Both the position numbers and the translations under genes were made by a program. Shown piece after piece: positions 1 through 51,969 of a stretch of DNA of 51,969 nt. Source of the stretch: a virus. The notes below the pieces were generated by a model. It was given only the letters and a program-made list of their open reading frames with translations, made no database searches and was not told the DNA's origin. The stretch covers positions 1-51,969 of IMG/VR virus record IMGVR_UViG_3300020214_000019; one strand, written 5' to 3'. Position 1 is the first letter of the stretch, and each line of letters begins with the position of its first letter.

Positions 1-109
1 TAATCTGCCGCCATTTTTTATTTTGTAAGATCCTGTTTTAATTAAAAAAAAATTAATCGATTTTTTTAGTTAATCGACGATATTTTTACATTAAAAATAA
101 AAATCTATT

Positions 110-1309
110 TTATATTATAAACCAATTACTTGCACCGTCACAGATGACAGCAATTGATTCTGAAGCTGCAATTATATCAAAAAACGTGCCACCATCGATC
201 TTATCCGCACCTTGAGTCTGTACTCTTATTTTATTAACAGATGCATTTCCAGCTTCATCTTTTACAAAATAAACTTTTCCACTATATGTTGAATTTGCTA
301 ATGGTAGAGTTATATTGACTATTCCGCCAGTTGTGTCAATGCCAATATAACATTCTGAAGATGTTAAAGTTTTGTCTACTGCAGTAGCACTTCTTTTTAA
401 AGTAAATCCACCATTAATTAATAAACCTGTGTCTATTTTAAGCGTTTCAGCAGAATCTCTAGTTAAAGTTACATCTCCACCAAGCACGATGCTGTTTTTT
501 ACATGTATATCGTTTGGCCTCGAAGCCCCCACAGCACCAATATTATGATTTCCATCTAAATCAAAAAGTAAACTTTGATTGACTGCAGTAGGAGAAACTA
601 AATTACTTAAAGCAGTGTTTGCTTTTCCGTTTAATTGAGTCTGAACAGAACTTGTAGCATCTAAGTAAGATAAAGTTGTTGAGGTTACTGACGAAGAAAT
701 AATATTTTTAGAGGCATCGGAAATCAGCGCAGTTGAGGCTGTTAAAGTTGTTAAATTTATATTGCTATTTACGTTTAAAGTAGAATCTATAGTTACTGGG
801 CCTGTTTTATCAACTGTGACTCTAGGTAATGAATCTGTTCTAATTACAAAATCTTGTGCGTCAGTTGTACCAATAAAATTAACCGCTGGATTTGTTCCGC
901 CGTTTCCACCAATATGCCATTCAGAAGTGTTTGAGTTAACATTCTGCCATACTGCTCCGTCAGATACTTGTAATGTACCTGCATTGTATCTTATGGCACC
1001 TGCACCGGAAACCGCAGCAAGCTGGTTAGTGTTTCCGACCCTTATTGCTCCAGCTAATAAATGAGTGATATCTGTGGCTGTTAAAGATAAAATGCCTAAT
1101 GGGTCTATAGTAGCATTGGAAGTACTTAATAAATCCATGCCATTAGCATCAGCCCATCTAACTATGCTATATTGTGTAGAAACTCCAGGTCCGTTTACTT
1201 CGCCTGAAATTAATTGATCTAATAAATCCCCTAATCCAACGTGTACATGAGATCCACCGCTAGTGTATAGATCGTTTAAATCTGTTTTAATATCGTAACG
1301 AATGGGCAT
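110..1309 (-). CDS. Tail fibre / receptor-binding appendage-like structural protein
   Basis: A 399-residue protein rich in Ser, Thr, Asn, Gly and short hydrophobic repeats, with no catalytic motif. Composition and the alternating small/beta-branched pattern (for example the stretch with LNVNSNINLTTLTAST) are typical of phage fibre shafts. The C-terminus (GADKIDGGTFFDIIAASES, then CDGASNWFII) resembles the end domain of fibre or baseplate appendage proteins. It lies alone on the minus strand, divergent from the 1644-5202 unit, so it may end a tail module outside the window. Assignment as fibre is inferred from composition, not from a recognised domain. Confidence 0.6.
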   Translation of the reverse strand: MPIRYDIKTDLNDLYTSGGSHVHVGLGDLLDQLISGEVNGPGVSTQYSIVRWADANGMDLLSTSNATIDPLGILSLTATDITHLLAGAIRVGNTNQLAAVSGAGAIRYNAGTLQVSDGAVWQNVNSNTSEWHIGGNGGTNPAVNFIGTTDAQDFVIRTDSLPRVTVDKTGPVTIDSTLNVNSNINLTTLTASTALISDASKNIISSSVTSTTLSYLDATSSVQTQLNGKANTALSNLVSPTAVNQSLLFDLDGNHNIGAVGASRPNDIHVKNSIVLGGDVTLTRDSAETLKIDTGLLINGGFTLKRSATAVDKTLTSSECYIGIDTTGGIVNITLPLANSTYSGKVYFVKDEAGNASVNKIRVQTQGADKIDGGTFFDIIAASESIAVICDGASNWFII

Positions 1310-1481
1310 AGTTCAGTCTCAAATCTAAAAGATTAAGTAAATTCCCCTTAAAATTATAAATCAAATAACTATTTAATATTGTTAAAGTTTTTTAATCAAA
1401 AATAAACCATTTTAAAATCAATGTTTTTTATTTTTAAACACTTGTTTTAAAATCTAGTTTTAATGTCAAAAAAATGCACTT

Positions 1482-1501
1482 TTAGTATTATTTGATACTA
1501 A
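1482..1501. promoter_or_regulatory. Inverted repeat upstream of the 1569 promoter
   Basis: TTAGTAT, a 6-base spacer, then ATACTAA forms a perfect 7-bp dyad. If the promoter at 1569 starts near 1596, the dyad sits about 95-115 bases upstream, where activators of sigma-54 promoters commonly bind. The role is inferred from position only. Confidence 0.3.
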
Positions 1502-1520
1502 TAGATAAAAATATACACGT

Positions 1521-1542
1521 TATGCAAGAAATATGCAAGAAA
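1521..1542. repeat. Two tandem copies of TATGCAAGAAA
   Basis: Two perfect 11-bp copies, head to tail (1521-1531 and 1532-1542), lie about 27 bases before the TTGGCAT element. This could be a binding-site pair or a simple slippage duplication. Confidence 0.6.
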
Positions 1543-1568
1543 TTAATCAATTTAAGTAAAAAAATAGT

Positions 1569-1596
1569 TTGGCATAAATTTTGCGTTATTGTGTTG
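1569..1596 (+). promoter_or_regulatory. Sigma-54-like promoter P1
   Basis: TTGGCATAAATTTTGCGTT has GG at 1571-1572 and GC at 1583-1584, the exact 12-base register of -24/-12 sigma-54 promoters, predicting a start near 1596. The same block recurs at 5233, 24784 and 39861. A second conserved element (TATTGT/TATTAT) begins 42 bases after the first T, at 1611, so a sigma-70-type reading with -10 there is also possible. It drives the 1644-5202 unit. Confidence 0.55.
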
Positions 1597-1643
1597 TTTA
1601 ACATATTTGATATTGTTTAATTACAAAACTAAAAGGAGAACAT

Positions 1644-1787
1644 ATGTCGGCCAAAAAAACGTCAGTTAAAAAACCAAAAAGACTTACTGTTAAGGAAAAC
1701 AAGGACAACGTAAATATGCTTTTGTTAGTGTATTTCAGTTTGTTTATGCTTACGGCTTTAAACCTACACTTTCAATATAAAGGGTAA
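1644..1787 (+). CDS. Small single-span membrane protein
   Basis: A 47-residue ORF with a strong ribosome site (AAAAGGAG at 1631-1638) and an ATG 5 bases later. The first 22 residues are very Lys-rich (MSAKKTSVKKPKRLTVKENK), followed by a hydrophobic segment, MLLLVYFSLFMLTALNL. This suggests a cytoplasmic basic tail with one membrane span. It is the first gene after the 1569 promoter, with the next start 2 bases after its stop. Function unknown. Confidence 0.7.
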   Translation: MSAKKTSVKKPKRLTVKENKDNVNMLLLVYFSLFMLTALNLHFQYKG

Positions 1788-1789
1788 TT

Positions 1790-2008
1790 ATGTATTACGC
1801 GGTTGAACATAACAATAATGATTACAAGATTAAAGTAAAATACAACGATAAAACTGAAAAATATTCAATCATTGATATTTTATTGGTTAGTGGAGATCGG
1901 GAACCTACGGTTGATCTAGTTAAAGAAATGGAATCTACATACCCAGAAATGATTGCGGAAATGGGGTATGCAGATTCTTTAATTGAACAAAAGACGAAAG
2001 GGTATTAA
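1790..2008 (+). CDS. Hypothetical protein, 72 aa
   Basis: A soluble, acidic 72-residue protein that I do not recognise. The start ATG follows the upstream stop by 2 bases, and its ribosome site (AAAGGG) lies in the end of the previous gene, so translation is probably coupled. It is part of the unit starting at 1644. Confidence 0.65.
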   Translation: MYYAVEHNNNDYKIKVKYNDKTEKYSIIDILLVSGDREPTVDLVKEMESTYPEMIAEMGYADSLIEQKTKGY

Positions 2009-2010
2009 TT

Positions 2011-2214
2011 ATGTATGAAATAGATTTAACACACCCAGGGTATTTTCATCAAATGAAAAAATTGAAGCAAAATCAAAGGATAACGATTAGCGTTAACGGT
2101 CAAGAACCTATTTCTTCATCGAACGCTAAACTTGTTTTTGCTTTTAATGTTTTAATTTTTTTATCTTTTTATTTTGCAGCTTTGTTTGGAATAACTTATT
2201 ATTTTTCAAACTAA
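2011..2214 (+). CDS. Small membrane protein, 67 aa
   Basis: The N-terminal 38 residues are polar and the C-terminus is one hydrophobic span (LVFAFNVLIFLSFYFAALFG). The ribosome site AAAGGG lies in the preceding gene, with a 2-base gap between stop and start. Likely tail-anchored in the inner membrane. Function unknown. Confidence 0.65.
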   Translation: MYEIDLTHPGYFHQMKKLKQNQRITISVNGQEPISSSNAKLVFAFNVLIFLSFYFAALFGITYYFSN

Positions 2215-2226
2215 TCGGTATTAAAA

Positions 2227-2484
2227 TTGAAACTAAAACCAGAAAATTTAATATTAACTGGAAACAATATATTTGCGGCAATTTCTATTGTGCAATTAGC
2301 AAAGATCTTTTTGCTTGGCGTGTCAGTAAAATTGCCGCTTTTAAATATTTTTTCAATTATACTAGGGCTTTCTTGCTTTACGGCGGCTAATATTTTGGTT
2401 AATGGATTGTCTTTTTTTAAACAATTTCAACTATTTATACAGCTTTTTTGCTGGGTTATCATTTTATATTATAATATCAAATAA
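2227..2484 (+). CDS. Hydrophobic membrane protein, 85 aa
   Basis: An 85-residue ORF with two or three hydrophobic segments and a TTG start at 2227. No ATG is available nearby and the ribosome site is weak. It follows two other small membrane-protein genes, and a sigma-70-like promoter begins right after it. Function unknown and start uncertain. Confidence 0.5.
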   Translation: MKLKPENLILTGNNIFAAISIVQLAKIFLLGVSVKLPLLNIFSIILGLSCFTAANILVNGLSFFKQFQLFIQLFCWVIILYYNIK

Positions 2485-2489
2485 ATATA

Positions 2490-2519
2490 TTGATTAGTGT
2501 ATTATTTTTGCTATATAAT
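2490..2519 (+). promoter_or_regulatory. Sigma-70-like promoter for the ClpP-like/FtsH genes
   Basis: TTGATT at 2490-2495, an 18-base spacer, and a perfect TATAAT at 2514-2519. The predicted start is near 2526, 26 bases before the ATG at 2552. It gives the protease pair a promoter separate from P1. Confidence 0.6.
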
Positions 2520-2551
2520 GATACTTTAACATTTATAAAATGGAGAAACTA

Positions 2552-3346
2552 ATGAAATATTTGATGATTGCACTATTAATAAGTGCTTGTACTTCTGCAG
2601 AAAATAAAGCTGTAAATCCAGCAAACACAAATCCAATTTTAACTTTATCAGAAAAAAATACAGTGCTTTTAAATATGCCTATTATGGGCGCAATTGCTGC
2701 TACTGTAAGTAAAGAACTTTTAGAAAAAAGTGATGACCTGAAAGATGGTGAGCCTATTTATCTAGTGTTAGATACTCCTGGTGGTAGCGTAGATGATGGT
2801 TTAAAAATTATCGAGGTTGCCAAAAGCTTGCCCAGACCAGTTCATACGGTTAGCATGTTTAATGCTAGCATGGGTTTTATTATTTCTCAAAGCTTGGGTG
2901 ATAGATACATTATCTCGTCATCAACCATGATGAGTCATAGAGCCAGTATTGGGAACATTAGCGGTAGTTTCCCTGGAAGCTTTATTACAAGATTTCAGTC
3001 AATAGCTAATCAGCTAATGAAAATTAATTCAGATGTTGCTGCCAGGGCTGGAATTGGCCTAAACAGTTATTTAGGAATGATCGCCAATGAATTATGGATG
3101 AACCCAGACGAAGCACTTAAAAATAAATTTGCTGATAAAGTTGTAACTTTACGTTGCGACAAAAGCTTAAGAGGTCCTGGAAGCCCTAGAGAACTAGATT
3201 TAGGGTTGTTTGTTGTTAAAATTAGATTCAACAAATGTCCCTTAATCAAGGAAGTGGAGGTAATACGAAGCAATGATGAATCTGCTTTTGAATTCTTTAA
3301 AAAAGATAAAATTGAATTAGTTGAAAAATATGGGTTTATGTTTTAA
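2552..3346 (+). CDS. ClpP-like serine protease with lipoprotein signal
   Basis: A 264-residue protein of the ClpP/SppA crotonase fold. The ATG at 2552 is preferred over 2540 because GGAG lies 7 bases before it and the protein then starts directly with a short signal ending in a lipobox, LISAC (Cys13). Downstream are LVLDTPGGSV (71-80, the ClpP oxyanion-strand motif), the nucleophile in FNASMG (Ser106) and the catalytic His in MMSHRAS (His129). The third triad residue is not certain. As a predicted lipoprotein it should face the periplasm, unlike cytosolic ClpP. It lies directly upstream of FtsH. It might act as a membrane-associated protease on host envelope proteins or in superinfection exclusion, but this is inference. 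Confidence 0.75.
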   Translation: MKYLMIALLISACTSAENKAVNPANTNPILTLSEKNTVLLNMPIMGAIAATVSKELLEKSDDLKDGEPIYLVLDTPGGSVDDGLKIIEVAKSLPRPVHTVSMFNASMGFIISQSLGDRYIISSSTMMSHRASIGNISGSFPGSFITRFQSIANQLMKINSDVAARAGIGLNSYLGMIANELWMNPDEALKNKFADKVVTLRCDKSLRGPGSPRELDLGLFVVKIRFNKCPLIKEVEVIRSNDESAFEFFKKDKIELVEKYGFMF

Positions 3347-3399
3347 ACTTTTATAGTTTTGTTTTTTAAAAATTTAATAACACCTTTGATGGAGTTATC

Positions 3400-5202
3400 G
3401 TGAAAATTTCTTTGAAAAGGCTTGCAATATTTCTGTTTATTGGATTTATAGCACTAATTATTGTAAGCCCTAGTGACACGAAAGAAACTACAAAAAAAAT
3501 TAATTTCAAGGAATTTATTGAATATGTTAAAGAAGATAAAATATCTGATGTAACAATAAAACTAAACCAATCGATTACTGGCAAATTTAAAACACCAATA
3601 GAGGATCAATATATATATTTTGAAACCTTTGGAGACACATATAACGCTAGGGTTTTTCAAATACTTGAGGAACATAAAGTAACGCCAAATTATGAATCAG
3701 CTCAAGGCAAAGGTAATATATGGGTTACATTAATAATGATTTTACTGATGGGATTGTTTACTTGGATGATTCTAAACATGTTTAGAAATGCTGCTGGGGG
3801 TGGCTCTGGCGGTCTAGCAAATAGCTTTGGTAGAAGTAGGGCTAGATCTTTTTCAAGGACAAGAAATGCAATCCTTTTTGAAGACGTGGCTGGCATGGAA
3901 GAGGTTAAAGCTGAACTGGAAGAAATTGTGGAGTTTTTAAGGCATCCTGGAAAATTTACTAAACTTGGCGGCAGAATTCCACGTGGGGTACTTTTAACTG
4001 GTGCTCCAGGAACTGGTAAAACTCTTTTAGCTAGAGCTACAGCTGGAGAAGCTGATGTGCCATTTTTCTTTGTTTCTGGTTCAGATTTCGTAGAAATGTT
4101 TGTTGGGGTTGGTGCCTCTAGAGTAAGGGACTTGTTTGACCAAGCTTCGAAAAACGCCCCATGTATTGTTTTTATTGACGAAATAGATACTTTAGGTAAA
4201 AAACGTGGTGTCGGTCTAAGTGGGGGTCACGATGAACGGGAACAAACATTAAACCAGCTTTTGGTAGAAATGGATGGGTTTAGCGGCAATAACGGGGTTA
4301 TTGTCATTGGTGCAACTAACCGTTCTGATATCTTAGATGCCGCTCTTTTAAGACCTGGTAGGTTTGATAGGCAAATCAGTGTTCCTCTGCCTTCTTTGAA
4401 GGGTAGAGAAGAAATTTTTAAAGTTCATACTAAAAAAAACCCTCTTGCAGAAAATGTAGACTTAAACATTTTAGCTAGAAATACTCCTGGATTTTCTGGT
4501 GCTGAAATTGAAAACGTAGTAAATGAAGCTGCTCTTTCTGCTGCCAAAAAGAATAAAAAATTAATTGAAATGGATGATTTTCAGTATGCTATAGATAAAG
4601 TTCTAATGGGGCTTGAAAAGAAAAGCTTGGTAATAAGTGATAAAGAAAAAAGAACAACTGCATATCATGAAGCTGGTCACGCTCTTGTAGGTAAATTACT
4701 TCAAAACATAGACCCAATACATAAAGTAACTATTGTTCCAAGGGGTATGGCTTTAGGGTTAACCCAAACGCTTCCTTTGGAAGATAAAGTATCCATGACC
4801 AAAGAATATGCCGAAGATATGATTTCTTTTCTAATGGGCGGTAGAGTTGCTGAAGAAATCATCATTGGTCAGATTACTACTGGTGCTTCAAACGATATCG
4901 AAAGAGCTTCTGAGCTTGCTAGAAAAATGGTACGTGAATGGGGCTTAAATGACAAAATCGGTCCTATTAGCTATTCAAACGAAAAGGAAAATTACTTTGG
5001 ATTAAGCAAGAAAGAATTTTCCGACGATCTATATAAATTAATCGAGACCGAAGTAAGACAACTAATTACTTCAAACTACGAAAGAGCTAAAAAGCTATTA
5101 AAAGAAAATATCAATTCTCTTCACGCAATAGCATCTGCGTTACTGGAAAAAGAGACTATTAGCGGCAAAGAAATAGATCAGATAATGTCTTCAAGTAAGT
5201 AA
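3400..5202 (+). CDS. ftsH: FtsH ATP-dependent zinc metalloprotease
   Basis: A 600-residue, apparently complete FtsH with a GTG start and GGAG at 3391. Membrane segments lie at about 8-23 and 107-128. The AAA+ module has Walker A GAPGTGKT (201-208), Walker B IVFIDE (256-261), the pore region MFVGVG (233-238) and the second region of homology RPGRFDRQ (318-325). The protease has HEAGH (423-427) and a third zinc ligand in GASNDIERA (Asp499). FtsH extracts and degrades membrane and short-lived cytosolic proteins as an inner-membrane hexamer. Length is close to bacterial FtsH (about 600-650) and all key residues are present, so it should be active. Carriage of a full FtsH by a phage is uncommon. 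Confidence 0.97.
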
Positions 5203-5232
5203 TTAAAATCATTACAATTTAATATAATATAA

Positions 5233-5260
5233 TTGGCATAAACCTTGCGTTATTGCGTTA
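5233..5260 (+). promoter_or_regulatory. Sigma-54-like promoter P2
   Basis: TTGGCATAAACCTTGCGTT, with GG at 5235-5236 and GC at 5247-5248, matches the 1569 block almost base for base and stays similar for 50 bases, including TTTGATATTATTAAACC. The predicted start is about 5260 (sigma-54 reading) or about 5287 (using TATTAT at 5275 as -10). It drives the structured leader and the small ORFs to 5885. Confidence 0.55.
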
Positions 5261-5289
5261 TTTAACGTATTTGATATTATTAAACCATT

Positions 5290-5520
5290 ATGTATATAGA
5301 AGATCTTGAAAGGTTTACATAAAAGAAAAACAAAGGGGCAACGAGTTATCGTATAAATATCTTCGCACTCATAAAAGAGTTAGCGACTTTAACTTTGAAA
5401 TTTATCAAGCTCTATCATTCCCATAAGAATACAAGCCTTTGTTGGTCTCGTTAGCAGTTTTTCGTTGGCAAAAACGGGTATTGGTCTCAAAAACAAATAC
5501 TCTTAGCAATTAAGTTAGTA
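5290..5520 (+). ncRNA. Candidate structured RNA / long leader
   Basis: The gap after ftsH has its own promoter and several complementary segments. CGC-ACTC/GAGT-TA-GCG forms a bulged hairpin at 5364-5385. GTTTTT/AAAAAC pairs at 5457-5475 and GGGTATT/AATACTC at 5476-5502 with one G-U. AACAAAGG (5329-5336) complements CCTTTGTT (5436-5443), and AACGAG (5340-5345) complements CTCGTT (5447-5452), in the interleaved order of a pseudoknot or two alternative folds. TTGGTCTC occurs twice (5443 and 5481). A 10-codon mini-ORF (ATG at 5290, stop at 5322) lies at the 5' end. I match it to no known RNA family. It could be a small RNA or a cis-acting leader. Confidence 0.4.
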
Positions 5521-5559
5521 AATGAACATAAACTACTTACTATGAAAGGATAAGCGCAT

Positions 5560-5637
5560 ATGGAAGCAGTTAAATGGTTAGTAAGGGTAAAACAAAATAA
5601 CAGAATTGGCTTGAAAAAAAATTTTGCCTTAATATAA
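5560..5637 (+). CDS. Putative 25-aa basic peptide
   Basis: ATG at 5560 behind AAAGGA (5545-5550) encodes 25 residues with seven Lys/Arg. It is the first ORF of reasonable quality after the structured leader, and the next gene starts 13 bases after its stop. Too short for any family assignment. Confidence 0.4.
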   Translation: MEAVKWLVRVKQNNRIGLKKNFALI

Positions 5638-5650
5638 TGGAGTATTACTT

Positions 5651-5812
5651 ATGGAAAACAAAAAACTGAACGACATCATTAGTTTAATTATTATTAACGA
5701 GGAAAACTGTACAAATTCTTATGGCTTTCTTGATGAAGAATTCCTAATGGATAGATTTAATTTAAATGAAGATGAGGTAATAGAACTTGTAGAAACCTTA
5801 GAAGAAATTTAA
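5651..5812 (+). CDS. Small acidic protein, 53 aa
   Basis: ATG at 5651 encodes 53 residues with a strongly acidic helical C-terminus (EDEVIELVETLEEI). The ribosome site is weak (AATGGAG at 5636-5642). It belongs to the unit from P2. The charge pattern resembles small phage modulators of host proteins, but that is only an impression. Confidence 0.55.
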   Translation: MENKKLNDIISLIIINEENCTNSYGFLDEEFLMDRFNLNEDEVIELVETLEEI

Positions 5813-5813
5813 A

Positions 5814-5885
5814 ATGAAATCTAATACGGCAACAGTATATTTAGTATATTTTGATAATAACTTTCATAAAGTAATTATACCATAA
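5814..5885 (+). CDS. Putative 23-aa peptide
   Basis: ATG at 5814, one base after the previous stop, encodes 23 residues ending just before the terminator at 5900. Coupled translation is plausible. Function unknown. Confidence 0.35.
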   Translation: MKSNTATVYLVYFDNNFHKVIIP

Positions 5886-5899
5886 TAATTAAAAATAAA

Positions 5900-5930
5900 A
5901 ACCCCTGATTAGCTAAGCTAATCAGGGGTT
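5900..5930. terminator. Strong bidirectional terminator
   Basis: A perfect 14-bp stem, AACCCCTGATTAGC / GCTAATCAGGGGTT, with a 3-base loop. It is preceded by AAAAATAAA (U-rich on the minus-strand RNA) and followed by TTAAATACTTAA. It sits between convergent units, the plus genes ending at 5885 and the capsid gene ending at 5958, so it can stop transcription from both sides. Confidence 0.85.
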
Positions 5931-5957
5931 AAATACTTAATACTATTTAATTTTTAA

Positions 5958-7367
5958 TTAAAAAGTACCTGTCAAATTATCGATCAAGACGTTCTTACGT
6001 GGTTCATAACCAGCAACAGTCAAGAATCGGAAATGAGCTTCAGGCATCGATAAATCGCTGACAGACAATTTCAAACGGCTGTAAGGTGCCAATTCATGGA
6101 TTCCCCAGCAATCTTTTTGAACTAGGTATCCAGTCACAAAGGCCTCGCTTCGGTTTCCAAGGTCTGTGAAGACCGTGTTACCGCTAGCGGCTTGAGCCAC
6201 ATGTCCGATAAATTTGCAATCTGCTGCTGCAGCAGATGCGCCAGAAGCTCTGTAAACGCTAAAGAATAGCGCTCCAGCTTGAGGGGCAATGCTTAGAGTG
6301 ATTTTTTCACCAGCAACAGAAGATATGGAATTACTTAGAATTCCTAAAGACTCACCACGCTCGTTTTGAGCAGTAATAAGATACTTATATGTAGCAGGTG
6401 GAAGTGCTCCGCCTGCACCAGCAGCTGGCTGAACAGCAATCGCAGGAGTAGCCGGAGAACCGATATTTGGTCGGTCTGGCTGAGTTTTCCCGCTCAGGAA
6501 TCGGCTATCTTCAATTTGCACTGTTCCGTTAGAAACCCATTGTCTTCGTAGGTCAGCTCCAGAAGCATCTTGAGCAGAACCAGCCAGAACGATACGTTGC
6601 AAGCTGTTAGCTCCAGTTCCAAGAGCAATCGACTTGTTATATCCAGATAGTACAACTGGATCAACAAACAGCATTTCAGCTTTACCGTGATTCATGCGGC
6701 TTCTTAGGGCAGCATCTTCTACGATCGGTTGATCAAGAGGCCCATTTTTGGAAAGGACTACTGAACGATTTCCGCCATAGCTTAGGAACATAAGATCTTG
6801 TGTATTCAACTGATCGTCAGATTGACGAACTTGAACATCTAGACCTAGCATGTTTGGCAATTCAGGGATTGCTAAAGGATTACCATCAAACACTCCAGCA
6901 TTGGAAAAGTTTGCTTTTCCTTTAAACATATCAAATTCGACATCCCCAGCTAATTCAATAGCTGCGTTATCGGCTTCACGATCTTCTGCTTTAATTCCGT
7001 CCATGGTATCAACCATGTTAGCAGCAATCGTAACCCGTCGAACTTGAGAGTAGAAGCACATCGGCACCACTGCTCGGATGTAGTCGCCAGTTTTTACATC
7101 GCCTACATATCCTTCGCGTCTTGCAGATCCGCCAAAACGTCCATAGGACAGCTTACGGTTAAATTGAACTAGGATCGACTTAGCTTTTTTAACTGAAAAA
7201 AGCTTTTGCAGTTTAATATGACTATCGTCCCAGCATACATTGTGCATGACAGGGGAGAGATCTTCCATCTGCAATGCAGACCCTTGGACTAAGTTGCTAG
7301 GAGTAGCATTGTAATTGCCAGCTTCTAGCGTCTTAACTAGACCTTCTAGTGTTTTTACTAGATCCAT
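5958..7367 (-). CDS. Major capsid protein
   Basis: A 469-residue protein and the last gene of the head operon. The N-terminal segment (KTLEAGNYNATPSNLVQGSA, then LQMEDLSPVM) and LQKLFSVKKAKS..FNRKLSYG.FGGSA are typical of one family of myovirus-type major capsid proteins. Around residues 305-400 there is an Ig-like/fibronectin-like insertion (PAATYKYLITAQNERGES ... ITLSIAPQAGALFFSVYRAS) that may be surface exposed. The gene is visibly less AT-rich than its neighbours, as expected for a highly expressed protein. Residues 12-36 closely match a segment of the prohead protease (9240-10430) and may form a cleaved or scaffold-binding N-arm. Confidence 0.9.
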   Translation of the reverse strand: MDLVKTLEGLVKTLEAGNYNATPSNLVQGSALQMEDLSPVMHNVCWDDSHIKLQKLFSVKKAKSILVQFNRKLSYGRFGGSARREGYVGDVKTGDYIRAVVPMCFYSQVRRVTIAANMVDTMDGIKAEDREADNAAIELAGDVEFDMFKGKANFSNAGVFDGNPLAIPELPNMLGLDVQVRQSDDQLNTQDLMFLSYGGNRSVVLSKNGPLDQPIVEDAALRSRMNHGKAEMLFVDPVVLSGYNKSIALGTGANSLQRIVLAGSAQDASGADLRRQWVSNGTVQIEDSRFLSGKTQPDRPNIGSPATPAIAVQPAAGAGGALPPATYKYLITAQNERGESLGILSNSISSVAGEKITLSIAPQAGALFFSVYRASGASAAAADCKFIGHVAQAASGNTVFTDLGNRSEAFVTGYLVQKDCWGIHELAPYSRLKLSVSDLSMPEAHFRFLTVAGYEPRKNVLIDNLTGTF

Positions 7368-7369
7368 TG

Positions 7370-8308
7370 TTATTTTCCTCCGATAATAAGTTTTTCAACT
7401 TTTTCTTTATCAGTACCGTACAAAACGTACTGATTAATTAAATCACGTTCTGATTTAGAAAGAGAAGGTTCCTTAACCTTAACTTTAATTTTTTCCATAA
7501 GCTCAGACTTAGTTAAAGGCTTTGCTTCAGAAATTTCTTCAGAACGAGTAGTGAATTCAACTCCGGCAACTGATTTTCTTACAGGTTTGAATCCTGCTTC
7601 GATTGCTTTTGTTAGCAAATCAATAGATTTATTCAGTTTTTGTTGTTCTGTTTTTAGAGCTTCATTTTCTTTTTTCAAAGAATTGATCTCTTTTGAATCT
7701 GCTTCGTAAGCCTTAATTTTTTCTAAAAAAATTTCAGACTCGGATTTTTTTATTTCTTTGCCGTCGTCTTTTTTGTCTTCTTTGTCGTCTTTTTCAGCTT
7801 TTTTTGCTTCGCACTTGTCGTCGTCTGACTCTTTTTCTGCTTTGCAGGCTTCTGCTTTTTCTTCGTGCTCTTCATCTTTATCATCCTCTTCTTTTTCTGC
7901 TTTCATTGCTTCAGGGGCTTCTTGAGAAGCTTCTGATTCTGGTTGCATTCTTTCTGCGACCATTTTAACAATCATAGCATGTCTTTCAAGTTCTTCTGGA
8001 GACATAGAAGAATAAATTCTAACTAGGTCTTCATCGGATAATTCTTGAGCTTCTTCTTCAGGAGCGCCTTCCATTTCTGGAGCTTCTGCTGAAGCTTCAG
8101 CAGCAGGTTCTTCTGCTGGTTCTTCTGCTGCTTGTTCTGCAGGAGCTTCTTCTGAAGCTTCTGGAGCAGCGAACGTTTCTTCTTCCTGCTCTGCTGGTTC
8201 TTCTTCGGCTTCATCTTTTTCGTAAGATTTTGCTAAGAATTCTGCTTTTTCAAGCTCTTCTTGCACCGAAGAGATCAATGATTCAATTTCTTTATCGTTG
8301 AGCCACAT
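7370..8308 (-). CDS. Capsid scaffold / prohead core protein
   Basis: A 312-residue, extremely acidic protein with a low-complexity Ala/Glu/Pro region (about residues 40-100), Lys/Asp/Glu-rich stretches, and a coiled coil near the C-terminus (SLKKENEALKTEQQKLNKSI). Position directly before the capsid gene (2-base gap), high charge and coiled coil fit a scaffold protein removed by the prohead protease. Start ATG at 8308 with GGAG just upstream. Confidence 0.75.
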   Translation of the reverse strand: MWLNDKEIESLISSVQEELEKAEFLAKSYEKDEAEEEPAEQEEETFAAPEASEEAPAEQAAEEPAEEPAAEASAEAPEMEGAPEEEAQELSDEDLVRIYSSMSPEELERHAMIVKMVAERMQPESEASQEAPEAMKAEKEEDDKDEEHEEKAEACKAEKESDDDKCEAKKAEKDDKEDKKDDGKEIKKSESEIFLEKIKAYEADSKEINSLKKENEALKTEQQKLNKSIDLLTKAIEAGFKPVRKSVAGVEFTTRSEEISEAKPLTKSELMEKIKVKVKEPSLSKSERDLINQYVLYGTDKEKVEKLIIGGK

Positions 8309-8359
8309 TGAAATCTCCTTAAAAAATTAATAATCTCCAATACCTTAAAAATAAACAGA

Positions 8360-8782
8360 TTACTCTGACTGAGTAAGTTTGTTGTAAGGATCGGAAGAAA
8401 TCGAAGCAGCCAAGCTAGCGCCAGTTAAATCATAAACGGATGGCAATGGATTAACTTCAAAAAGATTTACTTTTGATCCAAGTTTAACAGCTTCACTTGA
8501 AGCTTTTTCTCTTAAATCTTGATCTGTAGCAGTGCTGTCTCTTAGGATAGAGACGGCGTGTGGGCTGTAAGATTCTTGAGCCATTCCAACAGCGTTAACT
8601 CCGCCCGAAGGATTTTGCTCAACTTCGATTTTAATAAAAATGGTTTCGCCACCTTTAGCAAGTTTCAAAATTGGCATGCTATTTGCATCCAATGTTTGAG
8701 TGATTGTAAGCGTAGGGGCAACTTGTGCTTTTAGACGCTGTTGAAGGTTTCTGGCCATCGCCTGAGCTTTAAATGCTGACAT
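8360..8782 (-). CDS. Head decoration/cement-like structural protein
   Basis: A 140-residue soluble protein with a basic N-terminus (FKAQAMARNLQQRLKAQ) and a beta-rich body, lying between protease and scaffold genes. It has a good ribosome site (GGAG before the ATG at 8782) and follows a sigma-70-like minus promoter. The role as cement protein or head-associated factor is inferred from size and position. No specific family recognised. Confidence 0.5.
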   Translation of the reverse strand: MSAFKAQAMARNLQQRLKAQVAPTLTITQTLDANSMPILKLAKGGETIFIKIEVEQNPSGGVNAVGMAQESYSPHAVSILRDSTATDQDLREKASSEAVKLGSKVNLFEVNPLPSVYDLTGASLAASISSDPYNKLTQSE

Positions 8783-8835
8783 TTTGCTATCTCCTTTATT
8801 TAACGATAGTCTGTTAAAGTTTTAATCAAGTTTCG

Positions 8836-8864
8836 ATTATACGATTAACTTAAACTTTTCGCAA
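8836..8864 (-). promoter_or_regulatory. Sigma-70-like promoter for the capsid operon
   Basis: Read on the minus strand: TTGCGA (8864-8859), a 17-base spacer, TATAAT (8841-8836), giving a start near 8829, about 47 bases before the gene at 8782. It would allow strong expression of cement, scaffold and capsid genes apart from the upstream head genes. Confidence 0.6.
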
Positions 8865-8905
8865 AGTTATACTCTGCCTTACTTATAATGTTTAAGTTAA
8901 AAATA

Positions 8906-8930
8906 AAATAGTTAATAAAATCAACTATTT
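8906..8930 (-). terminator. Weak hairpin upstream of the capsid promoter
   Basis: AAATAGTT and AACTATTT pair perfectly (8 bp, 9-base loop). On the minus strand the stem is followed by TTATTTTTAAC, so it may partly terminate readthrough from 8999-18264. The low GC content of the stem makes it weak. Confidence 0.35.
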
Positions 8931-8998
8931 AATAAATTATTGTAATCATTATTTTTTTGATGATCTTAAGTGCTAGTCAAAAAAATTAATAAAAACAA

Positions 8999-9229
8999 TT
9001 ACTTAAACTTCCATTCTTTTGTTATATAGCTATCGGTTAACGGTAAATTTTTACCCGACACTGAAAAAACGTATGATTCTGTATGGTTAGCTGACTTGTT
9101 TAAAGAGGCTTCAGTGGCTTTTAGCCCTCTTTTTTTAGCCCATTTGAATGCGGCCTTCTTAATATGATCGGGGGTAGTTCGATCAAATTCCATTTTAATC
9201 ATTCCATTTTCATGAAATTCTGCTTTCAT
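8999..9229 (-). CDS. Hypothetical protein, 76 aa
   Basis: A basic 76-residue protein beginning with the beta-strand pattern MKAEFHENGMIKMEFD, with a predicted helix (DHIKKAAFKWAKKRG). It lies 10 bases after the prohead protease gene, with GGAG before the start. Family not recognised. Its place suggests a minor head-assembly role. Confidence 0.6.
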   Translation of the reverse strand: MKAEFHENGMIKMEFDRTTPDHIKKAAFKWAKKRGLKATEASLNKSANHTESYVFSVSGKNLPLTDSYITKEWKFK

Positions 9230-9239
9230 TTTTCACTCC

Positions 9240-10430
9240 TTAAAAAAGTTTTTTTCTAAATTTTTTTAGAGACAAATCTTCTGCTAAATCAACGAAATGA
9301 TCTACATATTTATCACTTAAATCTGGTAAAGCTTCTTTAACTGCTTTTTTAAACTCGTCTTTTGATTTACCTTGAAAATCTCTAATAACTGATTTTAAAA
9401 CATTTATGTTTTTTTTATTTTGTTTATCTTCAGTTGCTAATGCAGAACCGCCAGTTAAATTTGATGGTGCAGCATTTCCCATTCCTGCAGTTAATGTTTT
9501 TTTAAGAATTTGTAAATCTTGTTTTATTTCGTCGATAAGAGTGAATTCTGATTTACCAAAAGGTCTATTAGGCTGGGACCATAAAGCCGAACCTTCGCCG
9601 GTAGTCATTCCCCGTTTTGTTTTTTTTCCTGTAATTTTTTCAGCGTGTTGGTACATAGCTGTTGCAATACCTTTTCGTTGATGCGGCTCGCCAACCCAAG
9701 CTATATGCGCTGGTGCGTTTTTAATATAATTACCTTTATCAATAAAAGTAACTTGCCCAGCTTTGTTTTGGTTTTTATCGTGGGCAAAAACATAAATCTT
9801 GTCTTTATCTATTTTATGAGAAATATTATACCCCTCTTTTTCCCAATCACCTTTTGCACCTTTGTCTAAAAACTCTGTTTTATCTAAAATAGGTGAATCG
9901 ACTTCAAAAGACCGAATGCGATCTGATTCCATTTTTCTAAATAATTCGTCAGATCTTTCTTGCGGTAAAACATCGAGCATACATTGTTTATTGCAAGGTC
10001 TAAGAGTAATAGCTACTTTTCTACCAACAGTTCGTTTTAATATATGACCATCTCTTTCAAGAGTAGAACCTTCAATACTCATTCCAATTCGTACTGGTTC
10101 ATTTTTCTTTTTAAAATATCTAAGCATAGCTGCTACAGCAACAGCTCCAGGATGCTGAGAATCGTCCAAAAGCTCTAATATGCCATAAAGAAAAGGTGTT
10201 TTAACTTTTTCCCAAAACATTCTTTGACGTTCGTTTTCGCAGTCATCTTCGCTGAATATTTTTTTAGCGTAAGTAAACCAGCCTAAAACATCATCTGGAT
10301 TTTCGTTGTTGTGCTCAAAATTGGCCGTGGCCTTGCCTTCTAAAAAGTCAGAAATATCAAGACCTTTTAAGTCCAAAATTTCGCCACTGCTATCAATAGT
10401 TTGAGTTGTAATTGGTCCATCAATTAACAT
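9240..10430 (-). CDS. Prohead protease fused to a GNAT-like segment and a capsid-arm motif
   Basis: A 396-residue protein. Residues 1-175 look like a caudoviral prohead serine protease, with His40 (NFEHNN) and Ser118 (RIGMSIEG) as likely catalytic residues. Residues about 205-290 look like a GNAT acetyltransferase core, with VGEPHQRKGIATAMYQHA (246-263) matching the acetyl-CoA-binding motif. Residues 311-335 (KTLTAGMGNAAPSNLTGGSA and following) match the start of the major capsid protein. The Lys-rich end may bind the core. Prohead proteases mature scaffold and capsid; an acetyltransferase insertion is unusual. The protease call is good; GNAT activity is unproven. Confidence 0.75.
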   Translation of the reverse strand: MLIDGPITTQTIDSSGEILDLKGLDISDFLEGKATANFEHNNENPDDVLGWFTYAKKIFSEDDCENERQRMFWEKVKTPFLYGILELLDDSQHPGAVAVAAMLRYFKKKNEPVRIGMSIEGSTLERDGHILKRTVGRKVAITLRPCNKQCMLDVLPQERSDELFRKMESDRIRSFEVDSPILDKTEFLDKGAKGDWEKEGYNISHKIDKDKIYVFAHDKNQNKAGQVTFIDKGNYIKNAPAHIAWVGEPHQRKGIATAMYQHAEKITGKKTKRGMTTGEGSALWSQPNRPFGKSEFTLIDEIKQDLQILKKTLTAGMGNAAPSNLTGGSALATEDKQNKKNINVLKSVIRDFQGKSKDEFKKAVKEALPDLSDKYVDHFVDLAEDLSLKKFRKKLF

Positions 10431-10484
10431 GAATTTACCGTCTTAAAACAAAATATCTATTAAAATAAGCATTTACACTTCTAA

Positions 10485-11324
10485 TTAAAAGATTAAGTTT
10501 GGGGTATGATGAAACAGACCGTCGCAAGTGCAGGATTTTAAAAGAGTTTCTTGAATATCTTCTTTTTTGTTAACTTTGTAATATTCTTTGTGATAATCGT
10601 AACCTTCGTTTTTAAACACTAATTTGCCGTCTTCATTGAATCCATGATTTGGTGGCACATATGATATAGTATGCCTACATCTTGGGTGAGTTGGGCCTAT
10701 AGTAGCTTTAACGTTTTTATGGGAACTATAACCAAAGTTTAATTCAGACATTTTCCATGGTTTAGGTACGAAAAGATTATTTTCGTCATGCCAAAGTTTT
10801 TTACATGCTTCGCAAATTTTATTATCTACTATTCCAAATTTTACTATTGTGGGGTCGGAAATCCCATCTTTGGCAGCTAAATTAGACACTCCATGCATTT
10901 CTGCATAGGCTTGAACGGTTTTTGTTTCTGTGTTTAAAAGGAGTTCTACGGAATTAGAAGCTTTATTAAAAACATTTTTGACTATTTCATTTATTTCTTT
11001 TTTGCTTTTAGCAGCTTTTAATCCATTTAAAAGCTCGTTAGTTGCCTTAAGCCTTTGCATTTCAAAATAATTTTGCGATATTGATGCAAGACCTTCTAGC
11101 TCTTTATCATCTGGAGAAATACCTATTCCGTACAAAAGGGCTAAAGTGTATAAGTAAATTCCGTCTAGGGTAAACTTTCTATCTGCCGTAGCCGCAAGCA
11201 TCCTATATTTTACTGGACCATCGAATCTACTGCCCAAAAACTTAGCTTGTGCCCTATAGAAAAGGTCTGCTAACAATAAAGAAATAAGTGCTTTCTGGGT
11301 TAAACTGAGCTTACTCTTTTTCAT
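10485..11324 (-). CDS. MuF-type minor head protein
   Basis: A 279-residue protein with the C-terminal Mu F / SPP1 gp7 signature: DNKICEACKKLWHDENN followed by TIGPTHPRCRHTISYVP, the Cys/His pattern of head morphogenesis proteins. The N-terminal half is helical. It overlaps the portal gene by 14 bases, the usual portal-MuF order. These proteins sit inside the head near the portal and some carry toxin domains. No toxin domain is visible here. Confidence 0.8.
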   Translation of the reverse strand: MKKSKLSLTQKALISLLLADLFYRAQAKFLGSRFDGPVKYRMLAATADRKFTLDGIYLYTLALLYGIGISPDDKELEGLASISQNYFEMQRLKATNELLNGLKAAKSKKEINEIVKNVFNKASNSVELLLNTETKTVQAYAEMHGVSNLAAKDGISDPTIVKFGIVDNKICEACKKLWHDENNLFVPKPWKMSELNFGYSSHKNVKATIGPTHPRCRHTISYVPPNHGFNEDGKLVFKNEGYDYHKEYYKVNKKEDIQETLLKSCTCDGLFHHTPNLIF

Positions 11325-14300
11325 CGTTGAAAGATTCTTTTATTTGTTTAATAGCCTGTTTGCTCTCTTTTGACCAATCATCTAGATGTTTTTCAACCAT
11401 TTGCTTGTGTCGTTCCAAGATCGTTTTAGTTAAAACATCGTGATTATTTTGAGTAGCTTTTGCTAAACTTTGAAAGTTTTGCGCATTCCACTCTTCTAAT
11501 GCTTTTTGATTTTTAGCAGTTATTTCGCTTTTTTGAGCTTCTGTTGCGCCCTCTGGTGCTTCTTCTTGTTGTGGCTGTGGTGACATCATTTGCATGTTTT
11601 GCTGTTGAATTTGCTGGGCCATCATTATATTTTGAGAAGCCATTTGAGCTTTTTGTAAAACAATTTGTTGCCATTGTAACCACAATGGATCTCTATACCA
11701 ATCAAATCTTGGATCTTTAGACGCACCTTGTCTGCCAAAGAAATTTTCTAATTTTTCTCCAACGGTTAAATAAGGATCTAGAACACCAGTAACAAACTGT
11801 GGGGCAAGCGGGTAATCTCCGCCAAGCTCTGCTGGCATTTTATCTTTTTCAACTCTTTCTAAAACTTCATTATATGTCATATGAATCGACATATCTTGAG
11901 AGATTCTAGTAGCTTCTTTTTCTGGGCTGTCCTGCTCAAGACCAGCAAAAACAAGCCTATAATGTTTTGAAAATTCAAAATCAATTTCTGGAATTATATG
12001 GGCATTAAAAAAATCCTGTAGGTCAGAAATTAAAGGTCTTAATCCCGCATCTCTTGCAGCGGTTAGCTTCCATTCATTATTGGAATTGTGTACTTGTATT
12101 CCATTTAAAACAAAAGCATGTTCATCATTAAATACTTCAACGTCAACCATTTCAATAGTTTCTTCGCAATCTTTAATGTTAACAACTTGTTCAAAATGAT
12201 GGTTCATAAACCAATCAGGTAATGTAACTTTACACTTTTCCGCTAAAAACATTAAATTACTTTTTGAAATATTTCTATTTCCATTTTTAGCAGCAACAAG
12301 TTGATCTCGTTCAATTTTTGATAGATTTTCTGTCAATCCATTTAAACAAAGTGTAGCAATTGATGACATTAAAGATTTCGGTAAATCTCCAATTGTCCAA
12401 TTTTTGTCTCTTTTTCTTTCTTGTTTATGTTGCTGTAAAAATCCAATATGCGACCAAAATTCATTTCGATCTTTAATAGATATTTTATGGCTAAATTCTT
12501 TTTCTCCAAAAGATTCTCTAAAAACTCCCTTGTATGAATTTGTTCTAATGCCAAGGCCAATTAAAAGTTCTCTAACATCATTGCGCATATCTTCATCTTG
12601 AACAGTAAGAATGATATCGCCATTTTTGGTTACATGTCCATCAGCTGAAAATAAACCACGTAAAAATGCATAACGATGTTCAACTGACATTGTATATAAT
12701 GATTCTGGAACTCTTTTTTTGCTATCTCTTATGAATCCTTCGTCAGTTACCCATCTAACAAAATTAGAATCGTACAGTTTAATATTACGTCTAAATGGGG
12801 CAACAGACTTAAAATTAAACCTTTCAATTATTTTGTCGGCTTCCTCATCTGAAATTTGTTTATCTTCAAATTTAGCATTAAGACCAAATTTATTTAAAAT
12901 ATTTAAATGTCGTTCACGTACATCAATTTCTTTTTCATGATGATAAAATAGCGTTATTTTACCGCCAACCCGTTTTCTTGGCATGGATATACATCCATCT
13001 CCCGACATCCAACCTAAAACTTCCATCATTTCTGAATTTATTTGTTGTTCATTATAATACAGTACGCTATTAGAAACACCTTTAACTGGAACTCCATTAA
13101 CCAGTACGGTATCTCCAATTTTTAATTCTAATTGCTGTCGCCAAGATAATTCACCATTTTCATCAACAACTCTAAAACGGTGATCAGGTGACGTTTTAAG
13201 GGATAAATTGCATTTTAATGTTGTTTCAACTAATGGTTTTGCTCCAGTCCAAAAAATTCTTCCTTCGTTCCATTTATCGCCAGTCCAAACTTCGATATTT
13301 TGTTCTTTAGATTCTCCTAATAAGTCAATTGCACTAAATAGTCCATCTCTAGTTAAGATTTTCATTGATGGATCAAAACACTCTGATAGCGATTGTGTAT
13401 TGGTACCTCTTGCAAGATGTGCGTAACCGGGAAGTTCTTCTGGAGACATTTGAAACGCAGACAAAATAACTCTTGCGTTGCTATCAGAAAGATAACTAAA
13501 TTCAGAATCTTTCCCTGCAGTATCTATTGGTTGCCATGTTAAACTGTCTTCTGGACCAATTCCAAATACTGGCATCCTCCAAGAGTTTTGAACTGAGTTA
13601 ATAGATTGATGAAACTGATTTCTAATTCTTTGTACCGAGCCTTCATCAATATCTGCAGAACTTAAAACCAACATCCCTTTTGAAGCCCTACCATGTTGAA
13701 AATATAATTTATTATGGAGTGCGATGTTAATATGGGTAGCAATAGCGTTCAATGCTTGATCAATTGGGGTCAACGGATAGCCATTAAACTCAACATTATT
13801 AGTTGGAAACAGATTGTAAACTACTAATTCTTGTTCAGAAAATGTTTGTTCTGGTTTACCATTAATAACCTGAACCCATCTATATTCATCCTGTTCATAT
13901 CTTTTAATATCGATTTTTTCATTTTTAAGCTGGGATAAAATTCTAACGGCATTATCCCTGGTACTTTGATCTAAAGATCTTCTAGAAATAATATGGTAAA
14001 CAGTGCCAGAATCCACAGGTCTAAATGCAACTAATCTTTTTTTGCCATTATTTGGGTCTGGGGCGTAAATTCTTTCTACTGCTATTCTTCCATGAGCTAA
14101 TCCATCACGTGTAACCATTTTCATGAACTGTGATAATGTAGGATTAAAGTATTCCCCGCCTTCAATTGCGTCTTTGTGGCCACAATTCCATAAAAATTCT
14201 TTAATTTTTTTAATACGCTCTTTCATTTCTTCATATTCTGGCGTATCTTTTTTAATGGAGTTATTGATTTGAACAAATTCAAACCCTACAGTAAATCTTG

Positions 14301-14655
14301 AAGTTCTAGGTCTTCCAAAAGAAGACATAATATTGGCACGTGCCTGCAGGATTTGACAAACTAAATCATCGCCTTGCGGTCCTGTAATTCTTTTAATGAT
14401 ATAATCGGGCACCAAATTAACTTTAGGTCTATATAAAGCACCGTATGAAGAAGTGGATAAAGTTGGATCAACTTCAAAACTCATTCTTTGAGCTGATTCA
14501 TAATTTTTTAAAGACTTTAAAAGAAGCTCTAGAACACCGGGTTCGGAGGGTTCTTGCTTGTTAAGTTCTTCTTCTTTTTTGGCTAAAGCTTTAATTGCAA
14601 CAGGATCAATTGGTTGCAATTGCTGACCGGGTTTATTTTTATCTTGATCTGCCAT
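11311..14655 (-). CDS. Portal protein interrupted by an intein
   Basis: A 1114-residue precursor: N-extein 1-425, intein 426-857, C-extein 858-1114, giving a spliced portal of 682 residues. The N-extein has portal-like sequence (VVYNLFPTNNVEFNGYPLTP; LSAFQMSPEELPG). The C-extein continues with SNNEWKLTAARDAGLRPL and ends in a Gln/Met-rich helical tail. The portal forms the dodecameric DNA channel of the head. Its place between terminase and MuF genes supports the call. Splicing would be essential because the insertion interrupts the conserved core. Confidence 0.88.
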   Translation of the reverse strand: MADQDKNKPGQQLQPIDPVAIKALAKKEEELNKQEPSEPGVLELLLKSLKNYESAQRMSFEVDPTLSTSSYGALYRPKVNLVPDYIIKRITGPQGDDLVCQILQARANIMSSFGRPRTSRFTVGFEFVQINNSIKKDTPEYEEMKERIKKIKEFLWNCGHKDAIEGGEYFNPTLSQFMKMVTRDGLAHGRIAVERIYAPDPNNGKKRLVAFRPVDSGTVYHIISRRSLDQSTRDNAVRILSQLKNEKIDIKRYEQDEYRWVQVINGKPEQTFSEQELVVYNLFPTNNVEFNGYPLTPIDQALNAIATHINIALHNKLYFQHGRASKGMLVLSSADIDEGSVQRIRNQFHQSINSVQNSWRMPVFGIGPEDSLTWQPIDTAGKDSEFSYLSDSNARVILSAFQMSPEELPGYAHLARGTNTQSLSECFDPSMKILTRDGLFSAIDLLGESKEQNIEVWTGDKWNEGRIFWTGAKPLVETTLKCNLSLKTSPDHRFRVVDENGELSWRQQLELKIGDTVLVNGVPVKGVSNSVLYYNEQQINSEMMEVLGWMSGDGCISMPRKRVGGKITLFYHHEKEIDVRERHLNILNKFGLNAKFEDKQISDEEADKIIERFNFKSVAPFRRNIKLYDSNFVRWVTDEGFIRDSKKRVPESLYTMSVEHRYAFLRGLFSADGHVTKNGDIILTVQDEDMRNDVRELLIGLGIRTNSYKGVFRESFGEKEFSHKISIKDRNEFWSHIGFLQQHKQERKRDKNWTIGDLPKSLMSSIATLCLNGLTENLSKIERDQLVAAKNGNRNISKSNLMFLAEKCKVTLPDWFMNHHFEQVVNIKDCEETIEMVDVEVFNDEHAFVLNGIQVHNSNNEWKLTAARDAGLRPLISDLQDFFNAHIIPEIDFEFSKHYRLVFAGLEQDSPEKEATRISQDMSIHMTYNEVLERVEKDKMPAELGGDYPLAPQFVTGVLDPYLTVGEKLENFFGRQGASKDPRFDWYRDPLWLQWQQIVLQKAQMASQNIMMAQQIQQQNMQMMSPQPQQEEAPEGATEAQKSEITAKNQKALEEWNAQNFQSLAKATQNNHDVLTKTILERHKQMVEKHLDDWSKESKQAIKQIKESFNDEKE
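12085..13380 (-). mobile_element. Intein with LAGLIDADG homing endonuclease
   Basis: A 432-codon in-frame insertion in the portal gene. It starts with Cys426 (CFDPSMKILTRDG, block A), has block B (TSPDHRFRVV, about 488-497), two dodecapeptide motifs of the DOD endonuclease (EVLGWMSGDG, 545-554; AFLRGLFSADG, 663-673), and ends in VEVFNDEHAFVLNGIQVHN with terminal His856-Asn857, followed by Ser858 as the +1 nucleophile. Every residue needed for splicing is visible. Two acidic LAGLIDADG motifs suggest an active endonuclease. Confidence 0.93.
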
Positions 14656-14668
14656 AAATCCTTAAAAA

Positions 14669-15640
14669 CTATTCACAAGTAAAAAATTTAACATTCATCG
14701 TGTTGATTGATTTGTTAATAACGGTAACTTTATAACTGTCACCAAACTTATGCAAATAACCAATTAAATTTTGATTACCTGCAGATATGGGTGTTACTTT
14801 GTTATTATCAGAAGAATCTTCATTAAATCTTACTACTGCATCTTGATCTACTTCAATATAAACTAATCTTTTTGAACCTGAATAAAAAACTAATGAGTCA
14901 AGTGTGTAAGAAAGATTGGACTCTTCAGGAATAGAAATACCGCTAACAAAATCAAAAGAATCCTGTGTTACGTCTAAAATTTCATAAACACGTCTAGAAA
15001 CAGTGCTTAACGTACCGTTGATACTAACTTTATCTCCTACTTGAACTCCGCTAGATGAATAAAAAGAAACCTGTGAAGAAACTCCAGTAACTGATTCATT
15101 AACTGCGGAAAAAGTTTCTCCTGTTGGCCTGACTGCTTGAACTATAGTTCCATTAACTCCAATAACTTTCCACATACCAGCATTTAATGGGTTAAATGAA
15201 AAAGGTCCTGTATCATACAACAATTGACCAGAAATTCTCATTGTGTCGCCAACTTGAACGTTCGCCAAATTAGCTCCAGTAAAATCAAAACTTGCAATGG
15301 CATTGTTGTTAATTTGAACAGTTGCATTGTTTACTGAAAAAACAAGTCTAGCTGTTCTAAACCCGGAATTACCAGAAGTTACTTTAACTCTGTATCTATT
15401 GGATGTATTTGAAAGCAGATCAACGGACAAAACAGAGCTTCCATCTAAAGATGTAGATCTGGTTCCATCAAAAATCTGAAAAGATTCTCCTGGATATAAA
15501 GTTTTTGCATCGGACATTGGGTTAGATACGGAAATTTGAAAAAGTCTTCTTGTCCAATCAATAGATTTTAATTGTGGATTATCCGTCAAAGTAGGATCTG
15601 AATACGCTAGTAATTGAGTTGTAATATTAATTACATTCAT
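14669..15640 (-). CDS. Putative structural protein, 323 aa
   Basis: A 323-residue beta-rich protein with many Ser, Asn, Val and Thr, and repeated VQVGD/VGDKVSINGT-like strands. It lacks catalytic motifs, signal peptide and membrane segments. It lies 13 bases upstream of the portal gene in the head operon, consistent with a virion component such as a neck or head-fibre protein. Family not recognised. Confidence 0.55.
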   Translation of the reverse strand: MNVINITTQLLAYSDPTLTDNPQLKSIDWTRRLFQISVSNPMSDAKTLYPGESFQIFDGTRSTSLDGSSVLSVDLLSNTSNRYRVKVTSGNSGFRTARLVFSVNNATVQINNNAIASFDFTGANLANVQVGDTMRISGQLLYDTGPFSFNPLNAGMWKVIGVNGTIVQAVRPTGETFSAVNESVTGVSSQVSFYSSSGVQVGDKVSINGTLSTVSRRVYEILDVTQDSFDFVSGISIPEESNLSYTLDSLVFYSGSKRLVYIEVDQDAVVRFNEDSSDNNKVTPISAGNQNLIGYLHKFGDSYKVTVINKSINTMNVKFFTCE

Positions 15641-15680
15641 TATTTTTTCCTTTTAAAACGGTATCTTACATTAGATTAAG

Positions 15681-16424
15681 TTATAATGTAAGTATCTCAT
15701 ATCCGTTGTCTGTTACTAAAACTGTATGTTCAAAATGCGCTGCCAAGCTGTTATCAATTGTTACTACGGACCATTTATCTTCAAGAACCTTAACGTTTGG
15801 TAATCCTTCGGTTATCATAGGTTCCACGCATATAATCATACCAGATTTTAAAACAAAATCAATAGCATAATCTGGATCATGGATTATATAAGGCTCTTCG
15901 TGCATTTCGGTGCCTATTCCGTGTCCACAGTACTCTTTTATTATACCATATCCGTGCTTAACTGTAATTTCTTTAATCGGTTTAACTAAATCTATTGTAG
16001 ATAATTCTGGTTTTACAGTATAAATACTTGAATATAAACATTTTTCTGTTGTTTCTTTAAGTTTTCTTGCTTTTTCGTTTAATTCACCAATTCCAATAGT
16101 TATTGCGCTATCAGCTAAGTACCCGTTTTTATTAACAACTAAATCTAATTTTACTAAATCACCGTTTTTAAATGGTTTATTATTTGGCACTCCATGTATT
16201 GCTACTTCGTTTACCGAAATACATATACTAGCTGGAAACCCATAATAATTTAAACATGCTGGAATTGCATTTCTTTTTTTAATTAATTCCCTACAAAAAC
16301 CATCTAGTTCTAATGGCGTAGTACCTTCTTTGGCTTTATTTGAAAGTTCTTTTAAAATTTCTGAAACTATTTTTCCAGAATCTTTTATTAAATCTATTTC
16401 TTTTTTAGACTTGATCATCATCAT
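15681..16424 (-). CDS. map: Methionine aminopeptidase, type I
   Basis: A 247-residue MetAP that removes the initiator Met after deformylation. All five metal ligands are visible: Asp94 (VKLDLV), Asp105 (LADSA), His168 (GHGIGTEMHEEP), Glu201 (CVEPM) and Glu232 (HFEHTVL). His77 (AIHGVP) is the usual substrate-binding residue. Length fits the bacterial type without an N-terminal extension. The start overlaps the terminase end by 20 bases, with GGAAG just upstream of three consecutive ATGs. It sits inside the head operon, so it is probably expressed late. A peptide-deformylase-like gene is at 51653. Confidence 0.95.
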   Translation of the reverse strand: MMMIKSKKEIDLIKDSGKIVSEILKELSNKAKEGTTPLELDGFCRELIKKRNAIPACLNYYGFPASICISVNEVAIHGVPNNKPFKNGDLVKLDLVVNKNGYLADSAITIGIGELNEKARKLKETTEKCLYSSIYTVKPELSTIDLVKPIKEITVKHGYGIIKEYCGHGIGTEMHEEPYIIHDPDYAIDFVLKSGMIICVEPMITEGLPNVKVLEDKWSVVTIDNSLAAHFEHTVLVTDNGYEILTL

Positions 16425-18264
16425 CAGAGCTTCCAGTAAAATCCCAAAAAAATGTGCTGTTATTAGAAGATCCCCTGTTTGATATAGGGTCTTTTGCCAA
16501 TTCTTGTATTTTTAAAGACATCCAATCTTGATAATATTTGTCATTTTCTGGTTTAGGCGGTTTAAATCCTTCCAATTTAGAAGGTTTATTTCTTCCTTGG
16601 TTTTTATTAATAGGAAATAAATTTTGAGCTAAGTACCTAACAGTATCACATACGTCAGCATATTGATCATCACTAGGGTCTTTGGTAGGTTCTCCAGATT
16701 GATCTAATTTAAAAGAATGCTTTCTTATACATTCCATTAAATATTCTGTTCTTTGGTGTTTAACTATTTTAAGCCATCTATTATTTGATGCATCTAAAAT
16801 TTGTGCTCTTGTGCTTTCTACTCCACCCTGCACATCTTTTTTAAATTCAGCACAAGGCATGCCTCTTTTTCTAAAGGCTTTTATAAACATGGGGGCTGAA
16901 GTATCTGCGTACCATTTTTCAATATCATATAAGTCTCTTACATCTTCAGCTAAAGCAATCATCTGCTCAAACTCTAATCCAGGAACAGAATAAGAATCTA
17001 CAAACCACCACTCTTTATTGGGCATTTTAGCGGAAACGGTTATAGCAAAAGCATGTTTATATCCCCAGTCAACGCCTGCAATAAATTTAATTCCGTTATC
17101 CTTTAAATGATAAATTAAATTTTGAAATGTTATATTTTTGGGTGCATCTGAACCCATAAAAGCTTTGTATGCTTCTTCTATTGAATAGGTATTACTTTTT
17201 GTGCCGCTTTCAACATAATTTGGATAAACTAGACCTGAGCTTGATGGCCTCCAACACATTAATTGCGCTTCAGACATGTCTGGATCTGTTTTATAAAATT
17301 GATTAATTGTAAAATCTATTGATTTATATAATCCGCCAACATCAGATTTCGGTCTTTCTGCCAATCTTCCCTGACATACTGGTGCTAATGGACATTTTGC
17401 GCATCCAGCGTATAATTCTTTTTTTACATAATCAGCTCTTTCAATGTCTGGCAGTGTTTCCCATTGTTCAGATGATAAATGTCTCAAAGGTAAGTTTGGG
17501 TGGAGATATCTTACTTGTTTTGGCTCTTCTGGTTTATGTCTTTCTTTTGGACAACACTCTGTTACGTCAATAATATTCCACTGCAATATTTTTTCTTTTG
17601 CCCCTGGAGCTGCATCTATTTCTTGCTGCATTAGACCGAAAGCAAACTTTCTTGTACTAGTTTTAATTGTAATAGGGAACTGGCCTTTGATAAATCCTGG
17701 AATATATTTAGCTTCTCTATATGCTCTTTCATCGGCAACTACATCAATTTCGTCAAGGCACATTATATTAGTATGGTCAGAATTAGCTCCGCTTAAACTG
17801 CAAATAACAACTGATACGTAAGCCTTCTCGCCCCTATCATTTAATATTGAAATACTTCTTTTATTGTTTGCATCTACTTTATATCCATTAGCTTCAAGAA
17901 AGGGTTTTATTTTAAGCAGGAACGAATCGATATATCCAATAGCTTTTTTAGCTTGGTTTTCAATAGCGGCCATATGCGCAATGCTTGCTTTAAAATGCAC
18001 CATCATTAAAACGGCAAAAATAGACTCTGTTAGAGTTTTAAATCCCTCACGTGAAGATAGGATTATATATCCAGGTATTTCATTCCCTTTATTATTTTTA
18101 TAAGTATTGTACGCTTCCCATAACCATTCTGCTGGAGAACTATTGCTAGTAGGATCTACGTACCCGCAAGGCAGATCTATATCTAGGTATATATTTACCC
18201 AATCCCTTAAATGCTGAAGACTTGTTATGGGCGCTACAAATGCTTTATTTAATTCGTCTTTCAT
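16405..18264 (-). CDS. terL: Terminase large subunit
   Basis: A 619-residue packaging ATPase/nuclease. The ATPase has a degenerate Walker A (LSSREGFKT) and Walker B IMCLDEID. The RNase H-like nuclease shows Asp in FIAGVDWGYKHAF, in WYADTSAP, and in DQYADVCDTVRYL. Between them is a Cys-rich insertion (CAKCPLAPVCQGRL, after ECCPKERHKP) that could bind zinc or an Fe-S cluster, which is not usual for TerL. It acts at the portal vertex. It heads the packaging part of the operon, followed by map and the portal region. Confidence 0.92.
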   Translation of the reverse strand: MKDELNKAFVAPITSLQHLRDWVNIYLDIDLPCGYVDPTSNSSPAEWLWEAYNTYKNNKGNEIPGYIILSSREGFKTLTESIFAVLMMVHFKASIAHMAAIENQAKKAIGYIDSFLLKIKPFLEANGYKVDANNKRSISILNDRGEKAYVSVVICSLSGANSDHTNIMCLDEIDVVADERAYREAKYIPGFIKGQFPITIKTSTRKFAFGLMQQEIDAAPGAKEKILQWNIIDVTECCPKERHKPEEPKQVRYLHPNLPLRHLSSEQWETLPDIERADYVKKELYAGCAKCPLAPVCQGRLAERPKSDVGGLYKSIDFTINQFYKTDPDMSEAQLMCWRPSSSGLVYPNYVESGTKSNTYSIEEAYKAFMGSDAPKNITFQNLIYHLKDNGIKFIAGVDWGYKHAFAITVSAKMPNKEWWFVDSYSVPGLEFEQMIALAEDVRDLYDIEKWYADTSAPMFIKAFRKRGMPCAEFKKDVQGGVESTRAQILDASNNRWLKIVKHQRTEYLMECIRKHSFKLDQSGEPTKDPSDDQYADVCDTVRYLAQNLFPINKNQGRNKPSKLEGFKPPKPENDKYYQDWMSLKIQELAKDPISNRGSSNNSTFFWDFTGSSDDDDQV

Positions 18265-18265
18265 T

Positions 18266-19261
18266 TTAGAATCCTAAAGAAAGACCCATGTAGTATCCTG
18301 TTCCTGAAGATGTATAATTTATTCCGGGGCCAATGTAAGTGTTTGCGATAAAAGAATCAAATGGTCTGTATAAAAAAGGTGAAAAATTAACACCTGGATT
18401 GTTAAACTTTGTATCAAAATCAACTCCAGTGCTAATAAATTTCCATTTTAAATCATTTTTGGTTAAACCGTAACCCATCCAACTTACTCCAATTGTGGGC
18501 GTAGAAAAGAATGAACCGGCACGTACACCAAAATTAATGCCACCGTTAAGCTTTGGATTAAACCAGTAAAATTTATTTTCCAAACTTTTTTCTGTTGGAT
18601 CTATTAGGGCTGTACCGTTAGAAATTTTTAATGGGTAAGGTTTGCCTTTCCATTGAGAATCAACCAACGGTGTATCTAATAATGTTAAATTTGCCTTAGT
18701 TAGAACAAAATACTTACCACTATCTTCATCTCTGGACATTGCGGTATCAACATTGATTTCAAAATCATATACTTTTTTATAAAATTTATTATTTTTATCC
18801 CATCTTACATAGCATAATGGAGGTCCGGATTTACCATCTTTTTGCGTTGAAATCTCTATGACTTCGGGGTTGCCTGCTCCACCTTCTTGCTCTTGATTTC
18901 TTAACACAAAAAGAACATCGGATAAGTATTTTACTCTACCTTCTAAGTTCTTTTTTTGTTCTCCCCATCTTTTTTCAAGCTCTTCTTTCATTTGTTTTTC
19001 GGATACATATTTTTTTTCTAAATCAGCTACGTAATCATTTATTCTTTTAAATTGCTCTTCTTTTCCAACTATTTCATTATATTTTCTTTCTGCATCGTTT
19101 TTATCTTTATAAAGACCATAAATAAAGTAACATAATCCTAAAACGGTTACTGTTTTAAGCAAAAACAAAAAGTACTTAGATAGCAGATCTCTAATCGTGG
19201 GCAATACTGAAAATATTACCTTTTTAGATATTTCTAATAAAAATGTAATTAAGTTCTTCAT
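18266..19261 (-). CDS. Membrane-anchored coiled-coil protein with OMP-like C-terminus
   Basis: A 331-residue protein. A membrane span (about residues 31-50, FLFLLKTVTVLGLCYFIYGL) is followed by a long coiled coil (about 55-115), then a 200-residue beta-rich region ending in TYIGPGINYTSSGTGYYMGL and a terminal Phe, the ending of outer-membrane beta-barrels. An inner-membrane anchor joined to a barrel-like end could span the envelope, reminiscent of spanins but with different architecture. Its stop is 1 base before the terminase start. Function unknown. Confidence 0.6.
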   Translation of the reverse strand: MKNLITFLLEISKKVIFSVLPTIRDLLSKYFLFLLKTVTVLGLCYFIYGLYKDKNDAERKYNEIVGKEEQFKRINDYVADLEKKYVSEKQMKEELEKRWGEQKKNLEGRVKYLSDVLFVLRNQEQEGGAGNPEVIEISTQKDGKSGPPLCYVRWDKNNKFYKKVYDFEINVDTAMSRDEDSGKYFVLTKANLTLLDTPLVDSQWKGKPYPLKISNGTALIDPTEKSLENKFYWFNPKLNGGINFGVRAGSFFSTPTIGVSWMGYGLTKNDLKWKFISTGVDFDTKFNNPGVNFSPFLYRPFDSFIANTYIGPGINYTSSGTGYYMGLSLGF

Positions 19262-19267
19262 GTAAAA

Positions 19268-19951
19268 TTAAAACGGTTTTACTCCAGACTTTAATACTAT
19301 CTCGCATATATGATCAAGTCTTTCAATGTGCTCATAAGCAGACCATGGATCTTTTGCAACAGAACAAACTCCATGTTTATCTTGTCCAACTATATCAAAA
19401 TTTAATTCAGTAATAACGTTTTCTTTAGCTGTTAAATCAATAGAATATTTAACTTCATTTTCTGATATTTTTTCAGCAGTTAAATTATAATCGTTACCAG
19501 AAAGACTTGCCCATGTAGCTAATCCTAACTGATGGCTAATTGCTGGTAAAAATGGAACAGTTGGTGCAACTTTAGTATACCTGCTTATTTCTGGAAACAT
19601 TCTGCTTATTTTTACTAAATCCCATCCGGCAAACATTGCAGATACCACATTTGTAGGGTGTGCGTGTACTATAGCTCTACACGATTTAGCGTCTTTCTGT
19701 AAAAGAAAGTGCATATGTAATTCGCCTGAAGGATTAGAACTACTACCTTCTGGTAAAGAAACATCAGAAAAATCATGTAAAAATTTTAACTTAACCATAT
19801 GTTCAGGATGAATGATGGTTTTCCTCCATCCTGATGGAGTTATATATAAAAATTTAGAATCTTTTTTCCTAAGTGAAACGTTGCCATCTCTCGTAGTAAT
19901 CCAACCACGATCGTACAGCTGTCTCATTACATCGCCTATGGCGGTAAGCAT
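19268..19951 (-). CDS. Class II aldolase/adducin-like protein
   Basis: A 227-residue protein of the class II aldolase/epimerase fold (fuculose-phosphate aldolase, ribulose-phosphate epimerase). The start resembles the family (ITTRDGNVSLRKKDSKFLYI, then TPSG). Zinc ligands are His96 and His98 (VHAHPTN), His193 (DKHGVCS) and the general base Glu77 (NPSGELHMHF). The family usually has NHG where this has DKHG. It may be an auxiliary metabolic enzyme or a structural reuse of the fold. Substrate cannot be told from sequence. Confidence 0.8.
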   Translation of the reverse strand: MLTAIGDVMRQLYDRGWITTRDGNVSLRKKDSKFLYITPSGWRKTIIHPEHMVKLKFLHDFSDVSLPEGSSSNPSGELHMHFLLQKDAKSCRAIVHAHPTNVVSAMFAGWDLVKISRMFPEISRYTKVAPTVPFLPAISHQLGLATWASLSGNDYNLTAEKISENEVKYSIDLTAKENVITELNFDIVGQDKHGVCSVAKDPWSAYEHIERLDHICEIVLKSGVKPF

Positions 19952-19952
19952 A

Positions 19953-20054
19953 TTACTTCTTTTTTGATTTTGGCATCAATTTTTTAAGAGCTGCCATTAG
20001 TTTTTTAACTAAACATTGTTTTTTTGCTTTACTTTTCTTTTTAGCTTTACTCAT
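19953..20054 (-). CDS. Lys-rich 33-aa peptide
   Basis: A 33-residue ORF, start at 20054, stop at 19953. Half its residues are Lys (MSKAKKKSKAKKQCLVKKLM), with a short amphipathic helix in the middle. The ATG overlaps the stop of the upstream gene (ATGAGTAA), so translation is likely coupled. It could be a DNA-binding or packaged basic peptide. Confidence 0.5.
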   Translation of the reverse strand: MSKAKKKSKAKKQCLVKKLMAALKKLMPKSKKK

Positions 20055-20688
20055 TTTTATTACCCTTTCTTTTTGATTCAGACACTATATTCAGTATTTT
20101 AGCAGAATCTTCGGGTGAAAGGGAAGCGATATTATTAACAGATCTTTGATCTATATTAACATTTATAGTAGTATCGTTAGCTTTTGGCCTATCCTGACCT
20201 GTCACTTTGTTCAATCCTTCCACTACTTTAAGTAGTTGCGAAACTGAATCTACCGACATTGTTCCTTCTAAATCCTTTTCATTTCCACTAGTTAAGAATT
20301 TTTTAATTTTATCTCCATGTTTTTTATGCGTAGCTGATAACAAATCGGAAAGAAAATTTATAGATTCTAATTGAGCCTTTAGTAGTTTTTCTTTAATATT
20401 TTCTTGTAGTTTACCAAGGTAATCTTCTTTTTCTTTGTCCCAGTTCCCTGTAACTTTAGCTATTAATATAGACTCATATGGAAAAGCCTTATTGAGCCTA
20501 AAAATCTCTTTTGTATCATAACCATTTAAATACATTGAAAAAAAAGATGCTGTCGTTTCTGTTGACAGTTTTTTCCCGCCAGATTCTAAATACTTTTTAA
20601 CACATTCGTATTCTTCCTCTGATAGAACCTTTAAACATCTATCTTCAAAGCTTTCTTCAATTGTAATTATGTTAGGTCCTTGTGTCAT
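20047..20688 (-). CDS. Possible terminase small subunit
   Basis: 213 residues from the ATG at 20688 (MTQGPNIITIEES). An in-frame ATG at 20730 exists, but the nearer start overlaps the preceding gene neatly. An N-terminal HTH-like region (FFSMYLNGYDTKEIFRLN, about residues 46-63) is followed by a helical middle and a C-terminal LLKVVEGLNKVTGQDRPKA, a layout seen in small terminase subunits. It lies three genes upstream of TerL in the same unit. No clear family match. Confidence 0.4.
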   Translation of the reverse strand: MTQGPNIITIEESFEDRCLKVLSEEEYECVKKYLESGGKKLSTETTASFFSMYLNGYDTKEIFRLNKAFPYESILIAKVTGNWDKEKEDYLGKLQENIKEKLLKAQLESINFLSDLLSATHKKHGDKIKKFLTSGNEKDLEGTMSVDSVSQLLKVVEGLNKVTGQDRPKANDTTINVNIDQRSVNNIASLSPEDSAKILNIVSESKRKGNKNE

Positions 20689-21007
20689 AAATAACTTCTT
20701 GGTCTTTAACAAAAACAACCGAACAATCATCCCATAATAGGCTTCTAGTCCAGTCTATTATTTTTTGTATAACTTCTTTATTATGCTTGCTTAACTTGAA
20801 ACCTTTTACTTTTGTTAGTTTAAAAAATACCAGTTTTTTTTCTACGTCTATATGAGTTTCAGACTTTAAAACTCCGTTTAATAAAACTGGATACATTTTT
20901 AATTGCAACAGCTGGGCTTCATGTAATGATCCAAATCTATTGGTAGCTTCTTTTAAAAGCATTAGCTGACTATAAATGCTTAAATTTTCTTTTGGTTTAG
21001 TATTCAT
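20672..21007 (-). CDS. Hypothetical protein, 111 aa
   Basis: A basic 111-residue soluble protein with an N-terminal helix (YSQLMLLKEATNRFGS) and beta-strands near LVFFKLTKVKGFKLS. It overlaps the nuclease gene upstream by 4 bases (ATGA type) and the next gene by 17. I do not recognise it. Confidence 0.6.
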   Translation of the reverse strand: MNTKPKENLSIYSQLMLLKEATNRFGSLHEAQLLQLKMYPVLLNGVLKSETHIDVEKKLVFFKLTKVKGFKLSKHNKEVIQKIIDWTRSLLWDDCSVVFVKDQEVIYDTRT

Positions 21008-21987
21008 AACACAATATTACAGTTATTTTTAATAATTTCAAATATTTCTTTTGAGTCTTCTTCATTTAAGTTATTGTTTTTAATATAATTTTCAAAATAG
21101 TCTTTAAAGGCATTTTTAATACCTGAAGATTCCTTAATTTCAATTTTTTTGTTCTCTTTAATTGGAAAGGTTCTTACTTTAACTTCTTCTGGCAACTCTT
21201 TTAGCTTTCTTTTAATAAAATTTTCATCTCCATGAATATCTACAAAAGTTTTGTTATTAAGTTTAAAATCTAAATTTTCATTTTCATTTTGAACTATATT
21301 AAGTTTTTTAAACTGTTCACAAACTTCTTCTGGAGTTGCTATAAACTCTAAACTAGATTCATCATGCCAAATATTAACGCCTTTAATTTCATCAACATCT
21401 GCTCTTGTTAACTGTCTGGGTGTTCCTACGTAAACAACCTTTTCATTTCCGTTCTTATCTTTTATTGACTGCTTTTTATGTATATGTCCGCTAATAAATA
21501 AAACATCTTTATTAATATCTTCTAATTTTACTCCAGTTGGAGCATAAAACCCGCCTTCATACTGAGCACCGTAAAATTCTTGATGACACAATACGGTCTT
21601 AATTTGATCATCTAAACCATTTATTAGTTCGGTAAAATCTTTCGAGGATTTGATATAAGGTATGGCTACTGTTGCTTTAGACATCCTATACGGTGAATTA
21701 ATAACTGTAGTTTGTTTTGAATTAGACATCATGCTAGTAAATTCGCACGAATAATCCATGTCATGATTACCTACAATACTATATGAGCATTGTAACTGTT
21801 CATATGCTTTTTGCCAAAAATCTAAAACCTCTACCCTAACGTTTCCATGGGTATCATATTGATCTCCCATAAATACTGGTGTAAGGCTTTTTTCTTTGCA
21901 CAAAATAGAAATCCATTGAATAAGTCTTTCTGACTCTTCAATGTTATCTGGTTTTACGTGCATGTCTCCTATTAACAAATAATTCAT
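21004..21987 (-). CDS. SbcD/Mre11-type nuclease (T4 gp47-like)
   Basis: A 327-residue calcineurin-like phosphoesterase with the ordered metal motifs GDMH (7-10), GDQYD, GNHD, a histidine in CHQEFYGA and GHIH, then VYVGTPRQLTRADV, typical of Mre11/SbcD/gp47. With the SbcC-like ATPase at 29310 it should form the exo/endonuclease complex that processes DNA ends for recombination-dependent replication. Here nuclease and ATPase are on opposite strands about 8 kb apart, whereas they are usually adjacent. It overlaps the GroES-like gene by one base. Confidence 0.9.
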   Translation of the reverse strand: MNYLLIGDMHVKPDNIEESERLIQWISILCKEKSLTPVFMGDQYDTHGNVRVEVLDFWQKAYEQLQCSYSIVGNHDMDYSCEFTSMMSNSKQTTVINSPYRMSKATVAIPYIKSSKDFTELINGLDDQIKTVLCHQEFYGAQYEGGFYAPTGVKLEDINKDVLFISGHIHKKQSIKDKNGNEKVVYVGTPRQLTRADVDEIKGVNIWHDESSLEFIATPEEVCEQFKKLNIVQNENENLDFKLNNKTFVDIHGDENFIKRKLKELPEEVKVRTFPIKENKKIEIKESSGIKNAFKDYFENYIKNNNLNEEDSKEIFEIIKNNCNIVL

Positions 21988-22319
21988 TATGTTCCCACTG
22001 TTTCTACATGTTCATAATATTGAGTGTTTACTTTTTTATATCCTACAATTTCTGTTTTAGGACAAAAAACAACTTCTTTATTGTCGTGAACAAATTTTTG
22101 TTTTGCCCATGGGTGCAAACCTGCATCTCCTCTTAATATAACAAAATCTCCAGGTCCAAGTAACAAATTATCATTTAATCTGCAATTCCAGACTACCTTA
22201 CATTCTACCAAATTAATCCTGTTTGAATTCATTGCAAAACCATTTGTAATTTGAGCTTCAATTTTTGAAAACACTGGTTGCTCAATAGCAATCCTATCAT
22301 TAATAGTAAAAATTTCCAT
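21987..22319 (-). CDS. GroES-like co-chaperonin
   Basis: A 110-residue protein with the GroES layout: INDRIAIEQP at the start (as in LHDRVIV), a Gly/Asn-rich segment where the mobile loop lies (ITNGFAMNSNRINLV), LGPGDFVIL (as in VKVGDIVI), and KEVVFCPKTEIVGY (as in EEVLIMSESDILAIV). Length is close to GroES (97) and T4 gp31 (111). It would cap the phage GroEL encoded at 26293. Overall similarity is remote, so this rests on pattern and on the GroEL partner. Confidence 0.6.
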   Translation of the reverse strand: MEIFTINDRIAIEQPVFSKIEAQITNGFAMNSNRINLVECKVVWNCRLNDNLLLGPGDFVILRGDAGLHPWAKQKFVHDNKEVVFCPKTEIVGYKKVNTQYYEHVETVGT

Positions 22320-22322
22320 AAC

Positions 22323-23327
22323 TTACTCCTTTAAAAGGTTAATTCCATACGTCAAAGACAAAATCTTTTTTTCTAAAACTGATAAATCTTTTGTTGCGGG
22401 TATAAGCTTCTTTTTTAGATCTCTATTAACAATGCTTTCTTCCATATTATCCGTTAATTTAAAATAAAAATCAGCTTCTTTTTTAGATATGGAATCATTA
22501 GTCGTGTTATCTTTATCTTTAACTGGTTGTATATTAAAAGTTCTTGAAGCATTAACAAGCTCATTTAAATATTCCATAGTAACATTTGGAAAAGTTTTTT
22601 TAATAATTTTTAATATTTGCTGATTGTTTTCAGTTTTCTCAGTATTTCTTGCTTTGTTAATTAAATACAGTATTCTTCTCTCGGTAGGAGAAAGCTTAAT
22701 TATTGTTTCACTATTGTCTTCAATCATGTACGCAACCATTCTACCAATGGCTACAGATCTAAAAACTAGTTTAAATGGTGGTACAAATTTGTCTATGGCT
22801 ATTAAAAGACCTTCGGAGGATGCTTGAATTAAATCCATGTATTCCAAGTGGGTGTCTGGTATCTTTGACCAAAAAATCTTAGATCTATTGATGGCTAAAG
22901 GTAGGTTCATTTCGCAAAGATTATTTCTTAATTCTTTTATTTTTTCTAAAAGTCTTAATAGTCTTTTGGTTTTTGTTTTTATATTCTTACAAGCCCACGC
23001 AGCAAAAACATAATTAATTCTAAACTTATAAAGTTTTTCTGGTTTTTCTTGATGAAAAGCTTTTGCTATTTTATTAGAAAACGTATCTTGTCTTTCTCTA
23101 AAATAAATTCTAGCTGCCAAAATATTTTTTTGATCATTTAAAATAAATTTCATAAAATTTTTATAAACATTCCTGCCTGCCCCTGTTGCAAGAAGAGTTT
23201 CTTTAAACTTTTTTTCAACTGAAAAAAGTTTCTTTAGAAGCTTCTTTTGATCATCATAATTAAAAGTGCTGTTATTGAGTATTTCACTCATCTCAGCAAC
23301 AAATCTGTAAAAAACCTTTTGTGACAT
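22323..23327 (-). CDS. Sigma-70-family factor (phage sigma)
   Basis: A 334-residue protein whose middle (about residues 138-190) fits sigma region 2: CEMNLPLAINRSKIFW, then YMDLIQASSEGLLIAIDKF (the conserved DLIQ.G..GL..A..KF core), then VFRSVAIGRMVAYMIED, then the start of region 3 (LSPTERRILYLI). The C-terminus, KDLSVLEKKILSLTYGINLL, resembles region 4. Like T4 gp55 it lies next to the gp47-type gene, and it probably redirects host RNA polymerase to late or middle promoters. Promoter specificity is unknown. Confidence 0.75.
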   Translation of the reverse strand: MSQKVFYRFVAEMSEILNNSTFNYDDQKKLLKKLFSVEKKFKETLLATGAGRNVYKNFMKFILNDQKNILAARIYFRERQDTFSNKIAKAFHQEKPEKLYKFRINYVFAAWACKNIKTKTKRLLRLLEKIKELRNNLCEMNLPLAINRSKIFWSKIPDTHLEYMDLIQASSEGLLIAIDKFVPPFKLVFRSVAIGRMVAYMIEDNSETIIKLSPTERRILYLINKARNTEKTENNQQILKIIKKTFPNVTMEYLNELVNASRTFNIQPVKDKDNTTNDSISKKEADFYFKLTDNMEESIVNRDLKKKLIPATKDLSVLEKKILSLTYGINLLKE

Positions 23328-23328
23328 T

Positions 23329-24741
23329 TTAAATTACCTTAACTTCCCCAAGGGTGCCATAAATTCTCATTCTGGCCTTGGTGTGTCTTTCCATATGTTT
23401 TGAGTTTAAAACCATAAAATCAGAAACCCATAAATCTGTCTTACCTGGAAAAATCCTGGTTCCTCTTCCTATTGCTTGCTTTACTTGTATTTCGCTCATT
23501 CCACCTTGTAAGTATATCAAAGAACTGGCAGGTTTTAAATCAACTCCAGTACTTATAGCTGATGTACCTATAAGAAGCATTAAGCTTCCTTCGTTAAAAT
23601 CTTTAATGATTTCAGATCTTTTTGATTGTGGTGTAGCTCCGCAAATAAACTCATGTTTAGTTTTTAAATAATTAGATAAAAGCTCATGTTGAACCAATTC
23701 ATCAATAATAATAAGAGTTTTTCTATCAGCAATTTGTACCGATTTATCCGCAATATCAGCCGCTAATTTAACTACGTTTGGGTTTTCAAATAATTGTTTT
23801 CTGGTTTCTTGGTTAACGTCTTGTCTATTTGTGTTACCGTTTGAATCAACTCTAAATATTCTAAAAACAGGTTTTGCTAAATACCCTTCATCTACTAATT
23901 CTTTAAATGTTTTTTTATAAACTACAGGTCCAGTAATGCCTTTTAAAATCATTTCGGAGCCGTCGGTTCTTAATTGAGTCGCACTAAAAAAGAACCTGTA
24001 TGGTGCTTTTGCAGCAATACCCATACAGACAGCTTCAAATGTCTCAGCAGGAACAGAATGTGATTCATCGGCTATAAAAACATTGGTTTGAGATAAGTCT
24101 TCGTATTCTTTGCTTTCTTTTGATATTCTTGTTAAAGCTTGTCCGGTTGCTACAACTATCAATTTTTTAGTTTCCTTTTTAGTACCACTAAATTTACCTA
24201 CTCTTTTTTTGCCAAATCTTAAACATAAATCTTGATACAACTGTTCAGTTATTGAACGACTAGGTGTCATCAGTAACGTTTTTAAGCCATAATTCTTGAT
24301 TAACTCGGTTATACAAGCAGATTTACCGCTTCCTGTTGGTAACTCTACCGCACCATGCTTAATAGCTTTTAAAGCCTCTATAGCCTCTTTTTGATACGGT
24401 CTTAAATCAAACTCTGGAGCTTTTTCCCATGGAATTGATTGTGGTTCTGGATAATATATTTCATTTTTTAATTCCCATTTAAACCTTTGTTTTAATTCAG
24501 GAATTAATCCGCTATATGTATAATCTCCAATATTATCTTTAAAAATCAATGTTTTAACTGATTGATCTTTTAATTGTTTAAGTCTTTCAGTATGCCCATC
24601 TGGATCTCCTGAAGCCCATCTAAAATTGTTTTTTATCTTGTAAATTTGATAATTTACAGACCTATCCACAAAAGTTAAAAATCTTTTAACTTCATTATCA
24701 ACATGTGGCAAATAGATCTTTACAGGTTCTTTTATTATCAT
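23329..24741 (-). CDS. UvsW-like superfamily II helicase
   Basis: A 470-residue DEAD/DEAH-type helicase with Walker A ELPTGSGKS (133-141), motif II ADESH, motif III FFSATQLRTDG and C-terminal motif VI QAIGRGTRIFPGKTD. The N-terminal 100 residues form an accessory domain as in T4 UvsW. These enzymes unwind branched DNA and R-loops and help switch from origin- to recombination-dependent replication. First gene of the long minus-strand unit; a -10 lies only a few bases upstream. Confidence 0.92.
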   Translation of the reverse strand: MIIKEPVKIYLPHVDNEVKRFLTFVDRSVNYQIYKIKNNFRWASGDPDGHTERLKQLKDQSVKTLIFKDNIGDYTYSGLIPELKQRFKWELKNEIYYPEPQSIPWEKAPEFDLRPYQKEAIEALKAIKHGAVELPTGSGKSACITELIKNYGLKTLLMTPSRSITEQLYQDLCLRFGKKRVGKFSGTKKETKKLIVVATGQALTRISKESKEYEDLSQTNVFIADESHSVPAETFEAVCMGIAAKAPYRFFFSATQLRTDGSEMILKGITGPVVYKKTFKELVDEGYLAKPVFRIFRVDSNGNTNRQDVNQETRKQLFENPNVVKLAADIADKSVQIADRKTLIIIDELVQHELLSNYLKTKHEFICGATPQSKRSEIIKDFNEGSLMLLIGTSAISTGVDLKPASSLIYLQGGMSEIQVKQAIGRGTRIFPGKTDLWVSDFMVLNSKHMERHTKARMRIYGTLGEVKVI

Positions 24742-24749
24742 TTGAGCTT

Positions 24750-24777
24750 ATTATACACTATCTGATTTAACTTTAAA
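24750..24777 (-). promoter_or_regulatory. Sigma-70-like promoter for the minus-strand unit
   Basis: On the minus strand, TTTAAA (24777-24772), a 16-base spacer and TATAAT (24755-24750). The predicted start near 24743 is only about two bases before the ATG at 24741, implying a leaderless or near-leaderless mRNA. Confidence 0.5.
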
Positions 24778-24783
24778 AGTTAT

Positions 24784-24811
24784 TTGGCATGAACTTTGCG
24801 TTATTTACAAG
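24784..24811 (+). promoter_or_regulatory. Sigma-54-like promoter P3
   Basis: TTGGCATGAACTTTGCGTTATT, with GG at 24786-24787 and GC at 24798-24799. The upstream block is identical to P4 (39861), but the downstream TATTAT element is not conserved (ATACCAT instead), although ATAAAACC is. This favours the -24/-12 block as the functional part. It drives the plus unit from 24839. Confidence 0.55.
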
Positions 24812-24838
24812 AATATTAAATATATATACCATAAAACC

Positions 24839-25036
24839 ATGAATACTATACAAACATTAAAAACAAAAATTCAAAAAATTAACCGAATAATTTCTAAATT
24901 TGCTAATAAGCATTTAGAAATTGGAACAGAAAAAAATTACATTTTATACTTTAAGCTGAAGGACAAAAAAGAAGATCTTGAGGACGAACTTATGCTTGAA
25001 GAACTTTTTTCTAGGGAAGGGCTTAAAAATGAATAG
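24839..25036 (+). CDS. Small coiled-coil protein, 65 aa
   Basis: A 65-residue, highly charged, helical protein (LKTKIQKINRIISKF; KLKDKKEDLEDELMLEEL). First gene after promoter P3. Function unknown. Confidence 0.6.
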   Translation: MNTIQTLKTKIQKINRIISKFANKHLEIGTEKNYILYFKLKDKKEDLEDELMLEELFSREGLKNE

Positions 25037-25388
25037 TAAATCTATGATAACAAATGCGGTAACAACTGTTAGATATTCAATTTTGAAAGCTTCTGTTTAC
25101 TGGGATAGAAAAGAATACTTAACTGTTTATATTAGTAACGGTCAAAAAATTATTAATACTATTTACATACCAGTAAAAGAAAACTTTTTAAGTTCAATAA
25201 ATGGTGACAAAAATGCTTTTATTGAAGAAATTGATAATAAAATCAACAGTTACTTAAAATCTTTGATTGTTAAAGAAAGGTCTCTTCAACACAAAAGAGA
25301 TGTTTTAAAAAAATTCGTAATGATGAAAGTAAAAAACAACATCCCGTTTTTTCTTTTGAAAAAAATTAAAAACAACACTTTTTTGTGA
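25029..25388 (+). CDS. Hypothetical basic protein, 119 aa
   Basis: The start at 25029 (MNSKSMITNAVTTVRYS) is preferred over the in-frame 24978 because AGGGAAGGG precedes it and it overlaps the previous stop (ATGAATAG). A basic 119-residue protein with a beta-rich start and a Lys-rich helical end. Not recognised. Confidence 0.6.
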   Translation: MNSKSMITNAVTTVRYSILKASVYWDRKEYLTVYISNGQKIINTIYIPVKENFLSSINGDKNAFIEEIDNKINSYLKSLIVKERSLQHKRDVLKKFVMMKVKNNIPFFLLKKIKNNTFL

Positions 25389-25402
25389 TACATTCTATTT
25401 GT

Positions 25403-25476
25403 GGCGGGTAAGACTTTTTTTAATATAAATATACCCTTTCTTATAGTATATATATAAATATAAACCCTTACACGCC
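25403..25476 (+). promoter_or_regulatory. Promoter flanked by inverted-repeat arms
   Basis: TTTAAT (25419-25424), a 17-base spacer and TATAGT (25442-25447) form a sigma-70-like promoter. It lies between GGCGGGTAAG (25403-25412) and CTTACACGCC (25467-25476), which are complementary except at one base. The downstream gene is an HTH protein, so autoregulation through these arms is plausible. In this AT-rich region the two GC-rich arms stand out. Confidence 0.4.
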
Positions 25477-25491
25477 AAACTAAGGAGTATC

Positions 25492-26121
25492 ATGTTTAAA
25501 GTTGGATTTTCTAAATTTACAGATGGGAAATTTCGGCACAAGTTTCTTTCAATGAAAGAACAGTTTAAGGACGAAGGTGAACTTCGTAAAAAAACCAAAG
25601 AGATCTTGCACTTATTAGAAATAAGAAGCTATAACAATAATGGAGATGTAAAGTTTCACGATAAAAAAATAGCTGAAGTTCTAAACATGAGCCTTAGAAC
25701 TGTTCAAAGGCATATAAAAATACTTGAAGATTTTGGTTTTATTGCAAGAATAACAAAACATTACTATGATTCAGCAAGAACAGCCGATAGCCATCGTCAA
25801 AGATTTTATTCGGACAGGATAATTAGATGTTTTAGGATATTTTTAGCTAATCATTGTGAAGAAAAACCAAAAGAGTCTATTGGTTGGAAAAACGACTTTA
25901 GACCTAAAATTAAACAGGGTGAATATAATGTAAGCCCAGGATGGTTTGCACGTGAAAACGATGATTCTGGAATAGAACCAATATTTACAAATCTTTATGA
26001 TCTTTTTAATTTAAAAATAATGAGTAAAGAAGTATATAACGCATTTTACCATTTAAAAGATAAATGGTTTGACGGTGATGAAAAAGCAGTAACCATTCTT
26101 GGTAAAAAAGCTTTTACTTGA
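25492..26121 (+). CDS. Winged-HTH DNA-binding protein
   Basis: A 209-residue protein with a clear HTH at about residues 55-85: KFHDKKIAEVLNMSLRTVQR, then HIKILEDFGFIARIT, the pattern of helix-turn-helix replication initiators and transcription regulators. The rest (YYDSARTADSHRQRFYSDR and a C-terminal helical part) resembles plasmid/phage replication-type HTH proteins only loosely. A strong AAGGAG precedes ATG 25492. It may control early genes or the origin. Specific role unknown. Confidence 0.65.
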   Translation: MFKVGFSKFTDGKFRHKFLSMKEQFKDEGELRKKTKEILHLLEIRSYNNNGDVKFHDKKIAEVLNMSLRTVQRHIKILEDFGFIARITKHYYDSARTADSHRQRFYSDRIIRCFRIFLANHCEEKPKESIGWKNDFRPKIKQGEYNVSPGWFARENDDSGIEPIFTNLYDLFNLKIMSKEVYNAFYHLKDKWFDGDEKAVTILGKKAFT

Positions 26122-26163
26122 TTAATCACACCAGTTTAATTAAAATACAGTTAGAGTTGTACT

Positions 26164-26280
26164 ATGAACCATCAAACAATGGAAAAGTTAAGGGCTATAT
26201 ATTATATAAGCGGTATTGTTAGTTTTTGGATTTTTATTTGGAAAGCAATCGAAGTAGTTTCAATTTATAAAAATAAGTAA
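26164..26280 (+). CDS. Small membrane peptide, 38 aa
   Basis: ATG 26164 to TAA 26280. One hydrophobic span (YYISGIVSFWIFIWKAI) with a basic C-terminus. It lies 12 bases upstream of groEL. The ribosome site is weak. Confidence 0.45.
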   Translation: MNHQTMEKLRAIYYISGIVSFWIFIWKAIEVVSIYKNK

Positions 26281-26292
26281 AGGTATAAAATT

Positions 26293-28050
26293 ATGAGTCT
26301 TTTTCAAGCTAGTAAGCCTAAATCAGCCCCTAAAGTAATGGTGGCTCCAGGAAAAGAGTTAAAAGGGATTGTTTTAGAGACAATGGAACATATTGCCAAA
26401 ATGGTTGGTGCAACTTTAGGACCAGGTGGCAGGCAGGTTTTAATTGAAAGAGCCGAAATAGGGTTAAAACCTATTATGACAAAAGACGGGGTAACCGTTA
26501 TTAAAAATCTTGGTTACGATTCAGCTACCCAGCAATTGGTATTAGAAGCCGTGAGAGATGCCGCTATGCGAACCGCATCAGAAGCTGGTGACGGTACAAC
26601 CACAGCCACTATTCTTGCCGAAAGTATTACCAAAAGAACATCAAAGCTTGTTGAACAGAATCCAAAACTTAGCCCACAAAAAATTGTTAGAGAATTACAG
26701 AATTTGATTCCATTCATTTCAAAAGTTATTGACTCGTATAAAATCAACGTAGATGGCGAGAATTCCGAAATTGTTTTACATAAAGTTGCCACCCTATCTG
26801 CAAATGGGGACAAAGAACTGGCGGATGCAATTATTGAATCTTTTAATACAGTTGGAGATGAGGGTAATATTACAATAATTGAGGCTACTGGACCTTCTAG
26901 GTACGAAATAGAAAAAATTTCTGGTTACACTTTAGACAAAGGTTACGAAGAATCTTGCAGAAATTTTTCTAATGGTTTTATAAATGATAAAAGCGGCACC
27001 ATGATTGTATTAGAAAAACCAATGGTAGTTTTATTCGATGGTACAATTAATGATATTTCACAAATACTTGAACCCATGAACAGAATTGGTCAATATTTTG
27101 CTGAAAACCCCCATTTGACTACTGGAATTGTAATAATTTCCCATGGATTTTCCGATAGCGTAGTTGGAGATTTGCATTTAAATTGGAACAAAGGGACGTT
27201 TAAAGTTCTTCCTGTTGTAACAACTCAAACAGCAACACTTAATTCTAGAACCGAACAGCTATATGATTTGCAAGCTTACACAGGTTCGCCGGTGTTTAAC
27301 CCAATTGATAGACCTTTAATTGACATGAATATAGACTTTTTGATTAAGAAAAACAGAGTTAAAAATATTGAAGTTGGCAGGTTTAGAAGTTCTATTATGG
27401 TAAACGAAGAGGAAAGTTTAATAGAAGCAAGAGTAGAAGAGCTGAAATTAAGAAGAGAAAAGCCAGAAAGCCAATATGAAGCACATGAATTAGACGTAAG
27501 AATTGGAAAATTAACTAGCGGCATAGCACGTTTAAATATTTACGGATTAAGCCAGGGTGAAACAAGAGAAAAAAGAGACAGGGCAGAAGATGCTTGGATG
27601 GCTATTAGAGGTGCGGTTAAATATGGCGCAGTTCCTGGCGGTGGATATACTTTAGTAAGAATTGCCGCAGATTTATTAGAATTAGGTAGAAAAGAAAAAA
27701 ATGAATGCCGGAAAATAGCTATTAGCATATTATCCGACGCTCTAGTGGAGCCAGTTAAAATTTTATATAAAAACTATGGTTTTAATGAACAAGAAACCGA
27801 TAGTATGGTTGGCCAGCTTTTGCAAAAAGATGAACAAACTTTCGATTTGTCTGAGTACGAATGGAGAAATAAAATAGATGTTTTAGATTCAGCTCCAGCA
27901 ATTTTAGAAGCAATTAGAAATAGTATGTCCATAGCGTCACTTTTAGGAACTATGGGCGGACTCATTGCTTTTAAAAGAGACAATGATGCTGATAAAGAAG
28001 AAGAAAAATTTGTAAGGCGTTTTGAAAGAGGCGCTGGTCTTAGAGAATAA
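26293..28050 (+). CDS. groEL: GroEL-type chaperonin
   Basis: A 585-residue group I chaperonin. Nucleotide-binding motifs are intact: GATLGPGGRQVLI (39-51), TKDGVTV (63-69, equivalent of Asp52), AGDGTTTATILA (98-109, Asp87), AEDAWMAIRGAVKYGAVP plus GGG (Asp398 equivalent). The apical region diverges and the usual Gly-Gly-Met tail is missing (ends RRFERGAGLRE). Phage chaperonins are known from a few large phages, where they fold virion or replication proteins. A GroES-like gene lies on the other strand at 21987. The stop overlaps the next start (TAATG). Confidence 0.95.
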   Translation: MSLFQASKPKSAPKVMVAPGKELKGIVLETMEHIAKMVGATLGPGGRQVLIERAEIGLKPIMTKDGVTVIKNLGYDSATQQLVLEAVRDAAMRTASEAGDGTTTATILAESITKRTSKLVEQNPKLSPQKIVRELQNLIPFISKVIDSYKINVDGENSEIVLHKVATLSANGDKELADAIIESFNTVGDEGNITIIEATGPSRYEIEKISGYTLDKGYEESCRNFSNGFINDKSGTMIVLEKPMVVLFDGTINDISQILEPMNRIGQYFAENPHLTTGIVIISHGFSDSVVGDLHLNWNKGTFKVLPVVTTQTATLNSRTEQLYDLQAYTGSPVFNPIDRPLIDMNIDFLIKKNRVKNIEVGRFRSSIMVNEEESLIEARVEELKLRREKPESQYEAHELDVRIGKLTSGIARLNIYGLSQGETREKRDRAEDAWMAIRGAVKYGAVPGGGYTLVRIAADLLELGRKEKNECRKIAISILSDALVEPVKILYKNYGFNEQETDSMVGQLLQKDEQTFDLSEYEWRNKIDVLDSAPAILEAIRNSMSIASLLGTMGGLIAFKRDNDADKEEEKFVRRFERGAGLRE

Positions 28051-28298
28051 TGGGCTGGTTTACTTACAAATGTAACACTCATGGCATCTTTAAAGTGTCG
28101 CTCGATAAGCGTGAAAAAAAAGTACCATGTAAAGCATGCAATGAATCGTCTCCACATATTCCAAAAGTTGGAACATCTGTTGTTTATGAAAGATTAGACA
28201 ATGGGGCAATGGGCAGGGCGGTAGAAAGAATACATAATGTTGAAGAATTAATGGAAGAAAGAAACGATAAAAGCAGGGCTGGTGAAGAAAATGAGTAA
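28050..28298 (+). CDS. Zinc-ribbon protein, 82 aa
   Basis: The N-terminus has a CxxHG...CKAC pattern (YKCNTHGIFKVS; VPCKACNESSP), like FmdB-type small zinc ribbons. The C-terminal half is charged and helical. The start overlaps the GroEL stop, so the two are co-translated. Perhaps a regulator or an RNA/protein adaptor; unproven. Confidence 0.6.
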   Translation: MGWFTYKCNTHGIFKVSLDKREKKVPCKACNESSPHIPKVGTSVVYERLDNGAMGRAVERIHNVEELMEERNDKSRAGEENE

Positions 28299-29310
28299 AG
28301 AAATCTTAGACTTAGCTAAAGGCTCTCCAAAATTTTTGGAAGAATATTGGAAAAATTTAGATCTATCTACTACTAAACATGGAATTGAATATTCTAATCT
28401 TAGATTTTCCCCTAATTTCGGCATGGATTATATATTCAATACTACTGATGAAATGAAAGAAACTATAAGAAAAATACATAAAGCCGTTGGAAACGCCAAC
28501 GTACAAGGAAAACACATAATAGTGGGTAATGGCGTAACTCATATTTTAATGGCCGCAATGTATGCATACTATAAAAAATACGGCAACGACTCTGTAATTG
28601 TAAAAAAACCTTATTATTTTAGATTTCCAGATTTTGTTAAAATTTCTAAGCTAAAATTAGTAGATGACGACAGTGACAAAACTTTAAAACCTATAGAACT
28701 TATTACAACACCAAATAATCCCGATAACGAACTCAGAGTTTCAAGGTCTTCTTCAAAGCAAAAAATATATGATTTATCATATCAATGGCCACAGTACTTA
28801 GAAAATGTAGTTTTAAATGATACAGATATAATGACTTTTAGTTTATCTAAAAGCACTGGACACGCTGCTACAAGAATAGGATGGGGTTTAGTAAGCAATC
28901 CAGAAATAGCTGCCATAATGGAGGATTACGTAGAAAATACTACAGTAGGAACAAGTAATGAATCTCAAGAACGCGCTAGACTTATTTTAGGGATTCAAAG
29001 CGAATTAATTGAGAACAAATCGGGGTTGGACTGTTTTTCATATGGAGCAAAAGAATTAAAAAAACGATGGGATAAGTTATCAGACTTAAAAAAAGATTTA
29101 ACATTTGAAATTTTAAATAAAAAAAACAACGGAATGTTTATTTGGTGCAAGATTAAAGATGGTTCAAATGGGTTTGACCATATGATGAAAAATTTCAACG
29201 TTAAAGTAAAAAAAGGTGAAACCGCAGGAATGGGAAGCGAATATTTTAGACTTTCCGCAGGATGTAGTAATTCGACTTTTGAAGAGTTTTATGATAGACT
29301 TAAAAAGTAA
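28291..29310 (+). CDS. PLP aminotransferase of the alliinase/TAA1 (tryptophan aminotransferase) type
   Basis: 339 residues from ATG 28291 (GTG at 28282 is an alternative). Family hallmarks are in order: VGNGVTHILMAAMYAYY (78-94, PLP phosphate site), TTPNNPD (139-145), IYDLSYQWPQY (159-169, with Asp161 for the PLP pyridine nitrogen), and the PLP-lysine motif FSLSKSTGHAATRIGW (Lys187), then a helix with TVGTSNESQERA. This is the pattern of plant tryptophan aminotransferase TAA1 and alliinase, without the EGF domain. It should transfer an amino group between an aromatic or other amino acid and a 2-oxoacid. Highly unusual in a phage; substrate unknown. Confidence 0.85.
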   Translation: MSKEILDLAKGSPKFLEEYWKNLDLSTTKHGIEYSNLRFSPNFGMDYIFNTTDEMKETIRKIHKAVGNANVQGKHIIVGNGVTHILMAAMYAYYKKYGNDSVIVKKPYYFRFPDFVKISKLKLVDDDSDKTLKPIELITTPNNPDNELRVSRSSSKQKIYDLSYQWPQYLENVVLNDTDIMTFSLSKSTGHAATRIGWGLVSNPEIAAIMEDYVENTTVGTSNESQERARLILGIQSELIENKSGLDCFSYGAKELKKRWDKLSDLKKDLTFEILNKKNNGMFIWCKIKDGSNGFDHMMKNFNVKVKKGETAGMGSEYFRLSAGCSNSTFEEFYDRLKK

Positions 29311-30983
29311 TGTTCTCGCTATCAAAAATAGAATTTGAAGGATTCCGATCTTTTAAAGATAAAGTTGTAATTGAGTTTCCAGATACTGGTGCAGTTTTAA
29401 TATCCGGCAAATACAAAAACGAAGAAATATCATCAGGGTCTGGTAAAAGCTCAATACTTATGGCAGTGGCGTATGCTTTAGGGTTTTGTGATTTACCAGC
29501 AACCGAACTTAAAAATTGGAATTCAAAATCTTTTTATGTTAAATTATTATTAAAAAACAATAATGATATCATAGAGATAACTAGAAATCCAAAGTTAGAA
29601 TTAGTTATTTCTGAAGAAACCCTTAATGGAACCGCAGCTCAAGAAAAATTGGACAAAATACTTGGGGTTAATTCGGATTTTTTAAAAATTTTAACGTATA
29701 GACCACAAAGACAGCCAGGTTCTTTCTTAAGGGCACCCGATAGCGAAAAAAAGAATCTTTTACGAGAAATGCTCCAGCTTTCTGATATCGATACCGCCTA
29801 CTCAAATATAAAATCGTATCATGATTCCAAAAGCATTAATTTTGAAACTCAGGAAAGAGAAATTAATTTTTTAAAAATGAATTTGGACAGCTGGAAAGTA
29901 AACGAACAAGAATATGAAAATGCGGAAAAAGCTTATACTAAGTATAAGCAGGAAATTGACGCTATTAAATCAAACAAGGAATTAATAGAAAATACAAATA
30001 AGTTAAACTATATAAAATCTGAGATATCTAGAATTGGTTCAGTTATTAATCAAGCATATACAAAAAAACAACAAAATGTTGATTTTAAATCAAAAATTAA
30101 AATAATTGAATCTGAACTAGAGCACATACTCGATGAAAAATGCCCCACTTGCTTTCAATTTTGGAAAAAAAACGATGATGTTATTAACCGCAAAAAAGTT
30201 TTTATATCCACATTAAAAAATCAAATAGAGGACAACGAAAGATCAATATTAGAATCTGACAAGTTATCTATTAACTTAAGCGAATTACAGTCAGAATATG
30301 ACAGTATCGTACAAAAAACTGGTAGTGAATCAGCGAAAGCTAAAGAAATTATAGAAAAACTTAATATGGCCAAAAATGTTTTAAGTGTTTTATCAGATAA
30401 AAAAAGCAAATACCTTTCAGTAGTAAAGGATATAGAACTAAAAGAAAGCAATCAAAAAAATATTAGATTACAGCTAGATAGATATTCCCACTGTTTAAAA
30501 ATATTGAGCAATCAAGGGTTCTTGGGGTTTATTTTTGATGAGCTTTTGCAAGAATTAGAATCTAGGGTCAATTCTTTAATATCCGAAATACCTAATTTAT
30601 CCACCTTTTCGGTTTCTATAGACTCTTCTCAGGTAAATAAAAATGGTAACATTAAAAATAATATAAGCATTAAACTTCAAAAACTTGGCAGAGAGGTTCA
30701 AATCAAAGCCTTGTCTGGTGGTCAAACTTGTGCGCTGGAGCTTTGTTTTGATTTGGCGATTAGCGAAATAATAAGAAATAGATCTGGGATTAAATTTAAT
30801 TGGGTTGCATTAGATGAAGCTATGGATGGATTAGATATTGAAACTAAAAGATGTGCAATGGAAACAATAAAAAAGAATATTAACGGCTTAATACTTATAG
30901 TCGACCATTCTACCGAAATTAAAGAGTCTTTTGAAAAATTAATTAATGTTGAATTTGACGGCAAAAACAGTTATATTGTTTAA
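29310..30983 (+). CDS. SbcC/Rad50-type ATPase (T4 gp46-like)
   Basis: A 557-residue SMC-like ATPase. The N-terminal Walker A is SSGSGKSSI (41-49); two coiled-coil arms flank a zinc hook CPTC (278-281); the C-terminal ABC part has a signature-like LSGGQTCALELCFD and Walker B WVALDEAMDGLD. It should pair with the nuclease at 21004 to resect DNA ends. The start ATG overlaps the previous stop (TAATG). Length is close to T4 gp46 (560). Confidence 0.93.
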   Translation: MFSLSKIEFEGFRSFKDKVVIEFPDTGAVLISGKYKNEEISSGSGKSSILMAVAYALGFCDLPATELKNWNSKSFYVKLLLKNNNDIIEITRNPKLELVISEETLNGTAAQEKLDKILGVNSDFLKILTYRPQRQPGSFLRAPDSEKKNLLREMLQLSDIDTAYSNIKSYHDSKSINFETQEREINFLKMNLDSWKVNEQEYENAEKAYTKYKQEIDAIKSNKELIENTNKLNYIKSEISRIGSVINQAYTKKQQNVDFKSKIKIIESELEHILDEKCPTCFQFWKKNDDVINRKKVFISTLKNQIEDNERSILESDKLSINLSELQSEYDSIVQKTGSESAKAKEIIEKLNMAKNVLSVLSDKKSKYLSVVKDIELKESNQKNIRLQLDRYSHCLKILSNQGFLGFIFDELLQELESRVNSLISEIPNLSTFSVSIDSSQVNKNGNIKNNISIKLQKLGREVQIKALSGGQTCALELCFDLAISEIIRNRSGIKFNWVALDEAMDGLDIETKRCAMETIKKNINGLILIVDHSTEIKESFEKLINVEFDGKNSYIV

Positions 30984-30996
30984 TACCGGAGAAACA

Positions 30997-31344
30997 ATGA
31001 ATAGCAAAGAAATTCTTAAAAAAGAAATTTACGAAAAAGTTTGTGGGTTAGGTGGTGGGGTATCTTTTGTAGAACTTGAAAAAATAAATAATTTTTGTGG
31101 GGATTGCGGAGTCTTTTTAGGATCAAACAGTAATCTTTTATTATGGAACAAAGTATCGCAAGACGCAAGCGATGCAATAAAAGAGCTTTTAGAAGAAAAT
31201 TTAATTATTACAAAAGTAGTAAATCCAATAATTTACGCAGTTGACGGTAAAGTTTTGAGTTTGCCATTAGCAAAAAGAATTTCAAATAAGAAATCAAAAA
31301 ATTTAAAATGGTTGCCAGTTGTTTTTGATAAAGTAAAACAATAA
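30997..31344 (+). CDS. Hypothetical protein, 115 aa
   Basis: The start at 30997 (MNSKEILKKEIYEKV) is chosen because GGAG lies 6 bases upstream; an in-frame codon at 30946 lies inside the upstream gene. Two Cys in FCGDCGVF and a helical N-terminus give a weak winged-helix impression, but I do not recognise a family. Confidence 0.6.
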   Translation: MNSKEILKKEIYEKVCGLGGGVSFVELEKINNFCGDCGVFLGSNSNLLLWNKVSQDASDAIKELLEENLIITKVVNPIIYAVDGKVLSLPLAKRISNKKSKNLKWLPVVFDKVKQ

Positions 31345-31357
31345 AACAGGAGAAAAC

Positions 31358-31651
31358 ATGCCAAAACAAAGTAAAAACCCAAAAACAACTTTTGATAAAG
31401 TTAAAGATTTAGATCCCGATTTTGCACAAGAAGTTAATACCATGACTGATTCTGATCTAAAAGAAAGAGTCATAGTGTTAACTAAGTATTCAATGGAAAT
31501 TGAAGAAGCCAAAAAAGAAGACCAGGATTTAGCCTCCTTAAAAGAGCAGTTAAAAACTACAAACCAAACTTATACAGAACCCCTTAAAGCTAATAAGCTT
31601 AAACGCCAATTGATTCTAGACGTATTAAAAAGCAGAGGCAAACTAGCTTGA
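31358..31651 (+). CDS. Small helical protein, 97 aa
   Basis: A charged, mostly helical 97-residue protein (LTKYSMEIEEAKKEDQDLAS). Good ribosome site GGAG before ATG 31358. Its stop overlaps the TTG start of the RuvC-like gene, so it may be co-expressed with it. Confidence 0.6.
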   Translation: MPKQSKNPKTTFDKVKDLDPDFAQEVNTMTDSDLKERVIVLTKYSMEIEEAKKEDQDLASLKEQLKTTNQTYTEPLKANKLKRQLILDVLKSRGKLA

Positions 31652-32241
31652 TAATACTGGGATTAGATATTAGTAAGCATACTGGTTTCGCCATTCTAAA
31701 AGATGGCGAAATTTTATCTTCTGGCACTTTTGACGTTGATTGCAAAAAACATACTAATTTAGTTAACGAATATAATTATATAGAAGAATCTATAACTTTA
31801 GCCAATTTTGTACTAAAGCTAATTAATGATTTCAATATTGATAAAATATACATAGAGCAAACTAATAGAGGTATTAACCGACATTCCCAAAAAGAATTAG
31901 AATTTTTACATTACGGTATTTTGAAAAGAATTTTTGATAAAAGTGTTCCAGAAAAAGTAAATTATGTTGACACTTCAGCCTGGAGAAGCCTTTTAAAAAT
32001 TAGATTTAGCAAAGAACAAAAACAGCATAATAAGGAAGTAAGAAGTAAAAAGAAAAGGGGTAAAATAACAACTAAGCATTTAGTGGTAAACTGGGTTAAT
32101 TTAACTTTCAATAAAGAGCTTATACTTAAAGATAACAATGAAGCCGATGCTGTAGCGATAGCTTATTATGGCACGGAAACCTTAAAATCCCTGCAAAAAC
32201 AAGATAGTACAGAATTATCTTTACAAGATGCTTTTAATTAG
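31648..32241 (+). CDS. RuvC-like Holliday junction resolvase
   Basis: A 197-residue RNase H-fold nuclease. Acidic residues are visible in MIILGLDISKHTGFA (Asp7), IYIEQTNRG (Glu) and NNEADAVAIAYYG (two acidic residues at the end), the phage RuvC/crossover-endonuclease pattern. A TTG start is supported by GAGG 9 bases upstream and overlap with the previous stop. Likely resolves branched DNA before packaging. Confidence 0.82.
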   Translation: MIILGLDISKHTGFAILKDGEILSSGTFDVDCKKHTNLVNEYNYIEESITLANFVLKLINDFNIDKIYIEQTNRGINRHSQKELEFLHYGILKRIFDKSVPEKVNYVDTSAWRSLLKIRFSKEQKQHNKEVRSKKKRGKITTKHLVVNWVNLTFNKELILKDNNEADAVAIAYYGTETLKSLQKQDSTELSLQDAFN

Positions 32242-32268
32242 CCATAATACCAATCAATAGGAAACATT

Positions 32269-33000
32269 ATGTCAAATATGTGGAATGAAGACGATTTAGA
32301 TATGGAAGAAGTAACTGAAGATTCTTCAAATGAATCCGAAGATTATTCTCATTCATATTTAAAAAACGAGGCGGTAAAAAGAATTTCAAAGGCAAAGCTT
32401 TTTGAATCTTTGCTTACAGCATCATTTTTTGACGAAGAAGAGGTTGAACAATCTATTAAGCGTGAAGTAGAAAAAGAAATTAAAACGTTTATTGTTTCTA
32501 GATTAGAGGATCTTTTAGGAATCAGGTCTGCGCCCGAACAACCTGTAAAAAACACAACTCAAAATTATAATAGAAATTCAATGTCTTTAACGCCAGAAGA
32601 AACTGCTGCATTAAAATTAGTAGCCAAAAAAGTCACCTCATCCATGTCACCGCAGCAACCCCAGCAACCAATTAAAAAAATAACCAAGAAAAAACCTGTG
32701 GCTAAACAAGAGCCTTATTTGCAGTCAAAGCCACAACAAAAACCTAAAGCAAAATCTAAAGTTGAATCAGAATTAGAAAGAAGTTCAAATACTTCAAAAG
32801 CTACTGGACAAAATTATGCACAAGTAAACAATCCAGATAGGATTCCGCAGCCATCCCAGGATATTATGAACCAGCTTATGCAAACGCAAGCTGCTAAGTC
32901 TTTTGCAAACTTTTCTGGCGGACAATCGCAAGAAAGTCAAATATTAGCTGCGGCTATCAGTTTAGCTCAGCAAAAAAACAGAAACGTAAAAGAGGACTAG
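32269..33000 (+). CDS. Acidic N-terminus, Gln/Lys/Pro-rich protein, 243 aa
   Basis: Residues 1-30 are strongly acidic, 35-85 helical, then a low-complexity PQQPQQPIKKITKKKPVAK region (about 128-170). The C-terminus contains SGGQSQESQILAAAISLAQQ. No family recognised. The composition suggests a flexible linker protein in the replication cluster or a virion component. Confidence 0.6.
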   Translation: MSNMWNEDDLDMEEVTEDSSNESEDYSHSYLKNEAVKRISKAKLFESLLTASFFDEEEVEQSIKREVEKEIKTFIVSRLEDLLGIRSAPEQPVKNTTQNYNRNSMSLTPEETAALKLVAKKVTSSMSPQQPQQPIKKITKKKPVAKQEPYLQSKPQQKPKAKSKVESELERSSNTSKATGQNYAQVNNPDRIPQPSQDIMNQLMQTQAAKSFANFSGGQSQESQILAAAISLAQQKNRNVKED

Positions 33001-33009
33001 GAGATTAAA

Positions 33010-33648
33010 ATGAGTCAGACAGATGTTTTAGTAAAATTAGAAGAATCTGTATTTGAAGTTAAATCTAAAAATACAGTTTTGGAAGGTAAAACTTCTTCGC
33101 TGCAAAGTAACGTGCAAGAACTTACCACAAAAGTTGATACAACGGATAAAAAAGTAGCAAATTTGGCTACAAATGCTCAATCAGCTCTTAAAGCTATAGT
33201 CGATCAAAATTTGGCACTAGAGCAAACTATCATTAGCTTAGGTAAACTGATAACAGCTTTTACCAAAGTTTTAGTTAAGCATAAGCTTATTGAAGATGGC
33301 GAAATTATGTCTGAGCTTAGAGCTATTGACGAAAACAACGAAAGAGAAAAATTAGAGTCTTTAAAATCTTCTGGGCTGTTAGAAGATTCCGAAACTTCAA
33401 ACGAAGAATCTGTATTAGTATTGAAACATGAAGTTGCTACTGAACAAGGTAATGTGACAGTTTCAAATTACAGCCCAGTACAACTATCAGAAATTCCTAA
33501 AGAAGATGCCACAAGAGCAAAACTATTAGGATTAAAAATTGGAGATCGGTTTACAAAGGAGGTAGAATTAAAAGACGGCAATAAAGAAACTAGCCAATTT
33601 ACAGTGCTGCATGTTTACAGCTTTAAAAATAGCTCGGAAGCTAAGTAA
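33010..33648 (+). CDS. Coiled-coil protein, 212 aa
   Basis: The N-terminal 95 residues form a heptad-rich coiled coil (KNTVLEGKTSSLQSNVQEL). The C-terminal part is beta-rich (LGLKIGDRFTKEVELKDGNK). Start ATG 33010, 9 bases after the previous stop, with GGAG. Unknown function. Confidence 0.6.
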   Translation: MSQTDVLVKLEESVFEVKSKNTVLEGKTSSLQSNVQELTTKVDTTDKKVANLATNAQSALKAIVDQNLALEQTIISLGKLITAFTKVLVKHKLIEDGEIMSELRAIDENNEREKLESLKSSGLLEDSETSNEESVLVLKHEVATEQGNVTVSNYSPVQLSEIPKEDATRAKLLGLKIGDRFTKEVELKDGNKETSQFTVLHVYSFKNSSEAK

Positions 33649-33676
33649 TTAAAGTTAAACATTAAAAGGGTAGGAT

Positions 33677-35281
33677 ATGGGTAAAACTAACAGAAGTGTA
33701 TCCCCACAAGCTAAAAAAATAATTGGTACATATATTAAATTAGCTAACAAGCTTGGATTCCACCCATCTCGTTCAGATTTAATTAATTACGGAATATCTA
33801 GAGATTCAATTAGGCAGCATTTTGGTAATTTTTTGTCATTAAAAAGCTTAGTTATTAAAAACTGTTCAAAGTCCTTAACATCAGTAATAGATCCAGAATT
33901 TTTTAAAAATGAAAAATTAGCAGCAATTAAAAAAGATATTAAAGTTTATAAAAAGTTTGTTATAACCACAGCCGTTACAGGATGCTCCGTAGATACAAAT
34001 TTTTATAAATCTATTAAAAACTATTGCAAAGAAAATAAGGCAAAACTTTTAATTTTATTATCTAATGACCCTGGTTCTAGGATTAACGTGGCAATTGATC
34101 CAGTTATTAAAAATGAGCATATTATTTTTGCCGATGTCGCTCTTAATTCAAATTTTTTTATAAGCACCATTAAACTAACAGCTAAGCAAATAGATCCCGT
34201 AACAAGCCTATCCAGAATAGGGCAACGTTCGGGCAGTTTTGTGTACGCGTCGCCTAAGCAAAGACTTTTAACTGCTCCAACATCAAACGAAAAGATGCCC
34301 CATGTGCTAATGACCACAGGTGCTATAACAAAACCAGAATATTTACCTAGAAAATACATGAACGCACGAACTTCATATATAGCCCATCACGATCATGTTA
34401 TGGGAGCTGTTATAGTAGAAATCGAAAACGACGATATTTATCATTATAGACAAATACAATCAAATTTAAATGGTGAATTTGTAGATTTAGGTTTTTGTTA
34501 TTCCGAAAATAAAGTTTCAAAAATGGGTCCAGAAGCCTTTGTTTTGGGTGATTCACATGTAACCGAAACGGACGAGAGTGCTGAAAGAGCATGGGAAGAA
34601 GCTTTTGATTATACTGGATGTAAAGACGTTGTGCTGCATGACATGTTTTCTGGAGTTTCAATTAACCACCATGAAGAACACAATAAAATTAATAGAGCAA
34701 GACTTGCAATGGAAAACAAACTAAGTCTTTTAGATGAATTAAAAGAAGTCGGCAAGTTTATTAATAAATGGACCGACAAAGCTAGAAAAATAATTATTGT
34801 AGATAGCAATCATCATGATTTCTTATCAAAACATTATTTGCAAAAAGGTAAATACATAGAAGATCCTCAAAATCATTATATTGGCTGTTTATTAGCTGCG
34901 GCAATGCTGGAAGGTAAAAATCCTTTACAGTATGCCATGGAAAAAATAGTTAAGATTAAAAACCCAGAAAAAGTTCTTTGGCTTAAAAGAGATCAGGATT
35001 ATAAAATTGCTGGAATAGAAATTGGTTGCCATGGTGACAAAGGCTCTAACGGTTCCAGAGGATCTTTAAGGGCTATGGAAAATGCTTATGGTAATTCCGT
35101 TAGCGGTCACGCCCATACCCCCATGATCTTAAGAGGTGCCTGGCAGGTAGGCACCTCTAGCCATTTAAAGCTTGATTATAACCAAGGGCCGTCTTCATGG
35201 CTACATACCTCATGCCTTGTCTATAAGAACGGCTCCAGGCAGCTTATAAACTCAATTAGAGGCCATTGGCGCTGCAAATAG
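33677..35281 (+). CDS. A1-like metallophosphoesterase
   Basis: A 534-residue protein with calcineurin-like metal motifs in order: VLGDSHVTETD, VVLHDMFSG, VDSNHHDFLSKH, IGCHGDKGSNGS and SGHAHTPMI. The N-terminal 80 residues contain an HTH-like part (PSRSDLINYGISRDSIRQHF). It resembles the T5 A1-type first-step-transfer/host DNA-degradation proteins in size and motif layout. I infer a nuclease or phosphatase acting on host DNA or nucleotides. A perfect 10-bp hairpin lies in the coding sequence at 35132-35158. Confidence 0.6.
   Translation: MGKTNRSVSPQAKKIIGTYIKLANKLGFHPSRSDLINYGISRDSIRQHFGNFLSLKSLVIKNCSKSLTSVIDPEFFKNEKLAAIKKDIKVYKKFVITTAVTGCSVDTNFYKSIKNYCKENKAKLLILLSNDPGSRINVAIDPVIKNEHIIFADVALNSNFFISTIKLTAKQIDPVTSLSRIGQRSGSFVYASPKQRLLTAPTSNEKMPHVLMTTGAITKPEYLPRKYMNARTSYIAHHDHVMGAVIVEIENDDIYHYRQIQSNLNGEFVDLGFCYSENKVSKMGPEAFVLGDSHVTETDESAERAWEEAFDYTGCKDVVLHDMFSGVSINHHEEHNKINRARLAMENKLSLLDELKEVGKFINKWTDKARKIIIVDSNHHDFLSKHYLQKGKYIEDPQNHYIGCLLAAAMLEGKNPLQYAMEKIVKIKNPEKVLWLKRDQDYKIAGIEIGCHGDKGSNGSRGSLRAMENAYGNSVSGHAHTPMILRGAWQVGTSSHLKLDYNQGPSSWLHTSCLVYKNGSRQLINSIRGHWRCK
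35132..35158 (+). repeat. Perfect inverted repeat inside the A1-like gene
   Basis: AGAGGTGCCT, a 7-base loop, then AGGCACCTCT: ten perfect pairs, GC-rich against an AT-rich background. It lies within codons, so it may be a recognition site, an RNA element, or codon-level chance. Confidence 0.5.
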
Positions 35282-35427
35282 GCAGTTATAATAAGTTATT
35301 CCCCTCATCTGGTAAATTTCAACAAACTTTGCTTTATAAGACACATTAAGTATTTGTAATCATTAGCCTATTTTACCATTTTCTTTTATCTTAATCTTAT
35401 ATTAGTTATTTACTTGAGGATTATGCT

Positions 35428-35790
35428 TTGTTTAAAAAAGATAAGCGATATCGGTCATTTAAAAAAGAAAAAGAAGATTTTCACGGCGAAATTCGCAGCT
35501 TACAAAAAGCAATAAAAGAGCTGAAAAAAGAAGTATCCCGCTTAAGAAAATATGAGGAATATTGTTTACAAAATGAACACTTTGTAAAAAAAAGGACAGA
35601 AAAAAAGCAAGTATTTAAAAACAGAAGGGTTTTAGAAAAAGAATTATTAAATGAAAAGCCACAACCAGACGCATTACAGTGTGAAAGATGTAAAACTTTT
35701 AACGTGGAACTAGTTGTTTTGTTAAATAAAACTTATGCATTTTGCAATGAATGTGACTATAGGAAAAGGATTAGCGACAATGAGAAGTAA
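35428..35790 (+). CDS. Coiled-coil zinc-ribbon protein, 120 aa
   Basis: A TTG start at 35428 behind GAGGA (35414-35418). A basic N-terminus and coiled coil (IRSLQKAIKELKKEVSRL) are followed by a C-terminal zinc ribbon, CERCKTF...FCNECDYR. The 146-base gap before it shows no clear ORF. Likely nucleic-acid binding; not recognised. Confidence 0.6.
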   Translation: MFKKDKRYRSFKKEKEDFHGEIRSLQKAIKELKKEVSRLRKYEEYCLQNEHFVKKRTEKKQVFKNRRVLEKELLNEKPQPDALQCERCKTFNVELVVLLNKTYAFCNECDYRKRISDNEK

Positions 35791-36184
35791 GATGTCAAAA
35801 AATATTTGGATACCAGATACGGATGATACCGAACTAATAAAACTATATATTAGTTTTGAAGAGACCTTTTGCAAATATAGAACTATTAGGACTAGAATAG
35901 TTCGAGAAGAGCTAGAGATTAAAAACGCAGAAAAAGATTTAACAAATTTATCCAATATTATTAAAAACTTAAAAAGTAGTCAATCTTTAATTGTATCTAT
36001 TAAAGAGTTTAAAACAATTGTTTCTAGTGAAAATTTCTTTGTCAAATTTATATACGACAAAAAGAAATCTATAAATAGTGATATATTACTATTAGAGCAA
36101 GTACAGAAAACTCTTGATGAAATACAGAAGAAGATAGATGTTAGAAAAAACTTTACAAATGTCATACATTTCAGAAAACGATAA
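35780..36184 (+). CDS. Coiled-coil protein, 134 aa
   Basis: ATG 35780 overlaps the previous stop (ATGAGAAGTAA). An earlier in-frame ATG at 35735 is inside the upstream gene and a later one lies at 35792. The protein is charged and helical throughout (EELEIKNAEKDLTNLSNI). Unknown. Confidence 0.55.
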   Translation: MRSKMSKNIWIPDTDDTELIKLYISFEETFCKYRTIRTRIVREELEIKNAEKDLTNLSNIIKNLKSSQSLIVSIKEFKTIVSSENFFVKFIYDKKKSINSDILLLEQVQKTLDEIQKKIDVRKNFTNVIHFRKR

Positions 36185-36371
36185 GATCCGCATCTTAAGC
36201 GATTCTGATTTTATCTGCAATAAAAAGCTGTCAAATAGTTTAAACGTTGCACTGGAAAAGTATCCAGATGGAGCACCCGCTAAATTTATATGTAAAGTTT
36301 TAAATTTAACTCCTGAATCTTACAAGCAAATTCTAGAATCTACCCTAAATAAGATTAAAAAAAATATGTAA
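36138..36371 (+). CDS. Small protein, 77 aa
   Basis: A 77-residue protein with a helical hairpin-like pattern (SNSLNVALEKYPDGAPAKFI). It overlaps the previous gene by 47 bases if ATG 36138 is used; ATG 36159 is an alternative. AGAAG precedes 36138. It lies 38 bases upstream of the polymerase gene. Unknown. Confidence 0.5.
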   Translation: MLEKTLQMSYISENDKIRILSDSDFICNKKLSNSLNVALEKYPDGAPAKFICKVLNLTPESYKQILESTLNKIKKNM

Positions 36372-36409
36372 ATTCGTAAATCTGTGGTAATATTACTTCA
36401 GGTAAACGA

Positions 36410-39400
36410 ATGTCTAAGTTCAAACAATTAATTTCACCACATTCACATTCGCACTATAGCCTAGATGGTGCTGCAACTGTTCAACAAATAATTAAAAGAA
36501 ACATAGAACTTGGGGCAACTCATGTGACATTGACAGAACATGGGAACATGAATTCTGCGATGGAACTTTTTTATCTATGTAAAAAGTTAAATGTAAAGCC
36601 TATTCTTGGAATAGAAGCTTACGTAGAAACTCCGTTTTTAGATTTTTATAGAGGCTATTACGAAAAAACCATAGAAGAAAAAAACTTAGAGAAAAAGCTG
36701 CAAAAAGTTGAAACAAAATTAAAAAATCATTATGTGCATTTAACGATACATTTTAAAGATATTGTTGCCTATAGATATTTTTGCCAATTAACACCTCTTA
36801 TGGAAGAAAGGGCTGTTGTAAAATTTGGAGAAAGAAAACCCGTTTTAAAATGGCATGAGCTTCAAAAAATGTCTGGTCATATTACTTTAGGGTCTAGTTG
36901 CTTAGTTGGTGCAGTTCAATCAATGATTTATACCAAGTTTAACACTAGTGAGCCCAATTTAGCCGAAAAAGCATATTGCATGCTAAGAGAGGTTGCTGGA
37001 GCTGGTAACTTTTTTGTAGAAGTTTTTCCGCATCAAATTACCCATAACTGGAAAACCCCAAAGAAAAGTCCATCAGGACAAATCTTTACTCCAGGAGAGT
37101 TTGTACCTATAGGATGTAATAATATAGCTGTCGATGGTGACATTCAAAAAGTAGCCAATAAGTTTGTAATAGAAATGGCTAAAAAATATGGAGATAAAAT
37201 TTTAATTTCCCTCGATTCCCATTTTGCCTGGAAAGAGCAAAAATTAACTCAGGACGCTAGACTTGGTAACGGTCAAGAGCTTTGGAAGTTTCATCAATCT
37301 TATCATGTTTTAAGTACAGACGAGGCTGCGGAAGAATTAAAACACACCCTTAACTTATCAGATAAAGACATAGAAGGTTTTGTAGAGAACTCTTACGATT
37401 TTGCATCTAATTTTAATGATTTTACTATTGAAACAAATTCAGATAGATGGATTTTGCCAGAAATTCATACGGATTGGTTAAAAGATTTAAAAACTAAAAT
37501 TGACCGACATGGACGAATGGATTGGTCAAATAAAGAAATGTTGGGCAGGCTAAAAATGGAAATAGATGTTTTAGCCAAGAATGGAAAAATGAACCTACTG
37601 TCTTACTTTTTTACAGTAGAGGATATGGCGAACTTTTGCAGGAAAAACGATATATTAATTAATGTGAGAGGTAGTGCTGGAGGCTCATTACTACTTTACT
37701 TATTAGGCGTTAGCGCTGTTAACCCTTTAAAACACAACTTGTCTTTTGAACGATTTCTAACGCTTGGCCGTATTAAAGCAAATACTCTTCCTGACGTTGA
37801 TATCGATATTTCTGCTACGGGTAGGGATAAGGTTATTGAGTATTTACAAAACAAATACAAAGACGGATTTTGTAGGATTTCTACTGATAGTTTATTAAAA
37901 CTAAAGTCATCCATAAAAGACGCTGAAAGGGCTATATTAGGAACTGTTACGAACGAAACAGAAAAATTATGTAAATCATTACCGTCCGAACCTCAAGGAG
38001 TTGACAGTAAGGAATTTGTTAAAGGATTTACAGATTCTAACGGTAACTACCATCAAGGTCTTATAGAGCAAAATCAAGAATTAAAAAATTACGCCAAGAA
38101 CAATCCTAAAATCTGGCAATCAGTAATGGAAATGCTTGGTATTATAAGACAAAAAAGCAGTCACGCTTGCGGCGTTGTTATAGCAAATAAGCCTATACAA
38201 AATTATTGTCCAATCATTAAAATAAATGATGTTGTTTTAACTGGATTTTCACCTAAATCAGTAGAGCTAGCTGGACTAGTAAAATATGACCTATTAGGCT
38301 TAAACACACTAGTTGATATTCAAGGCTGTTTAGAATCAATTAGACAAAGATTAAATACTAAAGTAGACCCATGGAATTTGCCATATTGTGAAAAATCTTT
38401 TGGAGCTTTTCAAATTGGAAAAACTGAAACTGTATTTCAATTTGATACAGAAACCGTTAAACCATTCTTAATTAGTATTAAACCTAAAAGCATAGAAGAT
38501 TTGGCTGCTATTACTTCACTAGCAAGACCTGGAACCCTTGATGCACCTTTTGGTGATGGAAGAACGCTGGCCGAAGTTTATGTAGCCCGTAAAAATGGTG
38601 AACAGATTACTTACATCAATAAAGATCTAGAGCCGATATTAAAAGATACTGCAGGTATTAATTTGTACCAAGAACAAACTATTCAAATTTTTAGAGAGCT
38701 GGCTGGGTTTACCGCTGAAGAAGCTGAAGATGTAAGAAGAGCTATCGGTAAAAAAGACGAAAAGCTGCTGTCAGTAGCCACTAATAGATTAAAAAACTCA
38801 TGTTTAACCAGAGGCTGGTCTGAATCAGAAGTTAAGCTTTTGATTGAGCAAATCATGGCATCTTCACGATACAGTTTTAATAAATCTCATTCAATTTCGT
38901 ATGCTTACGTTGCCTACGCATGTATGTATTTAAAAACTAATTACCCGCTGGACTGGTGGAAATCCGTACTTTCAAACTCCAGTAAGGACGAGCTTGCCCA
39001 TAAATTTTGGCCGTACATTTCTGATTATGTCAGCATGCCAGATATAAACAATTCTGGAAGCGATTATAAAATTGTTGGTGATAAACTTGTTGCACCATTT
39101 TCTATTATTAATGGGGTTGGTGAAAAAGCTTTTGGCCAGTTAATTAAAAACTCACCTTATTCTAGCTTAGAAGATTATGTAGTTAAAAATCATTTAAAAC
39201 AAAAGGGCGTTAAAAGTTCAGTGAATTCTGGTATTAGCAGAAAGCTTATAATTACTGGAGTCCTAGATTCTATTTTGCCAGACCCAAGTATTGACATTGA
39301 AAACAAGCTTTATGAATTTGAAAAAATTAAAGCTGTAGTTAGACAAGAATCAGTAAAATCAATACCAGAAGAATTTATTGGAGTCACATCACTTGGTAAA

Positions 39401-39859
39401 TTCTTAATGAAAAAAGAACTTATCAGTATTTATAGCGAAGATGTTAGGCCGTTAATAATGTCTAACAGGTATGGTATTAAAAACGGGTTTTCTTGGTATA
39501 CAGAAAACGGAGTTCAAGTTTTAAGCGGTCAAGAGCTTGAGGCAGCTAAAGAAGCTCAACAAAATGGTAAGATTTATAAAAACACTGTGTATGCGGGAAT
39601 TGGGTATGTAGTAAAAGAACGGTGTTTTACTTATAAAAATAAAACTAAGCAGGCTACAGAGCTTGTAATAGACTTTAACGGTGTTTTTACCAAAGAAGTA
39701 CTATGGCCACCCTATGATTCAGAAGTATCTGAAGCACCTCATGGATTTCAAGATAAATTAGTTATTGCGTTTTTTAATGCTAATAATAAAAAATTCCAAT
39801 TAAATAGCATAATTAGCCTTACCAGCGATAAAGAAGAAGACAGGTACAAAACTGTTTAA
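36410..39859 (+). CDS. dnaE: DNA polymerase III alpha (C-family, DnaE-type)
   Basis: A 1149-residue replicative polymerase. The N-terminal PHP domain is well conserved (SPHSHSHYSLDGA, 9-21; LTEHGN; PILGIEAYVE). The palm has VRGSAGGSLLLY (419-430) and the catalytic PDVDID (461-466). SSHACGVVI and the FNKSHSISYAYVAYACM region are also typical. No separate 3'-5' exonuclease domain is seen; proofreading could come from the PHP domain. A C-family enzyme combined with T4-like recombination genes is a mixed replication strategy. ATG 36410 has a modest ribosome site. Confidence 0.95.
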   Translation: MSKFKQLISPHSHSHYSLDGAATVQQIIKRNIELGATHVTLTEHGNMNSAMELFYLCKKLNVKPILGIEAYVETPFLDFYRGYYEKTIEEKNLEKKLQKVETKLKNHYVHLTIHFKDIVAYRYFCQLTPLMEERAVVKFGERKPVLKWHELQKMSGHITLGSSCLVGAVQSMIYTKFNTSEPNLAEKAYCMLREVAGAGNFFVEVFPHQITHNWKTPKKSPSGQIFTPGEFVPIGCNNIAVDGDIQKVANKFVIEMAKKYGDKILISLDSHFAWKEQKLTQDARLGNGQELWKFHQSYHVLSTDEAAEELKHTLNLSDKDIEGFVENSYDFASNFNDFTIETNSDRWILPEIHTDWLKDLKTKIDRHGRMDWSNKEMLGRLKMEIDVLAKNGKMNLLSYFFTVEDMANFCRKNDILINVRGSAGGSLLLYLLGVSAVNPLKHNLSFERFLTLGRIKANTLPDVDIDISATGRDKVIEYLQNKYKDGFCRISTDSLLKLKSSIKDAERAILGTVTNETEKLCKSLPSEPQGVDSKEFVKGFTDSNGNYHQGLIEQNQELKNYAKNNPKIWQSVMEMLGIIRQKSSHACGVVIANKPIQNYCPIIKINDVVLTGFSPKSVELAGLVKYDLLGLNTLVDIQGCLESIRQRLNTKVDPWNLPYCEKSFGAFQIGKTETVFQFDTETVKPFLISIKPKSIEDLAAITSLARPGTLDAPFGDGRTLAEVYVARKNGEQITYINKDLEPILKDTAGINLYQEQTIQIFRELAGFTAEEAEDVRRAIGKKDEKLLSVATNRLKNSCLTRGWSESEVKLLIEQIMASSRYSFNKSHSISYAYVAYACMYLKTNYPLDWWKSVLSNSSKDELAHKFWPYISDYVSMPDINNSGSDYKIVGDKLVAPFSIINGVGEKAFGQLIKNSPYSSLEDYVVKNHLKQKGVKSSVNSGISRKLIITGVLDSILPDPSIDIENKLYEFEKIKAVVRQESVKSIPEEFIGVTSLGKFLMKKELISIYSEDVRPLIMSNRYGIKNGFSWYTENGVQVLSGQELEAAKEAQQNGKIYKNTVYAGIGYVVKERCFTYKNKTKQATELVIDFNGVFTKEVLWPPYDSEVSEAPHGFQDKLVIAFFNANNKKFQLNSIISLTSDKEEDRYKTV

Positions 39860-39860
39860 C

Positions 39861-39888
39861 TTGGCATGAACTTTGCGTTATTGTGTCT
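39861..39888 (+). promoter_or_regulatory. Sigma-54-like promoter P4
   Basis: TTGGCATGAACTTTGCGTTATT, with GG at 39863-39864 and GC at 39875-39876, starting one base after the polymerase stop. The TATTATAAAACC element follows at 39903. It leads to the gene at 39929 (AGGGAGG ribosome site) and probably the SSB/RecA unit. Confidence 0.55.
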
Positions 39889-39928
39889 TTTTATAGGTTT
39901 GCTATTATAAAACCATAGGGAGGCCACA

Positions 39929-40204
39929 ATGGATAATAAAATTGAAATGTCAGTAGAGCAGTACTTAAGCCTAAAAAGACAAATTGAAGAGTTGGAAAAA
40001 CAATTAGAGCCAGTTAAAAAAGAATTAGAAGAGCACGCTAAAGTTCAACCAGAAAAGACCTTCATGGCTTTTGGGCACAAAGTTTCATTAGTGGATGCCA
40101 CAAGAGAGCATTTCGAGCTTAAAAAAGCTAAAGAAATCATTGCATCAGAAGTTCTTTTACCGTTTATCAAAGATATTCATTATACTCAGCTTAGGGTTAA
40201 ATAA
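39929..40204 (+). CDS. Helical protein, 91 aa
   Basis: The N-terminal half is a coiled coil (YLSLKRQIEELEKQLEPVKK); the C-terminal half contains KTFMAFGHKVSLVDATREHF. Strong ribosome site AGGGAGG. First gene after P4. Small proteins of this layout occur near phage recombination genes, but no function is assigned. Confidence 0.65.
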   Translation: MDNKIEMSVEQYLSLKRQIEELEKQLEPVKKELEEHAKVQPEKTFMAFGHKVSLVDATREHFELKKAKEIIASEVLLPFIKDIHYTQLRVK

Positions 40205-40206
40205 AT

Positions 40207-40491
40207 ATGGAATACGGTATTTGTCCAGTTTGCAACGGCAGTTCAAGAGCATTGGCTGGTCATTTGAATGGCGGTAAGTATATTCGTGGGTACGATGAAA
40301 AAACTGACACGCTTCCCTGTTTTAATTGTGGCGGACAAACTATGGCAGGAGTTGCTACAGGTAAAGTGTTACTTAACAAAAACAAAATGCCGTGCCATCA
40401 TGAGTATAAATTAATTTTTTTGGGTAACTGTTGGACAAAAAGTATTTGCAATCATTGTGGTTTTAAATACGAAATCGATTCTAGCGACTGA
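40207..40491 (+). CDS. Zinc-ribbon protein, 94 aa
   Basis: CPVCNGS (6-12), CFNCGGQ and a terminal CNHCGFKYE give at least two zinc-binding knuckles, the first DnaJ-like in spacing. The start lies 2 bases after the previous stop. Possibly nucleic-acid or protein-binding. Confidence 0.65.
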   Translation: MEYGICPVCNGSSRALAGHLNGGKYIRGYDEKTDTLPCFNCGGQTMAGVATGKVLLNKNKMPCHHEYKLIFLGNCWTKSICNHCGFKYEIDSSD

Positions 40492-40502
40492 AGAGTATAA
40501 TT

Positions 40503-40605
40503 ATGATTAAAAAATTTTTGTCAACTCAGGTATCATAAAAATGAATTTGAACATCTTGAATGGGACGATTTAGATAACCAATGGATTGTAAAGAAGAAGG
40601 AGTAA
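40503..40605 (+). pseudogene. Possible frameshifted small gene
   Basis: ATG 40503 opens MIKKFLSTQ and stops at 40538. One frame over, RYHKNEFEHLEWDDLDNQWI then VKKKE runs to TAA 40603 and looks coded but lacks its own ATG. Joined by one shift near 40527 they would make about 34 residues. This may be a decayed gene, a sequencing indel or recoding. Confidence 0.25.
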
Positions 40606-40607
40606 AT

Positions 40608-40847
40608 ATGAAAGTCATAGTTAAATACAGTAATAGAAAAATGTACGATAAAGAAACCTCTAAATATGTCAACCTGGAAGAGCTAGTGTCTATGCCATTA
40701 GATTCTGTAAAAGTAATTGATAAAAGCACTGGTAATGACGTGACGGTTAACGCCCTTTTAAGCTATCTATCTAATAATACTGAAAATCAAAGCAAAGAAT
40801 CAAAAATAAGAGTTATGCGGCACTGCATCGGCCTATTGTCAACATAA
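40608..40847 (+). CDS. PhaR N-terminal (PHB accumulation regulator) domain protein
   Basis: 79 residues from ATG 40608 (AAGGAG just before; an earlier in-frame ATG at 40581 is less likely). KVIVKYSNRKMYDKETSKYV followed by NLEELVSM and VIDKSTGNDVTV matches the PHB/PHA accumulation regulator DNA-binding domain almost across its length (family pattern IKRYANRKLYDTETSRYV). The C-terminal PHA-binding part is absent. Bacterial PhaR represses phasin genes. In a phage it may act as a transcription regulator, or bind host PHA-granule targets. Confidence 0.8.
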   Translation: MKVIVKYSNRKMYDKETSKYVNLEELVSMPLDSVKVIDKSTGNDVTVNALLSYLSNNTENQSKESKIRVMRHCIGLLST

Positions 40848-40853
40848 TTAATA

Positions 40854-40887
40854 TTGATTCTGGTATAAATCTTGTATATAATACAAG
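40854..40887 (+). promoter_or_regulatory. Sigma-70 promoter with operator-like dyad
   Basis: TTGATT (40854-40859), a 17-base spacer and TATAAT (40877-40882), nearly ideal. CTTGTAT-ATA-ATACAAG (40871-40887), a perfect 7-bp dyad, overlaps the -10, so a repressor bound there would block polymerase. It starts the gene at 40910 and the SSB unit. Confidence 0.7.
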
Positions 40888-40909
40888 CAATAATTAATCA
40901 GAGGTAAAA

Positions 40910-41701
40910 ATGACTATTAAAGAAATTTTAATTCAATTTATTGAAAAAAACGCAGAGGCTAACATTAGTTTAAATAACATTCCGTATACTTACAGAGTTG
41001 GAGCTGAAGGCAATGTTAGGGCAGCTAAAGAAGCTGCAGAAAAGCTTAAAAAACAATATTTTGAAGAAGTTGCTAAAAATACCGTTATTGTTGCTGTAAA
41101 AGGTCAAAACTCAGAAGAGTTTGCTAAAATTGCTGACGCAAACTTTGAAACAATGTCTCTAAGTCACAATAGCCTAGTTGATAGACTACACCAGGCTTTA
41201 AAAACAAAATTAGCCCGTGAACAATATTCTCAGTATGAACATTCAACTCTTGTTGGTGAAATTGTAACGCTTAAAAATGAATTAGAAATTGTACATCTGC
41301 CTTTGCCAGCATTAAATACACAGGAAGCTTATTACAATCAAGACCTTAGAAAATCAATGGAATCTGTTCTTAGTAAGACTTATGGGGATTCTCTTAATTC
41401 CGTTTATCTTAAAAAGCAAATTCTAGAAAGAGCCCTGCAAAGCAGATTTGACGGTACTATGCTACCTGTAGTTCTTTATAACTACAGAGGCGAACTAGAC
41501 ACCAATTTTCTTCCTAGACCAACACAGGTAATTGATTTGGATGAAGTTACAAATCACGGCGAAGTTGAATTAGGAATTGATCTTGTAAAAAGCTTATTGG
41601 TTGATGTAAAATCAAAAATAAGGAAACCAAATAGAAGAGCGAAAGCTACTAATAAAGAAACTACTGAATTAGAAAATAAAGGAGAAGAAACAAATGAGTA
41701 A
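40910..41701 (+). CDS. Hypothetical protein, 263 aa
   Basis: A 263-residue soluble protein with a helical N-terminus (NVRAAKEAAEKLKKQYFEEV) and a Lys/Arg-rich tail (SKIRKPNRRAKATNKETTEL). It overlaps the SSB gene start by 8 bases, so it is co-translated and may be a partner in replication. Family not recognised. Confidence 0.65.
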   Translation: MTIKEILIQFIEKNAEANISLNNIPYTYRVGAEGNVRAAKEAAEKLKKQYFEEVAKNTVIVAVKGQNSEEFAKIADANFETMSLSHNSLVDRLHQALKTKLAREQYSQYEHSTLVGEIVTLKNELEIVHLPLPALNTQEAYYNQDLRKSMESVLSKTYGDSLNSVYLKKQILERALQSRFDGTMLPVVLYNYRGELDTNFLPRPTQVIDLDEVTNHGEVELGIDLVKSLLVDVKSKIRKPNRRAKATNKETTELENKGEETNE

Positions 41702-42767
41702 CGAAAACTTTAAAGTCGGTGCCACACGATTCGGGGGTTCAGCTGGATCTAAACAGACATGGCATAAATTGGAAGCTGGGGATAACGTGTATAGAATCCT
41801 GCCCCCGCTTTTTAGCCTTGCCGAAAAAGGCCAATATAGCAAATTTTATGCTTTCCATGGCGGTTTTAGAACCAGTAACGGACGCGTAAATATGTTCCGA
41901 TGCTTGGAAGTAAAAGATAATAAAACTAAGTTAGTTAAAGTACATTGCCCAGTTTGCGATATGGTTACTGAAAATATGGCTAAGTACAAACTTGTTAAAG
42001 ATGCAGTAGCTGCTGGAAAAGCAACCGAAGAGCAAGCTAAAAAGTTTTGGATGGAAAAAGTGTTTCCATTTAAAGTTCAAAAAGCTTTCTTCATGAACGC
42101 TATTAGTCAATCAAATCAAATTGGCGTACTTGGTATTCCATATAAAGCTTGGCAATCTGTTGATCATGTAATCCAGTCTACTCATAAAACTCTTGGTATT
42201 GATATTACTGGAGTTGAAGGAGCTTGGCTTAAGATTAAAAAAATTCAGCCTTACCCTGGTTCTAAAGATACCAGTTATGGTGCTGAACTTATTTATGAAC
42301 AAAATGGAACAACTTTTAGTCTAAAACGACATGTTCTTTTACCAGATGCTATTCAGTCTCTGCAGACTACAGCGTTTGATGTTGGTAACCTGTACAGAAC
42401 CATTAGCCTAGAAGATGCCGCATCTTTGGTAGCTACTCCGCCAGAATTGCGTGCAGAACTTGCTGACCGTATTTTTATGCGCGAAAAACAAGCTAATCCA
42501 GAAGCTCAAAATCCATTGGAAACACAAATTCCAGGGACTACGGCTAAAGCTGTTGGGCGTATTGAAAATACCCCAGATGGCAGTTTTCAGGTTTCTACAC
42601 CAAACTTGCCTAAAGACTGGAATACACCTGGTTCTGTAGTAAATATACAAGTTGAAAAAACTAGTCTAAATCAAGCTCAGCCAGCAGTTGGCAAAACCCA
42701 GTTAGCTACTGCTAGCGATGTTGGCGCAATGTCAGATGAAGAGTTTGCCAATATCTTTGGTCAATAA
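41694..42767 (+). CDS. Single-stranded DNA-binding protein (gp32-like)
   Basis: A 357-residue protein with a zinc-binding CPVCD motif in the N-terminal half (a Cys earlier in FRCLEV and a His in VHCPVC could complete it), aromatic-rich beta segments, a flexible Pro/Asn/Gln linker and an acidic tip, GAMSDEEFANIFGQ, typical of SSBs that recruit partner proteins. It sits upstream of UvsY-like and RecA/UvsX genes, the T4-like recombination order. A GAAA-loop hairpin follows immediately. Confidence 0.75.
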   Translation: MSNENFKVGATRFGGSAGSKQTWHKLEAGDNVYRILPPLFSLAEKGQYSKFYAFHGGFRTSNGRVNMFRCLEVKDNKTKLVKVHCPVCDMVTENMAKYKLVKDAVAAGKATEEQAKKFWMEKVFPFKVQKAFFMNAISQSNQIGVLGIPYKAWQSVDHVIQSTHKTLGIDITGVEGAWLKIKKIQPYPGSKDTSYGAELIYEQNGTTFSLKRHVLLPDAIQSLQTTAFDVGNLYRTISLEDAASLVATPPELRAELADRIFMREKQANPEAQNPLETQIPGTTAKAVGRIENTPDGSFQVSTPNLPKDWNTPGSVVNIQVEKTSLNQAQPAVGKTQLATASDVGAMSDEEFANIFGQ

Positions 42768-42777
42768 AACAATCAAC

Positions 42778-42805
42778 GGTATTGGGGCAGAAATGTCCCA
42801 ATACT
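42778..42805 (+). promoter_or_regulatory. GNRA-tetraloop hairpin after the SSB gene
   Basis: Eleven pairs (GTATTGGGGCA / TGTCCCAATAC, one G-U), extended by another G-U, closed by a GAAA tetraloop. There is no U-run after it, so it is not a standard terminator. It lies between the SSB stop (42767) and the next start (42822) and may stabilise the mRNA end or bind a protein. Confidence 0.6.
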
Positions 42806-42821
42806 CTAAATTAGGACGACA

Positions 42822-43394
42822 ATGAGCAACAGTATACCTACAAAAGAGTTAGAGTTTAAAATTCTCGTGATTCCTCGTGGCACACCTAACCTTCCGCCTT
42901 TAAAGTTGGAAATGGATGAAATCTACAAGGCGGAAGGTAGGCTAAGTGAAGTCAGTATTGTATCACCATTAACTGCGCCAGAACTAATGGGCTATTTTAA
43001 TACCGTATGTAATTTGACTACTAAGTACATTTCATGGATTGAATATGAAATGTTAGTAGCTCAAAAGCATTACGAATTAGCTAAATCTACTGTTATTTTA
43101 GATAAAATGCCAGATGAGATTAACCGTTACAAAAATAGCGGCATGAAAGCTAATGAGGACTTTAGAAGCGCCCTTATTGCTAGAGATCCTGAATGCTCTG
43201 TATTTCTTGACAAAATAAATCAATTAACAGCCGTTAAAAGCCTTCTTGAGAACAAAACTAGAAGTTTTGTAAGAGCTTATAATGCTTCCAGGTCTATCTG
43301 GGAAAGAAGAATTGGGGCTCCTACCCCAAACTTTAATGGGACCGTTGGAGCATCTTCTAATAATTTGATGGGTGCCCCTGAAGAAGATTATTGA
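42822..43394 (+). CDS. UvsY-like recombination mediator (tentative)
   Basis: A 190-residue helical protein. A central region (KYISWIEYEMLVAQKHYELA, later DPECSVFLDKINQLTAVKSL, LLENKTRSFVRAYNASRSIW) follows the layout of T4 UvsY, in which K.S.W....Y......A and later helices contact SSB and UvsX. It lies between SSB and RecA/UvsX, as expected for a mediator. Sequence similarity is weak. Confidence 0.4.
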   Translation: MSNSIPTKELEFKILVIPRGTPNLPPLKLEMDEIYKAEGRLSEVSIVSPLTAPELMGYFNTVCNLTTKYISWIEYEMLVAQKHYELAKSTVILDKMPDEINRYKNSGMKANEDFRSALIARDPECSVFLDKINQLTAVKSLLENKTRSFVRAYNASRSIWERRIGAPTPNFNGTVGASSNNLMGAPEEDY

Positions 43395-43402
43395 TATTTA
43401 TT

Positions 43403-43465
43403 ATGAAAACTTGTAGAAGAGGTTGTAACCCCTACCATCGACATGGCATTAGCGATGATGGATAA
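43403..43465 (+). CDS. Putative 20-aa Cys/His peptide
   Basis: MKTCRRGCNPYHRHGISDDG encodes a compact CxxxC...HxH pattern that could bind zinc. It overlaps the next ORF (43443) in another frame. Plausible but tiny and without a clear ribosome site. Confidence 0.25.
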   Translation: MKTCRRGCNPYHRHGISDDG

Positions 43466-43760
43466 AAAAGTATTAGACGGATTATTGAGCGAAAAAAATG
43501 ATTTTGTTGTTGATGACATAACGGGAGGAACTGGAAGATTTATGTTCCATCTCGCTAAAGCCTTAGAAAATAAATCTCAGAACAAATCTTGTGGTAAATG
43601 CACTAGAAAACTTTTGTGCAAACACTGTAATGCCGGACTTGGATACTTTAAAGATAACGAAAATATTCTTTTAAAATCAGTAGAATACTTAAAATCATAC
43701 AAAAAAACAGAAGATAATTGCAAAAATCAACAAAATACTTTAAAATCAGTAATTGAGTAA
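43443..43760 (+). CDS. Zinc-knuckle protein, 105 aa
   Basis: SCGKCTRKLLCKHCNAG (about 49-65) is a two-pair zinc knuckle. The start is uncertain (ATG at 43443, 43455 or 43458, none with a good ribosome site). It is directly upstream of the RecA/UvsX gene. Function unknown. Confidence 0.55.
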   Translation: MALAMMDKKVLDGLLSEKNDFVVDDITGGTGRFMFHLAKALENKSQNKSCGKCTRKLLCKHCNAGLGYFKDNENILLKSVEYLKSYKKTEDNCKNQQNTLKSVIE

Positions 43761-43781
43761 AAGACACATATTGGAGGCAGC

Positions 43782-44843
43782 ATGGGCAATAAATTTATGT
43801 CAAAGCTTAGAAATATGGAAGGTGCGGTTCAGGATAATTACGACCCCTTGATTAACTGCGCTCAATCACCTTCCCCCAGCGTCAATTGGGCTTTTGGCGT
43901 ACCTGGTCACGGATTGCCTTATGGATATGCTGCCATCCTTTACGGACCACCTAAAGGCGGTAAATCAATCATTTGTAACGCTATGGTAGGACAAATGCAC
44001 CAAAATGACTCAGAAGCCATTGCAATCACGTTTAACACTGAATTAAGGGGTGAAATTCAAGCGAACTTGTCTCAACATAAAATATGGGGAATTGACTCTG
44101 AACGTTTCGTTGTTTACGATGTCAACCAGCCAGAATACATTTTTGATAGAATTGAAAATGATATCAGTGCTTTATGTCAAGAAGGTGCGAAGATTAAAAT
44201 GATCATCATTGATTCGCTTAAAGGCATTCAAGGCCGAAGAGCTATGAACGCAACTTCTGTGATGACACAGCAGATCGGTGATGAAGCTGCAACATTGCAA
44301 GACGGCCTAAAACGCATTCTTCCAATAATCCGTAAACATAAAATAGCCCTTCTTATGACCACCCACGTAAGAGCTGAACTTGATCAAAAAGAACAGATGC
44401 GTGGTAAAACTGTTAAAATGGCTGGAGCTTGGGCTTCTAAGCATATGGCAGAATTCTTTATTTATATTGAGCCTAATCGTTCAAAAGATGGTCGTGTAAC
44501 ACTTACTGGCGAAGAGTTTTTAGATGAAGAACGTAAAGACTTCATGGACAAAGCTGAGAAAACTGGTCACAAGATTAGATTTAGAGTAGAAGAAAGTTCT
44601 ATCGGTGTTTCTGGTAGAACTGCCGAATTTACTTTAGATTACCATAATGGTATTGTAAACACCCATGAAGAGGTTTTTGTATTAGCTAGAAATAGCGGTG
44701 TCCTACAAAGGCCAAACAACCAGACATATCAATATAAAGATCATACGTGGCGTGGTATTGCAAACTGTTTAACAGCTTTAAAGGAAAATAAAGAACTTAC
44801 TCAAGACATTCTTAGAGAAGTTTACGCTTTGGATATTAAATAA
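43782..44843 (+). CDS. RecA/UvsX-type recombinase
   Basis: A 353-residue RecA-fold ATPase with Walker A GPPKGGKS (55-62), an acidic residue in ITFNTELRGE near the catalytic Glu site, Walker B KMIIIDSLKGI and a loop RRAMNATSVMTQQIGDEA followed by LLMTTHVRAE. This is the phage UvsX-like pattern: the protein pairs DNA and drives recombination-dependent replication with the SSB upstream. Strong GGAGG at 43773-43777. Length is near T4 UvsX (391). Confidence 0.85.
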   Translation: MGNKFMSKLRNMEGAVQDNYDPLINCAQSPSPSVNWAFGVPGHGLPYGYAAILYGPPKGGKSIICNAMVGQMHQNDSEAIAITFNTELRGEIQANLSQHKIWGIDSERFVVYDVNQPEYIFDRIENDISALCQEGAKIKMIIIDSLKGIQGRRAMNATSVMTQQIGDEAATLQDGLKRILPIIRKHKIALLMTTHVRAELDQKEQMRGKTVKMAGAWASKHMAEFFIYIEPNRSKDGRVTLTGEEFLDEERKDFMDKAEKTGHKIRFRVEESSIGVSGRTAEFTLDYHNGIVNTHEEVFVLARNSGVLQRPNNQTYQYKDHTWRGIANCLTALKENKELTQDILREVYALDIK

Positions 44844-44844
44844 T

Positions 44845-45045
44845 ATGAAATACCTTGTTTTTTACATTAAAAATTCAGAACCCAAAGTTAAGTCATTTGA
44901 AACTTTAGGTAGAGCTAGAGTTTTTGCCGATAAATTTAAAACAAACCTTGATACTGGTGATTGGATTGATTATATTATAAAAGGTGAATTCATTGAAGTT
45001 TATGATGGGTTGCCCGTGCTTAAAAACTTAACTAAAAGTAAATAA
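44845..45045 (+). CDS. Hypothetical protein, 66 aa
   Basis: A small alpha/beta protein (FYIKNSEPKVKSFETLGRAR) whose ATG lies 1 base after the recombinase stop. Not recognised. Confidence 0.55.
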   Translation: MKYLVFYIKNSEPKVKSFETLGRARVFADKFKTNLDTGDWIDYIIKGEFIEVYDGLPVLKNLTKSK

Positions 45046-45050
45046 GTACT

Positions 45051-45932
45051 ATGAGATCAAGAAAAAAAGAAAAAACTGAAAAATACTCACAATTTATAAC
45101 AAAAGATGGCATATACCAGCCAACTGGTAATCCAGTTTTGTTAACAGAACTACCACCTAATATTTATGTTGTTAATGCTAACATGGCTGGTGAAATTAAT
45201 TTTACCGTTAAAGACGTGTTAACTTCAAAATATATTGATTTGCCGACAATGGTAACATCAGAAGTGATTTCTGATATAGAAACCTTTTGGAAAATGGAAA
45301 CCAAAGCTAAATTTGATAAGTTTGGGCTTGTCTATAAACGTGGAACCATAATGCATGGAGAGCCTGGAACTGGTAAAACTTGTACAGTTTTCAAAGTTAT
45401 CTCAAGTGTAGTAGAAATGGGTGGAATTGCTATATATAATCCAGATCCCTATGCATTTTCCGAAGCTGTTAAGATACTGCATTCTATACAAGGCGAAACT
45501 CCTATTGTATGCGTATTTGAAGAATTTGACAGATACTGTCGTTCAGGAGAGTACCTGTCTTTACTGGACGGTGATTTACAAGTTCCTGGCATCTACTATC
45601 TAGCCACTACAAACCATATAGACAAGATACCCCCGTCTATCAAAAATAGACCTAGTAGATTTGCTAAAGTAATTGAAGTTGGCAAACCTGACAAAATGGC
45701 TAGAGCTACTTACGTTAAAAGTTTTTTTGAAAATATTTCTGATTTAGATCTTAATACTTGGGTTAAAAACACTGAAGATATGGTACTAGATCAAATTAAA
45801 GATATGATTATCGGTGTTGAATGCTTTGATGAAACCATGGATTCAGCCAGAGAAAAAGCATACTCCGTAATTCCAGAAGAAGACGAAAACGAATATAATA
45901 ATTTTGACGATAAGGATTACGACGGAAATTAA
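45051..45932 (+). CDS. AAA+ ATPase
   Basis: A 293-residue AAA+ protein with Walker A GEPGTGKT (103-110), Walker B VCVFEEFDR (an Asp-to-Glu change at the usual DE), sensor-1-like YLATTNHIDKIPPSI and arginine-finger-like RPSRFAKVIEVGKPD. It resembles FtsH/BCS1-type AAA modules more than clamp-loader subunits. It may be a clamp-loader-like or disassembly ATPase of the replication cluster. Confidence 0.8.
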   Translation: MRSRKKEKTEKYSQFITKDGIYQPTGNPVLLTELPPNIYVVNANMAGEINFTVKDVLTSKYIDLPTMVTSEVISDIETFWKMETKAKFDKFGLVYKRGTIMHGEPGTGKTCTVFKVISSVVEMGGIAIYNPDPYAFSEAVKILHSIQGETPIVCVFEEFDRYCRSGEYLSLLDGDLQVPGIYYLATTNHIDKIPPSIKNRPSRFAKVIEVGKPDKMARATYVKSFFENISDLDLNTWVKNTEDMVLDQIKDMIIGVECFDETMDSAREKAYSVIPEEDENEYNNFDDKDYDGN

Positions 45933-45935
45933 AGT

Positions 45936-46175
45936 ATGAGAAGGGTATTTAGATTTTTTATTTTAGGTTTTTTGTTTCATGTAATTTTATCTGAATCATA
46001 TTATATTTGGCAAATGAAGCAAACTGACTATTGCGAAGAGAATGGTGTAGATTTACACAATTCACATAAAGAGGAATGTATAGAAGAAATACTTAAATGG
46101 CCACCCCCGTTTTTTGTTAGCCCAAGGCTTTACATCTATTTTAAATACAAAAATATTAAATATATAAACAGGTAA
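45936..46175 (+). CDS. Membrane-associated protein, 79 aa
   Basis: The N-terminus is a signal/anchor segment (RRVFRFFILGFLFHVILSES) followed by a polar part with three Cys-containing segments. Its start is 3 bases after the AAA+ stop. Unknown; it marks the start of the accessory region. Confidence 0.55.
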   Translation: MRRVFRFFILGFLFHVILSESYYIWQMKQTDYCEENGVDLHNSHKEECIEEILKWPPPFFVSPRLYIYFKYKNIKYINR

Positions 46176-46185
46176 AGGTTAGTTT

Positions 46186-46272
46186 ATGTTATTGAAAATA
46201 TTTGTAGTTTATTTTACTATAAAAGTAATTATAGGTTTTGTTTTTATAATTAAACAATTAAACAAGCTTTGA
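46186..46272 (+). CDS. Small membrane peptide, 28 aa
   Basis: ATG 46186 to TGA 46272: almost entirely hydrophobic (MLLKIFVVYFTIKVIIGFVF) with a polar tail. A ribosome site AGGTAAAGG lies upstream. One base separates its stop from the next start. Confidence 0.4.
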   Translation: MLLKIFVVYFTIKVIIGFVFIIKQLNKL

Positions 46273-46273
46273 A

Positions 46274-46804
46274 ATGAAGAAAAAAACAGACAACAGTTTA
46301 AATTTAGTTTCTGCGGCAATAAGATTGTTGTTCATGATTTCTGTATTAAATTTAATAAGTTGCGGTAAAAATAGCATTTATTGGCCAGCTAACATAGGCG
46401 GGTTTTCTAATTTTAACAAAACTGAACAGGACAGTATTATTGGCGCAATTAACGATTTAAATATTAGAAGTCCAAGACCCCTTTTAAGCTTTACTAACGA
46501 ATATCCAGAAAATCAAAAAATTTACTTTAAAATGATGGATCAAGATCTTGAAAAACAAAACGGCAATGTAACAGTAGCACAAGCGTATATACAATTAAAC
46601 AAATGCACCATAGAAATTTTCCCTTCAGCGTTTGATTCGGACATATTAAAATTTGTAATATGGCATGAACTAGGTCATTGTTCTGGATTAGAACATTCCG
46701 AAAGCAGCAAAGATATAATGTATTGGCTTGTAAATCCTCCCTCCTCATATGACCAAATGTCTGTAGATAGATTCTTATTAAATTTAAGTAAATCGTTGAA
46801 ATAA
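46274..46804 (+). CDS. Matrixin-like zinc metalloprotease, lipoprotein
   Basis: A 176-residue protein. A signal with lipobox LISC (Cys30) is followed by a small zincin with HELGHCSGLEH (His131, Glu132, His135, His141) and a likely Met-turn, DIMYW (Met149). The HExGHxxGxxH plus Met layout is that of matrixins/metzincins. As a lipoprotein it should act in the periplasm or at the cell surface, for example on envelope proteins or for superinfection exclusion. This is the second predicted lipoprotein protease of the window (the first is at 2552). Confidence 0.8.
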   Translation: MKKKTDNSLNLVSAAIRLLFMISVLNLISCGKNSIYWPANIGGFSNFNKTEQDSIIGAINDLNIRSPRPLLSFTNEYPENQKIYFKMMDQDLEKQNGNVTVAQAYIQLNKCTIEIFPSAFDSDILKFVIWHELGHCSGLEHSESSKDIMYWLVNPPSSYDQMSVDRFLLNLSKSLK

Positions 46805-46835
46805 TTAAAATTTGCTATATTGCTTTTGTTTTTTT

Positions 46836-46859
46836 ATTGTGTTACACTAGTAACACAAT
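46836..46859. promoter_or_regulatory. Perfect 10-bp inverted repeat before the NTase/oxygenase pair
   Basis: ATTGTGTTAC, ACTA, GTAACACAAT, 25 bases upstream of ATG 46884. It is preceded by a T-run and followed by AATAAAG, so it lacks the U-tract of a plus-strand terminator and looks like a repressor site. Confidence 0.5.
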
Positions 46860-46883
46860 AAAGTTAAACTGTAATAAGTTAAA

Positions 46884-47774
46884 ATGAAATTATTAACAAA
46901 AATTATTGATTTTTTATGGATTTTTAATTTTATAGTAAAAACCTCGATAAAAAAAATTTTTTTTATCAAAAAAAATACGCCAGACATATACCATGCAGAT
47001 AAATTTGGGTTTTTTTATAATCAGAGTGATATAAGATATGTTCCAGCAACCTTGCTATGGGACATATTAAAAATATGCAGAGTTATTTATTTATTAAACA
47101 AAAACAATTTTGTTTCTATTTATTTACGGGGCGGCATTTCCACTGGAAATTTCACAAAAAACATAAGCGACTTAGATTTAATTTTAATTTGCGACAATTT
47201 AGATTTGTGTAAGCCGTCGGTTGATTACATCGCTAAAAATGTACATTTTTTATCTAAAAAATATATAAAAGTAGACATAAGCATAATAAATTATAAGGAT
47301 TTAGTTAATGATTCCATAGAACCAAAAACAAAATTAATTTTTAATATGCAGTCGACCCATATATTTGGAAAAAAAATTAAAATGGAGGGCAGGGTTTCTA
47401 AGAATAACCCAGATCTTTGGACGTTTTTCTCTTCGTTTTTAATAAATTCTAGGCAAGAAATAGTTCAATCATTAAACAGTTTAGATCAGTATAATGAAAG
47501 CGAAAGAAAAAAGGTTATGGGTCAATTAATTAAAACAATTGTTCGTGGAAGTTTTGAACGAATATATAAATTTGAACCAATCTATACAAAAAACCTAATT
47601 CATATAATAAGGATTTACGAAAAAACTAAAAAGTCTTTGACGGACTTAGAAAAACAACATATAAAAAAATGTTCGGAATTGGTTCGTTTTTTGGGATCGG
47701 ACGTTAAAGATCAAAATGATTTAATTAGGTTTAAATCGTTAGTTTTTGATATTTTAAATAATTTTAGTTTATGA
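46884..47774 (+). CDS. Nucleotidyltransferase-fold protein
   Basis: A 296-residue protein with the minimal NTase signature LRGGISTGNFTKNISDLDLI (81-100): Gly-Gly-x-Ser followed by Asp96 and Asp98, and a third acidic residue in KVDISIINYKDL (Asp131). The N-terminal 30 residues are hydrophobic and Lys-rich. The C-terminal half is helical. NTases of this type add a nucleotide to a protein, RNA or small molecule (MNT/HEPN systems, drug modifiers). It overlaps the oxygenase gene by 4 bases (ATGA), so both proteins are likely made together. Confidence 0.75.
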   Translation: MKLLTKIIDFLWIFNFIVKTSIKKIFFIKKNTPDIYHADKFGFFYNQSDIRYVPATLLWDILKICRVIYLLNKNNFVSIYLRGGISTGNFTKNISDLDLILICDNLDLCKPSVDYIAKNVHFLSKKYIKVDISIINYKDLVNDSIEPKTKLIFNMQSTHIFGKKIKMEGRVSKNNPDLWTFFSSFLINSRQEIVQSLNSLDQYNESERKKVMGQLIKTIVRGSFERIYKFEPIYTKNLIHIIRIYEKTKKSLTDLEKQHIKKCSELVRFLGSDVKDQNDLIRFKSLVFDILNNFSL

Positions 47775-48364
47775 AAAACCTTTTAGATTACAAAAAAAGA
47801 ATAATAAATTCTTATTTCAACAAAGATATTGTTATAAACAATGATATTGTTTTAATCAAAAACACCCTTTCTAAAGAAACCATGAGTATTTTGAATAAAG
47901 ACATAAGCCTAATAAAAGATTGGAATACAGTCTTTGTTAAAGATGAACAAATTAAAAAGGAAACTACCAAAATACATTTTATTAAAAACACTGAAGTAGA
48001 CAATAAATTATTTGAAACAACAAAAGAAATTTTAGAAATATATTCAATATTTTATCCAGAAATTAAAAATTTAATAAATGGCGATCAGGGATACAGATAT
48101 AACTTCTATTTTAATGGAACAGGGTATTATCATCATACAGATTGTTCTAAGCTGTCCCCCGTTTTAAGGGAACGCGTTGTATCTTGTGTGATTCAATTAA
48201 ATTCCGATTATGAGGGTGGCGTTCTTGAGTTTCCAAATCAAAATTTTAGGGTTAAACTGGGGCAGGGGGATGTAATACTTTTTCCATCAATACATACACA
48301 TCCACATACCGTACATCCAGTTACAAACGGACAAAGAAAAAACGTAGTAACTTGGTTTGTTTAG
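47771..48364 (+). CDS. 2-oxoglutarate/Fe(II) dioxygenase (prolyl-hydroxylase-like)
   Basis: A 197-residue dioxygenase with the HxD...H facial triad: YYHHTDCSKLS (His122, Asp124) and VHPVTNGQRKNVVTWF (His182, with Arg189 placed to bind 2-oxoglutarate). YEGGVLEFPNQ and the GQGDVILFPS strand complete the prolyl-4-hydroxylase pattern. It would hydroxylate a protein, nucleic acid or small molecule. Translationally coupled to the NTase at 46884. Substrate unknown. Confidence 0.88.
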   Translation: MKNLLDYKKRIINSYFNKDIVINNDIVLIKNTLSKETMSILNKDISLIKDWNTVFVKDEQIKKETTKIHFIKNTEVDNKLFETTKEILEIYSIFYPEIKNLINGDQGYRYNFYFNGTGYYHHTDCSKLSPVLRERVVSCVIQLNSDYEGGVLEFPNQNFRVKLGQGDVILFPSIHTHPHTVHPVTNGQRKNVVTWFV

Positions 48365-48404
48365 TTTAACGTTAAATAATTGAAATAATTACGTTTTATC
48401 TATA

Positions 48405-48432
48405 TTGATTTTAATTGATATTTTGATATAAT
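48405..48432 (+). promoter_or_regulatory. Sigma-70-like promoter for a probably leaderless gene
   Basis: TTGATT (48405-48410), a 16-base spacer, TATAAT (48427-48432). The start should be near 48439, essentially at ATG 48440, and no ribosome site is seen. Confidence 0.6.
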
Positions 48433-48439
48433 ACTATTT

Positions 48440-48673
48440 ATGAACGAAAACGATAAAGTAAAAGTATACGGGTTTGGCCGTATAGAATTGTCCAATTTTT
48501 TTGTTTTTTTGGATGGCGAAACGGCAGATGTCTTAGAAGTAAACGATAACGCAAATAGCGTGTGGGTTAACGTTAAAGGCAGGGGTAAAATTTTGGTTCA
48601 TGCAAGGCAATGTGAAGAAGATAGTACATTTAAAAATGTTTTAAATATGTTTAGAAAGGACAAGGAATCGTGA
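48440..48673 (+). CDS. Small beta-rich protein, 77 aa
   Basis: A 77-residue protein with an SH3/KOW-like strand pattern (FVFLDGETADVLEVNDNANS, then VWVNVKGRGKILVH). The ATG follows a perfect TATAAT by 7 bases without a ribosome site, implying leaderless translation. Unknown. Confidence 0.6.
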   Translation: MNENDKVKVYGFGRIELSNFFVFLDGETADVLEVNDNANSVWVNVKGRGKILVHARQCEEDSTFKNVLNMFRKDKES

Positions 48674-48873
48674 ATTACCAACTTTACGATACTTTAATGT
48701 TAGTATTTATTACTGCATTTAGTTTTATAGAAATGTTTTTTTCTGTATATGACCACAGAAAAGATATTAAACGTGTAACTAAAAAAGTTATCAAAAGATT
48801 TAAAAAGAGGAAAAGAAGGAACAAGCCCAAATTAAAACTTGTATCAGAAGATCGATCAGTAAGTAATTATTAA
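48670..48873 (+). CDS. Membrane protein with basic tail, 67 aa
   Basis: A GTG start at 48670 with AAGGA upstream, overlapping the previous stop. One hydrophobic span (LYDTLMLVFITAFSFIEMFF) is followed by a very basic tail (KKVIKRFKKRKRRNKPKLKL) that could bind nucleic acid or phospholipid head groups. Confidence 0.6.
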   Translation: MNYQLYDTLMLVFITAFSFIEMFFSVYDHRKDIKRVTKKVIKRFKKRKRRNKPKLKLVSEDRSVSNY

Positions 48874-48881
48874 GGGTTAAT

Positions 48882-49148
48882 ATGGAAGATCTATTTTTAG
48901 AAAATGAGTTTTATAAGCATAAAAAATTTAAAGATTTATGCATTAGAATTGCAAAGTTTACTGGCCGTGGAACTCAAGGACTATATTTCAATATTGAGTA
49001 TTGGAATTTGGGTTGCATGGGCAGGCCATGGCAAATTGGCAAGTCGTATAATTTTTTAATTAAATATGAAGATGTTGAAAATTGGGACATTATTGAAGAA
49101 GACGAGTTTTTCTCACCCAGACCTAAAAGCCACTTATACGACGCATGA
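48882..49148 (+). CDS. Hypothetical protein, 88 aa
   Basis: An aromatic-rich 88-residue protein (YFNIEYWNLGCMGRPWQIGK). It overlaps the Mom-like gene by 4 bases, so it may work with it. Family not recognised. Confidence 0.6.
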   Translation: MEDLFLENEFYKHKKFKDLCIRIAKFTGRGTQGLYFNIEYWNLGCMGRPWQIGKSYNFLIKYEDVENWDIIEEDEFFSPRPKSHLYDA

Positions 49149-49738
49149 GCACGAGAATTAAAAATTCCTTTTATATAAAAAAAATCGACTATGGTTTGGC
49201 CATGGATATTGTTATTAAAAACCATTATTTGCACAGAAAAGCTCCGTGTTCTTGTGCGTTTGGATTATTCAGCAAAACAAGCGAAGAAATAGAGGGTGTA
49301 ATAACTTATGGCGTGAGCTGTAGCTCAACTTTGCTAAAAGGCATATGTGGAGATAGCGAAAAAAATAATGTGTATGAATTGACTCGATTATGGGTGAGCG
49401 ATAAAGTCCCTAAAAACGGGGAAAGCTTTTTAATTGGCAATACTATAAAATTATTAGACAAAGAAATAATAGTTTCGTTTTCTGAAATTCAGCAGGGTCA
49501 TGTTGGTATTGTTTATCAGGCTACTAACTTTTATTACTGTGGATTAAGTGCTAAATTTAGAGATCCAAAAGTTAAAGGTTTAGAGCATCAACATCACGCA
49601 ACATATGCCCACGGTATGACCATGGAAGAAGTAAAACAAAAATATGGTGAATCTAACGTCTATTATATAGACAGGCCAAGAAAACATCGATATATATATT
49701 TTAATACAAAAGATCAAAAAAGAAAAAAAGAGCTTTAA
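49145..49738 (+). CDS. Mom-like DNA-modification acyltransferase
   Basis: A 197-residue protein resembling phage Mu Mom and relatives: KNHYLHRK (25-32), GVITYGVS, ELTRLWVSDKVPKNGES (79-95), SFSEIQQGHVGIVYQATNFY (111-130) and YCG, ending with KHRYIYF. In Mu, Mom adds a carbamoylmethyl group to adenine N6, shielding phage DNA from restriction. The similar layout suggests base modification, but the exact product is not predictable. The small coupled gene upstream could be a helper. Confidence 0.75.
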   Translation: MSTRIKNSFYIKKIDYGLAMDIVIKNHYLHRKAPCSCAFGLFSKTSEEIEGVITYGVSCSSTLLKGICGDSEKNNVYELTRLWVSDKVPKNGESFLIGNTIKLLDKEIIVSFSEIQQGHVGIVYQATNFYYCGLSAKFRDPKVKGLEHQHHATYAHGMTMEEVKQKYGESNVYYIDRPRKHRYIYFNTKDQKRKKEL

Positions 49739-49778
49739 GTAAACTTAAGTATAAAATACTTCCATACCCTAAAAAGAT

Positions 49779-50207
49779 ATGAAAATTAAAATTAAAAAAA
49801 CCCATCCAGATGCAGAATTACCTAAATATGCTAATCCAGGAGATGCTGGTTTAGATTTACAAGCAATGGTTTTTATAAAAGAATCCGATCTGTATACTGA
49901 ATTTGATACGGGAGTCGCCCTAGAGGTACCAGAAGGCTATGTTGGTTTGTTATTTCCAAGATCTAGCATGTCTAATTACGATTGTATGCTTGCAAATGCT
50001 GTTGGAGTGATAGATTCAGGGTATCGTGATAGTATTAAAGTCAGGATTAGAAAGTTAAATTTAACCAGTGAAGCCCCGCATTACAAAATAGGTGATAAAA
50101 TAGCTCAATTATTAATAGTCCCCTCCCCAAGAGGGGAAATAGTTGAAGTTAAAAAGCTGCCTAAAACAAAAAGAAACAAAAACGGTTTTGGGAGTTCTGG
50201 AAAATGA
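49779..50207 (+). CDS. dut: dUTPase
   Basis: A 142-residue trimeric dUTPase with all five motifs: NPGDAGLDL (I), PRSSMSN (II), GVIDSGYRDSIKVRI (III), KIGDKIAQLLIVP (IV) and the C-terminal FGSSGK (V). It hydrolyses dUTP to dUMP and PPi. The stop overlaps the next start by 4 bases. Confidence 0.96.
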   Translation: MKIKIKKTHPDAELPKYANPGDAGLDLQAMVFIKESDLYTEFDTGVALEVPEGYVGLLFPRSSMSNYDCMLANAVGVIDSGYRDSIKVRIRKLNLTSEAPHYKIGDKIAQLLIVPSPRGEIVEVKKLPKTKRNKNGFGSSGK

Positions 50208-50431
50208 AATATAAATTATTGATATTGTTAATTTTTTCATTAAATGTTTTTGCGAACAGTTGTCCAAAAACCGAAGTAAAAGTTTTTGATAATGTTAAAT
50301 GGACAAAACACGACGACGAAGTGCTAAAAAGGGCCAAAACAAGATGCCCATCTATATACAAAGGCTTGCCATGTTTAAAAAAATTTGAAAAAGTAAAAAA
50401 TAACACTTATCATGCTATTTGTGGTAAATAA
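50204..50431 (+). CDS. Secreted Cys-containing protein, 75 aa
   Basis: A signal peptide (MKYKLLILLIFSLNVFANS, with ANS as a probable cleavage site) is followed by about 55 residues with four Cys (SCPKTE, RCPSIY, LPCLKK, AICGK) and many Lys, probably two disulfides in the periplasm. It overlaps the dUTPase stop. It might be an envelope factor, an inhibitor or a superinfection-exclusion peptide. Confidence 0.65.
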   Translation: MKYKLLILLIFSLNVFANSCPKTEVKVFDNVKWTKHDDEVLKRAKTRCPSIYKGLPCLKKFEKVKNNTYHAICGK

Positions 50432-50433
50432 AT

Positions 50434-51132
50434 ATGGATAATGAAATTAAAATAATACCTGGCGGCGAGTTAGTAGAGACTTATTGGGACTACGACGAAG
50501 TAGCTAAAATTGGCACTTTTAAAGAACGTAATGTGACTCAAGATGCGCCAACGTTAATGTTTAGAAATGTTTCTTTTCATGAAAATTTAAAGCTTAAAGA
50601 TATACTTCTCCTTCTTAAGAGGGATATATTATTTTACTCTATATACTTAAATAACTGGGTTGAAGAATTTGTAAACGAAGGTCTAAATAATAAGCCTGCG
50701 CAAACTTTTGATGATGTAGAATATTTACAGCTTTATTGGAATCTTAATCAAGACGTTAACGATAACAATCAATCAATTATAGATGGTTACGGTTTTCCTA
50801 GTTTTCATATGGTATCTAAAAAATTGATTGAAGATAAATATGATGAATTTGGCACCTTAATGTATCAGGCAAATCAGCGAATTAATTACAGTTTATCGTT
50901 TATACCAACAAACGATCTAGCAAACATTCCTATTAAACTTAAAAGAAAGCTTTTAATTTGTGATAGCGGAGATACTTCAAAAAGTCCAATTAAATTTGAT
51001 GATTGCGTTTATTCTTTAGGTCAAGTATTATATGGAATTATATGGGAGCTTTCTTGGTATGGTTCTCCAGAAAAACGTGATAAAGAAAGCGATATTTTAA
51101 ATACTTTATTGCTGAAGGATTTGAAGAAGTAA
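50434..51132 (+). CDS. Hypothetical protein, 232 aa
   Basis: A 232-residue acidic soluble protein with many Asn/Asp/Trp (VAKIGTFKERNVTQDAPTLM; LYGIIWELSWYGSPEKRD). No family recognised. The -1 frame at its end (from the TTTAAAT heptamer at 51096-51102) stays open to 51179 and would add about 25 residues (YFIAEGFEEVKDGFKTLIEA, then KDENK). Confidence 0.6.
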   Translation: MDNEIKIIPGGELVETYWDYDEVAKIGTFKERNVTQDAPTLMFRNVSFHENLKLKDILLLLKRDILFYSIYLNNWVEEFVNEGLNNKPAQTFDDVEYLQLYWNLNQDVNDNNQSIIDGYGFPSFHMVSKKLIEDKYDEFGTLMYQANQRINYSLSFIPTNDLANIPIKLKRKLLICDSGDTSKSPIKFDDCVYSLGQVLYGIIWELSWYGSPEKRDKESDILNTLLLKDLKK

Positions 51133-51165
51133 AAGATGGTTTTAAAACTTTGATTGAGGCAAAAG

Positions 51166-51474
51166 ATGAGAACAAATAAGAAAAAAACAAAAGAGGTTGT
51201 ATTAAAAGTAAACAAAAATTTTTTTAAAACAGAAAACAATAAAGAGCTTACTAAAGCTGCAAAAAAAAGGTTTAAAGCAATTGATCGCCATTTTAAAGTA
51301 GACGGCTGGGATTTGGATTTAGGATTTCAAATAACAGAAGTTTTTTATGAAGCTTATGGAGAACATTTAGAAACTTATTTATTAAAAGAACTTTTCTCTA
51401 ATCATAAAAAGGGTTACTACATAACTGTTAATAAAGAACATAGAACAGTTATTAGAAAGAGCAAAAATGTGTAA
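51166..51474 (+). CDS. Basic hypothetical protein, 102 aa
   Basis: ATG 51166 (MRTNKKKTKEVVLKVNK) with GAGG upstream; the in-frame TTG at 51154 is less likely. A Lys-rich N-terminus and an alpha/beta C-terminus (YGEHLETYLLKELFSNHKKG). Unknown. Confidence 0.6.
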   Translation: MRTNKKKTKEVVLKVNKNFFKTENNKELTKAAKKRFKAIDRHFKVDGWDLDLGFQITEVFYEAYGEHLETYLLKELFSNHKKGYYITVNKEHRTVIRKSKNV

Positions 51475-51643
51475 AATTTGTACAGATTACGAACACGGTT
51501 TGATTACCAAAAAAGAAGCTGTTAGAAATCTGTCCGAAAAAATTTCAACGCTTAATCAGAACAACCTCTCTTCTGAAGAAGAGTTTGACCATATTTTAAA
51601 AATGGAAAAAATGTTTAAGGACCAAAAACCAGGAACAAATTAG
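51467..51643 (+). CDS. Small CxxC protein, 58 aa
   Basis: ATG 51467 to TAG 51643: MCKICTDYEHGLITKKEAVR and an acidic helical end. The start overlaps the previous gene by 8 bases. A single CxxC pair, perhaps half of a zinc site. It directly precedes the deformylase-like gene. Confidence 0.6.
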   Translation: MCKICTDYEHGLITKKEAVRNLSEKISTLNQNNLSSEEEFDHILKMEKMFKDQKPGTN

Positions 51644-51652
51644 AGGAAAAAA

Positions 51653-51969
51653 ATGAAAATTGAAAAGCAATTTAAATCTAAGCCGTCAAAAATTAAATCT
51701 TTTAACGATTCTCTTAGCAAAAAACTTGATTCATTGGTTAAAACTTTAAGGGAGCGAGGAGGTTCAAGCCTGTCTGCCCCAAAAGCTGGGTTAAACAAAC
51801 GAATTATCTTGCTTAAAATTGAAAACGACCATGTTGTAGAACTTATTAACCCTGAAATTATTAAAGGTAACGAACCTGATGTTAACTATCGAGCTGTTGC
51901 AATTAAGTACCAAGACAGAAGTGGCTCAAAACAAACAGCCTTATTAACAGATGCAGAAGCTGTCAGATT
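51653..51969 (+). CDS. Peptide-deformylase-like protein, truncated by the window end
   Basis: ATG 51653 behind GAGGA, open to the window end (105 codons seen). GGSSLSAPKAGLNKRIILL resembles the PDF GxGxAAPQ segment, then VELINPEII and AIKYQDRSGSKQTALLTDAE follow the PDF order. However, the EGCLS motif, whose Cys binds the metal, is missing between INPEII and NYRAVAIKY, and the motif-1 Gln is Lys. The HEIDH motif, if present, lies beyond the window. Either a non-catalytic homologue or a very divergent enzyme. Confidence 0.6.
   Translation, partial: MKIEKQFKSKPSKIKSFNDSLSKKLDSLVKTLRERGGSSLSAPKAGLNKRIILLKIENDHVVELINPEIIKGNEPDVNYRAVAIKYQDRSGSKQTALLTDAEAVR

Follow-up and report, generated by a model that had tools for sequence, protein, structure and literature searches.

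An alliinase/TAA-family PLP enzyme encoded by phages, with a predicted polar or cationic substrate

The enzyme gene and its surroundings

The window (the whole 51,969-nucleotide stretch of viral DNA analysed here, IMG/VR record IMGVR_UViG_3300020214_000019) encodes a pyridoxal phosphate (PLP) enzyme within a compact gene cluster, the components of which are as follows.

26293..28050, plus strand: GroEL-like chaperonin, the upstream gene of the cluster (phrog_5725, E 1.6e-89; PF00118)
28050..28298, plus strand: zinc-ribbon-like small protein (an ORF with a weak PF09723 match below the cut-off; conserved in the lineage)
28282..29310, plus strand: fold-type-I PLP enzyme of the alliinase/TAA family (PF04864, PDB matches, AlphaFold2 model, VIA-align)
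29310..30983, plus strand: SbcC-like ATPase (phrog_77, E 8e-40)

The plus-strand frame at 28291-29310 is open and intact, with a stop codon at its end. It yields a protein of 339 amino acids from the ATG at 28291, or of 342 from the GTG at 28282, the mechanically assigned ORF start 9 bases further 5'. The homologue in contig L002, 87% identical to the window enzyme, has an ATG start that aligns with this GTG, and 28282 may be the true start of the gene. The small zinc-ribbon-like ORF lies between the GroEL and enzyme genes, and its 3' end (28298) overlaps the enzyme start; the enzyme stop and the start of the SbcC-like gene overlap in the sequence TAATG at 29308-29312. These overlaps on both sides indicate tight packing, and the enzyme and its neighbours are probably translationally coupled. 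Scans for promoters and terminators performed no better than on shuffled sequences. In comparison to L002, dN/dS is 0.078 for the enzyme gene (dS approximately 1.1, near saturation) and a comparable 0.062 for the SbcC neighbour, which indicates that the enzyme gene is under purifying selection.

The phage nature of the contig is evident from a terminase large subunit and a GroEL related to those of Myxococcus phage Mx1, an intein-containing portal protein, and phage helicase and SbcC families. Other genes observed in the window are listed below.

2540-3346: ClpP-like protein with a lipoprotein-like N-terminus, beside the FtsH-like gene
3400-5202, plus strand: FtsH-like membrane AAA protease, complete with its extracellular, AAA and M41 peptidase domains
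11311-14655, minus strand: portal protein split by an intein that contains a LAGLIDADG homing endonuclease
15681-16424, minus strand: M24 (methionine aminopeptidase-like) peptidase, metabolic-looking, among structural genes
19268-19951, minus strand: class II aldolase, likewise metabolic-looking and among structural genes
47771-48364, plus strand: 2OG-Fe(II) oxygenase
49145-49738, plus strand: Mom-family DNA modification protein (PF25680 match at 1e-42); 6 of 23 enzyme contigs, including the window, have it above the cut-off

Family membership and predicted fold

TAA1 is the plant enzyme that starts auxin synthesis, and alliinase is the enzyme that generates the smell of garlic. A preliminary description of this DNA had proposed homology to both on the basis of the motifs FSLSKSTGHAATRIGW, IYDLSYQWPQY and TPNNPD, all of which are present in the window protein exactly as first quoted. 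The proposal is borne out. The Alliinase_C profile (PF04864) matches the whole protein with an E-value of 4e-62 and 210.7 bits (curated cut-off 22), the alignment spanning protein residues 7-339 and positions 2-361 of the 363 in the profile. A sequence search of the PDB returned TAA1 (PDB code: 3bwn; 5e-41) and alliinase (2hor; 5e-30), and nothing else under E 0.01.

An AlphaFold2 model of the enzyme, calculated with 29 family members as input and representing a single subunit free of cofactor, has a mean pLDDT of 94.4. The highest VIA-align scores for this model were for TAA1 (Z 41.2 with 3bwo and 41.1 with 3bwn) and alliinase (Z 40.9 with 1lk9), followed by ACC synthase with a Z-score of 29.7. 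From a library of predicted viral structures only general aminotransferase-fold matches were returned, the best being a giant-virus LL-diaminopimelate aminotransferase with 16% identity, and PHROGs holds no named function for a PLP enzyme of the alliinase/TAA type. Profile, fold, PLP-site residues and tree all agree, and membership of the window enzyme in the PF04864 family is confirmed.

An ordinary class-I aspartate-type aminotransferase taken from the host would fit the match to Aminotran_1_2, but that match is much weaker (E 8e-11). The alliinase/TAA family, phage members included, forms one branch of the phylogenetic tree with 100/100 support, apart from the four class-I aminotransferases used as outgroup; the bacterial aspartate-aminotransferase clade that the preliminary description had named as the placement that would count against it is therefore not where the protein falls. 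With the gap in fold score (Z 41 versus 30) and a homologue essentially missing from bacterial genomes, a host-derived class-I enzyme is scarcely credible.

The PLP site and a substrate-pocket signature

Three codons of the enzyme gene are central to its interpretation.

28621..28623, plus strand: R111, part of the phage signature (Arg in 28 and Lys in the other of the 29 phage proteins, where TAA1 has Thr and alliinase has Val)
28849..28851, plus strand: K187, the predicted PLP lysine (TAA1 K217, alliinase K251), the same in all 30 family sequences aligned
28933..28935, plus strand: E215, at AspAT position 292 (Glu in all 29 phage proteins, as against Ile in TAA1 and Thr in alliinase)

Besides K187, the positions matched between the window protein, TAA1 and alliinase, respectively, are Y47/Y58/Y92, N143/N168/N207, D161/D191/D225, Y164/Y194/Y228, R195/R225/R259 and R320/R363/R401, and the PLP-stacking aromatic Y109 corresponds to alliinase Y165. 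The roles of these residues are established for alliinase and the fold-type-I aminotransferases. Every mapped PLP-site position is kept, including the putative PLP lysine on which the preliminary description relied, and there is no sign of a dead enzyme.

The pocket itself has a signature of its own. Position 215 aligns with a residue of the aspartate aminotransferase (AspAT) from Thermus thermophilus that is Ser in the wild-type and Arg in engineered double and tetra mutants, a site which we take to be position 292 in pig AspAT numbering, the selector of the substrate side chain. In AspAT, Arg292 is contributed by the partner subunit and binds the distal carboxylate of the substrate; an acidic residue in its place favours cationic substrates. 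At the selector position the window protein has Glu215, as against the hydrophobic Ile245 of TAA1. R111 is situated two residues downstream of the PLP-stacking aromatic, and Gly281 is present in all 29 aligned phage members, followed at 282 by Met (Ile in one). The residues at the signature sites are I245, T131 and P325-A326 in TAA1, and T279, V167 and P361-S362 in alliinase. As judged by alignment to AspAT, E215 and R111 would both face the substrate; the two may instead pair as a salt bridge and neutralise each other.

These observations bear on the metabolic role first suggested for the enzyme, namely that of a TAA1-like tryptophan or aromatic aminotransferase that makes indole-3-pyruvate, possibly for an indole-type signal, or reroutes aromatic amino acids. 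TAA1 heads the PDB matches by sequence and, within the range of a tie, also by fold, and its PLP site is identical. The window protein nevertheless lies outside the TAA1 clade, and Ile245 of TAA1 is replaced by Glu in 29 of 29 aligned phage members, a substitution that alone does not exclude aromatic substrates. A YUCCA-superfamily flavin monooxygenase (PF00743) was found in none of 30 family contigs, many of them fragments, by a search that was positive in 7 of 14 control genomes, so that there is no TAA-YUC pair in the sequenced parts and an auxin pathway was rejected. The homology claim thus holds while the tryptophan/indole reading is unsupported, and we consider it unlikely.

Distribution among phages and bacteria

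A degenerate DNA pattern (KxTGH..[ST]RxGW) matched 26 IMG/VR contigs in a first, narrower scan. All 26 were recognised as family members by a profile that combined TAA1 and alliinase with the window and L002 proteins and was made before the pattern matches were aligned. A widened pattern identified 29 viral contigs and a profile-guided scan 37 loci, amounting in combination to about 40 contigs. The preliminary description knew of no such enzyme in a phage, and this agrees with the outcome of our searches: tblastn with three diverse queries did not find the family in 50,697 GenBank phage records, and no literature linking alliinase or PF04864 to phages was found among open-licence papers, preprints excluded.

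The family was likewise not found by tblastn with one query against 72,556 plasmids, and a peptide-pattern scan of 84,980 bacterial and archaeal species genomes gave no confirmed member. The DNA pattern returned a single match from the 84,980 genomes, at positions 3559-4023 (minus strand) of L064, a contig of 4 kb from a Blastocatellia metagenome-assembled genome. It encodes a family fragment of 154 amino acids at the contig end, with Leu at position 215 and hence without the phage Glu215 signature. The fragment adjoins IS21-type transposase genes, as read from ORFs. At a threshold of 1e-10, PF04864 matched 1 of 396 genomes of the same phylum (Acidobacteriota) and 0 of 14 control genomes; this threshold was chosen because at the default E-value the profile matches 5 of the 14 controls, presumably through ordinary aminotransferases. 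The full-profile bacterial search covered the Acidobacteriota, and the wider bacteria were covered by the pattern and peptide scans of the 84,980 genomes. Since His191 is replaced by Leu in three phage members and the patterns miss members lacking it, the number given for bacteria is a minimum. Across these sequence collections, family members appear phage-specialised and are nearly absent from bacterial genomes.

The gene neighbourhoods of the family contigs correspond to several unrelated phage groups, as follows.

Window, L002, L030, L040/L041/L043, L050 and L070 (group A): order GroEL, zinc ribbon or small ORF, enzyme, SbcC
L037-L049 group: enzyme gene adjoining terminase, P22-like portal and endolysin genes
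L009/L044 group: contigs with a B12-type ribonucleotide reductase (RNR) and a PD-(D/E)XK nuclease
L060-L063: enzyme gene by a dCMP deaminase and a SIS domain
L031/L051 and L052: contigs with a head maturation protease
L058: enzyme gene next to a VWA/metallopeptidase protein and not far from thymidylate synthase
L066: enzyme gene by a 5'-nucleotidase and an exonuclease

Pfam terminase and capsid searches were informative for few of the remaining contigs, and the same model misses the window's own terminase. The operon with GroEL and an SbcC-like ATPase, to which the preliminary description had drawn attention, is real and recurs in seven further IMG/VR contigs. The adjacency is, however, confined to one Mx1-like lineage and consequently provides no clue to enzyme function; a function tied to GroEL and SbcC was rejected, as other contigs carry the enzyme gene elsewhere. 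A constant partner gene was also sought and none was found across lineages, the co-occurrence of Mom being patchy.

The neighbourhoods also bear on whether the PLP enzyme could take part in phage DNA modification, its substrate being a nucleotide, a DNA base or a tRNA-linked compound. The Mom-family protein (49145-49738) and 2OG-Fe oxygenase (47771-48364) of the window are in keeping with this, as are the RNR, dCMP deaminase, thymidylate synthase or 5'-nucleotidase genes close by in some other phages. Nucleotide genes are, however, common in phages and no such partner is constant across lineages; Mom exceeds the Pfam cut-off in only 6 of 23 contigs and is absent from G002, a 144 kb close relative. 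A literature search on hypermodified bases produced no match. Taken together, a role of this kind is very unlikely.

Phylogeny and origin

Within the alliinase/TAA branch, TAA1 groups with alliinase (100/99) and the window protein is placed outside that pair, on a long branch shared with L002 that has no resolved sister. The eukaryotic rows of the comparison are the two PDB sequences, TAA1 and alliinase. A single clade of all phage members is not rejected by the AU test (p 0.41 with L064, 0.34 without), so neither a recent capture from plants nor a phage-to-plant transfer is demonstrated; recent transfer from plants was set aside because other phage members are at least as close as TAA1. The six GroEL-operon members in the tree form no resolved clade, although the AU test does not reject their monophyly (p 0.37), and a single acquisition in that lineage was set aside as well.

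A broader scenario is that of a virus-centred alliinase/TAA branch with a substrate different from those of both known activities, for which phages serve as the reservoir of rare cellular copies and possibly of the ancestor of plant TAA and alliinase. We regard it as a tentative idea with perhaps an outside chance of being correct. How plant auxin biosynthesis arose is a matter of dispute, in part because the prokaryotic relatives that have been cited for TAA1 are distant, at approximately 25% identity with a best E-value of 2e-8 (PMC4754409). The diverse phage branch supplies closer relatives of TAA1 from the prokaryotic world, by which the question of auxin origin becomes testable.

Proposed function

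We propose that the window protein is a phage-specialised PLP enzyme of the alliinase/TAA family that acts as an aminotransferase on a polar or cationic amino-acid-like substrate, and on the sequence and model evidence assign this reading a probability of roughly 60%. The enzyme would be a homodimer carrying PLP on Lys187, in which R320 would hold the alpha-carboxylate of the substrate, while E215 of the partner subunit and R111 would together read its side chain. As E215 occupies the AspAT site of the carboxylate-holding arginine, the substrate is likely to be an amino acid that is polar or positively charged, or else a metabolite bearing an amine, and not tryptophan.

Alliinase has the same catalytic residues, so that sequence cannot separate transamination from beta-elimination. 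The protein could accordingly be an alliinase-like C-S (beta-)lyase that releases pyruvate, ammonia and a sulfur product from cysteine-S-conjugates or from their sulfoxides, a reading favoured by the fold score (alliinase ties with TAA1, Z 40.9) and by the sharing of all mapped catalytic residues. On the other hand, the window protein has no EGF-like domain or N-terminal extension, alliinase groups with TAA1 while the phage protein stands apart, and no sulfur-metabolism gene is present among the annotated neighbours. We judge a lyase of this kind improbable.

If it is an aminotransferase as proposed, the enzyme would be an auxiliary metabolic enzyme through which the phage diverts the host amino-acid pool during infection. 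The gene is encoded among phage genes and is conserved by selection, as expected of an auxiliary metabolic gene. For phage biology, the family offers a PLP enzyme that is found in several unrelated contexts and comes with a clear prediction for its substrate pocket.

Comparison with known systems

The order of GroEL, small ORF and SbcC-type gene is the same in Myxococcus phage Mx1, the terminase and GroEL of which are 34% and 42.5% identical to the window proteins. In Mx1, however, the enzyme gene is absent and the small ORF is separated from the SbcC-type recombination endonuclease by 8 bp; no family member was found in the whole Mx1 genome, in a search run without a positive control on that record. 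Mx1 having the operon without the enzyme, the gene was inserted into, or lost from, the operon within the lineage.

The class I-gamma aspartate/aromatic aminotransferases (2z61, 1o4s, 1gd9) resemble the window protein in their fold type I, PLP lysine and general architecture, but lack the TGH..RxGW and YxWPxY motifs, and have an identity to it of approximately 14-21% and Z-scores of 30 or less. Much closer are TAA1 and alliinase, each 32% identical to the window protein. Garlic alliinase (alliin lyase, 1lk9/2hor) shares the family and the fold, with K251, N207, D225, Y228, R259 and R401 all matched. It differs in Thr279 and Val167, which are Glu215 and Arg111 in the phage protein, and in its EGF-like N-terminal part, absent from the phage protein, whose catalytic domain starts as early as residue 7 (of 339). 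Arabidopsis L-tryptophan aminotransferase TAA1 (3bwn/3bwo) belongs to the same Pfam family, superimposes with an rmsd of 1.8 over approximately 327 residues at an identity of about 30%, has all mapped PLP-site residues in common and, like the phage protein, has no EGF domain. The two differ in the pocket, where Ile245, Thr131 and Pro325-Ala326 of TAA1 are replaced by Glu215, Arg111 and Gly281-Met282 in the phage protein.
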